DNA of 55,114 nt from Methanobacteriota archaeon (GTDB taxonomy: Archaea > Halobacteriota > Methanomicrobia > Methanomicrobiales > Methanospirillaceae), in NCBI GenBank assembly GCA_029547605.1, contig JAKPPB010000070.1:1-55114 (forward strand), read 5' to 3'. Under the pieces are notes generated by a model. That model saw only the letters and a list, made by a program, of their open reading frames with translations. It did not search any database and was not told the DNA's origin. The number at the start of each line of letters is the position of its first letter. Within the stretch, counting starts at the first letter, position 1. Shown piece after piece: positions 1 through 55,114 of the stretch. A program made the position numbers and the translations under genes.

Positions 1-292
1 TCGCGCTCCATGCCTCTTTCTCGCTAATAATTAATAATTGCTCTTTATATAAAGATCTAACGGTTTTATGCTCTCTATTTGTTAATCGTGCAACAATATT
101 GAGTTTGATCTAAAAATAGGTGGAGAAGGCTGAACAGTTACATTTTTTTTTCCTAGTCGTTGGCAGGGCAGTCATGAGTGGGTATTAGGGAAATCGAATC
201 CGCGGTTTTCATCATGCAACAAGTGTCTCGGAGAGAATCATGTGATATTTTTGAAGGGGGAGATCCCGGTAACCGTGCAGCTTGCGACCGGG
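1..292. other. AT-rich non-coding region at window start
   Basis: No convincing gene lies in these 292 bases. The stretch holds a TATA-like palindrome at 43-54, a run of nine or more T near 142-151, and AT-rich sequence typical of an archaeal intergenic region. At the extreme left edge a minus-strand ATG (complement of 9-11) follows a purine-rich AGAGG, so a leftward gene may begin here and run out of the window, but only three codons are visible. The right part is the 3' flank of the alanine dehydrogenase-like gene. Confidence 0.5.
43..54 (-). promoter_or_regulatory. TATA-like palindrome, possible leftward promoter
   Basis: CTTTATATAAAG is a perfect 12-base palindrome matching the archaeal TATA box. 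Read leftwards, its spacing to the minus-strand ATG at 9-11 suits a short-leader transcript for a gene outside the window. Read rightwards it would serve no visible gene. Confidence 0.35.
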
Positions 293-1228
293 TCAGGGGA
301 AGGCAAGCTCGATGCCGTCATGGTCTTCCAGCGCAACCGACGCAATAGCGAGGTCCTGTATCGCCAGTCCTGTCGCGTCGAAGACCGTGATCTCGTCGCG
401 GCTCATCCTCCTCTTCTCACCTATGACGACCTGGCCGAGGGTCCCTGCAATCATATCAATGGAATAAAGGCCCATTGAAATGGGAACATTCACCTCGCCG
501 GAATGGGCTGCCTGCACGGGGTCGTCAACAAAGACGCTGGCCCTCCTGAGAATGGCCGGGTCAAGCTCCTCCTTTCCCGGGGCATCCGCACCGATCGCGT
601 TGATGTGTGTGCCTTCCCGTATCCATTCGTCACGGACAAGGGGTTTCCTTGACGGTGTGGCCGTGACCAGGACGTCGCACTCGCATACCCTGGGGAGACT
701 TGAAGTCCTGCACTCGATATGGCTGAGCTGCGTGCATAGCTGATTCGCATTCTTCTCGCTCCTGCTCCATACGAGGATCTCGCGGACGTCGAGTTCCTTC
801 TCGATTGCCTGGACCTGGGATTTTGCCTGTTTGCCGGAACCCACCAACCCAATACTGACAGACCTTGAGGGGGAAAGATGCGCTGCTGCAACCGCACCTG
901 CAGCACCGGTCCTCATGTCGGTCAGCTCCGTGGCGTTCAGAAGGGCACGCGGGGCCCCGGTATCCACATCGAGGATGATCGTGATCGCCATTACAGACGG
1001 GATACCCTTCGAGGGGTTCTCGGGGTGGACGTTCACGACCTTCACTCCCGCAATACCAAGGGAGGGTATATATGCAGGCATTGTCCGAAAATCGCCGCGT
1101 GGAAGGGTCACGTATAGTTTTGGGGGCATCTGCACTCTGCCCCTGGCGTGCTCCGCAAAGGACTCTTCTATCACCCTGTTCAGCCTGGAGAGATCGATGG
1201 CTTTTCCGGGGTCCGGATAATAACGCAT
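293..1228 (-). CDS. Ornithine cyclodeaminase/mu-crystallin family, archaeal alanine dehydrogenase-like
   Basis: A 311-residue NAD(P)-dependent enzyme of the ornithine cyclodeaminase/mu-crystallin family, of the branch that includes the alanine dehydrogenase of Archaeoglobus. The family interconverts amino and keto acids or cyclises ornithine in the cytoplasm. Visible landmarks are MPPK at about residues 34-37, DMRTGAAG at about 104-111, a Rossmann dinucleotide loop GLVGSGKQ at about 127-134, CDVLVTATPSRKP, and INAIGADAPGKEELD. The longer frame opens at 1291, but MRYYPDPG at 1228 matches the usual N-terminus, so that start is preferred; neither has a clear ribosome-binding site. It is divergent from the ATP-grasp gene. 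Substrate (alanine, ornithine or another amino acid) cannot be decided from sequence. Confidence 0.85.
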   Translation of the reverse strand: MRYYPDPGKAIDLSRLNRVIEESFAEHARGRVQMPPKLYVTLPRGDFRTMPAYIPSLGIAGVKVVNVHPENPSKGIPSVMAITIILDVDTGAPRALLNATELTDMRTGAAGAVAAAHLSPSRSVSIGLVGSGKQAKSQVQAIEKELDVREILVWSRSEKNANQLCTQLSHIECRTSSLPRVCECDVLVTATPSRKPLVRDEWIREGTHINAIGADAPGKEELDPAILRRASVFVDDPVQAAHSGEVNVPISMGLYSIDMIAGTLGQVVIGEKRRMSRDEITVFDATGLAIQDLAIASVALEDHDGIELAFP

Positions 1229-1366
1229 ACTGGTCTGTACTGCGCGGTGAAAGAAGAATTTGATGGCCCCCGTTCCCAAAGAGAGAGGCATTTTCCGGCA
1301 CGCCGGGCCAGGTCACCATTATGCCCTCCCGACTCCAAAAAGATATCAGACAATGGGGACCCTCAC

Positions 1367-2161
1367 ATGATCCACATCGTACCAAAGCCTACCGACACCG
1401 CTGGCGATGACTCGACTTCCATGGTCATCAGGGAGATTGCCAGGCAGGGAGGCCGAAGCTCCTATCTCGATCTTGACGCCCTTGACCCTTTCTCGAGTCC
1501 CTTATCTGGCGCCCTCATCTGGGTCTGCGGGCTCCGGCAGGACGACCACCAGTTCGAGGTTGTCAATGCCCTCTCGGTGAGCAACCGCGTTATCAACACG
1601 CCGCTTGCCATCTTCACCTGCGCAAGCAAAGTGCTCACGAGCACGCTCTTGGTTCGCCAGGGCATCCCGACTCCCAAGACTTTCTTTACTTCGTCGCGCG
1701 AGACCGCGGCCGATCTCCTCGCAAGGTTTGGAAAGATGGTGATCAAACCAGTATACGGCTACGATGGGAATGGCATCTTTCTGATCAATTCGCCGACACA
1801 ACTCGGCAGCCCTCCCTATTACCTCCAGGAGTATGTCCCAAACGACAGGGATTTCCGGGTGTTCGTCATCGATGGCGAGGCAGTAGGTGCCATATCGAGG
1901 GTCTCTGATTCCTTAACCCACAATATCCACCAGGGGGGAACAGGCAGACCCGTGGAAATAGATGACCGGATGGCAGAACTTGCAGGGGCCGCTGCGAGAG
2001 CCGTCGGCGTGGACTACGGGGGCGTTGATCTCCTCCCGTGCGGTGATGATTACTGCGTGCTCGAAGTGAACGGGACACCCAACTGGCACTGCATGGGGGT
2101 CAACATCCCAGGGCTTCTTGCCGGGTACCTCCTCACTATTGAGAGACAGATGAGGGGCTGA
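1367..2161 (+). CDS. RimK-family ATP-grasp alpha-L-glutamate ligase-like protein
   Basis: A 264-residue ATP-grasp ligase related to RimK, CofF and MptN, which add amino acids (often glutamate) to ribosomal protein S6, coenzyme F420 or tetrahydromethanopterin. The ATP-binding lysine region VIKPVYGYDGNGI, the linker YLQEYVPNDRDFRVFVI, and the C-terminal metal-binding LEVNGTPNW are all visible. The ATG at 1367 is chosen because the upstream extension to 1148 overlaps the divergent dehydrogenase and has no family character. In a methanogen an MptN-type role (glutamylation of H4MPT to tetrahydrosarcinapterin) is the natural guess, but other amino-acid ligase roles are not excluded. Confidence 0.8.
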   Translation: MIHIVPKPTDTAGDDSTSMVIREIARQGGRSSYLDLDALDPFSSPLSGALIWVCGLRQDDHQFEVVNALSVSNRVINTPLAIFTCASKVLTSTLLVRQGIPTPKTFFTSSRETAADLLARFGKMVIKPVYGYDGNGIFLINSPTQLGSPPYYLQEYVPNDRDFRVFVIDGEAVGAISRVSDSLTHNIHQGGTGRPVEIDDRMAELAGAAARAVGVDYGGVDLLPCGDDYCVLEVNGTPNWHCMGVNIPGLLAGYLLTIERQMRG

Positions 2162-2189
2162 ATGGGGGGGATTGGGGAAAACAGATTGC

Positions 2190-2474
2190 TTATTGGATAT
2201 ATTCCATCTCTTTGAGGGTCTTGACGGCAAGTTCCTTCATCCTCGCCGAGATTCTCCCCGAAGCAGAGAATTCCACGTCCTTCATGGCATTCGCAAGCTC
2301 GTTTCCCAGGATGAAGATGGCGTACTTGTGTTCCATTTTGCTTTTGTGAAGCTGAGCGGGGTTTATTTTTAGAGAGTAGTACTGGCTGAATTTCAGGTCT
2401 GAATTCGTGGACTCAAAATAGTCCTTGATCTCATAGAGCATCTGGTGAAGTGTGATCAGTTCCTCTTTGTGCAT
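2190..2474 (-). CDS. UPF0058 family protein
   Basis: A 94-residue archaeal protein of unknown function, recognised as UPF0058 from the opening MHKEELITLHQML and the overall length. It looks alpha-helical and cytosolic, with no signal peptide or membrane segment. The start is well supported: the minus strand carries GGAGGTGGGAGG directly before the ATG. It lies 61 bases downstream of dnaG on the same strand and has its own TATA-like box at 2508-2517, so it may be transcribed both alone and with dnaG. Confidence 0.85.
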   Translation of the reverse strand: MHKEELITLHQMLYEIKDYFESTNSDLKFSQYYSLKINPAQLHKSKMEHKYAIFILGNELANAMKDVEFSASGRISARMKELAVKTLKEMEYIQ

Positions 2475-2507
2475 CCTCCCACCTCCAAAAGATGATTGTT
2501 GCAGAGG

Positions 2508-2517
2508 GGATAAATAG
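2508..2517 (-). promoter_or_regulatory. TATA-like box for the UPF0058 gene
   Basis: On the minus strand CTATTTATCC sits about 35-40 bases before the UPF0058 ATG, predicting a short leader that still contains the strong purine-rich ribosome-binding site. Confidence 0.4.
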
Positions 2518-2535
2518 GTAACCCCTGCAACAGGA

Positions 2536-3780
2536 TCAGGCCATTTTTAGGAGTTTTATCGATAAAGGACGCTTTATTATGCCTTTATATTCAATGGCAG
2601 CCACGTACTCGAGACCTTTTCCCGCAAGTGTGTCAAGGAGTTTCTGGTTTACCTCTCCGTCAAGTAAAAGCCCGACGGCGTCTCCATTCATCTCTTCAAG
2701 CGCCCTTTCAATGTCCTGCGCATCCACGTCACGGATGACGGTAAAATCCCGCGAGAGGAATCGCGCACTCCGGGACCCTCGCATTGCCGCGAGGTGTTCG
2801 GTCAGGGTGCGGGGTGCGGTGGATGCGGGGGCCCCGGCTGGTCTTTCTCCCCCCCGCTTTTTGTGAGAGGGAACACTCTCCCTCGTCTTCCTGGATACTA
2901 CCTCCTGATCACTTGCCGGGGCAGTAACGCTTGCGGCATCACCTTCTTCCTCACCTGCGAGCTCCTCCCTTACATACTCAACTGGGATCTTGTTTCGCAA
3001 CGCCTTGACGATCTCTTTTCGGCTGAGATCCTCCACGCTCTTTCCCCTCGGAGAGTACGCAACATAATCGATCTCCGCGACCTGGAGCAGTTCGCGGAGA
3101 ATGAGATCTCCACCCCGATCCCCGTCAAAGAAGGCGGTTGCGGTCTTCTTCTCGCAGAGATCAACGATCGTCCGGGATATGCGGGTTCCTTCTACCGCAA
3201 CTGCATTCTTGATCCCGAAGCGGAGGAGGTTGAGGACATCTGCCCTCCCTTCCACCACTATTATGGCATCGGAATCGGCAACATTCGGACCGGCAGGCAC
3301 CTTGTCGTCTCCAATTGTCCCGATCTTATCCATCCTCATGCTCTCCCTGACCTCGTCGATCAGGATATTGCTGTCGATGGTGCCCTCCTCAAACGCGTCC
3401 ATCAGAAGCTCGCGTGCCCTTGAAATGACCTGCCTTCGCTTCGTGACCCTGATATCCTCGATCGATTCAACGCGAACCCTCGCAACGCAGGGTCCTACGC
3501 GGTCAATCGTCTCGAAAGACGCGGCAAGGATGGCAGTCTCGGCGCGATCGAGAGAGGACGCAATGTATATCTCTCCCTTCGTCTCGCCTTTCTTGCTTGT
3601 CACCTGGACATCTATCCTGCCCAGGCGCCCTGTCCTCTGTAAATCGCGCAGGTCCAGGTCTTCGCCGAGTAACCCTTCAGTCTGGCCAAATACCGCCCCG
3701 ACTACGTCAGGCTTCTCGACCACCCCCTCTGCCTCGAGGTGAATATGAATCATATACTTGGTAGTATCGCTGGAGTACAT
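2536..3780 (-). CDS. dnaG: Archaeal DnaG-type primase
   Basis: A 414-residue archaeal DnaG. The family has a TOPRIM catalytic fold; in archaea it associates with the exosome as a poly(A)-binding RNA-processing factor and can prime DNA in vitro. The N-terminus MYSSDTTKYMIHIHLE and the following GVVEKPDVVGAVFGQTEGLL are family signatures. The TOPRIM core spans about residues 170-260, with the glutamate in IVVEGRADV and the acidic FFDGDRGGD. An acidic/basic linker near residues 290-330 precedes a conserved C-terminal domain. The frame opens at 3801, but the start at 3780 is chosen because archaeal DnaG begins MY..DTTKY and because GGAGTGGGG precedes it on the minus strand. Confidence 0.95.
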   Translation of the reverse strand: MYSSDTTKYMIHIHLEAEGVVEKPDVVGAVFGQTEGLLGEDLDLRDLQRTGRLGRIDVQVTSKKGETKGEIYIASSLDRAETAILAASFETIDRVGPCVARVRVESIEDIRVTKRRQVISRARELLMDAFEEGTIDSNILIDEVRESMRMDKIGTIGDDKVPAGPNVADSDAIIVVEGRADVLNLLRFGIKNAVAVEGTRISRTIVDLCEKKTATAFFDGDRGGDLILRELLQVAEIDYVAYSPRGKSVEDLSRKEIVKALRNKIPVEYVREELAGEEEGDAASVTAPASDQEVVSRKTRESVPSHKKRGGERPAGAPASTAPRTLTEHLAAMRGSRSARFLSRDFTVIRDVDAQDIERALEEMNGDAVGLLLDGEVNQKLLDTLAGKGLEYVAAIEYKGIIKRPLSIKLLKMA

Positions 3781-3852
3781 GCACCCCACTCCGTGAATCA
3801 TGATCTGTCACCCAACCAATGCCATGCTGAACTGCCGCACCTGTCATGTGAC

Positions 3853-3863
3853 AAATATATGTT
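3853..3863 (-). promoter_or_regulatory. TATA-like box for dnaG
   Basis: The minus strand reads ACATATATTTG here, inside a strongly AT-rich patch (3848-3892). It sits about 75 bases before the dnaG start, giving a leader of roughly 45 bases. A second TATA-like run (TATTATAATAT) lies just upstream. Confidence 0.45.
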
Positions 3864-3916
3864 AGATATTATAATATATCAATATATTTTTTTGAGAGCC
3901 CAGGATTAAGAGCGCG

Positions 3917-3940
3917 CATTTCTTTCGGACAGAAAGAATG
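3917..3940 (-). terminator. Hairpin just past the DUF167 stop codon
   Basis: CATT-T-CTTTC, loop GGACA, GAAAG-AATG forms a 9-pair stem with one bulge, two bases beyond the stop codon of the DUF167 gene on the minus strand. No T-run follows directly, so it may be a 3'-end stabilising structure rather than a classical archaeal terminator. Confidence 0.35.
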
Positions 3941-3942
3941 GA

Positions 3943-4269
3943 TCATGTCCTGGGATCCCTCGCACGCGCGAGGATATCCAGGACTTCAGGCGGACCAAGC
4001 CCTTTGAGAAGCACCCGTTTTTGGTGAGATGTGCCTCCCGAGAGTATCTGAACCCTCTCTTCACGGATGGAAAAGAAAGCGGCCAAAAGCCTGACCACCG
4101 CGGTGTTGGCCTTTCCCCCCACGGGGGGAGCACGCACGTTGCAGCCGATACTCTTTCTCCACGGATTGTATCCCGAGGGAAACCTGTTCTCCTTTGCGCC
4201 GGCTGCAACCTCGAGAGAGAGTATCGTCCCTTCCCTGCTCTCAGCTAGGGCTTCCTCCAATGCATCCAC
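3943..4269 (-). CDS. DUF167 / UPF0235 (YggU-like) protein
   Basis: A 108-residue member of the DUF167 (UPF0235, YggU) family, small alpha/beta proteins of unknown role found in bacteria, archaea and eukaryotes. The core pattern is visible: a beta strand ILSLEVAAGAKEN, then VRAPPVGGKANTAVVRLLA, then VQILSGGTSHQKRVLLKG. It is cytosolic, with no signal or membrane segment. The gene is downstream of pyrC on the same strand after a 161-base gap that contains a long-range inverted repeat (4288-4361). Confidence 0.85.
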   Translation of the reverse strand: MDALEEALAESREGTILSLEVAAGAKENRFPSGYNPWRKSIGCNVRAPPVGGKANTAVVRLLAAFFSIREERVQILSGGTSHQKRVLLKGLGPPEVLDILARARDPRT

Positions 4270-4287
4270 ACATAGGAAAGGTAGTGT

Positions 4288-4361
4288 CGCCCGGCATTAA
4301 CAACTGCGGATCACCGGTGGGCTGACCCCGTTCCTCCCCCGTTTTTACCCATTGCCGGGCG
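4288..4361. other. 9-bp inverted repeat in the pyrC-DUF167 gap
   Basis: CGCCCGGCA at 4288-4296 is the exact reverse complement of TGCCGGGCG at 4353-4361. The 56-base loop contains a pyrimidine-rich tract with five T. Lying between two same-strand genes, it could fold into a leader, processing site or small RNA; no known RNA family was recognised. Confidence 0.4.
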
Positions 4362-4430
4362 GTGCCTGTCGCACAACCGGGTTGTCCCATGGTTCATCTC
4401 CAGGCATCCGCCAATCGATCACCCGGGGAC

Positions 4431-5729
4431 CTATGGCTGTGCTGTGTCGGCACTATTCCTGGTGGGTTCCTCTCCTATAAATCCTCTCCCCGGGAACCAT
4501 ACGGGGTGACCAGGCGTGAAGGTGTCATCGGAAAAGACCACCTCCCCGCCCATGATCACGGTGACAGGAAAGGCTGCCCTCTTTCCTTCGAACGGGGTCC
4601 ACCCGGCCCTGCTGTGGAGCATATCCGCTTCGATGATCACATCGCCTGGGGGGTAGATTCCAAAATCCGCCCGGTCCCCTACCTTGAAGCCGGCTCTCGG
4701 GATCCCGAGGATCTCGCACGGCATGAGGGATGTCTTTTCGATGAGTGACGTGAGGGGTATCTTTTTCTCCCGGCAGAACCTGAGAGCCAGCGGCACCATG
4801 GTCTCCACGCCTGGTATCCCCGAAGGTGCGTTATCGAACGGCTGTTCCTTTTCTGCAAGGGTATGGGGGGCATGGTCAGATGCCAGGACGTCTATCCTGT
4901 CCCACATGGAGACGAGGCCTCTCCTCACCGCATCAGGCCGGAGCGGGGGGTTCACCTTCCCCCTGGTATCGGAAGGATCGAATTCTTCGAGGGAGAGGAA
5001 GAGGTGATGGGGTGTTGCCTCCACCGTGGAATTGCCGGCATTGCTCACCGATTCCGCACAACTCAGATGGCAGAAATGAAGGCGGCAACCACGATCGTTG
5101 AGGTCCCTGACCCTCCGCACTGAGACGGCCTCCCCCTCTGGCGGCCGAAGTGCGTGGTGAGAGCCCAGGTCCTTGTCGTGCCCTTCACCCGGCCCCTCGG
5201 CATGGATGGTGCAGAGGCTTCCCAGGGATGAGACAGTTGAAAGCACGTTGCCGAGGTCTGCGGGAGAGAGTCCCTCGGCATAACTCGAAGAGGCAGCAAA
5301 GATCTCACCAAACGCCATCGCCCCACTCCTCCAGAGGGCCGGGAGGTCACATCCGGGAATGAAACCTGCGTTGATAGCAAAGTGGCACCGTGATGCTTCC
5401 CTGGCCTCGGCTACTCTGCGCGTGAACGATTCAGGGGTGACGAGCGGAGGGACCGTGTTCGGCTGGTCCACGACGACAGTGACTCCGCCGGCAAGGGCAC
5501 TCATGCTTCCGCTTGCCCAGTCCTCCTTGTGCCGCTGATTCCCTCCTCTCATGTGGACGTGCATGTCAACGGCACCCGGGAGAACGGTCATCCCTCGGCA
5601 GTCGATGGTCTCACGGGAAGCGCGGGCTGCACCCACGTGACATACTTTTCCGCGAAATACCGTGATATCTGCAACTCTTCCACCCGGCAGGAGAACATTC
5701 GAGAGGACAAGATCGCATCCGGCAGCCAT
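4431..5729 (-). CDS. pyrC: Dihydroorotase
   Basis: A 432-residue class I dihydroorotase, which cyclises N-carbamoyl-aspartate to dihydroorotate in pyrimidine synthesis. Metal-ligand motifs of the amidohydrolase fold are present: DMHVHMR at about residues 55-61, CTIHAEG, the substrate-loop sequence GKVNPPLRPD, and the catalytic DHAPHTLAEK. Length and motif order are as expected for the archaeal enzyme. The C-terminal part (ADFGIYPPGDVIIEADMLHS, then WTPFEGKRAAFPVTVIMGG) matches the closing beta-sandwich. The ATG at 5729 directly precedes CDLVLSNVLLPGG, the usual opening strand. DUF167 lies downstream; the PEGA surface protein is divergent. Confidence 0.92.
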   Translation of the reverse strand: MAAGCDLVLSNVLLPGGRVADITVFRGKVCHVGAARASRETIDCRGMTVLPGAVDMHVHMRGGNQRHKEDWASGSMSALAGGVTVVVDQPNTVPPLVTPESFTRRVAEAREASRCHFAINAGFIPGCDLPALWRSGAMAFGEIFAASSSYAEGLSPADLGNVLSTVSSLGSLCTIHAEGPGEGHDKDLGSHHALRPPEGEAVSVRRVRDLNDRGCRLHFCHLSCAESVSNAGNSTVEATPHHLFLSLEEFDPSDTRGKVNPPLRPDAVRRGLVSMWDRIDVLASDHAPHTLAEKEQPFDNAPSGIPGVETMVPLALRFCREKKIPLTSLIEKTSLMPCEILGIPRAGFKVGDRADFGIYPPGDVIIEADMLHSRAGWTPFEGKRAAFPVTVIMGGEVVFSDDTFTPGHPVWFPGRGFIGEEPTRNSADTAQP

Positions 5730-5883
5730 GGACTCTGCTCACCCAAGTTGTTGACGCCGAACACAGATGATACTTGGCCCATCGCTCCTGGGAACAAAGG
5801 ATGATGTCAAGTGGCATTCCCGTCCCCTGCATGGTTCCCCAGGCAGCAAGCCATATTGATATCAGGAGAGATTTCGGATTAAC

Positions 5884-5895
5884 GTTTAAAAAATA
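5884..5895 (+). promoter_or_regulatory. TATA-like box for the PEGA surface protein
   Basis: GTTTAAAAAATA, the only clear TATA-like element in the pyrC/PEGA divergent region, predicts a transcript start near 5915 and a leader of about 110 bases that contains the hairpin at 5937-5957. Confidence 0.45.
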
Positions 5896-5936
5896 AGGGG
5901 AATTGCGGTATTTCTCCTGATGATTTCCAACGATGA

Positions 5937-5957
5937 TCACCAGATATTTTCTGGTGA
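5937..5957 (+). other. Perfect 8-bp hairpin in the PEGA gene leader
   Basis: TCACCAGA - TATTT - TCTGGTGA is an exact inverted repeat with a 5-base loop, placed between the TATA-like box (5884) and the start codon (6022 or 6031). It could be an operator on DNA or a leader hairpin in RNA. Confidence 0.5.
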
Positions 5958-6030
5958 ATTGCTCCGGGGCAGAAGCCTTAATGAGGGGACGGCCAGAAGA
6001 CTCTATTATCGGAAGGATATAGTGAACCTT

Positions 6031-7395
6031 ATGAGATCCATTTGTCTTATTTTCTGCCTGTTCAGCATAATGTCCTTGGGAGCGGGGCTTGCTTCAGGTA
6101 TAGACGCCAACCCTGAATCCATGACCCCGGAACAGACACTCCTGCCGCCGGAGGGAATGGCGTACCGCGAGCAGATCGGTGGAGATGTAGGGTATTATTC
6201 GATCAGTTCGGTCCCGAGTGGAGCCGATGTCATCTTCGACGGGAAATTCCTTGGAGAGACGCCGGTGGTCACCGAGGTGTACGCGACTGGGACTCCATCC
6301 CACTCCATCTCGGTTAGCAAATACGGGTATAATACCTGGACCATGACGTATAACCAGAACCCGTCCCCGGGCCAGACGATCTACGTAAACGCAAATCTCC
6401 AGCCCGTTGTCCAGACAGGGACCATCCAGGTGAGCTCCTCGCCAACCGGCGCTATAGCCAGGCTTGACGGGGGCCTTTCCGTGACAACCCCCGGGAACTT
6501 CATGTATGTAACACCGGGATACCACACGGTCGAGATATCAATGGCCGGATACTTCCCTTACAGTACCTCCGTCAGCGTGAGTGCGGGTGGGACATCCAGC
6601 GTGAGCGCGTCGCTCTCTCCAATGCAGACTACCGGATCACTCCGGGTCACTTCTTCGCCACCCGGCGCGGAGGTCTATGTCGACGAGATTTACAGGGGAT
6701 ACACCCCATTGATCGTAGGATCCCTGAGCGCGGGCAGGCATGCGGTCCGCCTCCACCTCTCGGGTTACCAGGACTACACCCAGAACGTGGATATTTCAAC
6801 CGGGAGCCAGTCCACAGTGTCTGTATCTCTCACCCCTCTTTACCAGCCCACCACCGGTGATATCCTCGTCAGTTCGGTCCCTGACGGCGCCGCAATCTAC
6901 CTTGACGGGAATTACCGCGGAAAGACCCTCCAGGGAAACCCGTTTGATATCACGGGAGTCGCCCCAGGCACCCATACCGTCACGCTGCTGAAGAGCGGGT
7001 ACCAGGACTACTCGACCACGGTCGCGGTCTCGGCCGGAAAGACCTCGACGGTTTCCGTCTCTCTCACAGCAGGATCCGTTCCGTCAACAACAGGTGATGT
7101 CATGGCACAGTCCTCCCCTTCAGGCGCCGATGTCTACCTTGACAACGTGTATAAGGGATTCACCCCGCTCTCCCTGCATGACGTCCCTGTGGGATCGCAC
7201 GTCGTGACGTTCAGGATGCCAGGGTATACAGATGCCCAAGTTTCCGCCCAGGTGTCTGCAGGGCAGACCACTCCCGTGATGGGGATGCTCTCTCCTGTCC
7301 CCACCACCGCACCCACCAGGTCTCCACTCCCCGTTACGGTAGTGGCTGGTGCACTGGCGATCCTTGGCGTGCATATCCTGGGAAGGAAGCGGTAG
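6031..7395 (+). CDS. Secreted surface protein with five PEGA domains
   Basis: A 454-residue exported protein. It has a signal peptide (hydrophobic stretch at about residues 3-22, followed by SGIDANPE), then five PEGA domains of about 70 residues, each with the pattern SSPxGAxVYLDG..G.TP......G.H.V....GY. A short Thr/Pro segment and one C-terminal membrane helix with a basic tail (HILGRKR) follow. PEGA domains are small beta-sandwich modules of archaeal and bacterial surface layers. The frame opens at 5920, but the signal peptide puts the start at ATG 6031, or at GTG 6022, which has GGAAGG five bases upstream. A 9-T terminator follows. Ligand and partner are unknown. Confidence 0.88.
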   Translation: MRSICLIFCLFSIMSLGAGLASGIDANPESMTPEQTLLPPEGMAYREQIGGDVGYYSISSVPSGADVIFDGKFLGETPVVTEVYATGTPSHSISVSKYGYNTWTMTYNQNPSPGQTIYVNANLQPVVQTGTIQVSSSPTGAIARLDGGLSVTTPGNFMYVTPGYHTVEISMAGYFPYSTSVSVSAGGTSSVSASLSPMQTTGSLRVTSSPPGAEVYVDEIYRGYTPLIVGSLSAGRHAVRLHLSGYQDYTQNVDISTGSQSTVSVSLTPLYQPTTGDILVSSVPDGAAIYLDGNYRGKTLQGNPFDITGVAPGTHTVTLLKSGYQDYSTTVAVSAGKTSTVSVSLTAGSVPSTTGDVMAQSSPSGADVYLDNVYKGFTPLSLHDVPVGSHVVTFRMPGYTDAQVSAQVSAGQTTPVMGMLSPVPTTAPTRSPLPVTVVAGALAILGVHILGRKR

Positions 7396-7402
7396 TGACC
7401 TC

Positions 7403-7411
7403 TTTTTTTTT
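7403..7411 (+). terminator. Oligo-T terminator after the PEGA gene
   Basis: Nine consecutive T begin eight bases after the stop codon; archaeal RNA polymerase terminates at such T-runs without needing a hairpin. Confidence 0.6.
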
Positions 7412-7634
7412 GGCTCTTCGCTATCTGGTGTGGGTAGGATTGGTGAACCGGACACATTTTGTGGAGGGTATCCGCCCCCACACCCCCACATGCGATGCAC
7501 GCCGCCGCCGAAGGACGCCCTGGCGGTGGTTCAGTGACTGAATTGATATGCAGATAACAACCTCGATTTAGTCTCCCCACGAAAAAAGAGCGAGGAAGCA
7601 TTTTTCATCTCTGATCTGCTCATCCAGAGGAGTG
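7412..7634. other. Gene-free intergenic region
   Basis: Nothing coding is supported. The stretch contains a C-rich segment (7473-7490), a GC-rich possible stem (CCGCC near 7502-7508 with GGCGG near 7522-7526) and the exact inverted repeat TTCAGT-G-ACTGAA at 7530-7542. It may be regulatory for the small membrane protein that follows, or may hold an unrecognised RNA. Confidence 0.4.
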
Positions 7635-7646
7635 AAATTTTTAATT
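7635..7646 (+). promoter_or_regulatory. TATA-like box for the 57-aa membrane protein
   Basis: AAATTTTTAATT lies 21-32 bases before the ATG at 7667. With usual archaeal spacing transcription would start at or just before the ATG, so the mRNA may be leaderless; no ribosome-binding site is evident. Confidence 0.4.
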
Positions 7647-7666
7647 CCCCGTGGCGAAAACCTCTC

Positions 7667-7840
7667 ATGGACCCAAAGATTATCAATATCCTCCTCCTCG
7701 TTGTCGGCTTTTTCCTCCTCCTGACCGGCACCATGCAGGTCATGGCCGCCCCCGGGATCTTTGACTATTTCTCGTTGATTTTTGGAATTATCCTGATAGT
7801 TACTGCCATCGTCGGTCTCCGGAAGGGAAAAGTAGTCTGA
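7667..7840 (+). CDS. Small two-helix membrane protein (57 aa)
   Basis: A short open frame of 57 codons encoding a charged N-terminus (MDPK), a first hydrophobic helix (about residues 5-28), a short polar turn with APGIFDYF, a second hydrophobic helix (about 35-50) and a basic tail (LRKGKVV). The two-helix layout, basic C-terminus and correctly placed TATA-like box argue that it is real, although it is short. No family is recognised. It converges with the TrkH gene. Confidence 0.6.
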   Translation: MDPKIINILLLVVGFFLLLTGTMQVMAAPGIFDYFSLIFGIILIVTAIVGLRKGKVV

Positions 7841-7986
7841 AATACCTTTGTTTTAAAAATACGCGAAGGGGAAGCCAGCGGGGGATTGTCCAGTCTATTT
7901 CCCCGGTACCTACTCTCTTTCAGATATGTTCCCGTGATCGTGCACCGCTGCTCCTCCCAGGAGGCGCTGCATGTTCTGCAGGCAAT

Positions 7987-9465
7987 TCATTTCCTGCTTC
8001 CCTTCACGCGGGCTTCGAATCCCCTGGCGAATCCCATGAACAGGATAAGGACAGGGATGATCTCCAGCCTCCCAATCCACATCAGGAATATGAATAACCA
8101 CTTGATCGCAAACGGGCTTGCGGGAGTGAGGTACCCGAGGCCAAGGCCCACGTTGCTCATTGTTGAGACCTCCTCGAATACCACTTCGTGGACCTTGAAG
8201 CCGGTTGCCGCAAGATGGAGGCCGATTATTGTGGCTACGAAGATGACCAGGACATAAAGGACGATGATCAGCATGTTCTTGGAGAGTTCGACCTCCGAGA
8301 TCCGCGTGGGAATGGCTTTTCCTTCATGCCGGAACGGGACAATCTCCCTTCCCCTCGCAAAGAAGCGCCTGAACCACCAGACGAGGCCTTCATACCCGAG
8401 AATGACACGGTTTGCCTTGATACCCCCTGATGTGCTCCCGGCTGCCCCACCGATCATCATGAGTATGATGATGACGATGAGCGGCCCTGGCACCCAGTGG
8501 AGGTCCGAGTTCTGGAGCCCGGTGCAGGTCAACCCCGATATCGTGCAGAAGAAACCCTGCCGGACCGCAGTCTCAAGGGGCAAATTATTGAAGAGATGGA
8601 GGTCGAGGGTCACCACGACTGATCCCACCAGCGCCAGCGCCAGTATGAGGCGGACGACCCTGTCCCTGAAGAAAGGCCTGATCTTCCCCCTGTACATGAA
8701 GAAATACAGCTTGAATGGCAATGCACCCGCGATCATGACAGGGATGAGGAGTCCCTCGAGAGCCACGTTGTGATAATATGCCATACCGGCATCATGGAGA
8801 GAGAAGCCCCCGGTGGCGATGGATACCATCGTCAGGTTGAGCGCGTCCCAGAGGGGGATCCCTGAGAGCATTACCATTCCCGTGAAAACAACGGTCAGGA
8901 AGAGGTATATGACCCACATGCGTCTCCCGGTGGAGACCACGCTCGGCATCAACTCCTCTGATCGCCCCTCTGACCGGTAGAGCTGGTGCTGCATGAGGCT
9001 CGATCTCGAGAGCATGGCGGTACCAAATGCGATCACCCCCACCCCGCCGACCCACTGCATGAACGAGCGCCAGAAAAGGAGGGTCTTGGGGGTGGAGTCG
9101 AGGGTCCCTATTACCGTAAACCCGGTCCCTGTCCAGCCAGACATTGCCTCAAAGATGCTGTCCGTCACACTCATGTGGACGCCGATCACGAACGGAAGAG
9201 CCCCGATCACCGCAATTGCAAGCCAGATGAGCGCCACGGCAGCAAGGGCCACCGAGATCTGCGGGACATACTCCTTCCTTGGTATGCGGGATATGAGGAG
9301 CCCAAGGATGAGAAACGTCAGCGGGACGGATGCCATCGGCACCACCATCTCCCATTCTCCGAAAATTATGAGCACAACGAATGGAACGAGGGTAATTGCC
9401 CCGAGGAATTCGAAGATGACCCCCATGTCATGGGCGATGACGGCCAGGGTCTCCAGCCGCTTCAT
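7987..9465 (-). CDS. trkH: TrkH/KtrB-family potassium uptake membrane subunit
   Basis: A 492-residue polytopic membrane protein of the TrkH/KtrB/HKT superfamily, the ion-conducting subunit for potassium uptake. The four pore-loop repeats with their conserved glycines are visible: TGTGFTV (about residue 112), IATGGFS (about 222), SGLTCTG (about 318) and SNVGLG (about 442). The intracellular gate region GGAAGSTSGGIKANR is also intact. Trk systems need a cytosolic NAD/ATP-binding regulator (TrkA), and none is encoded nearby, so the partner must lie elsewhere. The ATG at 9465 gives a standard N-terminus. The tRNA-Leu gene lies upstream on the same strand. Confidence 0.92.
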   Translation of the reverse strand: MKRLETLAVIAHDMGVIFEFLGAITLVPFVVLIIFGEWEMVVPMASVPLTFLILGLLISRIPRKEYVPQISVALAAVALIWLAIAVIGALPFVIGVHMSVTDSIFEAMSGWTGTGFTVIGTLDSTPKTLLFWRSFMQWVGGVGVIAFGTAMLSRSSLMQHQLYRSEGRSEELMPSVVSTGRRMWVIYLFLTVVFTGMVMLSGIPLWDALNLTMVSIATGGFSLHDAGMAYYHNVALEGLLIPVMIAGALPFKLYFFMYRGKIRPFFRDRVVRLILALALVGSVVVTLDLHLFNNLPLETAVRQGFFCTISGLTCTGLQNSDLHWVPGPLIVIIILMMIGGAAGSTSGGIKANRVILGYEGLVWWFRRFFARGREIVPFRHEGKAIPTRISEVELSKNMLIIVLYVLVIFVATIIGLHLAATGFKVHEVVFEEVSTMSNVGLGLGYLTPASPFAIKWLFIFLMWIGRLEIIPVLILFMGFARGFEARVKGSRK

Positions 9466-9681
9466 GAGGAGATGATTATCAGGGGTAGTTTATCTCCATT
9501 CCGTATGAACGAGAATGCATGATAACCCGGCCTCCTGTGATTACAAAAGGACTTGAAATCGTACACAGGATCCCCTTGTTTGGAGAGCGGAAAGCGCACG
9601 GCAGACAGTCTCTTGCATGGTGCACGCCCTCATACGGATGCACCTGGAGGACGGTATCATGTGTGACTGGCAGGCATTTTG
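9466..9681. other. Intergenic region between trkH and tRNA-Leu
   Basis: About 215 bases with no supported gene. On the minus strand it serves as the trkH upstream region; no strong TATA box stands out. Confidence 0.4.
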
Positions 9682-9694
9682 AAAAGAAAAAGAA
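9682..9694 (-). terminator. T-rich terminator of tRNA-Leu
   Basis: The minus strand reads TTCTTTTTCTTTT directly after the tRNA discriminator base, matching oligo-T termination of archaeal tRNA genes. Confidence 0.6.
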
Positions 9695-9779
9695 TGCGAG
9701 GGATGGGATTTGAACCCAAGAACTCCTGCGAGACTAGACCCTGAATCTAGCGCCTTTGACCTGGCTTGGCTACCCTCGC
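9695..9779 (-). tRNA. tRNA-Leu (anticodon CAG)
   Basis: An 85-base class II tRNA on the minus strand. The acceptor stem GCGAGGG pairs with CCCTCGC, with discriminator A. The anticodon stem CTAGA/TCTAG encloses the 7-base loop TTCAGGG, giving anticodon CAG and reading CUG codons. The long variable arm (CTC..GAG type) and discriminator A agree with leucine identity. The T-arm loop is TTCAAAT with four good pairs and one mismatched base at its base. No 3' CCA is encoded and no intron is present. Confidence 0.93.
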
Positions 9780-9804
9780 TCCTCCTACTCGTAGGTTGTC
9801 GGGG

Positions 9805-9813
9805 AAAATAAAG
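9805..9813 (-). promoter_or_regulatory. TATA-like box for tRNA-Leu
   Basis: The minus strand CTTTATTTT lies 26-34 bases before the first tRNA base, the normal distance for archaeal transcription to begin at or just ahead of the mature 5' end. Confidence 0.5.
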
Positions 9814-9865
9814 ATGTGGATTCAATGGCAGAAATATGAGAGGGAGAGCCTTTGTTTTCCCCCGC

Positions 9866-11539
9866 TCAAAGATCCCCGCCGTGCGAACACGACTTCATTT
9901 CCTTCTCGCGGAGGATGTTTCGCCGGATCTTACCGGAGATTGTCTTGGGAAGGTCGTCGACGAACTCTATTGCCCTCGGGTACTTGTAGGGTGCGGTGGT
10001 CTTCTTGACAAACTTCTGGATGTCCTTTACGAGCTGCTCGCTCGGCTGGAAGCCCTCTTTTAAGACAATGAAGGCCTTGACGATCATCCCCCTGATCACG
10101 TCGGGAGATCCCACTACCGCTGCCTCCTTTACCGCCGGATGCTCGAGCAGTGCAGACTCCACTTCGAAGGGGCCGATGCGGTAGCCCGAGCTCTTGATCA
10201 CGTCATCATCGCGGCCCACAAACCAGAAGTAGCCATCTTTGTCGACGTATGCCTTATCCCCGGTATAATAGAAATCTCCCACAAACGCCTGCTCGTTGGC
10301 CTCGGGGTCATAGAGGTAGCCGTCGAAGAGGCCGACTGGTTTTGGTTTCACCCTGATTGCGATCCTCCCCACCTCCCCTGCGGGAACCGGCTTCCCTTCA
10401 TCGTCATGAAGCTCGATGTGCCAGCCGGGAGCGGGCTTTCCCATGGAGCCGGGACGCGCCTCCATGCATGGGAAGGTCCCGATGACGAGCACGAGTTCAG
10501 TCTGGCCGTATCCTTCGTAGATGGTGAGTCCGGTCCCCTCCTTCCATACCCGTATGACCTCAGGGTTGAGGGGTTCTCCGGCACTCACGCAGTGGCGGAG
10601 CTCCTTTAAGTCATACTTCTTCAGGTCGGCGAGGATCAGCATGCGGTACACTGTCGGCGGGGCACAGAAGACCGTGACCTCGTACTTCTCGAGTATCGGC
10701 AGGAGTTCCGTCGCCTTGAACCTCCCCCGGATGTCATACACGAGGATGCAGGCACCCTGCATCCATGGCCCGAAGAACTTGCCCCACGAGGACTTGGCCC
10801 AGCCGGTGTCAGCAAGTGTAAAGTGGAGGTCGTTCTCACGGAGATCAAGCCAGAACTTTCCGGTAGTGACATGGCCGAGCGGCAGGGCATGGTTATGCAC
10901 GACCATCTTGGGCTCTCCTGTAGTCCCTGAGGTGAAATAGATGACCAGCGGGTCCTTCGAGCGTGTCCGCTCCATCCCACTCATCGTGACGAGGCGACGG
11001 GATACCGGTGCCGGGTATTCCTGCTCCTCGCGGTAGCTGATCCAGCCCGGCAGGTCGGCGTCGATCACGAGGCGGGAGCGGAGGCTCGGGCACTCGGTGC
11101 AGATCTCTTCGACCTTTGGTGCGTTCTCATTATCCGTGATGATCATCCGGATCTTGGCCGCATTGATCCGGTACTTGAGGTCCTTTCCGGTCAGCATCGT
11201 CGGGCACGGGCAGAAGACTGCCCCCAGCTTGATGCAGGCGAGCGCGAATATCCACCACTCCGGGACCCTCGTCAGCATGATGATCACCCGGTCGCCCTTC
11301 TTGATGCCGTACTTGAGGAGCATGTTCGCCGCAGAGTTCGAGAGGTTCATCATATGACGGAAGGTGAAGGTCTTCTCACGGCCCTCCTGGTCGACCCATA
11401 TCATCGCAAGCCTGTTCCGGTCCTTTGCGGCAAGATGATCGATCTGGTCGAACCCGAAGTTGTAGTATTCGGGCACGTCGAAAGAGAAGTGATCGTAGAC
11501 TTCCTGGTAATTGTGCATGTTGTGCCCTGCGGCAGCCAT
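9866..11539 (-). CDS. AMP-forming acyl-CoA synthetase (medium-chain type), copy 1
   Basis: A 557-residue AMP-forming acyl-CoA synthetase, which activates a carboxylic acid to acyl-CoA with ATP. Adenylation-family motifs are complete: P-loop YFTSGTTGEPKM, EGYGQTE, YYTGDKAY, FWFVGRDDDVIKSSGYRIG (hinge and CoA-binding part) and the catalytic lysine in TISGKIRR near the C-terminus. The length and DTGWAKSSWG place it with medium-chain-type synthetases rather than the longer acetyl-CoA synthetases. A Methanosarcina homologue is known to favour branched acyl groups such as 2-methylbutyrate, so acetate, propionate or branched acids are all possible. An ATG at 11518 (MHNYQEVYDHF) is an alternative start. 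It follows its paralogue after 130 bases. Confidence 0.88.
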   Translation of the reverse strand: MAAAGHNMHNYQEVYDHFSFDVPEYYNFGFDQIDHLAAKDRNRLAMIWVDQEGREKTFTFRHMMNLSNSAANMLLKYGIKKGDRVIIMLTRVPEWWIFALACIKLGAVFCPCPTMLTGKDLKYRINAAKIRMIITDNENAPKVEEICTECPSLRSRLVIDADLPGWISYREEQEYPAPVSRRLVTMSGMERTRSKDPLVIYFTSGTTGEPKMVVHNHALPLGHVTTGKFWLDLRENDLHFTLADTGWAKSSWGKFFGPWMQGACILVYDIRGRFKATELLPILEKYEVTVFCAPPTVYRMLILADLKKYDLKELRHCVSAGEPLNPEVIRVWKEGTGLTIYEGYGQTELVLVIGTFPCMEARPGSMGKPAPGWHIELHDDEGKPVPAGEVGRIAIRVKPKPVGLFDGYLYDPEANEQAFVGDFYYTGDKAYVDKDGYFWFVGRDDDVIKSSGYRIGPFEVESALLEHPAVKEAAVVGSPDVIRGMIVKAFIVLKEGFQPSEQLVKDIQKFVKKTTAPYKYPRAIEFVDDLPKTISGKIRRNILREKEMKSCSHGGDL

Positions 11540-11669
11540 ATGAACTGATATGTTGTGCGAGAACCGACAAAAAGGTGTTCTTTTTCATGCATCAGGCAGT
11601 TGAATTGAGGGATTTACCAGGCGAAAATGAAGATATTCAGGTGAGAATGAGGTGAAAAAGGGGAGGGAC

Positions 11670-13337
11670 TCACTGCGAGCTGTTGAACTTCTCGAGCTCT
11701 CTTCTCCTGAGCTCGCCCCGCCTGATCTTCCCTGAGAGTGTCTTTGGCAGATCGCTGACAAACTCGATTGCCCTGGGATACTTGTACGGAGCGGTGTTCT
11801 TCCGTACGTGGGACTGGATATCCTTTATCAGGCGCTCGGAGGGTTCGTATCCTGGTTTCAGGACGACGAACGCCTTCACGATGGTCCCGCGTATGAGATC
11901 GGGTGATCCGACCACCGCCGACTCTGCGACTGCCGGGTGCTCGAGCAGCGCCGATTCCACCTCGAAGGGGCCGATGCGGTAGCCCGAACTCTTAATGATG
12001 TCGTCGTCGCGGCCCACGAACCAGAAGTAGCCATCACTATCCCTGTATGCTTTGTCGCCGGTGTAGTAGAACCCGTTCATAAACGACTCTGCATTCGCCT
12101 CTGGGTTATTGAGGTATTCAACAAAGAGCCCCACGGGCCTCGGGTCGAGCTTCACCGCGATCCTCCCCTCCTCCCCGTCGGGAACGGGATTTCCCTCCTC
12201 GTCGTGGAGCTCGATGTGCCAGCCCGGGGCAGGTCTGCCCATCGACCCAGGCTTGATCTTCATGCCCCGGAAGGTGCCGATGCAGCAGACTGTCTCGGTC
12301 TGTCCATAGCCCTCTGCAATGGGAAGACCGGTCCCCTCCTGCCAGACCCGGACCACCTCGGGATTGAGGGGCTCGCCGGCACTCACGCAGCGCCTGAGTT
12401 CACGGAGGTCGAACTTCTCGAGGTCGGCGAGGATCAGCATCCGGTAGATAGTAGGGGGGACGCAGAAGGTGGTAAGCTCGTATTTCTCCATCAGCGGGAG
12501 AAGCTCGGTTGCCTTGAACTTGCCACGAACATCATATACGAAGAGGCATGCACCCTGGATCCACTGCCCGAAGATCTTGCCCCAGGCGCACTTCGCCCAG
12601 CCTGTGTCTGAGTAGGTGAAATGGAGGTCGTTTTGGGTGAGATCCTGCCAGAGTCCCGCAGTCACGAGGTGGCCGAGGGGGTAGGAGTGGTTATGCAGGA
12701 CCATCTTCGGCTCGCCTGTCGTCCCGGAAGTGAAGTAGATGAGCATCGGGTCGGTGGCTAGAGTCTTCTTTTCGACCGGCATGCTCACAGAGTGGTGCGA
12801 GACCGGTGCCGGGTAGAAGAGCTCGTGGGGGTAGCTGATCCACCCCGGGCGCTCGCCGTCCAAGAGGAACCGGCAGGAGAGTGTGGGACACTCCTCTGCA
12901 ATCTCGTCGACTTTCCCGGTATGTTCAAGGTTGGTGATGACCATCTTGAACTTTCCCTCGTTCAGGCGATACCTGATATCCTTCGGGGTGAGCATCGTTG
13001 GGCAGGGACAGACCACTGCCCCGAGCTTTATCAGCGCGATCACGAAAACCCACCACTCTGGTACCCTCGGCAGGATAAGGAGCACCCGGTCTCCCTTCTG
13101 GATGCCGTACTTGATCAGGATGTTTGCAGCCTGGTTGGACAGATTCTTCAGGTCGCGGAACGAGAACTTCTTCTCTTCCTTCTCCTGGTTCACCCAGATC
13201 ATTGCCAGCTTGTTCCGGTCCTTCTCTGCCCACGAATCGATGACGTCAAAACCAAAATTGAAATATTTTGGGACGTGGATCTCAAAGTTCCTGCAGAGAT
13301 CCTCATACGATCCCTGCGACTCGGTTGTTCCCTCCAT
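11670..13337 (-). CDS. AMP-forming acyl-CoA synthetase (medium-chain type), copy 2
   Basis: A 555-residue paralogue of the next gene downstream, clearly similar along its whole length. It carries the same adenylation motifs: YFTSGTTGEPKM, EGYGQTE, YYTGDKAY, FWFVGRDDDIIKSSGYRIG and the catalytic-lysine motif TLSGKIRR. The two copies differ just after YGQTE (TVCCIGTF here, LVLVIGTF in copy 1) and in the DTGWAK region (KCAWGKIFGQW against KSSWGKFFGPW), places that could alter acyl preference. The gene is divergent from tbp. It most likely shares the leftward transcript with copy 1 and supports assimilation of acetate or other short acids. Confidence 0.88.
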   Translation of the reverse strand: MEGTTESQGSYEDLCRNFEIHVPKYFNFGFDVIDSWAEKDRNKLAMIWVNQEKEEKKFSFRDLKNLSNQAANILIKYGIQKGDRVLLILPRVPEWWVFVIALIKLGAVVCPCPTMLTPKDIRYRLNEGKFKMVITNLEHTGKVDEIAEECPTLSCRFLLDGERPGWISYPHELFYPAPVSHHSVSMPVEKKTLATDPMLIYFTSGTTGEPKMVLHNHSYPLGHLVTAGLWQDLTQNDLHFTYSDTGWAKCAWGKIFGQWIQGACLFVYDVRGKFKATELLPLMEKYELTTFCVPPTIYRMLILADLEKFDLRELRRCVSAGEPLNPEVVRVWQEGTGLPIAEGYGQTETVCCIGTFRGMKIKPGSMGRPAPGWHIELHDEEGNPVPDGEEGRIAVKLDPRPVGLFVEYLNNPEANAESFMNGFYYTGDKAYRDSDGYFWFVGRDDDIIKSSGYRIGPFEVESALLEHPAVAESAVVGSPDLIRGTIVKAFVVLKPGYEPSERLIKDIQSHVRKNTAPYKYPRAIEFVSDLPKTLSGKIRRGELRRRELEKFNSSQ

Positions 13338-13462
13338 AAAAAACCTATACTATTTCTCAATTCCCTGATTTGAATCTGTCCATTTTTCCCAAAAACGCCC
13401 AGATGCGGTGACATAAAGGTATTCGATTAGTATTATGCTGCGTGAAAAGGGATCTATTAGCA

Positions 13463-14017
13463 ATGTCCGGTTCGAGGTACGACTCTTTGAAGATCGAGAA
13501 TATCGTAGCCTCAGGGGCAATTGCCGATGCAATCGACCTTGCAGAAGTCTCAAGGAAGATCGAGCACTGCGAGCTTAACCAGAAAAGGTTCCCGGGCGCG
13601 GTATTCCGGATGGAGAACCCAAAGATTGCGTCTCTTATCTTTTCATCGGGCAAGGTGGTGCTCACCGGCATCCGCGACCAGGATTCCTTAAAACAGGGGC
13701 TCTCCCTGATCATTTCAGCGATGAAGGCGGCAGGGGTGGAGACATACCCAGAGCCCCGTGTGGGGATCACCAACATCGTCTGCTCCTATGACATCGGGAA
13801 GAACATCAACCTGAACAAGGTAGTCATCACCCTGAACCTCGAGAATATCGAGTACGAGCCCGAACAGTTTCCTGGCCTCGTTTACAGGATAAAGGATCCG
13901 AAGATCGTGGCGCTCCTCTTCTCATCAGGAAAGATTATCCTGACGGGGGGAAAGACCCTCGACGAGATCAAGCGGGGGCTCGACTTCCTGGAGCAGAAGA
14001 TCAGCGGGATCCTCTGA
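13463..14017 (+). CDS. tbp: TATA-box-binding protein
   Basis: A 184-residue archaeal TBP, the general factor that binds TATA boxes and recruits TFB and RNA polymerase. Two direct repeats of about 90 residues form the saddle: the first runs from LKIENIVASG, the second from ITNIVCSYDIG. Each contains the F-P-G-x-V-[FY]-R motif (RFPGAVFRM and QFPGLVYRI) and the [IV]-x-x-L-[IL]-F-S-S-G-K motif. The frame opens at a GTG at 13442, but the ATG at 13463 agrees with the length and N-terminus of known archaeal TBPs. The stop codon abuts that of the convergent helicase gene with no spacer. Confidence 0.95.
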   Translation: MSGSRYDSLKIENIVASGAIADAIDLAEVSRKIEHCELNQKRFPGAVFRMENPKIASLIFSSGKVVLTGIRDQDSLKQGLSLIISAMKAAGVETYPEPRVGITNIVCSYDIGKNINLNKVVITLNLENIEYEPEQFPGLVYRIKDPKIVALLFSSGKIILTGGKTLDEIKRGLDFLEQKISGIL

Positions 14018-16708
14018 TTACCAGAACCGCCTGGTGCGGATGTAATTACGCTCAGCCCTGATAATCTCCCGGTAAAACCCGTCACCCTCCGCGAGGGTAG
14101 AAAGTATCCGCGAGGCGTTCTCCGGGCCCACTCCCCTCGCGGCAAGGGCGGTCACCGCCTTCTTTCCTCCCGACAGCACAATGTTCGCATTCCTGAGGAG
14201 ACGCTGCGCGAGTGCCCGTTCCTCGTCATTCTTTTCTTTCTTTTTTACAATGGCCATCAATGACTCCTCCCACGGCTTCAAGACCGCGACCAGCCCTGCC
14301 CCGCAGACAGGGCAACGGAGGGGATCGGGGACCCGGGACACAGTTGTGCGGCTCTTCCAGTTCCTGCAGTGCATGCATGCGAGGATGATCTCCTGCTGTT
14401 CGAGGCGGCGCTTAAGGGTCCCGATCACCGCCTGGTCTGCGGTGGGAGGAGATATCTGGTCCCTTGACGCCCACAGCCCCTCTGCGCCAAGGATGCTCAG
14501 GGGAGAAACGACCACTTCGATTGACCCTTCCCTTACCAGCGAGACTATCCGTGCCGCAGCCGGAACGTCCATATATACCGAGAAGAGCTCGCGGTAGGCC
14601 TCTTTCTGGACGACGGTCCCGTCGAAGATCTCGACAAGCCTGTGGGTACTTATCCGCTCGTAGTCCGCGTCCGGGTCGATCGCCCCGAACTTCTTTGCCA
14701 CCTGGACCATCTTCCACTTGAAGAGCGCCGTCCGCTTCATCGCGAGTTGCAGGATCCCCTCGATGTGTGCCGGGTCAAGTGAGCACAGGATCTCCCGCAC
14801 GTCCGCCGCCTTCACTGAAGAAGGGAGCCTCAGGTAGATCCGGTAGGCATCTATCTCGATTCCTACGGTTGTCCCATACCGGGCCGAGAGGAGAATTGAG
14901 AGGACTCTTGCCAGGGCTTCATTGGCCTTGTGCCCTGCGCAGACGTTGCAGACCACTCCTTCGGGCGCGTTCTCAAGGGTGATAAGGGTATCGTGAGGCA
15001 CCTTTGTGCGGTTCCTGTCCATCTCCAACAGGAACCTGGCTGCAAACTCAAGCGGGCGCTCGCCCGGATGGTACGGCGAGAAGTCCCTTGACCTCCGGAG
15101 AGATCCCACTTCACGGGCAACGGAAAAGGGGACGGGGATCTGCTCGCCCTCCCATGAAGGGAGCTCGCCCTTCGCCTTTTTCGCCGGTTCGACAATTATC
15201 CTGCCCTCTTCCATGTCAAGAACCCGCCAGAGCTGCCCTTTTGTGATGAAGACCGCACCGGTATGCACGAACCCGACAACGAAAGACTCGTCGAGGGTTC
15301 CGACGGTCTTCCTTGCTACCATGTCGAAGACGACCACCTTCCGCTCGTCGTGGATCATGGAGAGGTTGGACGAGAGATAGCGCCGGGATCTCCCTCCCGA
15401 CCTTACCATTTCGCCCTCGATGCGGATGAGACCGTGCTCGGCCATCTGGGTGCAGACCTCGTCGACCAGGTCTCCTGCGTTGGCAAACGGATAACTCCTC
15501 TCCACGATGTCCCGGATCCTCTGGCGAGAGATCTCCCGGTATTCCACCGACAGCGCGGCTATCTGGTTTGCGAGGACATCTGCCGCATTGAGGTGTATAT
15601 TCACGTCCTCAACCTGGCCAGCCTTCGCCCGCCTGGCAATGACAAGGGACTCAAGCAGGTCGTCAAACCCGGTCGCGAGCACCGTTCCCCTGGAAACTGC
15701 GTCCATCTGGTGCCCGGCACGACCCACCCGCTGCACAAGCCTTGCGACCTCGCGGGGAGACCCAAACTGGACCACATGCTCTATCCGCCCGATGTCGATC
15801 CCGAGTTCCATCGATGAGGTGGAGATCAGGGCACGGACCGAACCCGACCTGAAGCGCTCCTCGGCCTCTATCCTCACATCCTTCGAGAGCGAGCCATGGT
15901 GCACCTCCACGTCCCCCCTGTGGTAGAGCTGGTGGCCGAGGGCTTCGGCGGTCACCCGGGTGTTCACGAAGACCAGCGTGGACTCATGCCTCCCGATAGC
16001 CCGGGATACCCACGCGGCCTGCTTCTCGAATGAATCCCCGGCAAAATCGACGGATATTTCAAGGTGCTTCGTGACCGGGACACAGACTATCGAGAAGTCT
16101 CGTGCCCCGCAGAGGAAACGGCCCACCTCGTCGGGGTTTCCCACCGTGGCCGAGAGCCCGATCCGCTGGAACTCTCCTGCATACTCCCTCAGCCTCTCGA
16201 GGGCAACGGCGAGCTGGGCTCCCCGCTTGCTCCCCGCAAGCTCGTGGATCTCATCAATTACGACATACCTCACATTCGCAAGGTGCTTTCGCAGCACCTT
16301 GCCCATGAAGAGCGCCTGGAGGGTTTCGGGAGTGGTAATCAGGAGGTCCGGCGGGTGGAGCGCCTGCTTCCTGCGCTCTGTCTGCGTCGTGTCCCCATGC
16401 CTGACACCCACCCGAAGCCCAAGCTCTCTGCACCACCACTCAAGGCGCTGCAGCATGTCCCTGTTCAGCGATCGGAGGGGAGTGATGTAGAGCGTGCAGA
16501 ACCCGCCCCCCGTCTGCGACATCATCGCATCAAAGACCGGGATCATCGCACTCTCGGTCTTTCCCGTCCCGGTGGGGGCTACCAGGAGGAGGTTTCTGCC
16601 CTCTCTGACCAGCGGGATGGCCTTCTGCTGGATCTCAGAGAGCTTTGAGAAGCCCCGAGCCCGGATGCAGTCCTGCACCCTTCGGTCAAGCGCCCTCTGC
16701 GTCTCCAT
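14018..16708 (-). CDS. Lhr-type DEAD/DEAH superfamily 2 helicase
   Basis: A large (896-residue) SF2 helicase of the Lhr (large helicase-related) type, 3'-5' translocases linked to DNA repair. Helicase motifs appear in order: Q-type KLSEIQQKAIP, Walker A APTGTGKTES, TPLRSLNRD, TPETLQ, DEIH in VVIDEIHELAGSKRG, SATVGN, STSSMELGIDIG and QRVGRAGHQ. A winged-helix and Lhr-core region follows. Near the C-terminus two cysteine pairs (CMHC and CPVC) look like a zinc-binding site. The start at 16708 (METQRALDRRV) has TGGAAG just upstream on the minus strand; an alternative is 16747. It overlaps the phosphoesterase gene, so translational coupling is likely. Confidence 0.9.
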   Translation of the reverse strand: METQRALDRRVQDCIRARGFSKLSEIQQKAIPLVREGRNLLLVAPTGTGKTESAMIPVFDAMMSQTGGGFCTLYITPLRSLNRDMLQRLEWWCRELGLRVGVRHGDTTQTERRKQALHPPDLLITTPETLQALFMGKVLRKHLANVRYVVIDEIHELAGSKRGAQLAVALERLREYAGEFQRIGLSATVGNPDEVGRFLCGARDFSIVCVPVTKHLEISVDFAGDSFEKQAAWVSRAIGRHESTLVFVNTRVTAEALGHQLYHRGDVEVHHGSLSKDVRIEAEERFRSGSVRALISTSSMELGIDIGRIEHVVQFGSPREVARLVQRVGRAGHQMDAVSRGTVLATGFDDLLESLVIARRAKAGQVEDVNIHLNAADVLANQIAALSVEYREISRQRIRDIVERSYPFANAGDLVDEVCTQMAEHGLIRIEGEMVRSGGRSRRYLSSNLSMIHDERKVVVFDMVARKTVGTLDESFVVGFVHTGAVFITKGQLWRVLDMEEGRIIVEPAKKAKGELPSWEGEQIPVPFSVAREVGSLRRSRDFSPYHPGERPLEFAARFLLEMDRNRTKVPHDTLITLENAPEGVVCNVCAGHKANEALARVLSILLSARYGTTVGIEIDAYRIYLRLPSSVKAADVREILCSLDPAHIEGILQLAMKRTALFKWKMVQVAKKFGAIDPDADYERISTHRLVEIFDGTVVQKEAYRELFSVYMDVPAAARIVSLVREGSIEVVVSPLSILGAEGLWASRDQISPPTADQAVIGTLKRRLEQQEIILACMHCRNWKSRTTVSRVPDPLRCPVCGAGLVAVLKPWEESLMAIVKKKEKNDEERALAQRLLRNANIVLSGGKKAVTALAARGVGPENASRILSTLAEGDGFYREIIRAERNYIRTRRFW

Positions 16709-17453
16709 GGTCTTCCAGGGATCCAAGCGGACCAATGAATGTCCCATCTGCGAGGAATACCTCGGACTGCTCCGTATTCATGCACCGGGAGAGGGGGCTG
16801 AAAGGCTCTTTTGCCGTGCGTATGATGTCATAGCCGGCAAGCTCATTCAATGCGGGGATGAAGAGCACCCGGGTCTCTCCGGCCTCCCTTTCAGGGGATT
16901 CAGGAAACTGGAGGCAGAGATCGTCCACCGATGCCAGGAGATACCCCGGTGAACGGAGTGCGCAACCCACTTCGTCGCGGATGGATATCATGGGGTGGTG
17001 ATGCCCTGCAATTATGAGGTGTCCCTGTAGCAAGGGGTCGGGATAGGTATGGCCATGAATATAACCCACTCCGTCAATCAATGCCCCTGTTTTTGAGAGT
17101 ACCTCACCTTCACGGAAGAACTTCTCGATTCCCGGGTCATGGTTTCCGGGGACCAGGTTGATCGGCACCTTTGACCGGAGGGCATCCAGTATACCGGGAA
17201 GTTCCTGGAACTCCTGCCTGCTGGTAAGAGGGACGTTATGCTTCACGTCGCCGAGAAGGACAAGGAGGTCGGGCGACGCGGATTCGATGCAGGAGAGAAG
17301 TCTCTCCTTCCTCTGCCTGCTGCGGCTCCTGATATGAAGGCCATGCCTCGAGAGATCTGACTCTATCCCGAGGTGAAGATCTCCTGCGACAAGGACGCGG
17401 AGGTTCTCCTCGACCAGGAGTGCAGGACCGGTCTCGAGGAAGTCAAGTCTCAT
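16686..17453 (-). CDS. Calcineurin-like metallophosphoesterase of the RPA/Lhr operon
   Basis: A 255-residue metallophosphoesterase with the full two-metal signature: GDLHLG, GDVKHN, GNHDPG, HGHTYPD and GHHHP. No signal peptide is present. In haloarchaea a phosphoesterase is co-encoded with an RPA subunit and its associated protein, and in some bacteria a related MPE nuclease is co-encoded with an Lhr helicase and a DNA ligase. That makes a DNA nuclease or end-processing role likely here. The start at 17453 (MRLDFLETGP) overlaps the upstream stop codon by four bases (ATGA), and the 3' end overlaps the helicase start. Confidence 0.85.
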   Translation of the reverse strand: MRLDFLETGPALLVEENLRVLVAGDLHLGIESDLSRHGLHIRSRSRQRKERLLSCIESASPDLLVLLGDVKHNVPLTSRQEFQELPGILDALRSKVPINLVPGNHDPGIEKFFREGEVLSKTGALIDGVGYIHGHTYPDPLLQGHLIIAGHHHPMISIRDEVGCALRSPGYLLASVDDLCLQFPESPEREAGETRVLFIPALNELAGYDIIRTAKEPFSPLSRCMNTEQSEVFLADGTFIGPLGSLEDHGDAEGA

Positions 17454-18226
17454 AGGAATTTGAGAACGCCCCTGGCGGGCTGGTAGCATTCATCGTTCTG
17501 AAGGAGCGATTCCACCGCCAATTTTACTTCCTTTTGCGAAAGCCCGTGCTTTGCAGCCTTCCGGGCAACTTCCTCTATTGTGATCCCCGTCTTTCCACCA
17601 TGATCCCGGATAATTTCACGCACTACTTCGGAAGGGTCGCCTGTTCCAGTAGGTGCGGGCGTGGCAACATGAACCCCCCTGAGCGCCTCCCTCACCATGA
17701 GGGCAAGACCTCTCAATACCACGGGGTCGGGGCGGAAGTCCCCGGCAACAGTGCCGGTCAGGGAATTTCCCTTCCCCTCGCGCATCGCTTCTGCGACCCT
17801 CTCGATGCGCCTGATGGTGAGATCTGCTGTGCGCAATACCCACGCATCTCTCACGTACCGGTCAACCATGCGCAATTCCCGGACGCGAACGCTACACCTT
17901 GCGGATGGTCCCGCCCCGGTGATCCTTGCCTCCCCGATGACCGTCGCAAAGCAGGGGATCTCCATCGATTCCAGGATTTGCGCAGTGACCGGATCGGAAC
18001 GGTCAATGAACAGCTCGAACGCCGAAGTCGGGTCCGCGAGACGTGCGTGCATGAAATCCCCGCTGCTCCCCTGCCGCTCGAGAAGGGCGCCGGCACAGAA
18101 GAGATTGGTGCAAGCTGCTCCCCCAGGCGTGAGGACAACCGTCTGCGGATAGGCCCCAGTCTCTGTATATGTCACCGTGGACCCATTGTATTCCCTGGCA
18201 AAAACCCTCTGCAAATTCCCGTTCAT
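17450..18226 (-). CDS. RPA-like (single OB fold plus winged helix) replication protein A-associated protein
   Basis: A 258-residue protein resembling the archaeal RPA-associated proteins (COG3390 type), single-stranded-DNA-binding partners encoded beside a phosphoesterase. The N-terminal two thirds contain an OB-like strand pattern, with CFATVIGEARITG and RCSVRVRELRMVDRYVRDAWVL. A hydrophilic linker TPAPTGTGDP follows, then a C-terminal winged helix (VVREIIRDHGG to the end) like that of RPA32, used for protein contacts. The frame opens at 18358, but the ATG at 18226 (MNGNLQRVFAREY) is the family-like start. A minus-strand TATA-like element near 18278-18290 fits it. It is the first gene of the three-gene leftward operon. 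Confidence 0.8.
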   Translation of the reverse strand: MNGNLQRVFAREYNGSTVTYTETGAYPQTVVLTPGGAACTNLFCAGALLERQGSSGDFMHARLADPTSAFELFIDRSDPVTAQILESMEIPCFATVIGEARITGAGPSARCSVRVRELRMVDRYVRDAWVLRTADLTIRRIERVAEAMREGKGNSLTGTVAGDFRPDPVVLRGLALMVREALRGVHVATPAPTGTGDPSEVVREIIRDHGGKTGITIEEVARKAAKHGLSQKEVKLAVESLLQNDECYQPARGVLKFL

Positions 18227-18437
18227 GTATTCCCTGCGGAAGTGGGCGTAGGGCGCACAGCTCCGCAAACCTGTTGAATAGTATAATGAGTCAAATGCAG
18301 ATATCCATTCTGATACCGGAACACCCGCCCCTTTCAGCGGTTGACTGGCAGGTACCACTTAAAATATTTTTCGTATCAAACCCTGCCAGAAATTATTCCC
18401 AGATTGAAAAAATAAGTCTTTTTCACGAAAATTTTAC

Positions 18438-18455
18438 CACTATATTTATATAGTG
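18438..18455 (+). promoter_or_regulatory. TATA box embedded in a 7-bp palindrome
   Basis: CACTATA-TTTA-TATAGTG is an exact inverted repeat whose centre is a good archaeal TATA box. It lies about 35-50 bases before the ATG of the 2071-residue surface protein. A dimeric regulator bound here would block TBP. Confidence 0.55.
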
Positions 18456-18489
18456 TGACTTACTCCAGATCACAGTACAAGGGTTTTTC

Positions 18490-21400
18490 ATGAGGACAGA
18501 AAGGCTAAGGTGGCTAGTCATACTTGTCCCTCTCTTCATTACAGTTGTATCCGGCACGGCCGGTTTCCCACTTGTTGACCTGCACATCGGTGATGCTGGT
18601 TTTGGAGACTCACTGCTGGATAATGCCCCCTACGGAATAGGCGGGGGAGAGAGAGGACTGGAGGAGACAGTAACGGCAATACCCCTGCACTTCATCAAGA
18701 ATGCAGGGCAGAGCGACGATGATGTCGAGTTCGTGGTCATCTCCGACGGAGGGTCCATCTTCTTCACCAGGGAAGGAATGAGGATCAAACTCGTGACATT
18801 GGTGGAGGGGACTCCCACTGCGGCACTGATAGGGTACAGGTTTGCCGGTGCTGAACCTTCCCCACGGATCGTGGGCATTGACCCCCTGGAGGGCAAAGTA
18901 CACTTCCTCGTGGGGAACGAGCCTGCAAAATGGCTCACGGGCGTATCAACCTACAGGGCTATCAGATATCATGAACTCTACGATGGAATCGACCTGCTCT
19001 ATCAGGGAACCCCTGAAGGTATAAAGAGTACATTCATTGTGGCACCCGGCGCCTCGCCACAGGATGTCACTTTTGACTATTCAGGAATAGAGGGGCTGAC
19101 GATCGGTGACGATGGATCGCTTTATGTCCATACAGCCGTTGGAGCACTTGTTGAATCCGCGCCTGTATGTTACCAGGAGATTGATGGCACAATAATCCCT
19201 GTCGATTCCTCTTACATTTTGAAGGGGAGCAACGGTGCAGGGTTTGCAGTCGGGCCCTATGATGCAAAACATCCGCTGTTCATCGACCCTGTCATGAAAT
19301 ACGGGCTCTACCTGCGGGGGATAGGGGTCGCATACGGGAGGTCTGTCGCCCTCGACGATGCAGGAAATGCATTCCTCACAGGTGAATCATTCCCTGCCCC
19401 ATACACGATGAGTCCTGGCTCACATGACATGAGTGGGGAAGGAATCGATGTGGTCGTAGCAAAGGTCAATCCTCAAGGGACTGCGCCACTCTTTGTAACT
19501 TACATCGGGGGAAAAGGTGATGATATCGGGCGAGGAATCAGCGTCGATGCGGAAGGCCACGCCTGTATCACCGGGCAGACAAATTCAACCGATTTTCCCA
19601 CGGCATCTGCAATAAAAGACACCCTGACAGGAAAGAACGACGCATTTGTCACCAAACTTTCTCCTGATGGCTCAGATCTCCTCTTCTCGACGTATCTAGG
19701 CGGAGGTGAAAATGATACAGGAAATGCAATCGCGCTTGACAGATGGGGGGATATCTATATCACGGGCAATACCCTGTCTTCTGATTTCCCGGGCATCCGG
19801 GTCCCCCACGAGACTACATACAGGGGAAGCCAGGACGCGTATATTCTCAAAATGAAGAGTGACGGATCCGACATAGACTTCTTTGAATTCATTGGCGGGC
19901 GCGGAATTGATGCAGGGAACGGGGTTGCAGTTGACCACCAGGGGAACTCTTATGTCACCGGGGATACCTACTCACTCGACTTCCCGGTAGTCAATGCGAT
20001 GCAGGGTGCCCTTGGCGGGAGCAGGCTGTCTGATGCGTTCATCACAAAGATTAGCCCTGATGGTAGTGAATTCGTCTACTCGACGTACCTTGGGGGAGGG
20101 CAGGTAGACTCTGGAAGGTCTATCGCCGTTGATGCAAAAGGCCGTGCCCACGTCACGGGAGCAACCATTCTCGGCGTCTTCCCGGTGAAAAATCCCTACC
20201 AGGGTGCAGGTGGATGTGCTGATGCATTCTACAGCAGGCTCTCTCCCGACGGCAGAACGCTTGAATACTCGACCTATATCGGGGGAGTCAACAACGACGA
20301 GGGCATGGGTGTCGCTGTCGACGACTGTGGGGTCGCATACGTAACAGGGTTCACGTTCTCCCCGGACCTCCCGTTGATCAACCCCTACCAGCGTTTCTTC
20401 GGCGGTGGTGCCCCCTACAATGTCGAATTGTCCGATGCATTTGTGGTAAAATTCGTCCCCTGGGACACGACTCCTGATTACGTGACGTTCCTCGGAGGAA
20501 ACGGGAACGATGTGGGTCGCGGGATTGCAATCAATCGTAAGGACTGCACCGACTGCGCCGACAATCGGACCTGCGTTTCCATTACGGGGTTCACAGACTC
20601 CACCAACTTCCCTTCGAGTAGCCCTTACCCCATCGCATTCGAGCCAAAGGGCAGTGGCGGTTTTCTCTTTACCCTGTGTGACGATTCTGAATCACCTGCA
20701 ATGCCGGTCGCGGACTTCTCCGCCGAACCCACTTCCGGATGCCCCGCCCCACTCCTCGTCCAGTTCACCGACCTCTCGACCGGTATCCCCACCTCCTGGA
20801 ACTGGTCTTTTGGTGATGGAGCCTTCTCCTCCCAGCAGCACCCCAACCATACCTACACCGCGCCCGGGACCTACAACGTCACCCTCACTGTCACCAATGT
20901 ATGCGGGTCTGATTCTCTCACGAAATATGAGTACATCTCGATATGCCCGATTTATCCCCCGGTGGCAGACTTCTTCGCTGAACCCACTTCCGGGTGCCCC
21001 GCTCCACTCCTCGTCCAGTTCACCGACACCTCCCTCAACAACCCAACCTCGTGGAACTGGTCCTTTGGTGATGGAGCCTTCTCCTCCCAGCAGCACCCCA
21101 ACCACACCTACACCGCGCCCGGGACCTACAACGTCACCCTCACCGTGACCAACGACGCAGGTTCAGACTCCCTCACGAAGTCGGAGTACATTTATGTCTG
21201 CCCATTCGTTCCCCCCATCGCCAGTTTCACTTATCTCTCAGAGTGCCCTGACTCCAAATTCGTCCGGTTCACCGATACTTCACTCAACAACCCAACCTCG
21301 TGGAACTGGTCTTTCGGTGACGGGACGTTCTCTTCCCAGCAGCACCCCAACCACACCTACGCCGAGATTGGGGGATACAATGTCACTCTCACCGTGACTA

Positions 21401-24400
21401 ACGACGCAGGTTCAGACTCCACGTCCCAGATCATCTGCATCGTTCCCTGCACTGAACCACCTATCGCCAGTTTCACCTACCTCTCAGAGTGCCCTGACTC
21501 CAAATTCGTCCGGTTCACCGATACTTCACTCAACAACCCAACCTCCTGGAACTGGTCTTTCGGTGACGGGACGACCTCCCCCCTCCAGAGTCCCAGCCAC
21601 AATTACGCAGCGATTGGCAGTTATAACGTCACCCTCACCGTCACAAACGACGCAGGTTCCAACTCCACCTCCCTGATCATCTTTATCCCAGATTGCCCGG
21701 TGCCGGTCGACCCCCCCGAAGCTGATTTCACCTACGTCTCGGAATGCCCTGATTCCAAATTCGTCCGGTTCACCGACACCTCACTCAATAACCCGGGGAC
21801 CTGGTTCTGGACCTTTGGCGATGGAGCAACTTCCGACAAGCAGAACCCGACCCACACATACTCTGCAACAGGCACCTACAACGTCACCCTTGCGGTCTCC
21901 AATTCCGGAGGGTCCGATTCCATCACGAAGAGCGTGTATGTGCCCCATTGTCCTGGCCCCATAGATCCTCCTGTAGCCAACTTCACGTTCTGCAGTAACC
22001 CGACCGATCGGCTCACCGTATACTTCACCGATACCTCTCTCAACAACCCCACTTCTTGGAACTGGTCTTTCGGTGACGGGACGTTCTCTTCTCAGCAGCA
22101 CCCCAGTCACACATTCCCTGCAGTCAGCGGCTACGAAGTCACCCTTACCGTCACAAACGAAGGGGGATCAGATTCCATCTCCAAGATTTTGTGCATCGTC
22201 TGCGTACCCCCGTGCCCTGAACCACCGGTCGCGGATTTCACCTACATCTCGGAATGCCCTGACTCCCAGTTCGTCCGGTTCACCGATACCTCTACCGGTA
22301 ACCCCTCTGCATGGTTCTGGCAATTCGGCGATGGGGCAACTTCCACTCTCCAGAACCCCAACCACACCTACGCCGGGATTGGGGGATATAATGTCACCCT
22401 GACAGTCTCAAACAAGGGAGGTTCTGACTCGATCTCCAAGATCATCTGCATCCCCGAGTGCCCGCCACCGAATCCTCCCATTGCGTGTTTCACTGCAAGT
22501 CCCCGCACGGGAAATGCCCCGATAGAAGTGGAATTCTGCGACTGCTCTGAAACTGATATCCTCACGTGGCAGTGGAACTTCGGCGACGGCGGCACGTCGA
22601 ACCTGCAGAACCCGCGGCACATCTACCAGGAGTACGGGTCGTATACTGTGAGCCTGCATGTGACCAATGCAAGCGGGCATGACACCGAGACGAAGGTTGA
22701 CTACATTCGCGTGTCCTCACCGCTTCCGGGACCCCCATCGGCCTATTTTGTGGCCAACCAGACAACAGGGATGGTGCCTCTCGCGGTTGCGTTCACTGAC
22801 GGCTCCACGGGATCCCCCGAGACATGGTCCTGGAATTTCGGTGACGGCGGCACGTCGAACCTGCGAAACCCCGTCCATGTGTATACGCTGCCTGGTTGGT
22901 ATACCGTCAGCCTCACGGTCGGGAATGCATATGGTTCATCGACTTACACAAGACCTGAATTCATCACGGCTCTTGGCAGCATTGGAGGTGACAGGGGTTA
23001 CTTCCTTGTCCATTCGAACGTGGATGGTGCCGCGGTCTCGTTCAACGATGACCACAAGGGCCTGATCGATGGGGGGACTCTCCTCGTGATGGTCTACCTG
23101 ACCGGGACCCCGTATACCCACTTTACGGTCGAGAAAGACGGCTATTACCCCCTGACCCAGCCGATCACCGCATACCCTGCGAAGGACCAGACACTCCACC
23201 TGTATGCGAACCTCACGCCCATCCCGAACGAGTTCACAATCACTGCGACTGCCGGTCCACACGGCGCAATCATCCCGAACGGCACATTCACCGTCCCGGC
23301 AGGTTCCACCCAGGACTTCGACATCATTCCCAGCCCCGGGTTCAAGGTACAGAACCTCTTCCTTGACGGCCACGCGCTCGGGCCAATGACGTGGTTGCGG
23401 CTTTCAGATATCCAGAGCAATCACGTGGTTGAAGCGTCCTTTGTCGAGAACGAGACGGTATTGTACGTGATCAATGCAACTGCCGGTCCAAATGGCCAGA
23501 TAGTCCCGGCTGGCCTTGTGCACGTTCCCTCCGGTGAATCTGCACACTTCGCGATAATCCCCTCCGCTGGCTGCGCTATCGCCGATGTCCTGGTCAATGG
23601 GGTCTCCGTAGGCCCGGTATCGAATTACACTTTCGAGGACGTGACATCGGACGGGAGCATTCACGCAACATTCAGCGTAACGAGCCACAGGATCACCGCG
23701 GGAGCAGGGCCCCACGGGTCCATATCTCCGTCGGGCCAGGTCCTCGTTGCACCGGGAGGCAACGCCCTGTTCTCGATCACCCCCGACCAGGGATACAGGA
23801 TTGCCGATGTGCAGGTCGATAATGTCTCCGCAGGAACCCCTTCATCCTACCAGTTCGTGAACGTGATGGAGGACCACTCGATCTTTGCCGAGTTTACAAA
23901 GGTCAACTTCACCATCACTGCGCTACCCACAGAGAATGGGACCATCATCCCCTCCGGGACACGCGAAGTGCCTTACATGGAGAGCCTGTCGTTTGAGGTC
24001 GTTCCTGACACCGGTTTCTTCACCGCCCAGCTCCTCATTGACGGGGGGAGCGTTACCCCGGTGCCGGTCTACACATTTGCAAATGTCGCCTCGAACCACA
24101 CCATCTCGGCAGTATTCCTGCCTGAAGGGTCGCTCACCTTCTACATCCAGGCAACTGCGTCTTCAGGCGGGAATATCCTGCCTTCCGGGAACGTGAGCGT
24201 CCCCGGGGGGAACGATATCACCTTCACCATGCACCCCGATTCCGGATATGCGGTCCAGAACGTGATGGTGGATGGTGACAGCAAGGGCGGGCTCCTTGAA
24301 TACACCTTCTTGGATGTCGCGATGAACCATACGATCAGCGTGACCTTCACCCCCTCAGGCGGCGGGGGAGGTGGCGGTGGGGGAGGCGGCGGCGGGGGGT

Positions 24401-24705
24401 ATATCGTGACCACGACGACGCAGCCCACCACGGTGCCCACCACCCCTGTTCCCGGGACAGAGGGGTACGAGAGCGGCCCTGGCGGTGAGACGATCACGCC
24501 TACCCCAACCGCGACTCCGGAGGTGACCGGCGTCGAGACCGTAATCACCACGATTCCCACCACGATTCCCCCTGCCGAGCCCTTCTGGACTCATTTCCCC
24601 CTCTACTGGCTGATACCTCTGATAATCATCATCCTCATACTGGCGGCCGCCGGATACTATTACTGGAAGAAGAAAAAGCAGCAGGAAGTCCTGTTCGAAG
24701 AATAA
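18490..24705 (+). CDS. Giant cell-surface protein: SBBP propeller, nine PKD, PEGA-like, five InlB-type repeats
   Basis: A 2071-residue exported protein. A signal peptide (about residues 1-26) is followed by an N-terminal domain (FIKNAGQSDDDVEFVV to about residue 270) usually found before SBBP repeats. Seven SBBP propeller blades (about 275-735, pattern VD..G..YVTG.T...FP) come next, then nine PKD domains (about 738-1497, each with W.WSFGDG), a PEGA-like segment, and five repeats of the type ITATAGPHGxIxPxG (about 1580-1955). The C-terminus has a run of 14 Gly (1957-1970), a Thr/Pro stalk, one membrane helix (about 2037-2057) and a KKKK tail. It is probably a cell-surface adhesin or structural protein anchored in the membrane. 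Many Asn-X-Ser/Thr sites suggest glycosylation. Neighbouring PKD units are nearly identical at DNA level. Confidence 0.9.
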   Translation: MRTERLRWLVILVPLFITVVSGTAGFPLVDLHIGDAGFGDSLLDNAPYGIGGGERGLEETVTAIPLHFIKNAGQSDDDVEFVVISDGGSIFFTREGMRIKLVTLVEGTPTAALIGYRFAGAEPSPRIVGIDPLEGKVHFLVGNEPAKWLTGVSTYRAIRYHELYDGIDLLYQGTPEGIKSTFIVAPGASPQDVTFDYSGIEGLTIGDDGSLYVHTAVGALVESAPVCYQEIDGTIIPVDSSYILKGSNGAGFAVGPYDAKHPLFIDPVMKYGLYLRGIGVAYGRSVALDDAGNAFLTGESFPAPYTMSPGSHDMSGEGIDVVVAKVNPQGTAPLFVTYIGGKGDDIGRGISVDAEGHACITGQTNSTDFPTASAIKDTLTGKNDAFVTKLSPDGSDLLFSTYLGGGENDTGNAIALDRWGDIYITGNTLSSDFPGIRVPHETTYRGSQDAYILKMKSDGSDIDFFEFIGGRGIDAGNGVAVDHQGNSYVTGDTYSLDFPVVNAMQGALGGSRLSDAFITKISPDGSEFVYSTYLGGGQVDSGRSIAVDAKGRAHVTGATILGVFPVKNPYQGAGGCADAFYSRLSPDGRTLEYSTYIGGVNNDEGMGVAVDDCGVAYVTGFTFSPDLPLINPYQRFFGGGAPYNVELSDAFVVKFVPWDTTPDYVTFLGGNGNDVGRGIAINRKDCTDCADNRTCVSITGFTDSTNFPSSSPYPIAFEPKGSGGFLFTLCDDSESPAMPVADFSAEPTSGCPAPLLVQFTDLSTGIPTSWNWSFGDGAFSSQQHPNHTYTAPGTYNVTLTVTNVCGSDSLTKYEYISICPIYPPVADFFAEPTSGCPAPLLVQFTDTSLNNPTSWNWSFGDGAFSSQQHPNHTYTAPGTYNVTLTVTNDAGSDSLTKSEYIYVCPFVPPIASFTYLSECPDSKFVRFTDTSLNNPTSWNWSFGDGTFSSQQHPNHTYAEIGGYNVTLTVTNDAGSDSTSQIICIVPCTEPPIASFTYLSECPDSKFVRFTDTSLNNPTSWNWSFGDGTTSPLQSPSHNYAAIGSYNVTLTVTNDAGSNSTSLIIFIPDCPVPVDPPEADFTYVSECPDSKFVRFTDTSLNNPGTWFWTFGDGATSDKQNPTHTYSATGTYNVTLAVSNSGGSDSITKSVYVPHCPGPIDPPVANFTFCSNPTDRLTVYFTDTSLNNPTSWNWSFGDGTFSSQQHPSHTFPAVSGYEVTLTVTNEGGSDSISKILCIVCVPPCPEPPVADFTYISECPDSQFVRFTDTSTGNPSAWFWQFGDGATSTLQNPNHTYAGIGGYNVTLTVSNKGGSDSISKIICIPECPPPNPPIACFTASPRTGNAPIEVEFCDCSETDILTWQWNFGDGGTSNLQNPRHIYQEYGSYTVSLHVTNASGHDTETKVDYIRVSSPLPGPPSAYFVANQTTGMVPLAVAFTDGSTGSPETWSWNFGDGGTSNLRNPVHVYTLPGWYTVSLTVGNAYGSSTYTRPEFITALGSIGGDRGYFLVHSNVDGAAVSFNDDHKGLIDGGTLLVMVYLTGTPYTHFTVEKDGYYPLTQPITAYPAKDQTLHLYANLTPIPNEFTITATAGPHGAIIPNGTFTVPAGSTQDFDIIPSPGFKVQNLFLDGHALGPMTWLRLSDIQSNHVVEASFVENETVLYVINATAGPNGQIVPAGLVHVPSGESAHFAIIPSAGCAIADVLVNGVSVGPVSNYTFEDVTSDGSIHATFSVTSHRITAGAGPHGSISPSGQVLVAPGGNALFSITPDQGYRIADVQVDNVSAGTPSSYQFVNVMEDHSIFAEFTKVNFTITALPTENGTIIPSGTREVPYMESLSFEVVPDTGFFTAQLLIDGGSVTPVPVYTFANVASNHTISAVFLPEGSLTFYIQATASSGGNILPSGNVSVPGGNDITFTMHPDSGYAVQNVMVDGDSKGGLLEYTFLDVAMNHTISVTFTPSGGGGGGGGGGGGGGYIVTTTTQPTTVPTTPVPGTEGYESGPGGETITPTPTATPEVTGVETVITTIPTTIPPAEPFWTHFPLYWLIPLIIIILILAAAGYYYWKKKKQQEVLFEE
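20701..22480 (+). repeat. Tandem PKD-encoding DNA repeats
   Basis: PKD modules repeat about every 82-85 codons with long near-identical DNA stretches. For example, 21220-21300 matches 21466-21546 except for two silent differences in the first 20 bases, offset exactly 246 bases. The block around 20751-20895 recurs at 21006-21150, offset 255 bases. Silent differences are few, implying recent duplication or gene conversion inside the gene. Confidence 0.85.
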
Positions 24706-24717
24706 GAACTCCATCAC

Positions 24718-24724
24718 TTTTTTT
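24718..24724 (+). terminator. Oligo-T terminator after the giant surface protein
   Basis: Seven T start 13 bases after the stop codon of the 2071-residue gene, before the rfcS promoter region. Confidence 0.5.
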
Positions 24725-24744
24725 CGCATCTCGCTGCAGGCTCC

Positions 24745-24789
24745 CCCCCTCCCCCGGAGGGGGTCGTTGAGCTCCGGATAAATGGAGCT
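24745..24789. other. Two consecutive hairpins upstream of rfcS
   Basis: CCCCCTCC-CCC-GGAGGGGG (24745-24763) is a perfect 8-bp stem with a 3-base loop. Six bases on, AGCTCC...GGAGCT (24770-24789) forms a 6-bp stem with an 8-base loop. They lie between the oligo-T terminator and the rfcS start and could be a leader structure, a regulatory site or a small RNA. Confidence 0.4.
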
Positions 24790-24888
24790 GCCTCGCTCTC
24801 TATCCACCAATCACAACACATTTCTCCTCCTGCTCCCGATATAGTGGAGAACAGAACTGCGGTCTTCACACCCGGGAGACAGAGCACA

Positions 24889-25857
24889 ATGGAAGACACC
24901 ACGATGATCTGGATAGAGAAGTACCGGCCGGTTACGCTTGCTGATATCGTGGGCCAGGACGATATTGTGGAGCGCCTGCAGAGTTACGTGAAGACCGGGA
25001 ACCTCCCTCACCTCCTCTTCACGGGGAGCGCAGGAGTCGGAAAGACCACCGCTGCTGTCGCCCTTGCCCGGGAGTTCTTCGGCGAGTCCTGGAACCTGAA
25101 CTTCAGGGAGCTCAATGCGTCCGATGAGCGAGGAATAGATGTGGTGCGAAACCAGATCAAGCAGTTTGCCCGGACTTCTCCGCTGGGGGGCGCCACGTTC
25201 AAGATACTCTTTTTGGACGAGGCCGATGCCCTTACTCCCGACGCCCAGGCGGCGCTTCGGCGGACCATGGAGAGTTACGCCACTACCTGCCGGTTCATCC
25301 TCTCCTGCAACTACTCGTCGAAGATCATCGATCCCATTCAGAGCCGCTGTGCAATCTACAGGTTCAGGAGCCTCTCCGCCGAGGCCATTACAAAGGAGAT
25401 ACTGAGGATCGCGGAGAACGAGAAGATCAGCATCACTGGGCCGGCTATCCAGGCGATTGTCTATATCGCACAGGGAGATATGCGCAAAGCCATCAATGCT
25501 CTCCAGGGTGCTGCAATCCTCGCCCAGGAGATCGACGCGGGAATGGTCTACGCCATCACTGCAACGGCCCGTCCCGACGAGATAGAGGATCTTTTATCCA
25601 CCTCCCTCTCCGGGGACTTCGAGGGGGCGGAAGCCATCCTCCACCACCTTCTGCAGGATCGCGGTATTGCGCCAAACGAGCTGATCAACCAGTGCTACAG
25701 GACGATAGTAAGGCGCGAGATGGATCCCAACCTCAGGGTCGCCCTCATTGACCAGCTGGGGACAACGGACTTCCGCCTCTCAGAGGGGGCCAGCACCGAG
25801 ATCCAGATGGAAGCCATGATCGCACAGTTTGTGCTCCAGGCAAGGAAGCATGGCTAA
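24889..25857 (+). CDS. rfcS: Replication factor C small subunit (clamp loader)
   Basis: A 322-residue AAA+ clamp-loader subunit that helps load PCNA onto primed DNA. All motifs are intact: the RFC box WIEKYRP, Walker [12 protein letters not shown], Walker [11 protein letters not shown], sensor 1 [11 protein letters not shown], and the arginine finger in [11 protein letters not shown]-terminal collar domain follows. The ATG at 24889 ([14 protein letters not shown]) is preferred over 24844 because it gives the usual length and has GGGAG upstream; 24904 is possible. The stop overlaps the mcm start by eight bases, so the two replication proteins are likely translationally coupled. A second, degenerate paralogue lies at 34681. 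Confidence 0.95.
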
Positions 25858-27991
25858 AAGGGAGGAGGGCGCAGCCGCAGATGCTGCACCGGAGATCATC
25901 GATCGCGACGCAGACTGGAGCCGTTTTCTTAAAAGCAGGTATAAAAAGCAGCTCTCCGAGCTCTCAAGGGAGTATCCCTACCGGCGATCACTCGAGATCG
26001 ATTACCGTGAACTGGAGAGCTACGGGCGATCGGGCCTCCGGATGGCCGACGAGCTCCTGGACAACCCGGGGAAAGTCATCGAGGACGTGCGAAACGCCAT
26101 CAAAAATCACCAGCTTGTGAAAGGAAGGGACGGAAAGGCCACAGGGGAGGTGAATGTCCGGTTCGTGAACCTTCCCAGGAAGATCGGGATTCGGCACATC
26201 CGTTCCGATCACATCAACCGCTTCATCAGCGTCGAAGGGATCCTGCGAAAGACCACCGAGGTCCGCCCCCGCATCGTGCAGGCAGTCTTCAGGTGTCCTG
26301 GCGGCCATATCACCATCAAGGAGCAGGGATACGGAAAATTCAAGGAGCCGGACGGGTGTGCAACAGAGGGGTGCACGTTCAAGAAGCTTGACCTGATCGC
26401 CAGGCGCTCGCGTTTTATTGACTCGCAGAAGATCCGCATCCAGGAGTCTCCCGAGGGACTGAGGGGCGGGGAACAGCCCCAGACCCTTGACGTAGACGTG
26501 ACCGATGACCTGACCGGGAAGGTCGCACCGGGCGACCGGGTCGTCATCAATGGGATACTCCGGTCCATGCAGCGGGTCACCCACGGGGAGAAGAACACAC
26601 TCTTTGACATCTACCTCGAGTGTAACTCAATCGAGATTGCGGAAAAGGAGTTCGAAGAGGTGCAGATCGATGAAAAAGACGAGGAAGAGATCCTTGCCCT
26701 CTCTCGTGACCCTCACATCTACCGCAAGATAATCCACTCCATCGCACCCACCATCTACGGCAACGAGGACGTGAAGGAGGCAATCGCGCTCCAGATCTTC
26801 GGGGGGATCAGCAAGGAGATGCCCGACGGGAGCCACCTTCGGGGGGATATTCACGTCCTCCTCATCGGGGATCCCGGTATCGCAAAGAGCCAGCTCCTTC
26901 GCTACGTCGTCAAGCTCTCGCCAAGGGCCATCTACACGAGCGGGCAGTCTTCCACCTCCGCAGGACTGACCGCGACGGCTGTAAAGGACGAGTTCGGAGA
27001 TGGGAGGTGGACGCTTGAAGCAGGGGCGCTGGTGCTTGCAGATATGGGTATCGCGGCTGTGGACGAGATGGACAAGATGCAGAAGGAAGACCGTTCAGCC
27101 CTGCATGAGGCCATGGAGCAGCAGTCAATAAGCGTCGCGAAGGCGGGCATCACAGCAACCCTCAAGTCACGCTGCGCCCTCCTCGGCGCTGCAAACCCGA
27201 AACTTGGACGTTTCGATGCGTATCTCCCCATCCAGGACCAGATCAATATGCCAGGGTCACTCCTCTCGAGGTTTGATCTCATCTTCAAGATGAGCGACAT
27301 CCCGGACCATACCAGGGACAGCGCCATCGCCGACCACATCCTCAAGGCCCACAGCATCGGGGAGACCATCGCCCAGCACAAGAGGACACCCATACCCGGA
27401 GTAGACGACGCATACATAGAAGAGCAGCTCCGCCCCGTGACCCCGGAGATAGAACCTGCGCTTTTCAGGAAATACGTTGCATACGCCAGGCGTACCTGCT
27501 TCCCGCGCCTCAGTGACACGGCCCGTGAAGCCCTGATCGGGTATTACATGCAATTGCGGGACCTCGCGGCAGGTTCTGACAAGCCCGTCCCTGTCACCGC
27601 ACGGCAGCTCGAGGCCCTGGTACGTCTCGCAGAAGCGAGCGCCCGGATCCGTCTCTGTCCAACTATCGAGAAGAAAGATGCCGAGCGTGTAATCAAGATC
27701 GTCGACACCTGCCTGCGCGAGGTGGCCTATGACGCGAAGACCGGCTCATTTGACATCGACAAGGTCGTCACCGGGATATCGAAGGGGAGGAGGGATCTGA
27801 TCAGGGTGATCAAGCAGACAATCCGGCAGATGCAGAAGGACACCGGAAACGACCGGATCGCGATCGCCGAACTGATCGAGATACTGATGCCCCAGGGTTT
27901 CTCTCGTGAAGAGATCGATGCGCAGATCAAGGCATTCCTCCGCGAGGGGGAGGCGATGGAGCCTAAAAGCGGCTTCATCAAGTTGATCTGA
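25850..27991 (+). CDS. mcm: MCM replicative helicase
   Basis: A 713-residue archaeal minichromosome maintenance helicase, the ring that unwinds DNA at replication forks. The N-terminal OB/helical part (about residues 1-260) contains the zinc ribbon with ligands spaced CPGGH...CATEGC, a C-x3-H / C-x4-C pattern rather than four evenly paired cysteines. The AAA+ core has Walker [12 protein letters not shown], Walker [10 protein letters not shown], sensor [12 protein letters not shown] and arginine finger [11 protein letters not shown]-terminal winged helix ends the protein. The ATG at 25850 overlaps the rfcS stop. Nine T follow the stop codon, ending the transcript. Confidence 0.95.
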
Positions 27992-27998
27992 ACACCGC

Positions 27999-28007
27999 TT
28001 TTTTTTT
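27999..28007 (+). terminator. Oligo-T terminator after mcm
   Basis: Nine T begin seven bases after the mcm stop codon, separating the rfcS-mcm transcript from the mptD gene 25 bases on. Confidence 0.55.
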
Positions 28008-28032
28008 GCTTTCCGGACCAAGAAATACCACC

Positions 28033-28356
28033 ATGCAGACTGCAAGGGAGCGAGCAGTATTCGAGGCCGGGATCAAGCTCGGGGCTCTCTACCACCAATG
28101 GGTGGGAACACCCGTCTCGCCGGAAACGGCCAGGTCCATTGAAGAGGCGATAGAAAAGAGTGTAGGGCTGCAGCCGCACGTAAGGGGGATCACCGTCCGG
28201 CTTGACAGGGAGATCATGGAGCCGAACATGTTCGGGTACTCCGAGCTGCAGGGTCTGATGCTGGACGTGGAGATCACAACCCGCGTGGAAGGTGAGTCCT
28301 GCCGCGCCCGGATCCGGCGCGAAGGCAACTATCCGCTGATGGAGATCGTGGAGTAG
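28033..28356 (+). CDS. mptD: Archaeal dihydroneopterin aldolase (MptD family, DUF381)
   Basis: A 107-residue protein matching the archaeal MptD family, which cleaves 7,8-dihydroneopterin to 6-hydroxymethyl-dihydropterin and glycolaldehyde in tetrahydromethanopterin synthesis. The signature FEAGIKLGALYHQWVGTPVS near the N-terminus and NYPLMEI at the C-terminus are close to the Methanocaldococcus protein. The ATG at 28033 gives the family length; the frame opens slightly earlier at 28006 within the terminator. The stop is followed at once by the TatD-like gene, and the pair looks co-transcribed. Together with the MptN-like ligase at 1367 it marks a methanogen cofactor pathway. Confidence 0.88.
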   Translation: MQTARERAVFEAGIKLGALYHQWVGTPVSPETARSIEEAIEKSVGLQPHVRGITVRLDREIMEPNMFGYSELQGLMLDVEITTRVEGESCRARIRREGNYPLMEIVE

Positions 28357-29184
28357 ATGGGCGCCCATGCGTTCCCGATCACGGATCACCACATCCATAT
28401 CGATCCCCGCAACGGGAGGGGGATCATTGCCGCGAAGGACTTCATGAGGTCGGGGGGCACCCACCTGTTCCTGGTCAGCAAGCCCTCCTCATCGTTTGGG
28501 ATCATTCCCTCAAAGGGCGAGGATTTCCTCCCTGTGTTCGAGGAGACCCTGTCGGTTGCACGGATGATATCTGAGACGGGAATCGTGGTCTTCCCCGTCC
28601 TCGGCGTGCACCCGGCGGAGATCACGCGCCTCCTGGACCTGTTTCCCCTGGAGAGGGTGGTGGAGATCATGAAAGGGGGGATTTCCCTTGCGGCAAAGTT
28701 CGTTGCTGACGGTGCAGCAGTCGGCATCAAGAGCGGGAGGCCGCATTACGACGTCTCGCAGGAGGTCTGGGATGCCTCAAACGATATCCTCTCATACGCG
28801 TTCCAGCAGGCAGGCGAGGTAGGGTGCGCAGTCCAGGTCCACGCCGAGAGTGGTCCTTGCGCCGACATGCAGAGAATGGCACGCATTGCCGGCCTCTCTG
28901 TCGACAGAGTGGTAAAACACTATGCCGTGCCCGGGACCCCCCTTGTTCCGTCGTTGCTCGCAACTCACCCCGATATCCCCGAACTTGCGGGATCAGGGCG
29001 GGAATTCATGATGGAGAGCGACTACATGGACGAGCAGTCCCGCCCGGGGGCAGTCATCGGCCCGCGGTCGGTACCCCGTATTACCACCAGGCTGCTCGCC
29101 CTGGGCAGGATCGACAGCACAGCAGTCCACCGGGTACACGTCACCACGCCATCCCGGGTTTACGGCGTGGACATCGTTCTCTGA
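28357..29184 (+). CDS. TatD-like metal-dependent hydrolase (archaeal COG1831 type)
   Basis: A 275-residue amidohydrolase-fold protein related to TatD nucleases, of the archaeal COG1831 type. Visible metal-site elements are DHHIHIDP near the N-terminus, VLGVHPAE, VQVHAESG, and the late acidic FMMESDYMDE. No signal peptide or membrane segment is seen. It begins directly after the mptD stop codon. The substrate is unknown; close bacterial relatives act as 3'-5' exonucleases, but archaeal members of this branch are poorly characterised, and the mptD neighbour does not prove a pterin role. Confidence 0.8.
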   Translation: MGAHAFPITDHHIHIDPRNGRGIIAAKDFMRSGGTHLFLVSKPSSSFGIIPSKGEDFLPVFEETLSVARMISETGIVVFPVLGVHPAEITRLLDLFPLERVVEIMKGGISLAAKFVADGAAVGIKSGRPHYDVSQEVWDASNDILSYAFQQAGEVGCAVQVHAESGPCADMQRMARIAGLSVDRVVKHYAVPGTPLVPSLLATHPDIPELAGSGREFMMESDYMDEQSRPGAVIGPRSVPRITTRLLALGRIDSTAVHRVHVTTPSRVYGVDIVL

Positions 29185-29233
29185 TGGCCGCCAGTTACAG
29201 TATTATTACGCTTCCCTTCCCACATGTGGTACC

Positions 29234-29527
29234 ATGTATATGAAGGTTCACCGTTCTCCTGCCGGGGACGAGGTGGTGGCGGTGTGCGACCGTGAGCTGA
29301 TGAATACGACGATCTCCGGGAAAGAAGTGGAGATCAGGATCACCGGGTCTTTTTACGGGACAACACTCGTATCCCCGGACGAGGTAAGATCGGCCCTTTC
29401 CGGGGCAGAGAACGCAAACCTCATGGGGGAGCGTGCCGTTGCCATTGCAGTGGAGATGGGGCTTCTCTCCCGTTCAGCATGCCTGATGCTCGGGAATATA
29501 CCCCATGCACAGGTATTCCGGATCTGA
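29234..29527 (+). CDS. DUF424 family protein
   Basis: A 97-residue archaeal protein of the DUF424 family, recognised from MYMKVHRSPAGDEVVAVCDRE, the central GSFYG and the C-terminal NIPHAQVFRI. Function is unknown. In archaea the family commonly sits beside translation or ribosome-maturation genes, and here it is followed one base later by nmd3, suggesting a role connected with ribosomes. It is cytosolic with no membrane segment. Confidence 0.85.
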   Translation: MYMKVHRSPAGDEVVAVCDRELMNTTISGKEVEIRITGSFYGTTLVSPDEVRSALSGAENANLMGERAVAIAVEMGLLSRSACLMLGNIPHAQVFRI

Positions 29528-29528
29528 C

Positions 29529-30569
29529 ATGGATATAAAGGAGACCTTCTGCCCCCTCTGCGGAAAGCCTTCGCTCGAAGGGGAGGTCTGCGGGCAGTGC
29601 CGGGCAGAAAAGACACGCTGGCTGGAATGCCCTCCCCGGGTAACCACGGTGATCTGCCCTACCTGTGGGGCCAGGAAAGAGGCTGGAGGATGGTCCGACC
29701 TCAAGGTCGAGAGGGATGAACTTGCCCGCCAGCTGATCACGAGGATGGTCCGACTTCACCCGGACCTTCGCGACATCAGGATGACTATCACACTTGACGA
29801 GATAAGCGTCAACCGGAACAGGGCCGAGTGCCAGGTCTCTGGGACGCTCTTTGGGGTACCAGTAGAAGGATCCTGTGCCACAGAGGTAGAATGGAAGCGG
29901 GAGCAGTGCAACCGCTGCTCCAGGATCTCGGGCAGTTACTACGAGGGAGTAGTCCAGGTACGTGCCACAGGGAGGAGGCCTTCACCACGAGAAGTCGAAG
30001 AGACGACGAGGATAGCCTGCGCAGTCGAGGCATCAATGATGGAATCAGGGGAGCGCCTCTCGTTCATTTCACGCATCGAGGAGCACCGGGACGGCATTGA
30101 CATCACGGTGGGGTCCCAGCGGCTGGGTTCCGAGATCGCCGCTGCGATATCCCGGGACCTCGGGGGCAGGTTCACCACCCACCCGAAACTCGTGGGAGAG
30201 AAGGCGGGCAGGCAGATCTTCCGCATCACTTACTCGCTCCGCCTGCCACGCTATTCACGGGGTGATGTCCTCATTGTCGGAGGAAGGTACATGGAGGTGC
30301 TCGGCGTGGATGGCAGGCAGCTCCGGTGCCTGGACCACTCGTCAGGCCAGGTCAGGTCAGTCCCTGAACGCCAGGTCGAGAGGAGGGCAGGCCACAAGGG
30401 CGATGCCGCCGCCTGGATGGTGGCATTCCGGGACGCCGACCTCCTGGGAGTCCTCGACCCATCGACCGGGGTTACAAAAGAGGTGAAGATCCCACGGGGA
30501 AGGGAGATCTGCCCGGGGACAGCGGTTCGCATACTAAAAGACGGGGACCGTCTGGTGTTGCTGGAGTGA
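29529..30569 (+). CDS. NMD3-related ribosome export/maturation protein
   Basis: A 346-residue archaeal NMD3 homologue. Eukaryotic NMD3 binds the large ribosomal subunit and guides late maturation; the archaeal role is presumably similar. The N-terminus has the expected zinc-ribbon cysteines: CPLCGK, CGQC, CPTCGAR and later CNRCSR. An eIF5A-like/OB C-terminal region follows. The ATG at 29529 lies one base after the DUF424 stop, which selects it over the upstream in-frame start at 29505. The stop is followed within three bases by the tRNA-modifying enzyme, so DUF424, NMD3 and TYW2-like protein form a translation-related operon. Confidence 0.87.
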   Translation: MDIKETFCPLCGKPSLEGEVCGQCRAEKTRWLECPPRVTTVICPTCGARKEAGGWSDLKVERDELARQLITRMVRLHPDLRDIRMTITLDEISVNRNRAECQVSGTLFGVPVEGSCATEVEWKREQCNRCSRISGSYYEGVVQVRATGRRPSPREVEETTRIACAVEASMMESGERLSFISRIEEHRDGIDITVGSQRLGSEIAAAISRDLGGRFTTHPKLVGEKAGRQIFRITYSLRLPRYSRGDVLIVGGRYMEVLGVDGRQLRCLDHSSGQVRSVPERQVERRAGHKGDAAAWMVAFRDADLLGVLDPSTGVTKEVKIPRGREICPGTAVRILKDGDRLVLLE

Positions 30570-30571
30570 TA

Positions 30572-31444
30572 ATGATGCGGGTAAGGGAAATCCCCGAGAA
30601 AGACCTTAAAGCTCTCGGAGATGCAGAGTGGGTCGACCGGACGAGGCGTCCGTATGTCAAGGGGACGACCGCCTATGTGCCGGTGAAGGAAGGGTACCCA
30701 TTCACCGCGACCATTCCCCCAAGGAGAACCTACCGCGGCAGGGGATACTTCATGCTGGGTGATATGGCAGTCTTCCACGGCGACAGGCCCGGGGAGAGGG
30801 ATGTCCGCGTCCTCATGGAATGGAAGAAGCCGGCCGGCATCCTCTGGGTGGAACGCTGTGAGGGTGTCACGAGGACTCCCCGGGCAGAGGTACTCGCCGG
30901 GAAGTCCGTGGAGGTCCGGCACCGTGAGTCCGGGATCACATACTGGCTCGACCCGCTGCATATCATGTTCTCGATGGGGAACCGGGCCGAGAAAGAGCGC
31001 ATGCGCTCCCTCGTCCGTCCAGGAGAACACGTTGCCGACATGTATGCCGGGATAGGGTATTTCACCCTCCCCGCAGCGATCGCGGGGGCCCGGGTCCACG
31101 CCATGGAGATACGTCCCCTCTCATTTTCGTATCTCAAGAGGAACATCCGGGAGAATGGTGTCAGCCACCTGGTGACCGCGGAACTGGGGGACTGCAGGGA
31201 ATGCCTCACGGGGACCTACGATCGTATAATCATGGGACATTTCGGGGCCATTGACCATCTCCCCGCTGCACTCGCCCATTCCCGGCCGCGGACAGTCCTC
31301 CACGTGCATTCGGCAGGTGATCGGAAGGATGAGATCACGACAGTCCTCGAAGAGCAGGGGATCTGCGCCCGCGTGGAGACCCATAAGGTAAAGAAACTGG
31401 GGCCTCATACCTGGCATTACGTGCAGGACGTGACGCGGGAATGA
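30572..31444 (+). CDS. TYW2/Trm5-family tRNA wyosine-pathway enzyme
   Basis: A 290-residue class I SAM-binding enzyme of the Trm5/TYW2 family acting at guanosine 37 of tRNA-Phe. The AdoMet motif VADMYAGIGYFTLPAA and the preceding MFSMGNRAEKERM are present. Where Trm5 methyltransferases have an Asn-Leu-Pro motif after the strand RIIM, this protein reads GHFGAIDHLP. That points to TYW2 (Taw2), which transfers the aminocarboxypropyl group of SAM in wyosine synthesis. Two ATG codons (30572 and 30575) are equally good starts. The 3' end overlaps coaBC by four bases (ATGA). Confidence 0.8.
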   Translation: MMRVREIPEKDLKALGDAEWVDRTRRPYVKGTTAYVPVKEGYPFTATIPPRRTYRGRGYFMLGDMAVFHGDRPGERDVRVLMEWKKPAGILWVERCEGVTRTPRAEVLAGKSVEVRHRESGITYWLDPLHIMFSMGNRAEKERMRSLVRPGEHVADMYAGIGYFTLPAAIAGARVHAMEIRPLSFSYLKRNIRENGVSHLVTAELGDCRECLTGTYDRIIMGHFGAIDHLPAALAHSRPRTVLHVHSAGDRKDEITTVLEEQGICARVETHKVKKLGPHTWHYVQDVTRE

Positions 31445-32613
31445 GTGCCTCTGGAACACTTGGCGGAAAGGAGATCGTGCTCGCAGTGACCGGGAGCATC
31501 GCAGCGGTGGAGACCGTGCGGCTTGCCCATGAGCTCCGCCGAAGAGGTGCACGGGTCCAGGCGGTGATGAGCCCCGCCGCCTCTGGAATCATCCATCCCG
31601 ATGCCCTCACATATGCGACCGGCAGGCCTGCGATCACCTCTATCACCGGCATGGTCGAGCATGTCACCTCATGCGGCGAAGGAGGGACCGCGGATCTCCT
31701 GCTGATAGCGCCGGCGACCGCAAACACCCTCTGCAAGATCGCGGCAGGAGTCGATGATACCCCTGTCACCACTTTCGCCACCACCGCGATCGGCAGGGGA
31801 ATGCCGGTGGTGGTGGCGCCGGCCATGCACGAGAGCATGTACAGGCACCCGGGTGTCGCCGGGTGTCTTCGCACCCTCCAGGGATGGGGGGTCGTCGTGG
31901 CGGGCCCCCGGATCGAGGAAGGGAAGGCAAAGATCGCCGGTGTCAGCGAGATTGTCCTTCTCTGCGAGCGGGAACTGATGGAAAAACCTCTTCTCGGGCG
32001 CCACGTCCTCATCACCAGCGGCCCCTGCAGGGAGAAGGTCGATGACGTGCGGGTTCTCACTACCCGGTCGCGCGGGCTGATGGGCCGTGCACTCGCGATG
32101 CAGGCGTTTCGGCTCGGGGCCAGGGTCACGGTCGTCCATGGGGACCGGTTTTTTGGCGCAGAGAACGTGCATGCCACAGATGCACGGACGATGCACAAGG
32201 AGGTCTGCCGGATATGCACCGACGATCCGGTCGATCTCTTCATCTCTGCTGCCGCGGTCTCGGACTTTTACCCCGAACCCATCCAGGGGAAGATCCCAAG
32301 CGGAAGACCGGTAAACCTCACCCTCAATCCCCTCCCAAAGATCATTGATGAAGTCGTGGACCGCTTCCATGTGCCTACCATTGCGTTCAAGCTTGGAGAC
32401 GATGCCGTGGCAAGGGGGAGAGCAATGCTTCGGGGCAGTATAAGGCTCGTGGTAGCAAACGATCCCCGCGTCATGGGGGAGACAGACACCTGTGTGACGC
32501 TTCTTGGAGAAGGGGGGTTCATGCGTGAAGCCTCCGGCAGCAAGGATGCAGTTGCGGCCGAGATACTCGGTTGCGCATTGGAGATCTTCCAATTTTCGAA
32601 TAGAGTGACATAA
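31441..32613 (+). CDS. coaBC: Phosphopantothenoylcysteine decarboxylase/phosphopantothenate-cysteine ligase (CoaBC, Dfp)
   Basis: A 390-residue bifunctional CoA-synthesis enzyme. The N-terminal flavin-dependent decarboxylase (CoaC, about residues 1-185) shows VTGSIAA, DLLLIAPATANTLCKIAAG and VVVAPAMHESMYRHP. The C-terminal ligase (CoaB, about 190-390) shows VLITSGP, AAAVSDFYPE, KIPSG and ANDPRVMG. The ligase nucleotide-binding motif, commonly N-x-S-S-G-x-M-G, reads TRSRGLMG here, a modest deviation. Start and upstream stop overlap by four bases. With pantoate kinase and phosphopantothenate synthetase 490 bases downstream, it groups the archaeal route from pantoate to phosphopantetheine. Confidence 0.92.
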   Translation: MSASGTLGGKEIVLAVTGSIAAVETVRLAHELRRRGARVQAVMSPAASGIIHPDALTYATGRPAITSITGMVEHVTSCGEGGTADLLLIAPATANTLCKIAAGVDDTPVTTFATTAIGRGMPVVVAPAMHESMYRHPGVAGCLRTLQGWGVVVAGPRIEEGKAKIAGVSEIVLLCERELMEKPLLGRHVLITSGPCREKVDDVRVLTTRSRGLMGRALAMQAFRLGARVTVVHGDRFFGAENVHATDARTMHKEVCRICTDDPVDLFISAAAVSDFYPEPIQGKIPSGRPVNLTLNPLPKIIDEVVDRFHVPTIAFKLGDDAVARGRAMLRGSIRLVVANDPRVMGETDTCVTLLGEGGFMREASGSKDAVAAEILGCALEIFQFSNRVT

Positions 32614-33099
32614 AAACTCTTTTCCTGAAAGATAGCATCGCATATCTGAAAGGCCCAGGTCTTGAGGGGATGCTGCTCTGCATGTGTTGCGAATCCCTGA
32701 CATTTCATTATTTTTCCCTTCTCCACTGGTTGGATCCAACTGCATTCTCTTTTCAGGATAACGCTCCGTGATGCTTTGCCCCGGCCCGAAAACACCGTGC
32801 GGAGCAAGCCTGCACACCCCTGAAGTATCCCAATCGTGTCTGCAGGCTATCCCATCGGGGGCATTGGGGAGAATGTGGAAGGATTGATCCGCCTTTATTA
32901 TGGAAACAATCAGAAGAACGGCCAACCGAATTTACCTGGGTTGCCCCATTGTCTGGGGGAAGCTAGCCCAACGCACCTTTTTCCCTCACTCCCTGGAGAA
33001 ACCCGCCATTTGCGGGGGTTCAGCCCTGCCGGGTCACTTTCTTAAGCTTTTAACACGAACCAATTGAAAGAAAAGAACCCATTCCCTCCCGTGATCTTT
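32614..33099. other. Gene-free stretch with palindrome and hairpins; candidate RNA or regulatory locus
   Basis: No reading frame here looks protein-coding. The stretch holds an exact 12-base palindrome GTTGGATCCAAC (32729-32740), a stem GCTCCG/CGGAGC (32763-32805, with two further GU pairs), directly adjacent an 8-bp stem AGCCTGCA/TGCAGGCT (32807-32848), a TGGG..CCCC/GGGG..CCCA stem (32937-32970) and AACCCGC/GCGGG (near 33000-33020). A TATA-like CATTATTTTT lies at 32706-32715 and a five-T run at 32978-32982. No RNase P or SRP RNA signature was found. The end also serves as the pantoate kinase promoter (TTAAGCTTTTAAC near 33043). Confidence 0.45.
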
Positions 33100-33966
33100 A
33101 TGCCCTCCTTTGCCACTGCATTCAGCCCCGGTCATCTCTCTGGATATTTCATGCCCGTGTACGGTCCAGACCCCGCACACACGGGGAGCCTTGGCGCCGG
33201 GATAGTGATACGGGAGGGGGTCACGACCACGATATGGCCTTCTGATGATACAGAAGTGACCGTAGAACGCCGGGACCCTGTCTCAGGCAATGTAATCGAA
33301 GTATTTTCCACCTCGCCGCCCATCCGCTACCTCCTGGAGCGAATGGGGGTGACCGCCAGGGTGAAGACCATGTGCAGCCTTCCCATAGGGGCCGGGTTCG
33401 GCCTCTCTGCAGCAGCTCTCCTCTCCACCGCCACCGCGGCTGATGCCCTTTTCTGCCTCTCGCTTGGCGCAACAGAGTGCGGGGCACTGGCTCACGAGGC
33501 GGAGATTGTCCACAGGACCGGCCTTGGAGACATCGCGGCCTGCATGGGGGGCGGCCGGGACTGCAGGAAGGGTGCAGGGATCATGGCTGAGATCAAGCGC
33601 GAACACGACAGTCCCGCGTCCCTGTGTGCCGTAGTCTTCGGCCCTCTTCCCTCACCGGAAGTGCTTGGCTCGCCCGGAGCGATGGCAAGGGTCGTCCGGG
33701 CATTCCCCGGCCGCTGCCCTGGGGACATCGCGGACTTCTTTCGACTCTCCAGGAAGTTTACCGAGGAGAGCGGCCTTGCCACGCCGCAGGTCCTTTCTGC
33801 ACTGGCTGCCTGCGATGATGCCGGAATCCCTGCTACCATGACAATGCTCGGCAACGGCATCTTTGCCTCCGGTGAGGATGCCTTCCCACTGCTCTCACGC
33901 CTTGGAGAGGCATTCCTTCTCCACCCCGCGGACGAGGGTGTCCGCCTGCTCGAGGTGGGACAATGA
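33100..33966 (+). CDS. Pantoate kinase (GHMP family)
   Basis: A 288-residue GHMP-superfamily kinase matching archaeal pantoate kinase, which phosphorylates pantoate to 4-phosphopantoate. The glycine-rich ATP loop reads LPIGAGFGLSAAAL; the N-terminal FSPGHLSGYF and C-terminal MTMLGNGIFA are further GHMP motifs. The frame opens at 33064; the ATG at 33100 (MPSFATAFSPGH) best fits the family, and a GTG at 33091 is the alternative. No ribosome-binding site is visible. The 3' end overlaps the next gene by four bases. The next gene is the enzyme that uses the product, so the pair forms the archaea-specific two-step replacement for PanC and PanK. Confidence 0.9.
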   Translation: MPSFATAFSPGHLSGYFMPVYGPDPAHTGSLGAGIVIREGVTTTIWPSDDTEVTVERRDPVSGNVIEVFSTSPPIRYLLERMGVTARVKTMCSLPIGAGFGLSAAALLSTATAADALFCLSLGATECGALAHEAEIVHRTGLGDIAACMGGGRDCRKGAGIMAEIKREHDSPASLCAVVFGPLPSPEVLGSPGAMARVVRAFPGRCPGDIADFFRLSRKFTEESGLATPQVLSALAACDDAGIPATMTMLGNGIFASGEDAFPLLSRLGEAFLLHPADEGVRLLEVGQ

Positions 33967-34694
33967 TCCCCCCCACCCACCCCCGGTACCGGTCGCTCGT
34001 CGCGAGGGAACGGCTGGCACGCTATGCTGCAGAAGGGATTGTCTCCCTCGAAGGCCTTGCAGCCCATGGTCGCGGCGAGGCGTTTGACTACCTCCTCGGC
34101 GAGAGGACGACGGAGAGCGCCCTGCTCGCGGAGAAGGTGGCGGCCGCACTGATGCGTGGCGCAGAGAGGCCTGTCATCTCTGTCAACGGGAACACTGCGG
34201 CACTGGCCGCCGAACTCCTGGCCCCCCTGCAGGAGAATTCCGGGGCAAAGGTCGAGGTCAACCTCTTCCACCGGACCGAGGAGCGGATGCAGAAGATTAC
34301 CCGCCTGCTCCGCGATCACGGCGTCCGGGTGGAGGAGGGAGTTGCCGAGAGGCTCCTCCCGCTCTCCCATGACCGTGCCCTGTGCCTCCGGGAAGGCATC
34401 TACAGCGCAGACGTCCTTCTCGTTCCCCTCGAAGACGGCGACCGCTGCCAGGCGCTGCGGAAAATGGGCAAGACCGTGATCACCATTGATCTCAATCCCC
34501 TTTCGAGGACCGCGCGGAGTGCGAGCCTCACGATCGTGGATGAGCTCACGAGGGCTCTCCCCCACCTCACTACATTCTGCTCCTCCCTTTCAGGGGAAGA
34601 GGCCGCGGTCCTCGCGGAATCGTTCAAGAACGATTATTTCCTGGAAGCTGCACGCGATACCATGAGACGGGGGCTCCTCCATGCTCTGGATTGA
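33963..34694 (+). CDS. 4-phosphopantoate--beta-alanine ligase (phosphopantothenate synthetase)
   Basis: A 243-residue archaeal phosphopantothenate synthetase (formerly DUF137/COG1701), joining 4-phosphopantoate and beta-alanine with ATP. Family features are the start IPPTHPRYRSLVARERL, the central VNGNTAAL, the conserved VEVNLFHRTEERM, and the late ITIDLNPLSRTARSA. It overlaps pantoate kinase by four bases upstream and the second RFC subunit by 14 bases downstream, so all three are probably translated from one message. Confidence 0.92.
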   Translation: MIPPTHPRYRSLVARERLARYAAEGIVSLEGLAAHGRGEAFDYLLGERTTESALLAEKVAAALMRGAERPVISVNGNTAALAAELLAPLQENSGAKVEVNLFHRTEERMQKITRLLRDHGVRVEEGVAERLLPLSHDRALCLREGIYSADVLLVPLEDGDRCQALRKMGKTVITIDLNPLSRTARSASLTIVDELTRALPHLTTFCSSLSGEEAAVLAESFKNDYFLEAARDTMRRGLLHALD

Positions 34695-35694
34695 AAAGTA
34701 CCGGCCACGTTCATTCGACGAGATCATCGGGCAGGAGAAGGTGGTGGAACGGCTGAAACACTTTGCGTCTTCGCGAGCCGTGCCGCACCTCGTGCTGGCA
34801 GGACCTCCGGGTACAGGAAAAAGCGTAAGCGTGGAGTGCCTGGCACGTGAGCTGTACCGGGAGCATGCAGAAGAGAATCTCACCATCATCCCTACAAGCG
34901 ACCTCTTTTCGCTCGGCAAGAAATTCCTCGAGGGAGAAGAGCGGTATTCCCATCTTTACCGCGCTGAGGAGAGCCTGCTCTCAAACTTCAAGCGAATCAT
35001 ACGGGAATATTCGTCGCTTCGACCCCTGGATGCCGAGTTCAAGCTGATGGCATTCGAGGGGGCATCATCACTGCCACGCGAGGCCCAGCAGGCGCTTCGC
35101 CGGATCATGGAGCGGTCCTCGCGTACATGCAGGTTCATCTACTGCACGAGCCACCCCTCGGCAGTGATCCCCGCCATTGCATCCCGCTGTCTGCCGGTAT
35201 TCTTCTCCCCCATCCCCGACCCGCTCGTCGAATCCCACCTGCAGGCCATCTGCACCGCGGAAGCGAGAGGGGGGTGCCTCGTCAGGGAAGACCAGATCGG
35301 GCTCCTGGTTGCCGCCGCACGAGGAGATCTCCGGAAGGCTGTGATGCTCCTCCAGGTGCTTGCAGAGTCAGGTCCGGGTGCAAACCTCCTCTCCATCTCC
35401 ATGACAGAGACCGACCAGGTCGCGACCGCCGCATTCTCTGCCATTCGCGCAGGTGATGTCCAGGCAGCCAGACGCAGGCTTGAGACACTCCAGATCGAAT
35501 ACGGCCTCTCGGGGAGGGAGGTGCTGGGGGCGCTCGGCGACGTCGTGAGGCGTGACTTCAACGACCCCCGTATTGCCTGCGCCCTTGCAGAGACCGACTG
35601 GGTGCTGGGGCACTGCCAGAACGAGTACCTCCAGCTCAATACGCTGGTGAGCAGGATTGCCAGGGAGGCGGGTAATGTCCGGCGTCCAGGATAA
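34681..35694 (+). CDS. Second RFC small subunit with degenerate Walker B
   Basis: A 337-residue RFC small-subunit paralogue. It keeps the RFC box WIEKYRP, Walker A AGPPGTGKSVSVE, sensor-like FIYCTSHPSAV and the arginine-finger SRC (ASRCLPVFF). Walker B, however, reads LMAFEGASSLP where the active paralogue has [10 protein letters not shown]: the catalytic Glu is Gly and the following Asp is Ser. About 20 extra residues lie between Walker A and B. It may bind ATP but is unlikely to hydrolyse it. Multi-subunit RFC complexes with two different small subunits are known from Methanosarcina, so a structural or regulatory clamp-loader position is the likely role. Confidence 0.85.
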   Translation: MLWIEKYRPRSFDEIIGQEKVVERLKHFASSRAVPHLVLAGPPGTGKSVSVECLARELYREHAEENLTIIPTSDLFSLGKKFLEGEERYSHLYRAEESLLSNFKRIIREYSSLRPLDAEFKLMAFEGASSLPREAQQALRRIMERSSRTCRFIYCTSHPSAVIPAIASRCLPVFFSPIPDPLVESHLQAICTAEARGGCLVREDQIGLLVAAARGDLRKAVMLLQVLAESGPGANLLSISMTETDQVATAAFSAIRAGDVQAARRRLETLQIEYGLSGREVLGALGDVVRRDFNDPRIACALAETDWVLGHCQNEYLQLNTLVSRIAREAGNVRRPG

Positions 35695-36403
35695 GGTACA
35701 GCAGCATTACGACGAGATGGCAGAGGTCTACGATTCCCGATACGACCACTGCAGGGGAAGGGCCTATTATTCCCACATCTCGCGCCACGTGATGTCGCAT
35801 CTCCCCAGGAGGGGAAGGCTCCTTGATTTGGGGTGCGGGACCGGCCTCTTTGTATATCGCTATACATCCCACGGAGGAAGCGCTGTGGGTCTTGATATCT
35901 CAAGGGGAATGATCACCCGCGCCCGTGCCAGGAACCACAGCGCGGACTTTGGTACCGGGAATGCGGAGATGCTCCCATTCAGGGATGAGTCGTTTGACGC
36001 GGTGGCAAGCCTCCTTGCCTTCTCGTACATGAAGAACCCCGGGCAGATGCTCAAAGAGGCGTGGAGGGTGCTTGCACCGGGAGGAACGCTCGTCATCTGC
36101 ACACTGGGAAGAAATCTCCTTACCTCCGGCCTCCCCGCGATATATTCCCTCGGCGAGGCGATGCGAATTCGGCAGGTCGGCATGGGTGCGTTCGGAGAGC
36201 GATATTATTCCCCGGGAGAAATGATCGCACTTCTTGAGGCTGCGGGGTTCAGTGAAGTGTCGGCCAGAAAGTGCTCGTTCGCTCACCTAAACCTCGTCGA
36301 CCCTCTCTATACCATCGCGCGACGCATCGAGCCGTTCGTCGAGGAGAAGATCCCGTCGCTTGCGTACAATCTCATTGCCAGCGGGAAAAAACCAGGACGG
36401 TGA
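35675..36403 (+). CDS. SAM-dependent methyltransferase (class I)
   Basis: A 242-residue class I methyltransferase of the UbiE/Methyltransf_11 type. AdoMet motifs are LLDLGCGTGLFVYRY, VGLDISRGMITRARAR, GNAEMLPFRDESFDAVAS and the post-motif WRVLAPGGTLVI. No membrane segment or signal is seen. The ATG at 35675 sits behind GGGAGGCGGG inside the end of the RFC paralogue (20-base overlap), which selects it over 35657. The substrate cannot be told; the position suggests only co-expression with the CoA/RFC genes. It converges with the AIR-synthase-like gene 44 bases on. Confidence 0.85.
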   Translation: MSGVQDKVQQHYDEMAEVYDSRYDHCRGRAYYSHISRHVMSHLPRRGRLLDLGCGTGLFVYRYTSHGGSAVGLDISRGMITRARARNHSADFGTGNAEMLPFRDESFDAVASLLAFSYMKNPGQMLKEAWRVLAPGGTLVICTLGRNLLTSGLPAIYSLGEAMRIRQVGMGAFGERYYSPGEMIALLEAAGFSEVSARKCSFAHLNLVDPLYTIARRIEPFVEEKIPSLAYNLIASGKKPGR

Positions 36404-36447
36404 GCAGAGATAGGTGTCTCTTTATTCCCGATATACCGGGCGATCTC

Positions 36448-37794
36448 TCACTCTCTCTTCCTGAGCCGGGCGACCATCCGCTCTTTCTTGTCCATCGCGG
36501 CCAGGGCCGCGGCCTCGACTGCCGCTTTCATCTCGTCAAAGTCCCTCCCGCCGCGGTCCACCACCTTCTTGACCGGAGTATAGGCTGACTCGCGGAACCG
36601 TGGGGTAAAGTCCCTTAACCCCTTCCTGGTGAGGAGGAACGCGCCGGGCCTGCCCGCCTCCACAAACCCGATCTCCTCCACTCTCACACCTGAACCCCTG
36701 ATAACCTCCGTGATCGACTGGACGGCATCGGGAGGAGCGGTGATAAGGAGTGCATCGAGCGATACCCCCAGCGGGTCGATCATGAGACGCTCGAGGAGCG
36801 AGCCGACTTCTTCCTGCACGAGACCGTGTACTTTGTCCTCCTCAATCACCACCCTGCATCCGGCTGTCGACGCGAGTTCGTGCGCGTCGCCGCGCAGCCC
36901 GCCGTTGGTGACGTCTGTCATTGCATGGATTTTCTGGAGTGCGGGGCTTGCCAGGAGGGCCTCGCAGGCCTGGAGGAAGTGGAGGTTGATGGTCTGTTCC
37001 ACGACCTCCGGGTATCCCGAGTAGAGGGCTGTCGTGGCAATTGTCCCGCCCCCTGCTCCTTCCGTCATCAGTACCGCGTCCCCGGGCCGGGCCTCCCGGC
37101 GGGCAGTCAGGTGCGAGGCAATTCCGACAGTCCCCACGCAACCGGTCATCCGCGAGCCGAGCACCATGTCTCCCCCAATACGAAGCGTCGAGCCTGCAAC
37201 AAGGGGCACCCCCATCGACTCCCCCACTGCGCACACTCCTGCCGTGTATTCAAATATTTTTGCAACGTCTCCGCCGTCGGCAACGTGGATGTCAGAGAAG
37301 AGGAGAAGTGGGCGGGCACCCATGACATATACGTCGCGCATCGTTGCACGTGTCACGTGGAAACCCGCGAGAAAGGGAAAATCCGAGAGCCGGGAGTGCA
37401 TGCCATCAACAGTGCAGACTACCTGGAGACCGTGACTCGTGGAGAGCCCCGGGATGGGAACCGCACCTGCATCGTCCATCTCGTCTACCCCTACTGTGGC
37501 GCCTGTGTTCCCAATGATCCTGGCGATCTGCCGGTGGGCGTAGAAGTCGCCTGTGCCACGGGAACCCACGCCAAACTCCCCCATGCTGACGCCAGCTTCA
37601 CGGAAGGTAAAGAGATCACCTGAGAGGCCGGTGGTATTCTTCACCTCCGCGATCACTGCCTCTGCAAACTCGTCGATATATCCCGGTTCCGCACCCGGTT
37701 TGAACCCCCTTATGCACCTGGCAAGGCGATCCTTCACCGCATCTTCATGGAGCCCGGCCGCGAGGGCCTTCCGGGCGAACTCCTCAACGTCCAT
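36448..37794 (-). CDS. AIR synthase-related protein (selenophosphate synthetase-like fold)
   Basis: A 448-residue protein of the PurM/SelD/HypE/ThiL superfamily, of the archaeal COG2144-like 'AIR synthase related' type. An N-terminal helical extension of about 85 residues precedes the ATP-binding fold. Superfamily traits are VGVDEMDDAGAVPIPG, the nucleotide-binding AGSTLRIGGDMVLGSRMTG and DVTNGGLRGDAHELA. A C-terminal basic helix (MDKKERMVARLRKRE) follows. These enzymes use ATP to activate a formyl, carbamoyl or selenide group. No Cys or Sec sits at a SelD-like active site, so selenophosphate synthesis is unlikely. Function in methanogens is unknown. Confidence 0.8.
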   Translation of the reverse strand: MDVEEFARKALAAGLHEDAVKDRLARCIRGFKPGAEPGYIDEFAEAVIAEVKNTTGLSGDLFTFREAGVSMGEFGVGSRGTGDFYAHRQIARIIGNTGATVGVDEMDDAGAVPIPGLSTSHGLQVVCTVDGMHSRLSDFPFLAGFHVTRATMRDVYVMGARPLLLFSDIHVADGGDVAKIFEYTAGVCAVGESMGVPLVAGSTLRIGGDMVLGSRMTGCVGTVGIASHLTARREARPGDAVLMTEGAGGGTIATTALYSGYPEVVEQTINLHFLQACEALLASPALQKIHAMTDVTNGGLRGDAHELASTAGCRVVIEEDKVHGLVQEEVGSLLERLMIDPLGVSLDALLITAPPDAVQSITEVIRGSGVRVEEIGFVEAGRPGAFLLTRKGLRDFTPRFRESAYTPVKKVVDRGGRDFDEMKAAVEAAALAAMDKKERMVARLRKRE

Positions 37795-37895
37795 ACCCAG
37801 TGTTATTACCGGTCCATGCTGATAAGGGCGCGGCCATAATGGTCGAGAGTGACAGGCGTTGCGTCCTCCCCATTGCCAGGGAAAAAATAAAATAT

Positions 37896-38390
37896 CTACC
37901 AGGAACGGACCTGGGGAGGTATCTCGAGCGCATCAATGAAGGTTGCGACCGAGCCGTCCGGGAAACGGATGGTGGTCACCGAGGGGGAGAGATCGACGCT
38001 GATGAGGGGCGCAAACCAGTAGGTCCTGAGGATCCGCTCACCTTCTGCAAAGGAGAGACCGGGGGTCCGAACAGTGGTCTTTCCATCCCTCTCGGTCACG
38101 CTGGCAAACGAGTCCACCGAGAGGTGCACGCTCCCGCTGTTGACGCCAATGACTGTCACGGGCTTGTGGAAGTTCGACTCCAGGGCTTTTTTAAGTTCCT
38201 GGGCAGGGTCAACCATGCGCAGGTAGACAGAGATATACTCGATCCAGTTGAGGCGGTACGTGAAATGGATATCCGCGTTGCCATCATGGGTGATTGTGAT
38301 ATCCAGGCTTTCCGAGGTCATTGCTGCCACAGGTGCACTGAACAACGTCATGCAGGCCAGGATGGCAACGAGACAGGAGATTGTCCTCAT
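37896..38390 (-). CDS. Secreted protein of unknown function
   Basis: A 164-residue exported protein with a clear signal peptide (MRTISCLVAILACMTLFSAPVAA) and a soluble domain rich in beta strands (SLDITITHDGNADIHFTYRL). No transmembrane anchor, lipobox or known domain was recognised. It is divergent from the DUF4129/MoxR cluster with 127 bases between starts. A TATA-like AGCATTTATGG on the minus strand (about 38436-38448) supports its promoter. Its position suggests an envelope role. Confidence 0.7.
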   Translation of the reverse strand: MRTISCLVAILACMTLFSAPVAAMTSESLDITITHDGNADIHFTYRLNWIEYISVYLRMVDPAQELKKALESNFHKPVTVIGVNSGSVHLSVDSFASVTERDGKTTVRTPGLSFAEGERILRTYWFAPLISVDLSPSVTTIRFPDGSVATFIDALEIPPQVRSW

Positions 38391-38517
38391 ATGAATGTAC
38401 CTCTTTTATGCGGGAGTATTACCGGCACCTTCCATAAATGCTTTCCCGGCAGAACCCCCTCGAAATTCAACGTGCGATATCCTCTTTACGACTTAACGAC
38501 ATACCAAGAGCATATCC

Positions 38518-38778
38518 ATGATGAAGAAACACCTGGCCATATCTGCTCTGGCAGGGTGGGTCCTCCTGGTCACAGGTTTCATGATACTTGCCCGGACGCT
38601 CGACCTCGAGATATTCTTCGTGCTCTGGCTGATTGGGATTCTGGTTATCGTTGAGCTGGTCTCTGACCACGCTGCAACTCCGCGTTACCTGCGATTCCAG
38701 AGGCTTGTCATTGCGTCAGGTGTAATTCTCTTCGGGGCGATCGTCGCCCGGAAGATCCTGGAGATACTTGCACGATGA
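38518..38778 (+). CDS. Small three-helix membrane protein, first gene of the MoxR/DUF58 cluster
   Basis: An 86-residue membrane protein with three hydrophobic helices (about residues 6-26, 31-49 and 62-80), a basic start (MMKKH) and a basic turn (ATPRYLRFQRL). No family is recognised. Its stop overlaps the start of the DUF4129 protein by four bases (ATGA). That makes it the leading gene of a seven-gene unit and probably a membrane partner of the proteins downstream. Confidence 0.7.
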   Translation: MMKKHLAISALAGWVLLVTGFMILARTLDLEIFFVLWLIGILVIVELVSDHAATPRYLRFQRLVIASGVILFGAIVARKILEILAR

Positions 38779-40559
38779 GACGAATCCCTGCACTCCTGGC
38801 GAGTGGAATACTCATACTCGCATGCCTCCTGCTGATTGGATTGCAGGCCGGGTCGCCCCTCCTTTACAGCCCACTGTCAGACCCGGGTGGCGGCGACCAT
38901 GCGAACCCTGCTGCGTTCGAGCGAGTCAGGGGTGACCGTGCGGCCCAGCTCCTGCCCTTGATATCCGATCTCCTGGATTCGCCAGGGTCGCTCGTGCTGA
39001 ACATCAGGAGCGGGGACTTCGAATATGCCGCACGGGACCTCCAGGAGTACCGTCAGGTCTCCAGGAACCTGGACAGCCTCGTGATCAACCTGGATATGAC
39101 CGAGGGCGAGATCACAGAGTTCCGAAAGGCCAACCAGCAGAACCTGGCAATACTGACGGAGCTCTTCAATGGAACCGGGAGATGGAACGAACTCCAGACC
39201 CTTGAGATCAGGTACCGGGACAGCGGCGACTCCCAGATGCTCACCACCATTACCTACGAGGGTGAGGCACTCCGCAGGCGGATCCAGGACCTCTACAGGG
39301 ATTACCTGGAACAGGACCAGGTGATGAGAGGGACAGGTGAGAAGTTCGGCCTTGATACCACTGGCTATGCACAGAGTGTCGTTGATTTCCGGGAAATTGT
39401 CAGCAGGATTGACAGGGACCAGCACGAGAAAATGACCACCCTGCAGACCACCGTAACACCGGGTACACGCCCTTATCGGCTCACGCTTGGAATCGAGAGG
39501 CAACGGGTCTCGTACCTTGACACGGTGAACCTGGAAGGCCTGCTCTGGGAACACAGGAAAGATCATCCTGACGAAGTGGACCTCTTCATCGATTCAAGGA
39601 AAGTCGCTTCGATTCCCACGAAACCGGATGGCTCCTTCTCATATTCACACCTGGTTGAGCATGACCGGGCAGGAACTCACACCGTGTTTGCGGCCTACTC
39701 GGGGTCAGTCTTCTCGGAGATCAGGACTTTTTTTGTCGAGACGTCCGGGACATCTCTTGAACTCAACCCCCCCTCACTTCACGATAGACGGGTGGGATTT
39801 GAAGGGGTGCTCCTCGCGGGATCGACTCCAGTCCGTTTTGCACCAATCGAGATCCTTGCAGAAGGAAAGCGGGCGGGGATGGCACACACCGGGGAAGACG
39901 GCACATTTTCAGCTGACGTGAAGCTCTCTCCTGGGAACCATAAGGTAAACGCATTTTTCTCGGCGGACACATTCCCGCTTATTTTTTCTGAAAGCGCGAC
40001 CTTTGAGATATTCGTCCCTGAACCCTCCCCTGGTATCGCTGGTGAGGACGGTCTGCTTGCAAATCCCCTTTATGCAGCGATCCTTGCGGCATCGTTGTGC
40101 GCCTCTGGTGTCGGGGCATTCCTCTACCTTCGCCGGCAGAGGCCGGAAATCCCCCTTCCAAGTCCGGTCTTCCACCTGCCCGGCGAGAACGCTGCGAAGG
40201 ATTCGGACGATGAAGATCTTCGGCTTTCCGATGATGGGGGCCCGGTTGCAGGGGTTGTCCCATCTGCCGGGGAGACATATGCGGGAGACACCGAGCTCGT
40301 CGGCGATCTCTCCTGCCTTTTCTCGGCCTTGCGGCTGGCAGTCGGAAGGCGCCTGACGCTGCTGTATCCCCTCTCCCTCACTCCCCGGGAACTCTGCGCG
40401 ATGTGCAGGGAACTCCCCATCCGTGCGGCAGTATGCAGGTTCGCGAAGAGCTATGAGCGGGCACAGTACAGCGGTGTATCTGTCCCGGACAATGAACGTG
40501 ACATGATTGCAGGCGCTGCCAGGTCTGCAATGGAAGGCCTAGGGGGGATCGACCATTAG
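38775..40559 (+). CDS. Receptor-like membrane protein: extracellular coiled region, two Ig-like domains, C-terminal DUF4129
   Basis: A 594-residue protein with an N-terminal membrane helix (about residues 8-26), an extracellular helical, probably coiled-coil region (about 45-225), two Ig-like beta domains (about 228-320 and 325-415, the second with YxG-like GNHKVNAFFS), a second membrane helix (about 432-452) and a cytosolic tail ending in a DUF4129-like domain (SLTPRELCAMCRE...). DUF4129 proteins occur in MoxR/DUF58/DUF4350 clusters in actinobacteria and archaea, where their role is unknown. The layout suggests a surface sensor or scaffold coupled to the MoxR ATPase. It overlaps its upstream neighbour by four bases. 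Confidence 0.75.
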   Translation: MRRIPALLASGILILACLLLIGLQAGSPLLYSPLSDPGGGDHANPAAFERVRGDRAAQLLPLISDLLDSPGSLVLNIRSGDFEYAARDLQEYRQVSRNLDSLVINLDMTEGEITEFRKANQQNLAILTELFNGTGRWNELQTLEIRYRDSGDSQMLTTITYEGEALRRRIQDLYRDYLEQDQVMRGTGEKFGLDTTGYAQSVVDFREIVSRIDRDQHEKMTTLQTTVTPGTRPYRLTLGIERQRVSYLDTVNLEGLLWEHRKDHPDEVDLFIDSRKVASIPTKPDGSFSYSHLVEHDRAGTHTVFAAYSGSVFSEIRTFFVETSGTSLELNPPSLHDRRVGFEGVLLAGSTPVRFAPIEILAEGKRAGMAHTGEDGTFSADVKLSPGNHKVNAFFSADTFPLIFSESATFEIFVPEPSPGIAGEDGLLANPLYAAILAASLCASGVGAFLYLRRQRPEIPLPSPVFHLPGENAAKDSDDEDLRLSDDGGPVAGVVPSAGETYAGDTELVGDLSCLFSALRLAVGRRLTLLYPLSLTPRELCAMCRELPIRAAVCRFAKSYERAQYSGVSVPDNERDMIAGAARSAMEGLGGIDH

Positions 40560-41436
40560 CCGCGCTGCGTGGGTTGCAGTGATCCTGGTCCTTTTCGGAC
40601 TTGTTGCCGTGCTCTCCCACCTCTCGTCCACGACCCTGGAGTACAGCCGTTATAACCCCGAGTGGAACGGGACGTCCCGTCTCTTTCAGGACATGATTGA
40701 GCGTGACGCGTTGATGATCACCAGGTTCCACGAACTCCCGGCAGGAGGCGATTCGCTCCTCCTTGTCCTTGCCCCTGGCGAAGAGTTCGCCCCCGACGAG
40801 ATCGGCCTCCTGCGTTCATTCCTTGAGGGGGGAAACACCATTGTGCTGGTATCTGACCAGGAGAGAGAGAACCTCCTTATTTCAGGCCTCGGGAGCACGA
40901 TCCGAATTCACCATGCGAACCTGACGAGCATTGACCGGTACTATGACCACCCCTCTTCGGTCCTTGCCTTCCCTGCAGGGCAGGACCCACTCGGAGCAGG
41001 GATCTCCCGCATCGTGCTGAACAACCCTTCCTACCTCGAGGGGGGTGAGCCGGTATTTGCCAGCTCGATCCTCTCCTGGGTCGATGCCGACGGAGACTCG
41101 CGGCTGAGCCGCGAGGAGACACTCCAGAGATTCACGGTAATTGCGGCAGACAGGGTCGGAGACGGGGTTCTCTATGTAATTGCGGACCCCAGCATCTTCA
41201 TAAACGGGATGCGTGAGATCGGCATGGATGAAGGGAATTACGCGCTTGCGCGGCAGATCATCTCGGCGAGACCTCGGTTCATTGTCGAGCAGGGACATTC
41301 CCGCACCGCGCATGCACCAGAGGCAATCCGAGTGGTTAATCTGGTCAGGGAATCTACCATTACCAAAATGGCTGTGATCACCCTGATTTTTCTTGCAGGA
41401 TCCATACTGGTCATAAAGAGGAGGGAGGAGACGTGA
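40555..41436 (+). CDS. DUF4350-family membrane protein, apparent ATT start
   Basis: A DUF4350-like protein of about 293 residues. It has an N-terminal membrane helix (WVAVILVLFGLVAVLS), a large extracellular alpha/beta domain resembling a class I amidotransferase-like fold (LLLVLAPGEEFAPDEIGLLRSF, then GGNTIVLVSD) without an evident catalytic Cys, and a C-terminal membrane helix before KRREET. No ATG lies near the start. An ATT at 40555, five bases after GGGGGGAT and overlapping the upstream TAG as ATTAG, keeps the whole first helix; the first GTG is at 40579 and would cut the helix short. The stop overlaps the MoxR GTG by four bases. Confidence 0.7.
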   Translation: MSRAAWVAVILVLFGLVAVLSHLSSTTLEYSRYNPEWNGTSRLFQDMIERDALMITRFHELPAGGDSLLLVLAPGEEFAPDEIGLLRSFLEGGNTIVLVSDQERENLLISGLGSTIRIHHANLTSIDRYYDHPSSVLAFPAGQDPLGAGISRIVLNNPSYLEGGEPVFASSILSWVDADGDSRLSREETLQRFTVIAADRVGDGVLYVIADPSIFINGMREIGMDEGNYALARQIISARPRFIVEQGHSRTAHAPEAIRVVNLVRESTITKMAVITLIFLAGSILVIKRREET

Positions 41437-42401
41437 ACGATATCGGCGATGACCTTGCCCTCCTCTCCAGGTACTACCGCGACATTCGCGGCCGGATGGG
41501 TGACTTCATCGTCGGCAACGAGCTGCTCGTCGAGCTCTGCATGATCGGGCTCCTCTCAGGCGGCCATCTCCTGATGGAAGGGACCCCTGGCACAGGCAAG
41601 ACCTCCATGGTAAAGACCCTTGCCCGGCTCACCGGGTGCGACTTTGCGAGGTTCCAGTGTGCGGTAGACAGCCAGCCCGCAGATATCCTGGGAGTACGCA
41701 TCTTCGACCAGGCAAAGAGGGACTTTACCCTTCGCAAGGGACCAATCTTTTCCAATTTCCTTCTCATTGATGAGATCAACCGGCTTGCGCCCAAGACCCA
41801 GAGCGCGTTCATCGAGGCGATGAGCGAGCGCCAGGCAACTCTCGACGGGATCACCACCCGTATCAATCCTCCCTTTATTGTCCTTGCCACCCAGAACCCA
41901 TTCGAGTTCGAGGGGACATTTCCCCTCATTGAGGCACAGAAGGACCGGTTCATGTTCTCGATGACCCTCTCCCAGCTGGACGCAGAGGGCGAACTCGAGA
42001 TCATCAGGAGGGAGCATTCAGGCAGGCTTGACTGGGACACGTTCTTCTCGACCCTCCGCCCGGTGATGAACAGTGACCTGATTCTGCGTTTCATCGCCTC
42101 CGTGGCCAGGCTGCACATCGAGGAGCCGCTCCTTGGCTACATCCGCGACCTGGTAATGGCCACAAGAAGCCATGGCGATGTTCACATAGGCGCCAGTTCC
42201 CGGGCGTCGATCGCGCTTGTCAGGGGGAGTAAAGCGCTTGCAGCGCTCAGGGAACGCTCCTATGTCATCCCCGATGATATCAAGGAACTTGCCCCGCGAG
42301 TCCTCATGCACCGGATAATCCTTACCCGGGAAGCTGAGATCAGCGATATCACGCCAGGTCGTGTGATTGCCGAGATACTGGAACGCGTCGAGGTGCCATG
42401 A
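41433..42401 (+). CDS. MoxR-family AAA+ ATPase
   Basis: A 322-residue MoxR-type AAA+ ATPase, chaperone-like proteins that help assemble or activate partner complexes, usually with a DUF58 or von Willebrand A protein. Motifs are Walker A MEGTPGTGKTSM, Walker B FLLIDEINRL, the MoxR-typical EAMSERQATLDG, sensor VLATQNPFEFEGTFPLIEAQ, the arginine finger region KDRFMFSM, and a C-terminal lid. The start is GTG at 41433, sharing bases with the upstream TGA. It is in frame with the next gene, separated only by its own stop codon and three bases. Confidence 0.93.
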   Translation: MNDIGDDLALLSRYYRDIRGRMGDFIVGNELLVELCMIGLLSGGHLLMEGTPGTGKTSMVKTLARLTGCDFARFQCAVDSQPADILGVRIFDQAKRDFTLRKGPIFSNFLLIDEINRLAPKTQSAFIEAMSERQATLDGITTRINPPFIVLATQNPFEFEGTFPLIEAQKDRFMFSMTLSQLDAEGELEIIRREHSGRLDWDTFFSTLRPVMNSDLILRFIASVARLHIEEPLLGYIRDLVMATRSHGDVHIGASSRASIALVRGSKALAALRERSYVIPDDIKELAPRVLMHRIILTREAEISDITPGRVIAEILERVEVP

Positions 42402-42404
42402 CCC

Positions 42405-43700
42405 GTGGAAGCGACGCGTTCGACATGGGGATTTATCTTTGCGGCCCTCGGAACCCTTCTCTCTGCATGGTTCCTTGATTCGGTCCCCGCACTCTTTTTT
42501 TCAGTATTCATCGCAGGGTTCCTGGTGTTCCGGGCAATTTTATTCCTCAGGCGTGCCGGAACCGCCGCATCATTCATTACCGTTGAGCGGGTGGCAAAGC
42601 CCGAGTGGACCAGGCAGGGGGGAGTAGTGACGGTCTCAACCTCCGTCCGCATCACGGTGCCAGAGGGGTTGTCTGCCAGGTTCTGTGACCTCCCTCCACC
42701 AGGAGCACCGGTGGTCCACGGCCAGGCGTGTTCGCCCGAGACAGGTGCAGGGGACCATGTACTCAACCTCCGGTACGGGGTGTCCTGTCTCTCCAGCGGA
42801 AATATCCGGTGGAGGGGAGCTGATCTCCTGGTCTCTGACAGGTTCTTCTCTTTCTTGCTGCCTTTTCGCGGTGATAATTTCCGTTCGCCAATCATCAGGG
42901 TGGACCCCGTGGGCAAATACCAGAAAAGGGAGGGACTTGGGTTCTTCGGGGAGAGGGATCTCGAGAAGCTGACGGTGCTGAAAGGGACGGGCGTCAGATC
43001 GTTTCGCGATTACATGCCTGGTGACGACCCCCGTTCCGTTGACTGGAAGCTCTCTGCAAAACACGGAAAACTCTTTGTTCGCGAGTACGCGGGCTTGTCG
43101 GGCACACACCCCCTCCTCGTGGTGGACCTCCCCGATGGTGCAGTCCCATGCCCGCCCGCCTTAAGGGACACGGTGGTCGGGGCAGCCCTTGATGCTGCAC
43201 GGGAGATGGTCACCGGACCTCATGGCTGCAGCCTGATGGTCATCTCCGGGGCAAACCTCCTTTCCTTCCTCCCAGACGAGCGGTCACTGCACAAGATCGA
43301 ACGATCGCTCCTTGAATACCACTCTCCCCAGCGCGCGGTCCAGTGTTTCCGCACACTTGATCCTACCGCTGCAGAGGCGCTCCGTATCCGCCTTTCAGGA
43401 AGTGCCGGGGTTCACCGCAGCCTCGAGAGGCGCCTTCTCCTGGTGTATTCCCGGTTCATCCCGGAGATCCGGCCCCTCCCTTTCGATATCCAGTGCGCGA
43501 AGGCCATTGGACGCAGGGGAGAGACCGCATTGCACGTGCTGACCACCGGAACTGGAGATATGAGCCACCTCGCCACACTTGGCCTGCAGGCCCGGCGGCT
43601 GGGTGTCGAGGCAAGCCTCGGCCTCCCTGATGCGACGGCAACCCCCAGTCTTGTCCGACGTCTCCGGGGGATAGGATATTCCATCGTCAGGGTGGTCTGA
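42405..43700 (+). CDS. DUF58-domain membrane protein
   Basis: A 431-residue protein with two N-terminal membrane helices (about residues 7-45) and a C-terminal DUF58 domain, a von Willebrand A-like fold that partners with MoxR ATPases. The DUF58 hallmark GVRSFRDYMPGDDPRSVDWKLSAKHGKLFVREY-type segment is at about residues 200-230. The start is a GTG at 42405 with GAGGTG nine bases upstream; the in-frame stop of moxR is just before it, so no earlier start is possible. The stop (TGA) shares one base with the next ATG. It probably transmits MoxR activity to an envelope process. Confidence 0.88.
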   Translation: MEATRSTWGFIFAALGTLLSAWFLDSVPALFFSVFIAGFLVFRAILFLRRAGTAASFITVERVAKPEWTRQGGVVTVSTSVRITVPEGLSARFCDLPPPGAPVVHGQACSPETGAGDHVLNLRYGVSCLSSGNIRWRGADLLVSDRFFSFLLPFRGDNFRSPIIRVDPVGKYQKREGLGFFGERDLEKLTVLKGTGVRSFRDYMPGDDPRSVDWKLSAKHGKLFVREYAGLSGTHPLLVVDLPDGAVPCPPALRDTVVGAALDAAREMVTGPHGCSLMVISGANLLSFLPDERSLHKIERSLLEYHSPQRAVQCFRTLDPTAAEALRIRLSGSAGVHRSLERRLLLVYSRFIPEIRPLPFDIQCAKAIGRRGETALHVLTTGTGDMSHLATLGLQARRLGVEASLGLPDATATPSLVRRLRGIGYSIVRVV

Positions 43701-44167
43701 TGAGGCACGGTGTTCCCATGCTGGCCGCCTTGCTCGCGTGTGCAGCCGGTTCTGCCGTTGCCCTGGTCGGCAACGCTGCCTTTCCGCTCGCCGTCTCGGC
43801 AGCGGCAATTTCCCTTGGCGCAGGGCTCCTTGTCTTCTGGGTCTTCCATTCCGACCCCGCGCTCTTCCTCCTGGCGCAGCCCTGCCTCTTTCTGACCTGG
43901 GAGACCTCTCCTCTTCTCACCTTTTTCTTCGAGGCCGTCCTTGCTTCCGCACTCCTTTTCTCGATGGGTCTTCTCCACTCAAAGACTGACGTTGCATATT
44001 CTGCCGTGTTCCTCGTCGTCATGGGATGCATGGCACTCCTCCTCTCGGGGCAGTCGCACGTCTTTTTCCCCCTCGCAATCTTTGTCCCCGCGGCTGGGCT
44101 GGCATGCCTCGTTGTCCTCGGGCTTGCCTACCGGACCATGGTCCGCGCGGGAGGGGGGACGCAATGA
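43700..44167 (+). CDS. Multi-pass membrane protein of the MoxR/DUF58 cluster
   Basis: A 155-residue integral membrane protein with about five hydrophobic helices (near residues 7-28, 32-50, 60-80, 92-115 and 123-146). It ends in a basic, glycine-rich tail. No family is recognised. It begins on the last base of the DUF58 stop codon and overlaps the next gene by four bases, so it is expressed with the cluster. Confidence 0.75.
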   Translation: MRHGVPMLAALLACAAGSAVALVGNAAFPLAVSAAAISLGAGLLVFWVFHSDPALFLLAQPCLFLTWETSPLLTFFFEAVLASALLFSMGLLHSKTDVAYSAVFLVVMGCMALLLSGQSHVFFPLAIFVPAAGLACLVVLGLAYRTMVRAGGGTQ

Positions 44168-44976
44168 AGATCCGCCCCCACAATGACTATATGCTCTCGG
44201 GCATCGTGCTCCTCGCCGCAGCCATTGTGCTCCTGGGTGTTGCAACCCTGACTGACCGCGGCGACATGAGCAGCGCCACTCTCTTCCTGCTGGGTGTCGC
44301 CTGCTTTCTGGCGGGAGTCTTCATGCTCAGTTTTTCCAGGTCCGATCCACTGGACACAGAAGTTGCCTCGCTCCTGCCGGTAGCAGGGATGCTCAATGTG
44401 TGCCGTATCTGCGCAGACCTTGGGGTCCGGGGAGACGCCTGGTTCATTCCTCCTTCCGGCGACGAGAAGGGGTTACGCGAGTTCATCCCGGTACAGGGCC
44501 TTGAGATCCCAGATGCGTTCCCTGATTTTTCATTCCTTACCGATCCTGTGTCACCCGGCATCCTCCTCACGCCTTCTGCCTCCCCGCTTATCGAGTACCT
44601 GGACAGGAAGGGCGGGCTCGTGGTGCCTTCAGGAGAGACCGAGCTCCTTCATGGCATACGGGAGATCTGCGAGGACGTGCTGGAACTTGCAGACGAGGTA
44701 GTGATCGAGAGGGAAGGGGAGACCCTGGTGATGAGCGTGAAGGGATACCGCCTCTATCCCGGCTGCCTCTCCATCGCAGCGCAGTCCCCCAAGTGCTGCA
44801 CGATGCACCCGTGCGGAATCTGCAGCTTGGTGGCCTGCCTCCTTGCGCGGGGCCTTTCTGTCCCCTGGCACCTCGAGCATGTCCGCATCGAAGAGGGTCG
44901 GAGAGGGGTGGTCGTGGTGTACAGGAGCCTCACCGGACCCGCACCCAGAGGTGAAGGTCCCGGTAGCTCTGGTTGA
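44164..44976 (+). CDS. Two-helix membrane protein with Cys-rich cytosolic domain
   Basis: A 270-residue protein with two N-terminal membrane helices (about residues 11-29 and 37-55), followed by a soluble domain predicted to face the cytosol. That domain contains clustered cysteines in CCTMHPCGICSLVACLL (near residues 210-226) and CRICADLG earlier, a spacing that could bind a metal or iron-sulfur cluster. No family is recognised. The start at 44164 overlaps the upstream stop (ATGA). The 3' end overlaps the convergent DUF1616 gene by 47 bases. It is the last gene of the seven-gene cluster. Confidence 0.72.
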   Translation: MKIRPHNDYMLSGIVLLAAAIVLLGVATLTDRGDMSSATLFLLGVACFLAGVFMLSFSRSDPLDTEVASLLPVAGMLNVCRICADLGVRGDAWFIPPSGDEKGLREFIPVQGLEIPDAFPDFSFLTDPVSPGILLTPSASPLIEYLDRKGGLVVPSGETELLHGIREICEDVLELADEVVIEREGETLVMSVKGYRLYPGCLSIAAQSPKCCTMHPCGICSLVACLLARGLSVPWHLEHVRIEEGRRGVVVVYRSLTGPAPRGEGPGSSG

Positions 44977-45913
44977 TCCGCTCGGCTCCCCAGAGCGAAT
45001 CGGGTGGCGATTCATCCATGAAGAGGAGGAACTTGAGCTGGTTTCCCCCTGTCCGGTTGACCGAGAAGGTGTGCTGTTCCTGGTAAGTGGTATTGTGCAC
45101 GAGGGTGACCGGGAACGAGGCGATCCTCTCCATTGAGAGTACGGTGCTCGTGTTGGTTGCGGGGTCGAACTCCTGTTGCACGAGATGAATTTCCACGAAG
45201 TATGTCACGTTCCGGTACTCGTGGTTTCCCACGCCTATAATGACTGACTCCGCCTGCCCTGCCCGGAGGTCGGTCGGATAGTCGGCTGCCTTTCCCTCCT
45301 TTCCCAGAATGTAGAATTCGGTGAACTTCTCCCCCTCCTTTGGGACCACCACCACGTAGACAGTGGTTGCCACCGCGGCAACGATGGCGATGAGGAGGAT
45401 CGCCGAGAGGGCACGGTCGATCCGTGAACTCTCCGATGGGAAGAATTCCGCACGGAATGCTGTCCACATCTCCCTGAACGGGACCTCGAACCTCTCGCTC
45501 CTCGGCAGGCCTGCCCTCCTTACCTGGGCTGATACGGCCATGCAGAGGGTGAATATCACAAGGGAGGTGACGACGGGGTCAAGGCGAATCCCGAAGGGGG
45601 TATAATTGAGCACGAGGCCGATGAGGGGGACGACCGCGATGGAGAGCCCAAACGAGAGTGCCAGCCTCTCCAGCCCGTCGATCTCCCCCCTGCCAGGGAA
45701 GAGCGCGGCGATCAGGGAGTAGCCCGGAAAGAAGAGCACCATGGGGAGTGCCAGGATCACCCTGAAAGGGGTCTCGTTCACCACCGGGGCATAAATTGCA
45801 AGAGCGGAAAGGAAAGTCCACAGGTAGACGACCACAAGGTCCGCAGGGGTGTTCTCCGGTGAAAAAGAGGAGAAGAGTCTCCCCAATGGAGGGGTGGTGC
45901 CTTCTTTGGGCAT
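44930..45913 (-). CDS. DUF1616 membrane/extracellular protein
   Basis: A 327-residue DUF1616-family protein. Four hydrophobic helices (near residues 30-75, 83-103, 110-130) precede a long basic cytosolic loop; a further helix (about 165-187) leads into an extracellular beta domain (YVVVVPKEGEKFTEFYILG to the end) with several Asn-X-Ser/Thr sites. DUF1616 is common in methanogen and haloarchaeal envelope or polysaccharide loci, but its function is not known. It starts six bases after the stop of the upstream secreted-protein gene, so the two form a leftward pair. Confidence 0.87.
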   Translation of the reverse strand: MPKEGTTPPLGRLFSSFSPENTPADLVVVYLWTFLSALAIYAPVVNETPFRVILALPMVLFFPGYSLIAALFPGRGEIDGLERLALSFGLSIAVVPLIGLVLNYTPFGIRLDPVVTSLVIFTLCMAVSAQVRRAGLPRSERFEVPFREMWTAFRAEFFPSESSRIDRALSAILLIAIVAAVATTVYVVVVPKEGEKFTEFYILGKEGKAADYPTDLRAGQAESVIIGVGNHEYRNVTYFVEIHLVQQEFDPATNTSTVLSMERIASFPVTLVHNTTYQEQHTFSVNRTGGNQLKFLLFMDESPPDSLWGAERINQSYRDLHLWVRVR

Positions 45914-45919
45914 CCCTGT

Positions 45920-46825
45920 TCAGCGGCGCCTCAATGCGCTGATGAGAAGCACGAGGGCTATCCCCAGTGGGGCGAGGTACGTCGGGATTGGCGACCCGGT
46001 GGGGGAAGGAGACGGCGGCGGCAGTGGCTGTTCCTCCTTGACTGTCACCTCGGCGGGAGTCATGGCGGTCGTGGGAATTGCCGTCTCCGGTGTAGTGGGG
46101 GCGCTGGTCGCAGGGCTTGGCTGGGAGACTGTCGGAGAGGTTGTTACTGTCGTGGGAGCGCTGGTCGCATATACCTGAGTTGCCCCGCTTCCCCCGCCGC
46201 TGGAGTAATAAGTCTGGGTGGGTGTCGCTGTCAAGGGGCTTCCGACCTGGATGGTCCGGGAGAGTGCGATTCCGCCGTCCACAGAGACCGTGACGGCGAC
46301 TTCTCCATCGGCAACGCCGTCAACGATAAACGTGATCTCTGAGTCGGCAGGACCTGACTTCCTCCCCTGTATGGTCATGCTCGCAATGATGCGGGTCGCA
46401 TCCGGTGCTGCCGTCCCGCCAAGGGAGATAGTTTCGTAGGTGCCTGCAGGGATAGAGCCGGAATCGGTAGTCGTAAAGATGCCGTTCTGGGAGAGGCCCA
46501 TCTTCTTCACCTCGGTGTCGCCCTTCCTTACTATCAGGACGTTGGTATCGGTATTCCTGAGTGTCGCGGAGAGGGAGCCGTCGTCAAGGGAAAAGGGGAG
46601 GGCGAGGTTCCTGGTCTCGAAGGAGAACGTCCCCCCGGGTGTTGCGGCAAAGGTCCCCTCGATATGCATCGAGAAGGTGCGGTTGTCCGGCAGGTCGACG
46701 ATCGATATGGTGACCTGGTCTCCCCTCTCGATGTGCTCCGGCGCGACGGTGACCGACAGGGCATGGACCCCCTGTACTACAATTGCGACGAGAATGATGC
46801 GAAATAACAGGTGCAGTCTTTTCAC
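45920..46825 (-). CDS. Secreted membrane-anchored protein with Thr/Pro stalk
   Basis: A 301-residue exported protein: signal peptide (about residues 1-22), a beta-rich extracellular domain (about 24-200), a GGGSG linker, a long Ser/Thr/Pro stalk (about 210-275), a C-terminal membrane helix and the basic tail RRR. The start is a GTG at 46825, following GGGGG on the minus strand. No known domain is recognised. The stalk is a probable site of O-glycosylation. It is divergent from the six-PKD protein with TATA-like elements on both sides, and is co-transcribed with the DUF1616 gene. Confidence 0.8.
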   Translation of the reverse strand: MKRLHLLFRIILVAIVVQGVHALSVTVAPEHIERGDQVTISIVDLPDNRTFSMHIEGTFAATPGGTFSFETRNLALPFSLDDGSLSATLRNTDTNVLIVRKGDTEVKKMGLSQNGIFTTTDSGSIPAGTYETISLGGTAAPDATRIIASMTIQGRKSGPADSEITFIVDGVADGEVAVTVSVDGGIALSRTIQVGSPLTATPTQTYYSSGGGSGATQVYATSAPTTVTTSPTVSQPSPATSAPTTPETAIPTTAMTPAEVTVKEEQPLPPPSPSPTGSPIPTYLAPLGIALVLLISALRRR

Positions 46826-47039
46826 AGGCGTATTCCCCCTGGCTATACTATTCTCATGGTATGGACCTTCTTATTATCAATTCGGTGTGTCAAAAGCCGG
46901 TCCCGGAATGAACTCCAGATATTAGTGATGCACTTCTTCCTGAGAGATGACTATCCGCTGATTGCCACCCCGCATTCGAAATCCCGGGGAGAAACAGGCT
47001 TTTTTTCCCATACATTTAAATGCAGGGTGGTACAAGGAA

Positions 47040-47051
47040 CTTATATATAAA
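47040..47051 (+). promoter_or_regulatory. TATA box for the six-PKD surface protein
   Basis: TTATATATAAAT preceded by purine-rich GGAAC (a plausible B-recognition element) lies 52-63 bases before the ATG at 47103, predicting a leader of about 35 bases. Confidence 0.55.
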
Positions 47052-47102
47052 TCTGTGCACCATGCGAACGGTGCATTAAAGAATGAGAGGAGAGAGCTGG
47101 GG

Positions 47103-50100
47103 ATGAAGAGTAAGAGAGAGGTTTTGCAATCTCGAACCGGGACACCTGATACCTCTCGTGTCAGGAGATTCCATAAGATATGTGCCAAACGGGGGATAGC
47201 AGGGCTGCTGGTGCTTCTGCTCATTGCCCAGGCATGCAGTGCAGCCCCGTCAGTATTTGCCCGGCTGGACCTGAACCAGTCCCAGACGTACAGGAACATG
47301 ACTGTCTCAAGCCTCGATACGATCGACATCATGAACCTCTCCATCTCCCGGGTCACTCTCCATTCCACGACGGGGGACTGGACCGATACCAAGAACCTCA
47401 CTCTCCCCTCAATACACGCCATTCGCAGGATATTTTATCCCAGGGACAATGCAACGTGGAACGGAAATACACTCGTCATACTCGGCCCCCTGGACTCGAC
47501 TGTCTCAGGCAGCGGGATGGACACCTATACCATGTTTATTCAGGAGAAGATGCCTGTCATCCAGTGCCAGGTCCCCGGTGCGGACGGTGACCTCCTGCTG
47601 ATAAAAGGCAATGCCACCAGCAGGAATGCCAATCTCTCGACCCTGTTTGAATCGGCGGAACGGATGTACATATTACATACAAAGGGTATCGCGGGTATCG
47701 AAAGGACTCCCGGAGGATGGAATACATACGAGGTGGGATCACCCTGGAGTTTTGGGTACCCTCCTGACTTAGGAAAAATCCTTCTTGAAAATAACATCTC
47801 ACTTTCCAACTTTTTACTCTCTTCCTCCCATGCCAACGGCATGACAATGTTATTCCCACCCACCCATGGAGAATATCTCCTCTCGGGATTCCAGTATCAG
47901 CCTCCTCCGCCAGGAAAGGTCATCACCTACGTCGCATGGCCTGTCATCATTCTTGACGGAGACAACCGCCTCGAACTCGTGAACAAGACTCATCCATATC
48001 TCTACAACAAGAGGACAGGAGGTGACGTGAGCCTCACTTTTGAGAATACCGCGAAAATTCATAACCTTAGCTATGTCCTTATCAAGGAAGGAGAGACCTA
48101 CGATGCCGATGTGCGCGTGAACATGACCGCACTCGAGGAGTGCGGCGGTGCGGTGAGCCTCGACCTCATCCTCTCCCTGAATCCATTCTTCTCGATACTC
48201 CGGGATACAGGCCTTGGCCCTGACGATTTGAAAAAGGTAGTCTCATACTCTCTCCAGGCAGTCGGCAATTCCACGCCCCCGCACTCATCCCACTTCTCGA
48301 AGATCAACATCACGCCAGGGTATGGCACTTCAGGGTATGCGCTCCATGCCAGCCAGGTGACCATCCCCTTCGATGACCTCCAGGGGTTGCTTTCCGGCAA
48401 TTTCAGCATCTATGCACTGGGAACCGACGAGAACAACACGGTCGTCGCGCTCGACCAGGACCGGATTTCAATCGGAAATTCTCCGCTGGCGGACTTTTCC
48501 GCCTCCCCCATATCTGGCCCGGCCCCGCTCCCGGTCCAGTTCACAGATCTCTCCAGCGACTCTCCCACGGCGTGGAACTGGTCTTTCGGCGACGGTGGTG
48601 CCTCGACTGCACAGGACCCAGGTCATACCTATACCGTTCCGGGCCTCTACAACGTCACCCTGACTGCATCGAACGCATTCGGGTCCAGCACCGAGCAGAA
48701 AGACTTCTACATCAACGTCACTCCATATCTCCCGCCGGATGCAGATTTCTTCGCCACTCCTACCACGGGCCCTGCCCCGCTCGTTGTCCAGTTCACCGAC
48801 AATTCCACGGGGATAATCACCTCCCGTGCGTGGACCTTTGGGGACGGGGGGACCTCTACCGGCGTCAATCCGTCCCATACTTACCTCTCTGCAGGGACGT
48901 ATACCGTCTCCCTGAACGTCACCGGCCCTGGCGGATCGGACACCGAGACCAAGACCGGCTACATCACTGTGACGCCCCCTGCCCTCCAGGCTGATTTTTA
49001 CGGGACTCCGACCGCAGGGTTCGTGCCGCTCTTCGTCCAGTTCACCGACACATCTACCGGGCCGCACGATACCTGGAACTGGAACTTCGGTGACGGAGGG
49101 ACCTCCACGGGCCAAAACCCGGGCCATACGTATACCTCGACCGGGACCTACACGGTCTCACTCACGGTGAGAATGGGGAGCGGCACGCCTTCGGTGAAGA
49201 CAAGGACCAGTTACATCACCGTGTTCGCAGTGCCACCCCCGCCAGTCGCCCAGTTCACGGCGAACGTCACGACCGGAGATGCGCCGCTCCACGTGCAGTT
49301 CAACGACCTCTCGAGCGGGTCACCCTATGAATGGAACTGGTCGTTCGGTGACGGCGGCGGCAGCAGCGAGCGGAACCCGCTGCATACCTACCCATCTCCG
49401 GGGAACTACACTGTCTCGCTCACCGTGAGGGGCCTTGGAGGGTTTGACACCGAGACGAAGACAAATTACATCCACGTCCTGGCACATCCGCCGGTCGCTG
49501 ACTTTGTCGCAAACGTCACGGCCGGAGACGCCCCGCTCCCGGTCCAGTTCACCGACCTCTCATCCGGCGATCCGACCTCGTGGAGCTGGACATTTGGCGA
49601 CGGTGGGGCCTCCGGCGAGAGGCACCCTGTCCATGTATACCACTATGCTGGCAACTACACGGTGAGTCTCACTGCCACGAATGTCTACGGATCTCATACG
49701 AAGGTGAGGACAGGCTACATCAACGTCACGGGAATCACGCCGCCGCCACCCGTCCTCAGGGCAGATTTCGCTGCGGCCCCGACATCCGGGTTCGTGCCGC
49801 TCACCGTGCTCTTCGCCGACACCTCGACGGGCGTACCGGTCGCGTGGAACTGGTCGTTTGGTGATGGAACTTCCTCCCCCCTGCAGCACCCCAGTCATGT
49901 GTATAATACCGCAGGTGCGTTCAACGTCTCCCTCACTGTCTCGAACGGGACGGTGGAGGACACCCTGACAAGGAGCAACTACATCATTGTCTCCTCCAGG
50001 GGCGGCGGTGGCGGAGGGGGTGGTGGTGGAGGCGGGACGTTCCTTGTCACCCCGACACCCACCCCGACTGCCACGGTGACTCCTGCTCCCACCACTCCGG

Positions 50101-50717
50101 CCGGCATCGGAACCCTCCCGCTCGGACCTGACAACCGGACCTCCCAGCCGGTGACCATCGGGTCCTATGATGGCATAGCGACCATCTCAATAGGTATCGG
50201 CGTGGCGGTTACCGGTGCGAACGGCACACCGCTCGCAGATATCAGTATCCTGCCGGTCAACCCAGGGGACCTCTCCAACCTCCCCGTCGATCCGGCCTTC
50301 ACGGGATACGCCTACCTGGTATCACCGGAAGAGGCACGGTTCGACCCCGAGGTGCTGCTCACCTTCTCCTTCACCCCTGAAGAGTGGGCGGCGCTTTCCG
50401 GCCGGGACCTTGTCCTGATGAGGTATGACCCGGTTCTGGGGAGCTGGGTCCCGCTCCCCACATCGGTCGATGCTGCAGGGAGAATGGCATTCACCGGTAT
50501 CTCGCGCGGGGGCATCTATGGCCTGTTTGCCCGGCAGCCTGCCACACCTTCCCAGACAGTAGTGCCAGTCACCACCGCGGTAACCGAAGAAGTCCCACTG
50601 CCATGGACCTGGATACTCATCATCGTGGTTGTGGTGATTGTGGGAGCGGGTATTGCAGTATACTTCCTGAAGATCAGGCCGGGTGCGCGGGAGCCGCCTG
50701 GCGGAAATGAAATGTGA
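47103..50717 (+). CDS. Cell-surface protein with six PKD domains and membrane anchor
   Basis: A 1204-residue exported protein. After a basic N-terminus, a signal helix (GIAGLLVLLLIAQACSA) leads into an N-terminal domain of about 410 residues rich in Asn-X-Ser/Thr glycosylation sites. Six PKD domains (about residues 461-964, each with WSFGDG or a close variant) follow, then 12 Gly (967-978), a Thr/Pro linker, a beta-rich domain (about 1000-1150), and a C-terminal membrane helix (about 1165-1185) with a basic tail. The ATG at 47103 has GGGG just upstream; the earlier in-frame ATG at 46962 would precede the promoter. A likely S-layer-associated or adhesive protein. Confidence 0.88.
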   Translation: MKSKREVLQSRTGTPDTSRVRRFHKICAKRGIAGLLVLLLIAQACSAAPSVFARLDLNQSQTYRNMTVSSLDTIDIMNLSISRVTLHSTTGDWTDTKNLTLPSIHAIRRIFYPRDNATWNGNTLVILGPLDSTVSGSGMDTYTMFIQEKMPVIQCQVPGADGDLLLIKGNATSRNANLSTLFESAERMYILHTKGIAGIERTPGGWNTYEVGSPWSFGYPPDLGKILLENNISLSNFLLSSSHANGMTMLFPPTHGEYLLSGFQYQPPPPGKVITYVAWPVIILDGDNRLELVNKTHPYLYNKRTGGDVSLTFENTAKIHNLSYVLIKEGETYDADVRVNMTALEECGGAVSLDLILSLNPFFSILRDTGLGPDDLKKVVSYSLQAVGNSTPPHSSHFSKINITPGYGTSGYALHASQVTIPFDDLQGLLSGNFSIYALGTDENNTVVALDQDRISIGNSPLADFSASPISGPAPLPVQFTDLSSDSPTAWNWSFGDGGASTAQDPGHTYTVPGLYNVTLTASNAFGSSTEQKDFYINVTPYLPPDADFFATPTTGPAPLVVQFTDNSTGIITSRAWTFGDGGTSTGVNPSHTYLSAGTYTVSLNVTGPGGSDTETKTGYITVTPPALQADFYGTPTAGFVPLFVQFTDTSTGPHDTWNWNFGDGGTSTGQNPGHTYTSTGTYTVSLTVRMGSGTPSVKTRTSYITVFAVPPPPVAQFTANVTTGDAPLHVQFNDLSSGSPYEWNWSFGDGGGSSERNPLHTYPSPGNYTVSLTVRGLGGFDTETKTNYIHVLAHPPVADFVANVTAGDAPLPVQFTDLSSGDPTSWSWTFGDGGASGERHPVHVYHYAGNYTVSLTATNVYGSHTKVRTGYINVTGITPPPPVLRADFAAAPTSGFVPLTVLFADTSTGVPVAWNWSFGDGTSSPLQHPSHVYNTAGAFNVSLTVSNGTVEDTLTRSNYIIVSSRGGGGGGGGGGGGTFLVTPTPTPTATVTPAPTTPAGIGTLPLGPDNRTSQPVTIGSYDGIATISIGIGVAVTGANGTPLADISILPVNPGDLSNLPVDPAFTGYAYLVSPEEARFDPEVLLTFSFTPEEWAALSGRDLVLMRYDPVLGSWVPLPTSVDAAGRMAFTGISRGGIYGLFARQPATPSQTVVPVTTAVTEEVPLPWTWILIIVVVVIVGAGIAVYFLKIRPGAREPPGGNEM

Positions 50718-50732
50718 CGAAGATTGAAAGCC

Positions 50733-50748
50733 TTTCTTTTTTCTTTTT
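50733..50748 (+). terminator. T-rich terminator after the six-PKD gene
   Basis: TTTCTTTTTTCTTTTT begins about 15 bases after the stop codon, a typical archaeal oligo-T termination region. Confidence 0.6.
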
Positions 50749-51044
50749 GCCTCTCCCTCCCGCGATTGAGCAGGACCCTATTCTCTCATTGTGCCACAAC
50801 CATATTTGAAAAGCGCATAGGTCAAAAGCTTTAAATCAGGATCGCGGCAGGCCAATACCTGCCTGGTCAGTCCCCATGCTTCTTTTGGATGCCATCGATC
50901 AAGGCAGCAGTTGAGGCTGAATTGCCATTGCTTATAAAAGACGCGAAATTAACTGTGATTTTCACTATTTATCGATTATTCAAGGCGTATTATTCGGTCT
51001 TTCCATCGGGTCCGGAACCCGTCAGGACAAAGAAAATTAAGAAA
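50749..51044. other. Gene-free upstream region with a small hairpin
   Basis: Nothing coding is supported. GGCAGG-CCAATA-CCTGCC (50846-50863) is an exact 6-bp hairpin downstream of a TATA-like GCTTTAAATC (about 50828-50837). A short AT-rich open frame (50889-51182) overlaps the promoters of the next gene and is not credible. Confidence 0.45.
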
Positions 51045-51057
51045 ACTATATATATAC
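51045..51057 (+). promoter_or_regulatory. Distal TATA-like box of the DUF3821 surface gene
   Basis: ACTATATATATAC, the first of three TATA-like elements, about 190 bases before the ATG at 51248. It would give a leader of about 165 bases. Confidence 0.4.
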
Positions 51058-51143
51058 CCTCTCAATCACAATCTCGCCGGACACCCCCCAGATTCACAGT
51101 CCCGGTATGCTGGGGAGGTGATTTTGCCATCGGGGAAATGGAA

Positions 51144-51154
51144 AGTTATATAAA
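51144..51154 (+). promoter_or_regulatory. Middle TATA-like box of the DUF3821 surface gene
   Basis: AGTTATATAAA, a close match to the archaeal consensus, about 95 bases before the ATG; predicted leader about 70 bases. Confidence 0.5.
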
Positions 51155-51174
51155 CGTCCCACCCCCAATGCAAA

Positions 51175-51184
51175 CCATATAAAA
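51175..51184 (+). promoter_or_regulatory. Proximal TATA-like box of the DUF3821 surface gene
   Basis: CCATATAAAA, about 65 bases before the ATG. It predicts a leader of about 40 bases that keeps the AAGGTGG ribosome-binding site at 51235-51241. An 8-base palindrome GGACGTCC (51201-51208) lies at the expected transcript start. Confidence 0.5.
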
Positions 51185-51247
51185 GAGAGATATCCAAGGT
51201 GGACGTCCGGAGATACTCTCTGATATATGCAATCAAGGTGGTGCAAA

Positions 51248-54200
51248 ATGAAGCTTCGACACATAGTGCTCTTCTTGTTAGTGACAGGTATCGCCCTGCT
51301 CACGGTGGCGATGCCAGTATCGGCACAATTGAATGTGGTGGCACAGAATGGTACCGTTCTCCTCGGTGAGGAGGGCTTGGATGTCACTGCAGCCGTAGGG
51401 ACTGCTACTCACCTGGGATGGTGGTCGGGAACCGATTATTCCACACCAGCAACCCGTGAAATAGACCTCAGCGGCTATGTACTGACAAATTTCAACATCG
51501 ACGATGATCCGCTTCTCTCACCGTTTGTAGGAACGGAAGGGAAAGGTGCCTGGTGGAGATTGAGTGGGTCTGGTATGACGAATCCCACGGAGCGTGCATT
51601 CAGCGTTGTCGCTCCACAGTCAAACTTGAGAATCAGAAACCTGGACTACGGTACGGATGTAACCAATGGAGCCGCAATTATCGGTGATGTGCTGGACTTC
51701 GAGCTGAATCCCTCGACCCTGCATTATATCTTCCTCCGGGATCCTTCCGCAACTTTCAACTGTAAAATTGTGGTAAGGAACCCATCCGGTGTCACCTACT
51801 CCAAGTTGTGGGTTCCATCACCCCCTGCAAGTTCATTGAAGGACCTGACATATCTTGATGTGAGTTCCAGCCCGTGGTACTGGTCATCAGGAAATGGTAC
51901 TGCACCTGACCCGAACAATGGATGGGAGACTGATGCTATCGACCCCGTGACCAGTTTCCCTGTATACGATCCAGGAGAATACCAGGTTACTATCGAATGT
52001 AACGAAAACAAACTCGGATTTGTGGGTACGACTAAAACCATTTCCCTCGAGGAGGAGCAACCGACCATTACTGCCAGCCCCTCATCACTCATTCGCGGGA
52101 ATAAATTCTACACCACAATCACCGGAATTCCCGATACCTATTACCTCGTCTGGATTAAGGACTGCGTTGCCTGCCCCAACGGTTGTTGCAATGATCCAAT
52201 GTCTGGAGCATGCTGCGACCAGCCGCCCATGATAGTCGACGGTCAGGAAGGAGTAACTTTTGCAGACGAATGGGGATGCATCCATGCACAATGCCCACCA
52301 CAGGGAGGGAGCGTATGTGACCTCTATGAAAGCTGCTGGGACTGCGGATGCGGCGATGGGTATCCTCCCGGCGAGGGTGATTCTGAATGTTATACTCTTG
52401 GCGATACACTCATCGAATGGTGTGGATGTCTCTGCGCGGAAAGGCTCTATGAAATCGTCCCGCACGATCCATCTGGCGGAAAATACTATTATGCCCTTGT
52501 GAAGATGGACGAGAACGGAGAGAGGACCGTCGAATGGCAGACAACGACCTGTACCGCCCCCACAACTTACAAGATACACACCAACCGCTGGGATCCGAAC
52601 GATGTCTGTGAACTGGACCTTGACAGGCCGTATGCGGAAACATGCGTGGATGTCCAGAAAGGAGTTGTCACCATTAATACCGAGGTCTGTGACGAACTCA
52701 CAGATACCACGTACCTCGGAGAGACGGTGAGGATATTTGGCACCAACACGGATTCCAAGGTCACCTACCTCTTCTTCACCGGGCCCTGCCAGAGCTGCGC
52801 CGGGGACAATATGACGGCCACCAACAAGGTGGTAAACGGCAACGCATCGACATTTACCAAAGTGAATGTCAAGTCCGATGGTACATGGGAGTATTTCTGG
52901 TATACCAGGAACCTGCAGATTGACCTGGGACAGTTCACTATCTACGCGGCCAGCATGCCAGACGATGCCCCGACCCTTGAGGGTGTGCCCTGCAACGATT
53001 GCGACGATGTGGGCGTGAGTTGTGCAGCCTGGGCCAAGAAGCCCTTTACGTTCCTCGAACCGACCATCACTGCGGATGTCAACCCCAAGATACTGCAGAT
53101 CATCTGCTGTGCCCCGGTTCCCATCAAGGTGACCGGCCAGGCAACCGGATTGAGAGGCGAGACGATCGGCAAGGACTACGGAACTATCCCGATTGGAATC
53201 TGGGTCTTTGGAGAGAACAAGGTCGCGGGACAGAAGTATATTTTCAAGACCGCCCTCATCGACTGCCCGACAGGCGACTTCTCCATCGATCTCTCTAATT
53301 ACATGGATACTCTTGGTCTCCTCCCCGGGACCTACACGGTGATTGTCCAGCACCCCATGTACAACCACCGGCTCGACATCATCCCCGAGACCTGGATATG
53401 CGACCAGTCAGACTGGTGCCCATGGTTGAAGTTCGACCCGAAGGTCATGATGGACGAGGTCTGGTACCCTGACCTGAACCGCAAGTTCGTGGTCACCGCG
53501 ACACCAATCCGCTGGAGCAAGCTCTTCGTCATCGACGGTCCCGACCGCCTGGCAGGCACGGCGGCGCTGAACGCCCTGAAGAACGGCTTTGCCGACCCGA
53601 ACATCGACGACAGGATTGTTGAACTGAAGTTCAAGGTCGAGAGCAACAACGCCCTCCAGGCAGGGTTCTCGGGTATCCCCACCACTGGTGGGGCACCACT
53701 CTCGGTGCAGTTCACTGACATCTCTATCGGATACCCCACTACCTGGCTCTGGGACTTTGGTGATGGGTACACATCGACCGACCAGAACCCCCTGCATGTC
53801 TACGAGAATGTCGGTACCTACTCGGTGACCCTCTCGGTCACCGGGCTCTCGGGCAGTTCCTCGATCACCAAGAACAACTACGTCACGGTGACCAGTGGGC
53901 CAACCCCGACCGGGACTGTCACACCGACACCCACTCCCCCGCCGGCCAGCACCATCGTGCTGAACACCGGGTGGAACTTCGTCTCCACACCAAGAGCCCT
54001 CGCTGACGGGTCCAACACCGCAGGCGTGGTCTTTGCAGGGGTGAACACGGGTGGGCGTTCCATCTACTACTACAATGCAGAGACCATGTCGTGGCAGGCC
54101 CTCACCGCCTCGTCTGTGGTCAAACCGCTGGATGGGATCTGGATCTACTCCACCACGTCGACCTCTGTGCCACTGACCTACAAGAATGACCCACTGGATA

Positions 54201-54463
54201 CACCACCGACAAAACAACTCTTTGCCGGCTGGAACTCAATCGGATTCACCGATGTGAACCCGGCAGCCGCAAGGGATACGCTCCAGTCCGTCCAGAGCCA
54301 GTGGACTATGACACTCGGATTCAACTCTGCATCGCAGGTATATGATAACTCCATCATCAAGGGAGGATCCGGCAGCCACAGTGACACGACCCCCATGAAC
54401 CCGTTCAAGGGGTACTGGCTGTTCATGAACGCACCCGGGACGCTGGCCGCGATCAGTGCCTGA
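51248..54463 (+). CDS. Cysteine-rich DUF3821/PKD surface protein (S-layer or sheath candidate)
   Basis: A 1071-residue secreted protein with a signal peptide ending VSAQ (about residue 27) and an N-terminal DUF3821-like segment (VVAQNGTVLLGEEGLDVT). Beta-rich repeats follow, with one PKD domain (about 801-883, LWDFGDG), a Thr/Pro linker, and a C-terminal domain beginning IVLNTGWNFVSTP. No C-terminal membrane helix is seen, so it must be held by interactions or processing. About 32 cysteines are present, some 16 of them in one insertion at about residues 304-397. The ATG at 51248 has AAGGTGG seven bases upstream. Three TATA-like boxes suggest very high expression, as expected for a major envelope protein. 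Confidence 0.85.
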   Translation: MKLRHIVLFLLVTGIALLTVAMPVSAQLNVVAQNGTVLLGEEGLDVTAAVGTATHLGWWSGTDYSTPATREIDLSGYVLTNFNIDDDPLLSPFVGTEGKGAWWRLSGSGMTNPTERAFSVVAPQSNLRIRNLDYGTDVTNGAAIIGDVLDFELNPSTLHYIFLRDPSATFNCKIVVRNPSGVTYSKLWVPSPPASSLKDLTYLDVSSSPWYWSSGNGTAPDPNNGWETDAIDPVTSFPVYDPGEYQVTIECNENKLGFVGTTKTISLEEEQPTITASPSSLIRGNKFYTTITGIPDTYYLVWIKDCVACPNGCCNDPMSGACCDQPPMIVDGQEGVTFADEWGCIHAQCPPQGGSVCDLYESCWDCGCGDGYPPGEGDSECYTLGDTLIEWCGCLCAERLYEIVPHDPSGGKYYYALVKMDENGERTVEWQTTTCTAPTTYKIHTNRWDPNDVCELDLDRPYAETCVDVQKGVVTINTEVCDELTDTTYLGETVRIFGTNTDSKVTYLFFTGPCQSCAGDNMTATNKVVNGNASTFTKVNVKSDGTWEYFWYTRNLQIDLGQFTIYAASMPDDAPTLEGVPCNDCDDVGVSCAAWAKKPFTFLEPTITADVNPKILQIICCAPVPIKVTGQATGLRGETIGKDYGTIPIGIWVFGENKVAGQKYIFKTALIDCPTGDFSIDLSNYMDTLGLLPGTYTVIVQHPMYNHRLDIIPETWICDQSDWCPWLKFDPKVMMDEVWYPDLNRKFVVTATPIRWSKLFVIDGPDRLAGTAALNALKNGFADPNIDDRIVELKFKVESNNALQAGFSGIPTTGGAPLSVQFTDISIGYPTTWLWDFGDGYTSTDQNPLHVYENVGTYSVTLSVTGLSGSSSITKNNYVTVTSGPTPTGTVTPTPTPPPASTIVLNTGWNFVSTPRALADGSNTAGVVFAGVNTGGRSIYYYNAETMSWQALTASSVVKPLDGIWIYSTTSTSVPLTYKNDPLDTPPTKQLFAGWNSIGFTDVNPAAARDTLQSVQSQWTMTLGFNSASQVYDNSIIKGGSGSHSDTTPMNPFKGYWLFMNAPGTLAAISA

Positions 54464-54493
54464 TCCCGGCCCTGGTACCCCACGAGGAGAGCA

Positions 54494-55114
54494 ATGATCA
54501 AAAAAGCAATCATTTTTTTACTTTTGATCGGGCTGGTGGTCGGAGTAGTCTCCGCCCTTCCACCTTTACCCTGCACTTACAATGGAACAGTCACGATCAA
54601 TGGTGCCCCTGCCCCAGTGGGGACAGTAATTCAGACAAAAATCTATGATATTGTCCGTGACGAGGAACCACTTTTCGTAACAGGTTATTACGAAGGTATC
54701 AGTGCATGGATAACTGAAGCTGAACAATGTGGTTGTACCATCCCTGTTGAGTTTTATATAAATGGTTACAAGGCACCACAGACTTCATATTTCACTGAAG
54801 GTGGATTTGAAACAGTAAACCTCGCGATCACCGGCATTCCAACCCCTACAGCGACCGCCACTACTACCGCTACTACCACTGCCACCACTACTGCAACGAC
54901 TACCGCTACAACTACTGCTACTACCACAGCCACCACTACTGCAACGACTACCGCTACTACCACTACAACGACGACCAGCACCACGCCCACGCAAACCGGC
55001 GTCCCGGTCAACCCGCATGAGTTCTACGGTGACGTAACTATCCGCGACGGAGTCCCGGCGCCTGTCGGAGCCCATATTGAAGCGCGGGTAACGGGAGGAA
55101 GGACGAATGACCGA
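54494..55114 (+). CDS. Secreted protein with repeated domain and Thr/Ala linker (3' end outside window)
   Basis: An open frame of 207 codons running off the window. It starts with a signal peptide (IIFLLLIGLVVGVVSA) after GAGGAGA, 30 bases past the DUF3821 gene, so co-transcription is likely. A first domain of about 85 residues begins YNGTVTINGAPAPVGTVI and contains a CGC pair. It is followed by a linker of repeated Thr-Thr-Thr-Ala (about residues 118-160). A second copy of the domain then begins YGDVTIRDGVPAPVGAHI. No known family is recognised. The Thr-rich linker is a likely glycosylated stalk. More repeats may follow beyond the window. Confidence 0.7.
   Translation, partial: MIKKAIIFLLLIGLVVGVVSALPPLPCTYNGTVTINGAPAPVGTVIQTKIYDIVRDEEPLFVTGYYEGISAWITEAEQCGCTIPVEFYINGYKAPQTSYFTEGGFETVNLAITGIPTPTATATTTATTTATTTATTTATTTATTTATTTATTTATTTTTTTSTTPTQTGVPVNPHEFYGDVTIRDGVPAPVGAHIEARVTGGRTNDR
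54850..54975 (+). repeat. Low-complexity ACN/GCN codon repeat
   Basis: Repeated Thr codons with a periodic Ala codon (12-base period) encode the TTTA linker. A longer unit is duplicated: the 29 bases from 54881 recur from 54929, offset exactly 48 bases, which shows slippage or unequal recombination. Confidence 0.8.

Follow-up and report, generated by a model that had tools for sequence, protein, structure and literature searches.

A second small subunit of archaeal replication factor C with a kept arginine finger and a degenerate ATPase site

What part can a clamp-loader subunit play when its Walker B motif is degenerate and its arginine finger is intact? The question is raised by an ORF at 34681–35694 (+) in the window, the whole 55,114-nucleotide stretch analysed here (contig JAKPPB010000070.1), from a Methanobacteriota archaeon placed by GTDB in the Methanospirillaceae. 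The ORF encodes an AAA+ protein of 337 residues, which scores 371.8 bits against the NF009067 equivalog (NCBIfam 'replication factor C small subunit 2'; curated cut-off 317), falls in the S2 clade, and has the fold of an RFC small subunit in a structure search. It is called RfcS2 below, and its gene rfcS2. The original prediction had described it as a paralogue with an intact Walker A and SRC finger and a destroyed Walker B, able to bind ATP and serve a neighbour without hydrolysing.

The two intact motifs are indeed in place. Walker A reads GPPGTGKS (residues 41–48; 34801–34824, +), with G41, G46 and K47 invariant across 50 RfcS2 proteins, and the SRC arginine finger occupies residues 168–170 (35182–35190, +), with Arg169 as the finger. 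Sensor-2 Arg218 (35332–35334, +) is also kept, as are the central-coupler Gln136 and the interface Arg140 (35086–35100, +; both residues invariant, roles from PMC8121543). The motif FEGAS (residues 125–129; 35053–35067, +) stands exactly where RfcS1, the active paralogue, reads LDEAD. This register is secure because the two proteins align without a gap from the Walker B strand to the finger, RfcS2 reading FKLMAFEGASSL...SRC. An alternative acidic pair serving as Walker B is excluded by the same register and by the end of the strand at residue 126 in the AlphaFold model. 'Destroyed' thus holds for the catalytic glutamate, replaced by G127, and for the second aspartate, replaced by S129, but not for the first aspartate, where another acid, E126, is kept. 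Beyond Walker B, the sensor-1 position carries Ser157 in place of Asn (35149–35151, +), and both residues of the proposed glutamate switch are lost, N76 and R81 of RfcS1 corresponding to P71 and S98.

Such an odd motif could in principle be a sequencing error or the mark of a decaying pseudogene, and its oddness is what speaks for that reading. However, an identical FEGAS recurs in separately assembled relatives at 95, 92, 79, 68 and 66% identity (L038–L041 among them), and dN/dS of rfcS2 against relatives is 0.07–0.14. The gene is therefore under purifying selection and the Walker B change is real, leaving an error or pseudogene with next to no credibility.

Nearly all of the archaeal RfcS2 family shares these losses. 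We compared 171 RfcS2 sequences from Halobacteriota, covering Methanomicrobiales, haloarchaea, a family (f7) read as Methanosarcinaceae, and three smaller families. The catalytic glutamate is kept in 13 and absent in 158, and the sensor-1 Asn is present in only 10, while the finger arginine is found in 171/171, the Walker A GK[ST] is kept in 168, and the first Walker B residue is acidic in 167. What replaces the glutamate differs between lineages. In haloarchaea it is Asn (LDNAE); Methanosarcinaceae use either Asn or Ser (IDNAE, IDSAE); Gly and Asp predominate in Methanomicrobiales (FEGAS, FEDAH, FDGAG), and the remaining families again carry Asn. Throughout the Methanosarcinaceae set (L142–L145, L147, L148, L150–L155) SRG also stands for SRC and the sensor-2 Arg is lost.

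Orthologues with an intact site, which would have made the window copy an exception, were sought and set aside. A D–E pair in Walker B occurs in 6/171 sequences, from relatives of Methanocalculus, Methanogenium and Methanoculleus (L077, L084, L086, L184 and L187, with L101 partial). Five of the six were included as tree representatives, and in each of them the switch Arg and the sensor-1 Asn are missing. Across the 74 representatives, none combines the aspartate, the glutamate and the sensor-1 Asn, none combines the catalytic glutamate with the switch Arg, and the switch Arg itself is absent from all 74. The six D–E pairs show that Walker B is free to vary and not selected to be dead; it is drifting, with no single form preserved.

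What is lost and what is kept can be told apart by scoring the 74 representatives at those columns where RfcS1 and the RfcS of archaea with one small subunit reach a conservation of 97% or more. In RfcS1 numbering, E111 is kept in 15%, D113 in 11%, the sensor-1 N141 in 3%, and the proposed switch residues N76 and R81, which correspond to Rfc4 N79 and R84 (PMC3740443), in 26% and 0%. Fully kept columns include G41, G46, K47, Q136, R140, R141, E144, F152, S168, R169 and G215 (RfcS2 numbering). By alignment position we read Q136 and R140 as the counterparts of T4 Gln118, the central coupler, and Arg122, an interface residue (PMC8121543). The loss follows function: RfcS2 has shed the hydrolysis machinery on the side of its own nucleotide and has retained the face that would complete a neighbour's site.

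The partner subunits are present in the same genome, which holds one RfcS1, one RfcS2 and one RfcL, and hence belongs to the three-subunit type of archaeal RFC. The rfcS1 gene lies at 24889–25857 (+), scores 488.9 bits against NF001679 (cut-off 303), and encodes an active small subunit with LDEAD, the sensor-1 Asn and SRC; all catalytic motifs and the finger of RfcS1 are intact in all loci examined. It overlaps the start of an adjoining MCM helicase-like ORF on the same strand (25829–27991), the two spanning 24889–27991. RfcL keeps the Walker B DE pair and the sensor-1 Asn in 30/30 loci, and likewise the sensor-2 Arg. Its SRC motif has drifted in most of these 30 loci (AVT, KLC, SNS, GAC and others). 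One end subunit thus keeps its site while its finger drifts, and the other keeps its finger while its site decays. This mirror pattern fits what a pentamer would produce, in which the RfcL end needs no finger and the RfcS2 end no site. RfcL of the window genome still reads EIRSRC; for RfcL, then, it is the relatives and not this genome that display the pattern.

We consider it very probable that RfcS2 sits at the end of a clamp loader built from three proteins, at position E, where it donates its finger without hydrolysing its own nucleotide. In the pentamer, RfcL would occupy position A, RfcS1 the three positions B to D, and a single RfcS2 position E. The intact P-loop of RfcS2 would bind nucleotide mainly as a structural ligand, and Arg169 of the SRC motif, together with Arg140 and the Gln136 coupler, would be offered to the adjoining RfcS1 at its ATP site. 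The bound nucleotide would not be hydrolysed, because RfcS2 is without the catalytic glutamate, the second aspartate, the sensor-1 Asn and the switch residues, and would receive a finger from no other subunit. Where an active small subunit has a DExD Walker B and the sensor-1 Asn, RfcS2 has FEGAS and S157; the features of a position-E stator are found instead, with finger R169 kept and its own site degenerate (FEGAS, sensor-1 Asn and switch lost).

An asymmetric hetero-oligomer of this kind, as the original prediction proposed, is well supported and not new. In the RFC of Methanosarcina acetivorans, RFCS1, RFCS2 and RFCL occur at 3:1:1, and the single RFCS2 is terminal and carries one binding site (PMC2880001, PMC3984812). 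M. acetivorans RFCS2 and the window protein are of the same family (above the NF009067 cut-off) and the same clade, have the same partner subunits, keep the finger arginine, lack the catalytic glutamate, and share the same insertion (described below). They differ in detail: Methanosarcinaceae proteins have IDNAE or IDSAE, SRG and no sensor-2 Arg, whereas the window protein has FEGAS, SRC and a kept sensor-2 Arg. Our own observations are the motif states, their family-wide pattern and the purifying selection; stoichiometry and terminal placement come from the published M. acetivorans work, and the mechanism of an E subunit from eukaryotes. That RfcS2 of the window organism is likewise placed at the end, binds nucleotide and has no ATPase activity we infer. 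The structure search, however, gives RFC chain E no preference over other chains, and PMC3984812, which likens the layout of the M. acetivorans complex to the gamma complex, notes that its subunit functions are probably not conserved with those of the E. coli gamma complex. Both points count against the proposed role, as do the acid kept at E126, the six D–E pairs and the SRC of RfcL in the window genome.

Two other readings of RfcS2 have to be weighed against the position-E role. It might be a slow or conditional ATPase in which magnesium is held by E126 while some other residue takes over the activation of water. The change from Asp to E126 leaves an acid at the magnesium position, as do 167/171 family members, so that weak activity is compatible with the sequence, and Walker A and, mostly, the sensor-2 Arg are kept as well. 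Nevertheless, the catalytic glutamate, the sensor-1 Asn and both switch residues are lost, and a subunit at position E gets no finger from a neighbour (PMC3331839, PMC3740443), which makes such an activity improbable. Less probable still is that RfcS2 works in a dedicated alternative loader or unloader, outside the replicative loader. Alternative RFC complexes do exist in eukaryotes, and rfcS2 sits with CoA genes, away from rfcL, but the genome offers one RfcL and one RfcS1, and the M. acetivorans RFC holds RFCS2 at 3:1:1. The position-E reading, with finger donation and no hydrolysis, is the one that we retain, and the family-wide motif comparison bears out the idea that RfcS2 can bind ATP and lend its finger without hydrolysing.

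Terminal subunits of this sort are known elsewhere. The bacterial delta' stator, which belongs to a different family, likewise stands at the end of its complex and contributes an arginine finger while having no ATPase of its own. In eukaryotes the subunit at position E is ATPase-incompetent: yeast Rfc5 has a natural D141N, receives no trans finger, and holds ADP in its site (PMC3331839, PMC3740443, PMC8893722). The likeness of RfcS2 to such a catalytically dead eukaryotic subunit, which had also been proposed, stands at the level of function. Both have a degenerate Walker B and a kept finger; the eukaryotic subunit binds nucleotide without hydrolysing it, and RfcS2, with its intact P-loop, would do the same. 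In yeast Rfc5 (IINEANSL) and human RFC3 (LLTEVDKL), however, the aspartate is lost and the glutamate kept, whereas RfcS2 has lost the glutamate, and the parallel therefore looks convergent in detail. Orthology with eukaryotic subunit E was considered and rejected, as neither sequence nor fold search gave any special affinity to it and the E chain is not the one that RfcS2 most resembles in sequence. The eukaryotic subunit moreover carries a beta-hairpin, the E-plug, whereas RfcS2 has an insertion, predicted to be helical, after its NASD box. No such hairpin is seen in the AlphaFold model of RfcS2, which speaks for functional likeness and not for membership of the eukaryotic subunit family.

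This insertion (residues about 75–96; 34903–34968, +), LFSLGKKFLEGEERYSHLYRAE, is specific to RfcS2 and predicted to be mainly helical, with helices at 72–78 and 80–85 in the AlphaFold model (pLDDT about 89–93). Every RfcS2 lineage has an insertion of roughly 18–28 residues directly after NASD, which in the same comparison is not present in RfcS1 or in the one-small-subunit proteins. It follows a conserved pattern, [LF]F..GK.[YF]L...[DE]RF, and adjoins the helix that contacts DNA and clamp. Homology with the E-plug is not supported, the insertion being helical and placed after NASD. A tentative scenario, to which we would not give even odds, is that Halobacteriota evolved a hydrolysis-dead stator independently of eukaryotes, removing the glutamate and its DNA switch together and not the aspartate that binds magnesium, and adding a conserved helical element (residues ~75–96) that does an E-plug-like job by other means.

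In the tree, RfcS2 forms one clade against RfcS1 and the one-small-subunit RfcS with an SH-aLRT of 100, a value to be read with caution given the long RfcS2 branches; the shared insertion backs a common origin despite them. The second RfcS of Thermoproteota is likewise a duplicated archaeal small subunit, but it is without the RfcS2 insertion, and its LDEAD, its NASDERG box and sensor 1 are all kept. The copies examined (L285–L292) have a full catalytic site, and the Cys of their SRC mostly varies (SRV or SRT). Since both Thermoproteota copies remain catalytically intact, duplication alone does not yield a dead subunit and is rejected as its cause.

For RfcS2 itself the result is mostly an expected confirmation, the M. 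acetivorans complex and dead E subunits elsewhere being already known. Our analysis adds a phylum-wide count, the contrast with RfcL and, less expected, the joint loss of the glutamate and the switch, the conserved helical insertion found only in RfcS2, and an order-wide linkage to CoA genes. It offers a phylum-wide, sequence-level rationale for the published three-subunit archaeal RFC, and leads to mutational predictions on the number of ATP sites needed per clamp loader in a system simpler than eukaryotic RFC.

The placement of rfcS2 among CoA-biosynthesis genes, noted in the original prediction, is borne out in the window. It is preceded on the same strand by coaBC (31441–32613, +; TIGR00521, 271.5 bits, cut-off 219.7), pantoate kinase (33064–33966, +; NF040725, 377.9 bits, just under the cut-off of 380) and 4-phosphopantoate–beta-alanine ligase, or phosphopantothenate synthetase (33963–34694, +; NF041123, 325.9 bits, cut-off 300), the last of which overlaps the start of rfcS2 by 14 nt. 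In Methanomicrobiales we examined ~107 loci, some of them shared between collections, and in all of these the synthetase gene is directly upstream of rfcS2. At the RfcS2 loci of haloarchaea, Methanosarcinaceae and the other groups it was not detected within 1.5 kb of rfcS2. This arrangement suggests translational coupling of the synthetase and rfcS2 within one order. The four genes (31441–35694) form a co-directional cluster conserved across Methanomicrobiales, a linkage not seen outside the order. Elsewhere in the window, at 18490–24705, an ORF of 2071 aa has the appearance of a surface protein: PKD-like segments recur along it, part of it is rich in glycine, and its C terminus bears a transmembrane segment.
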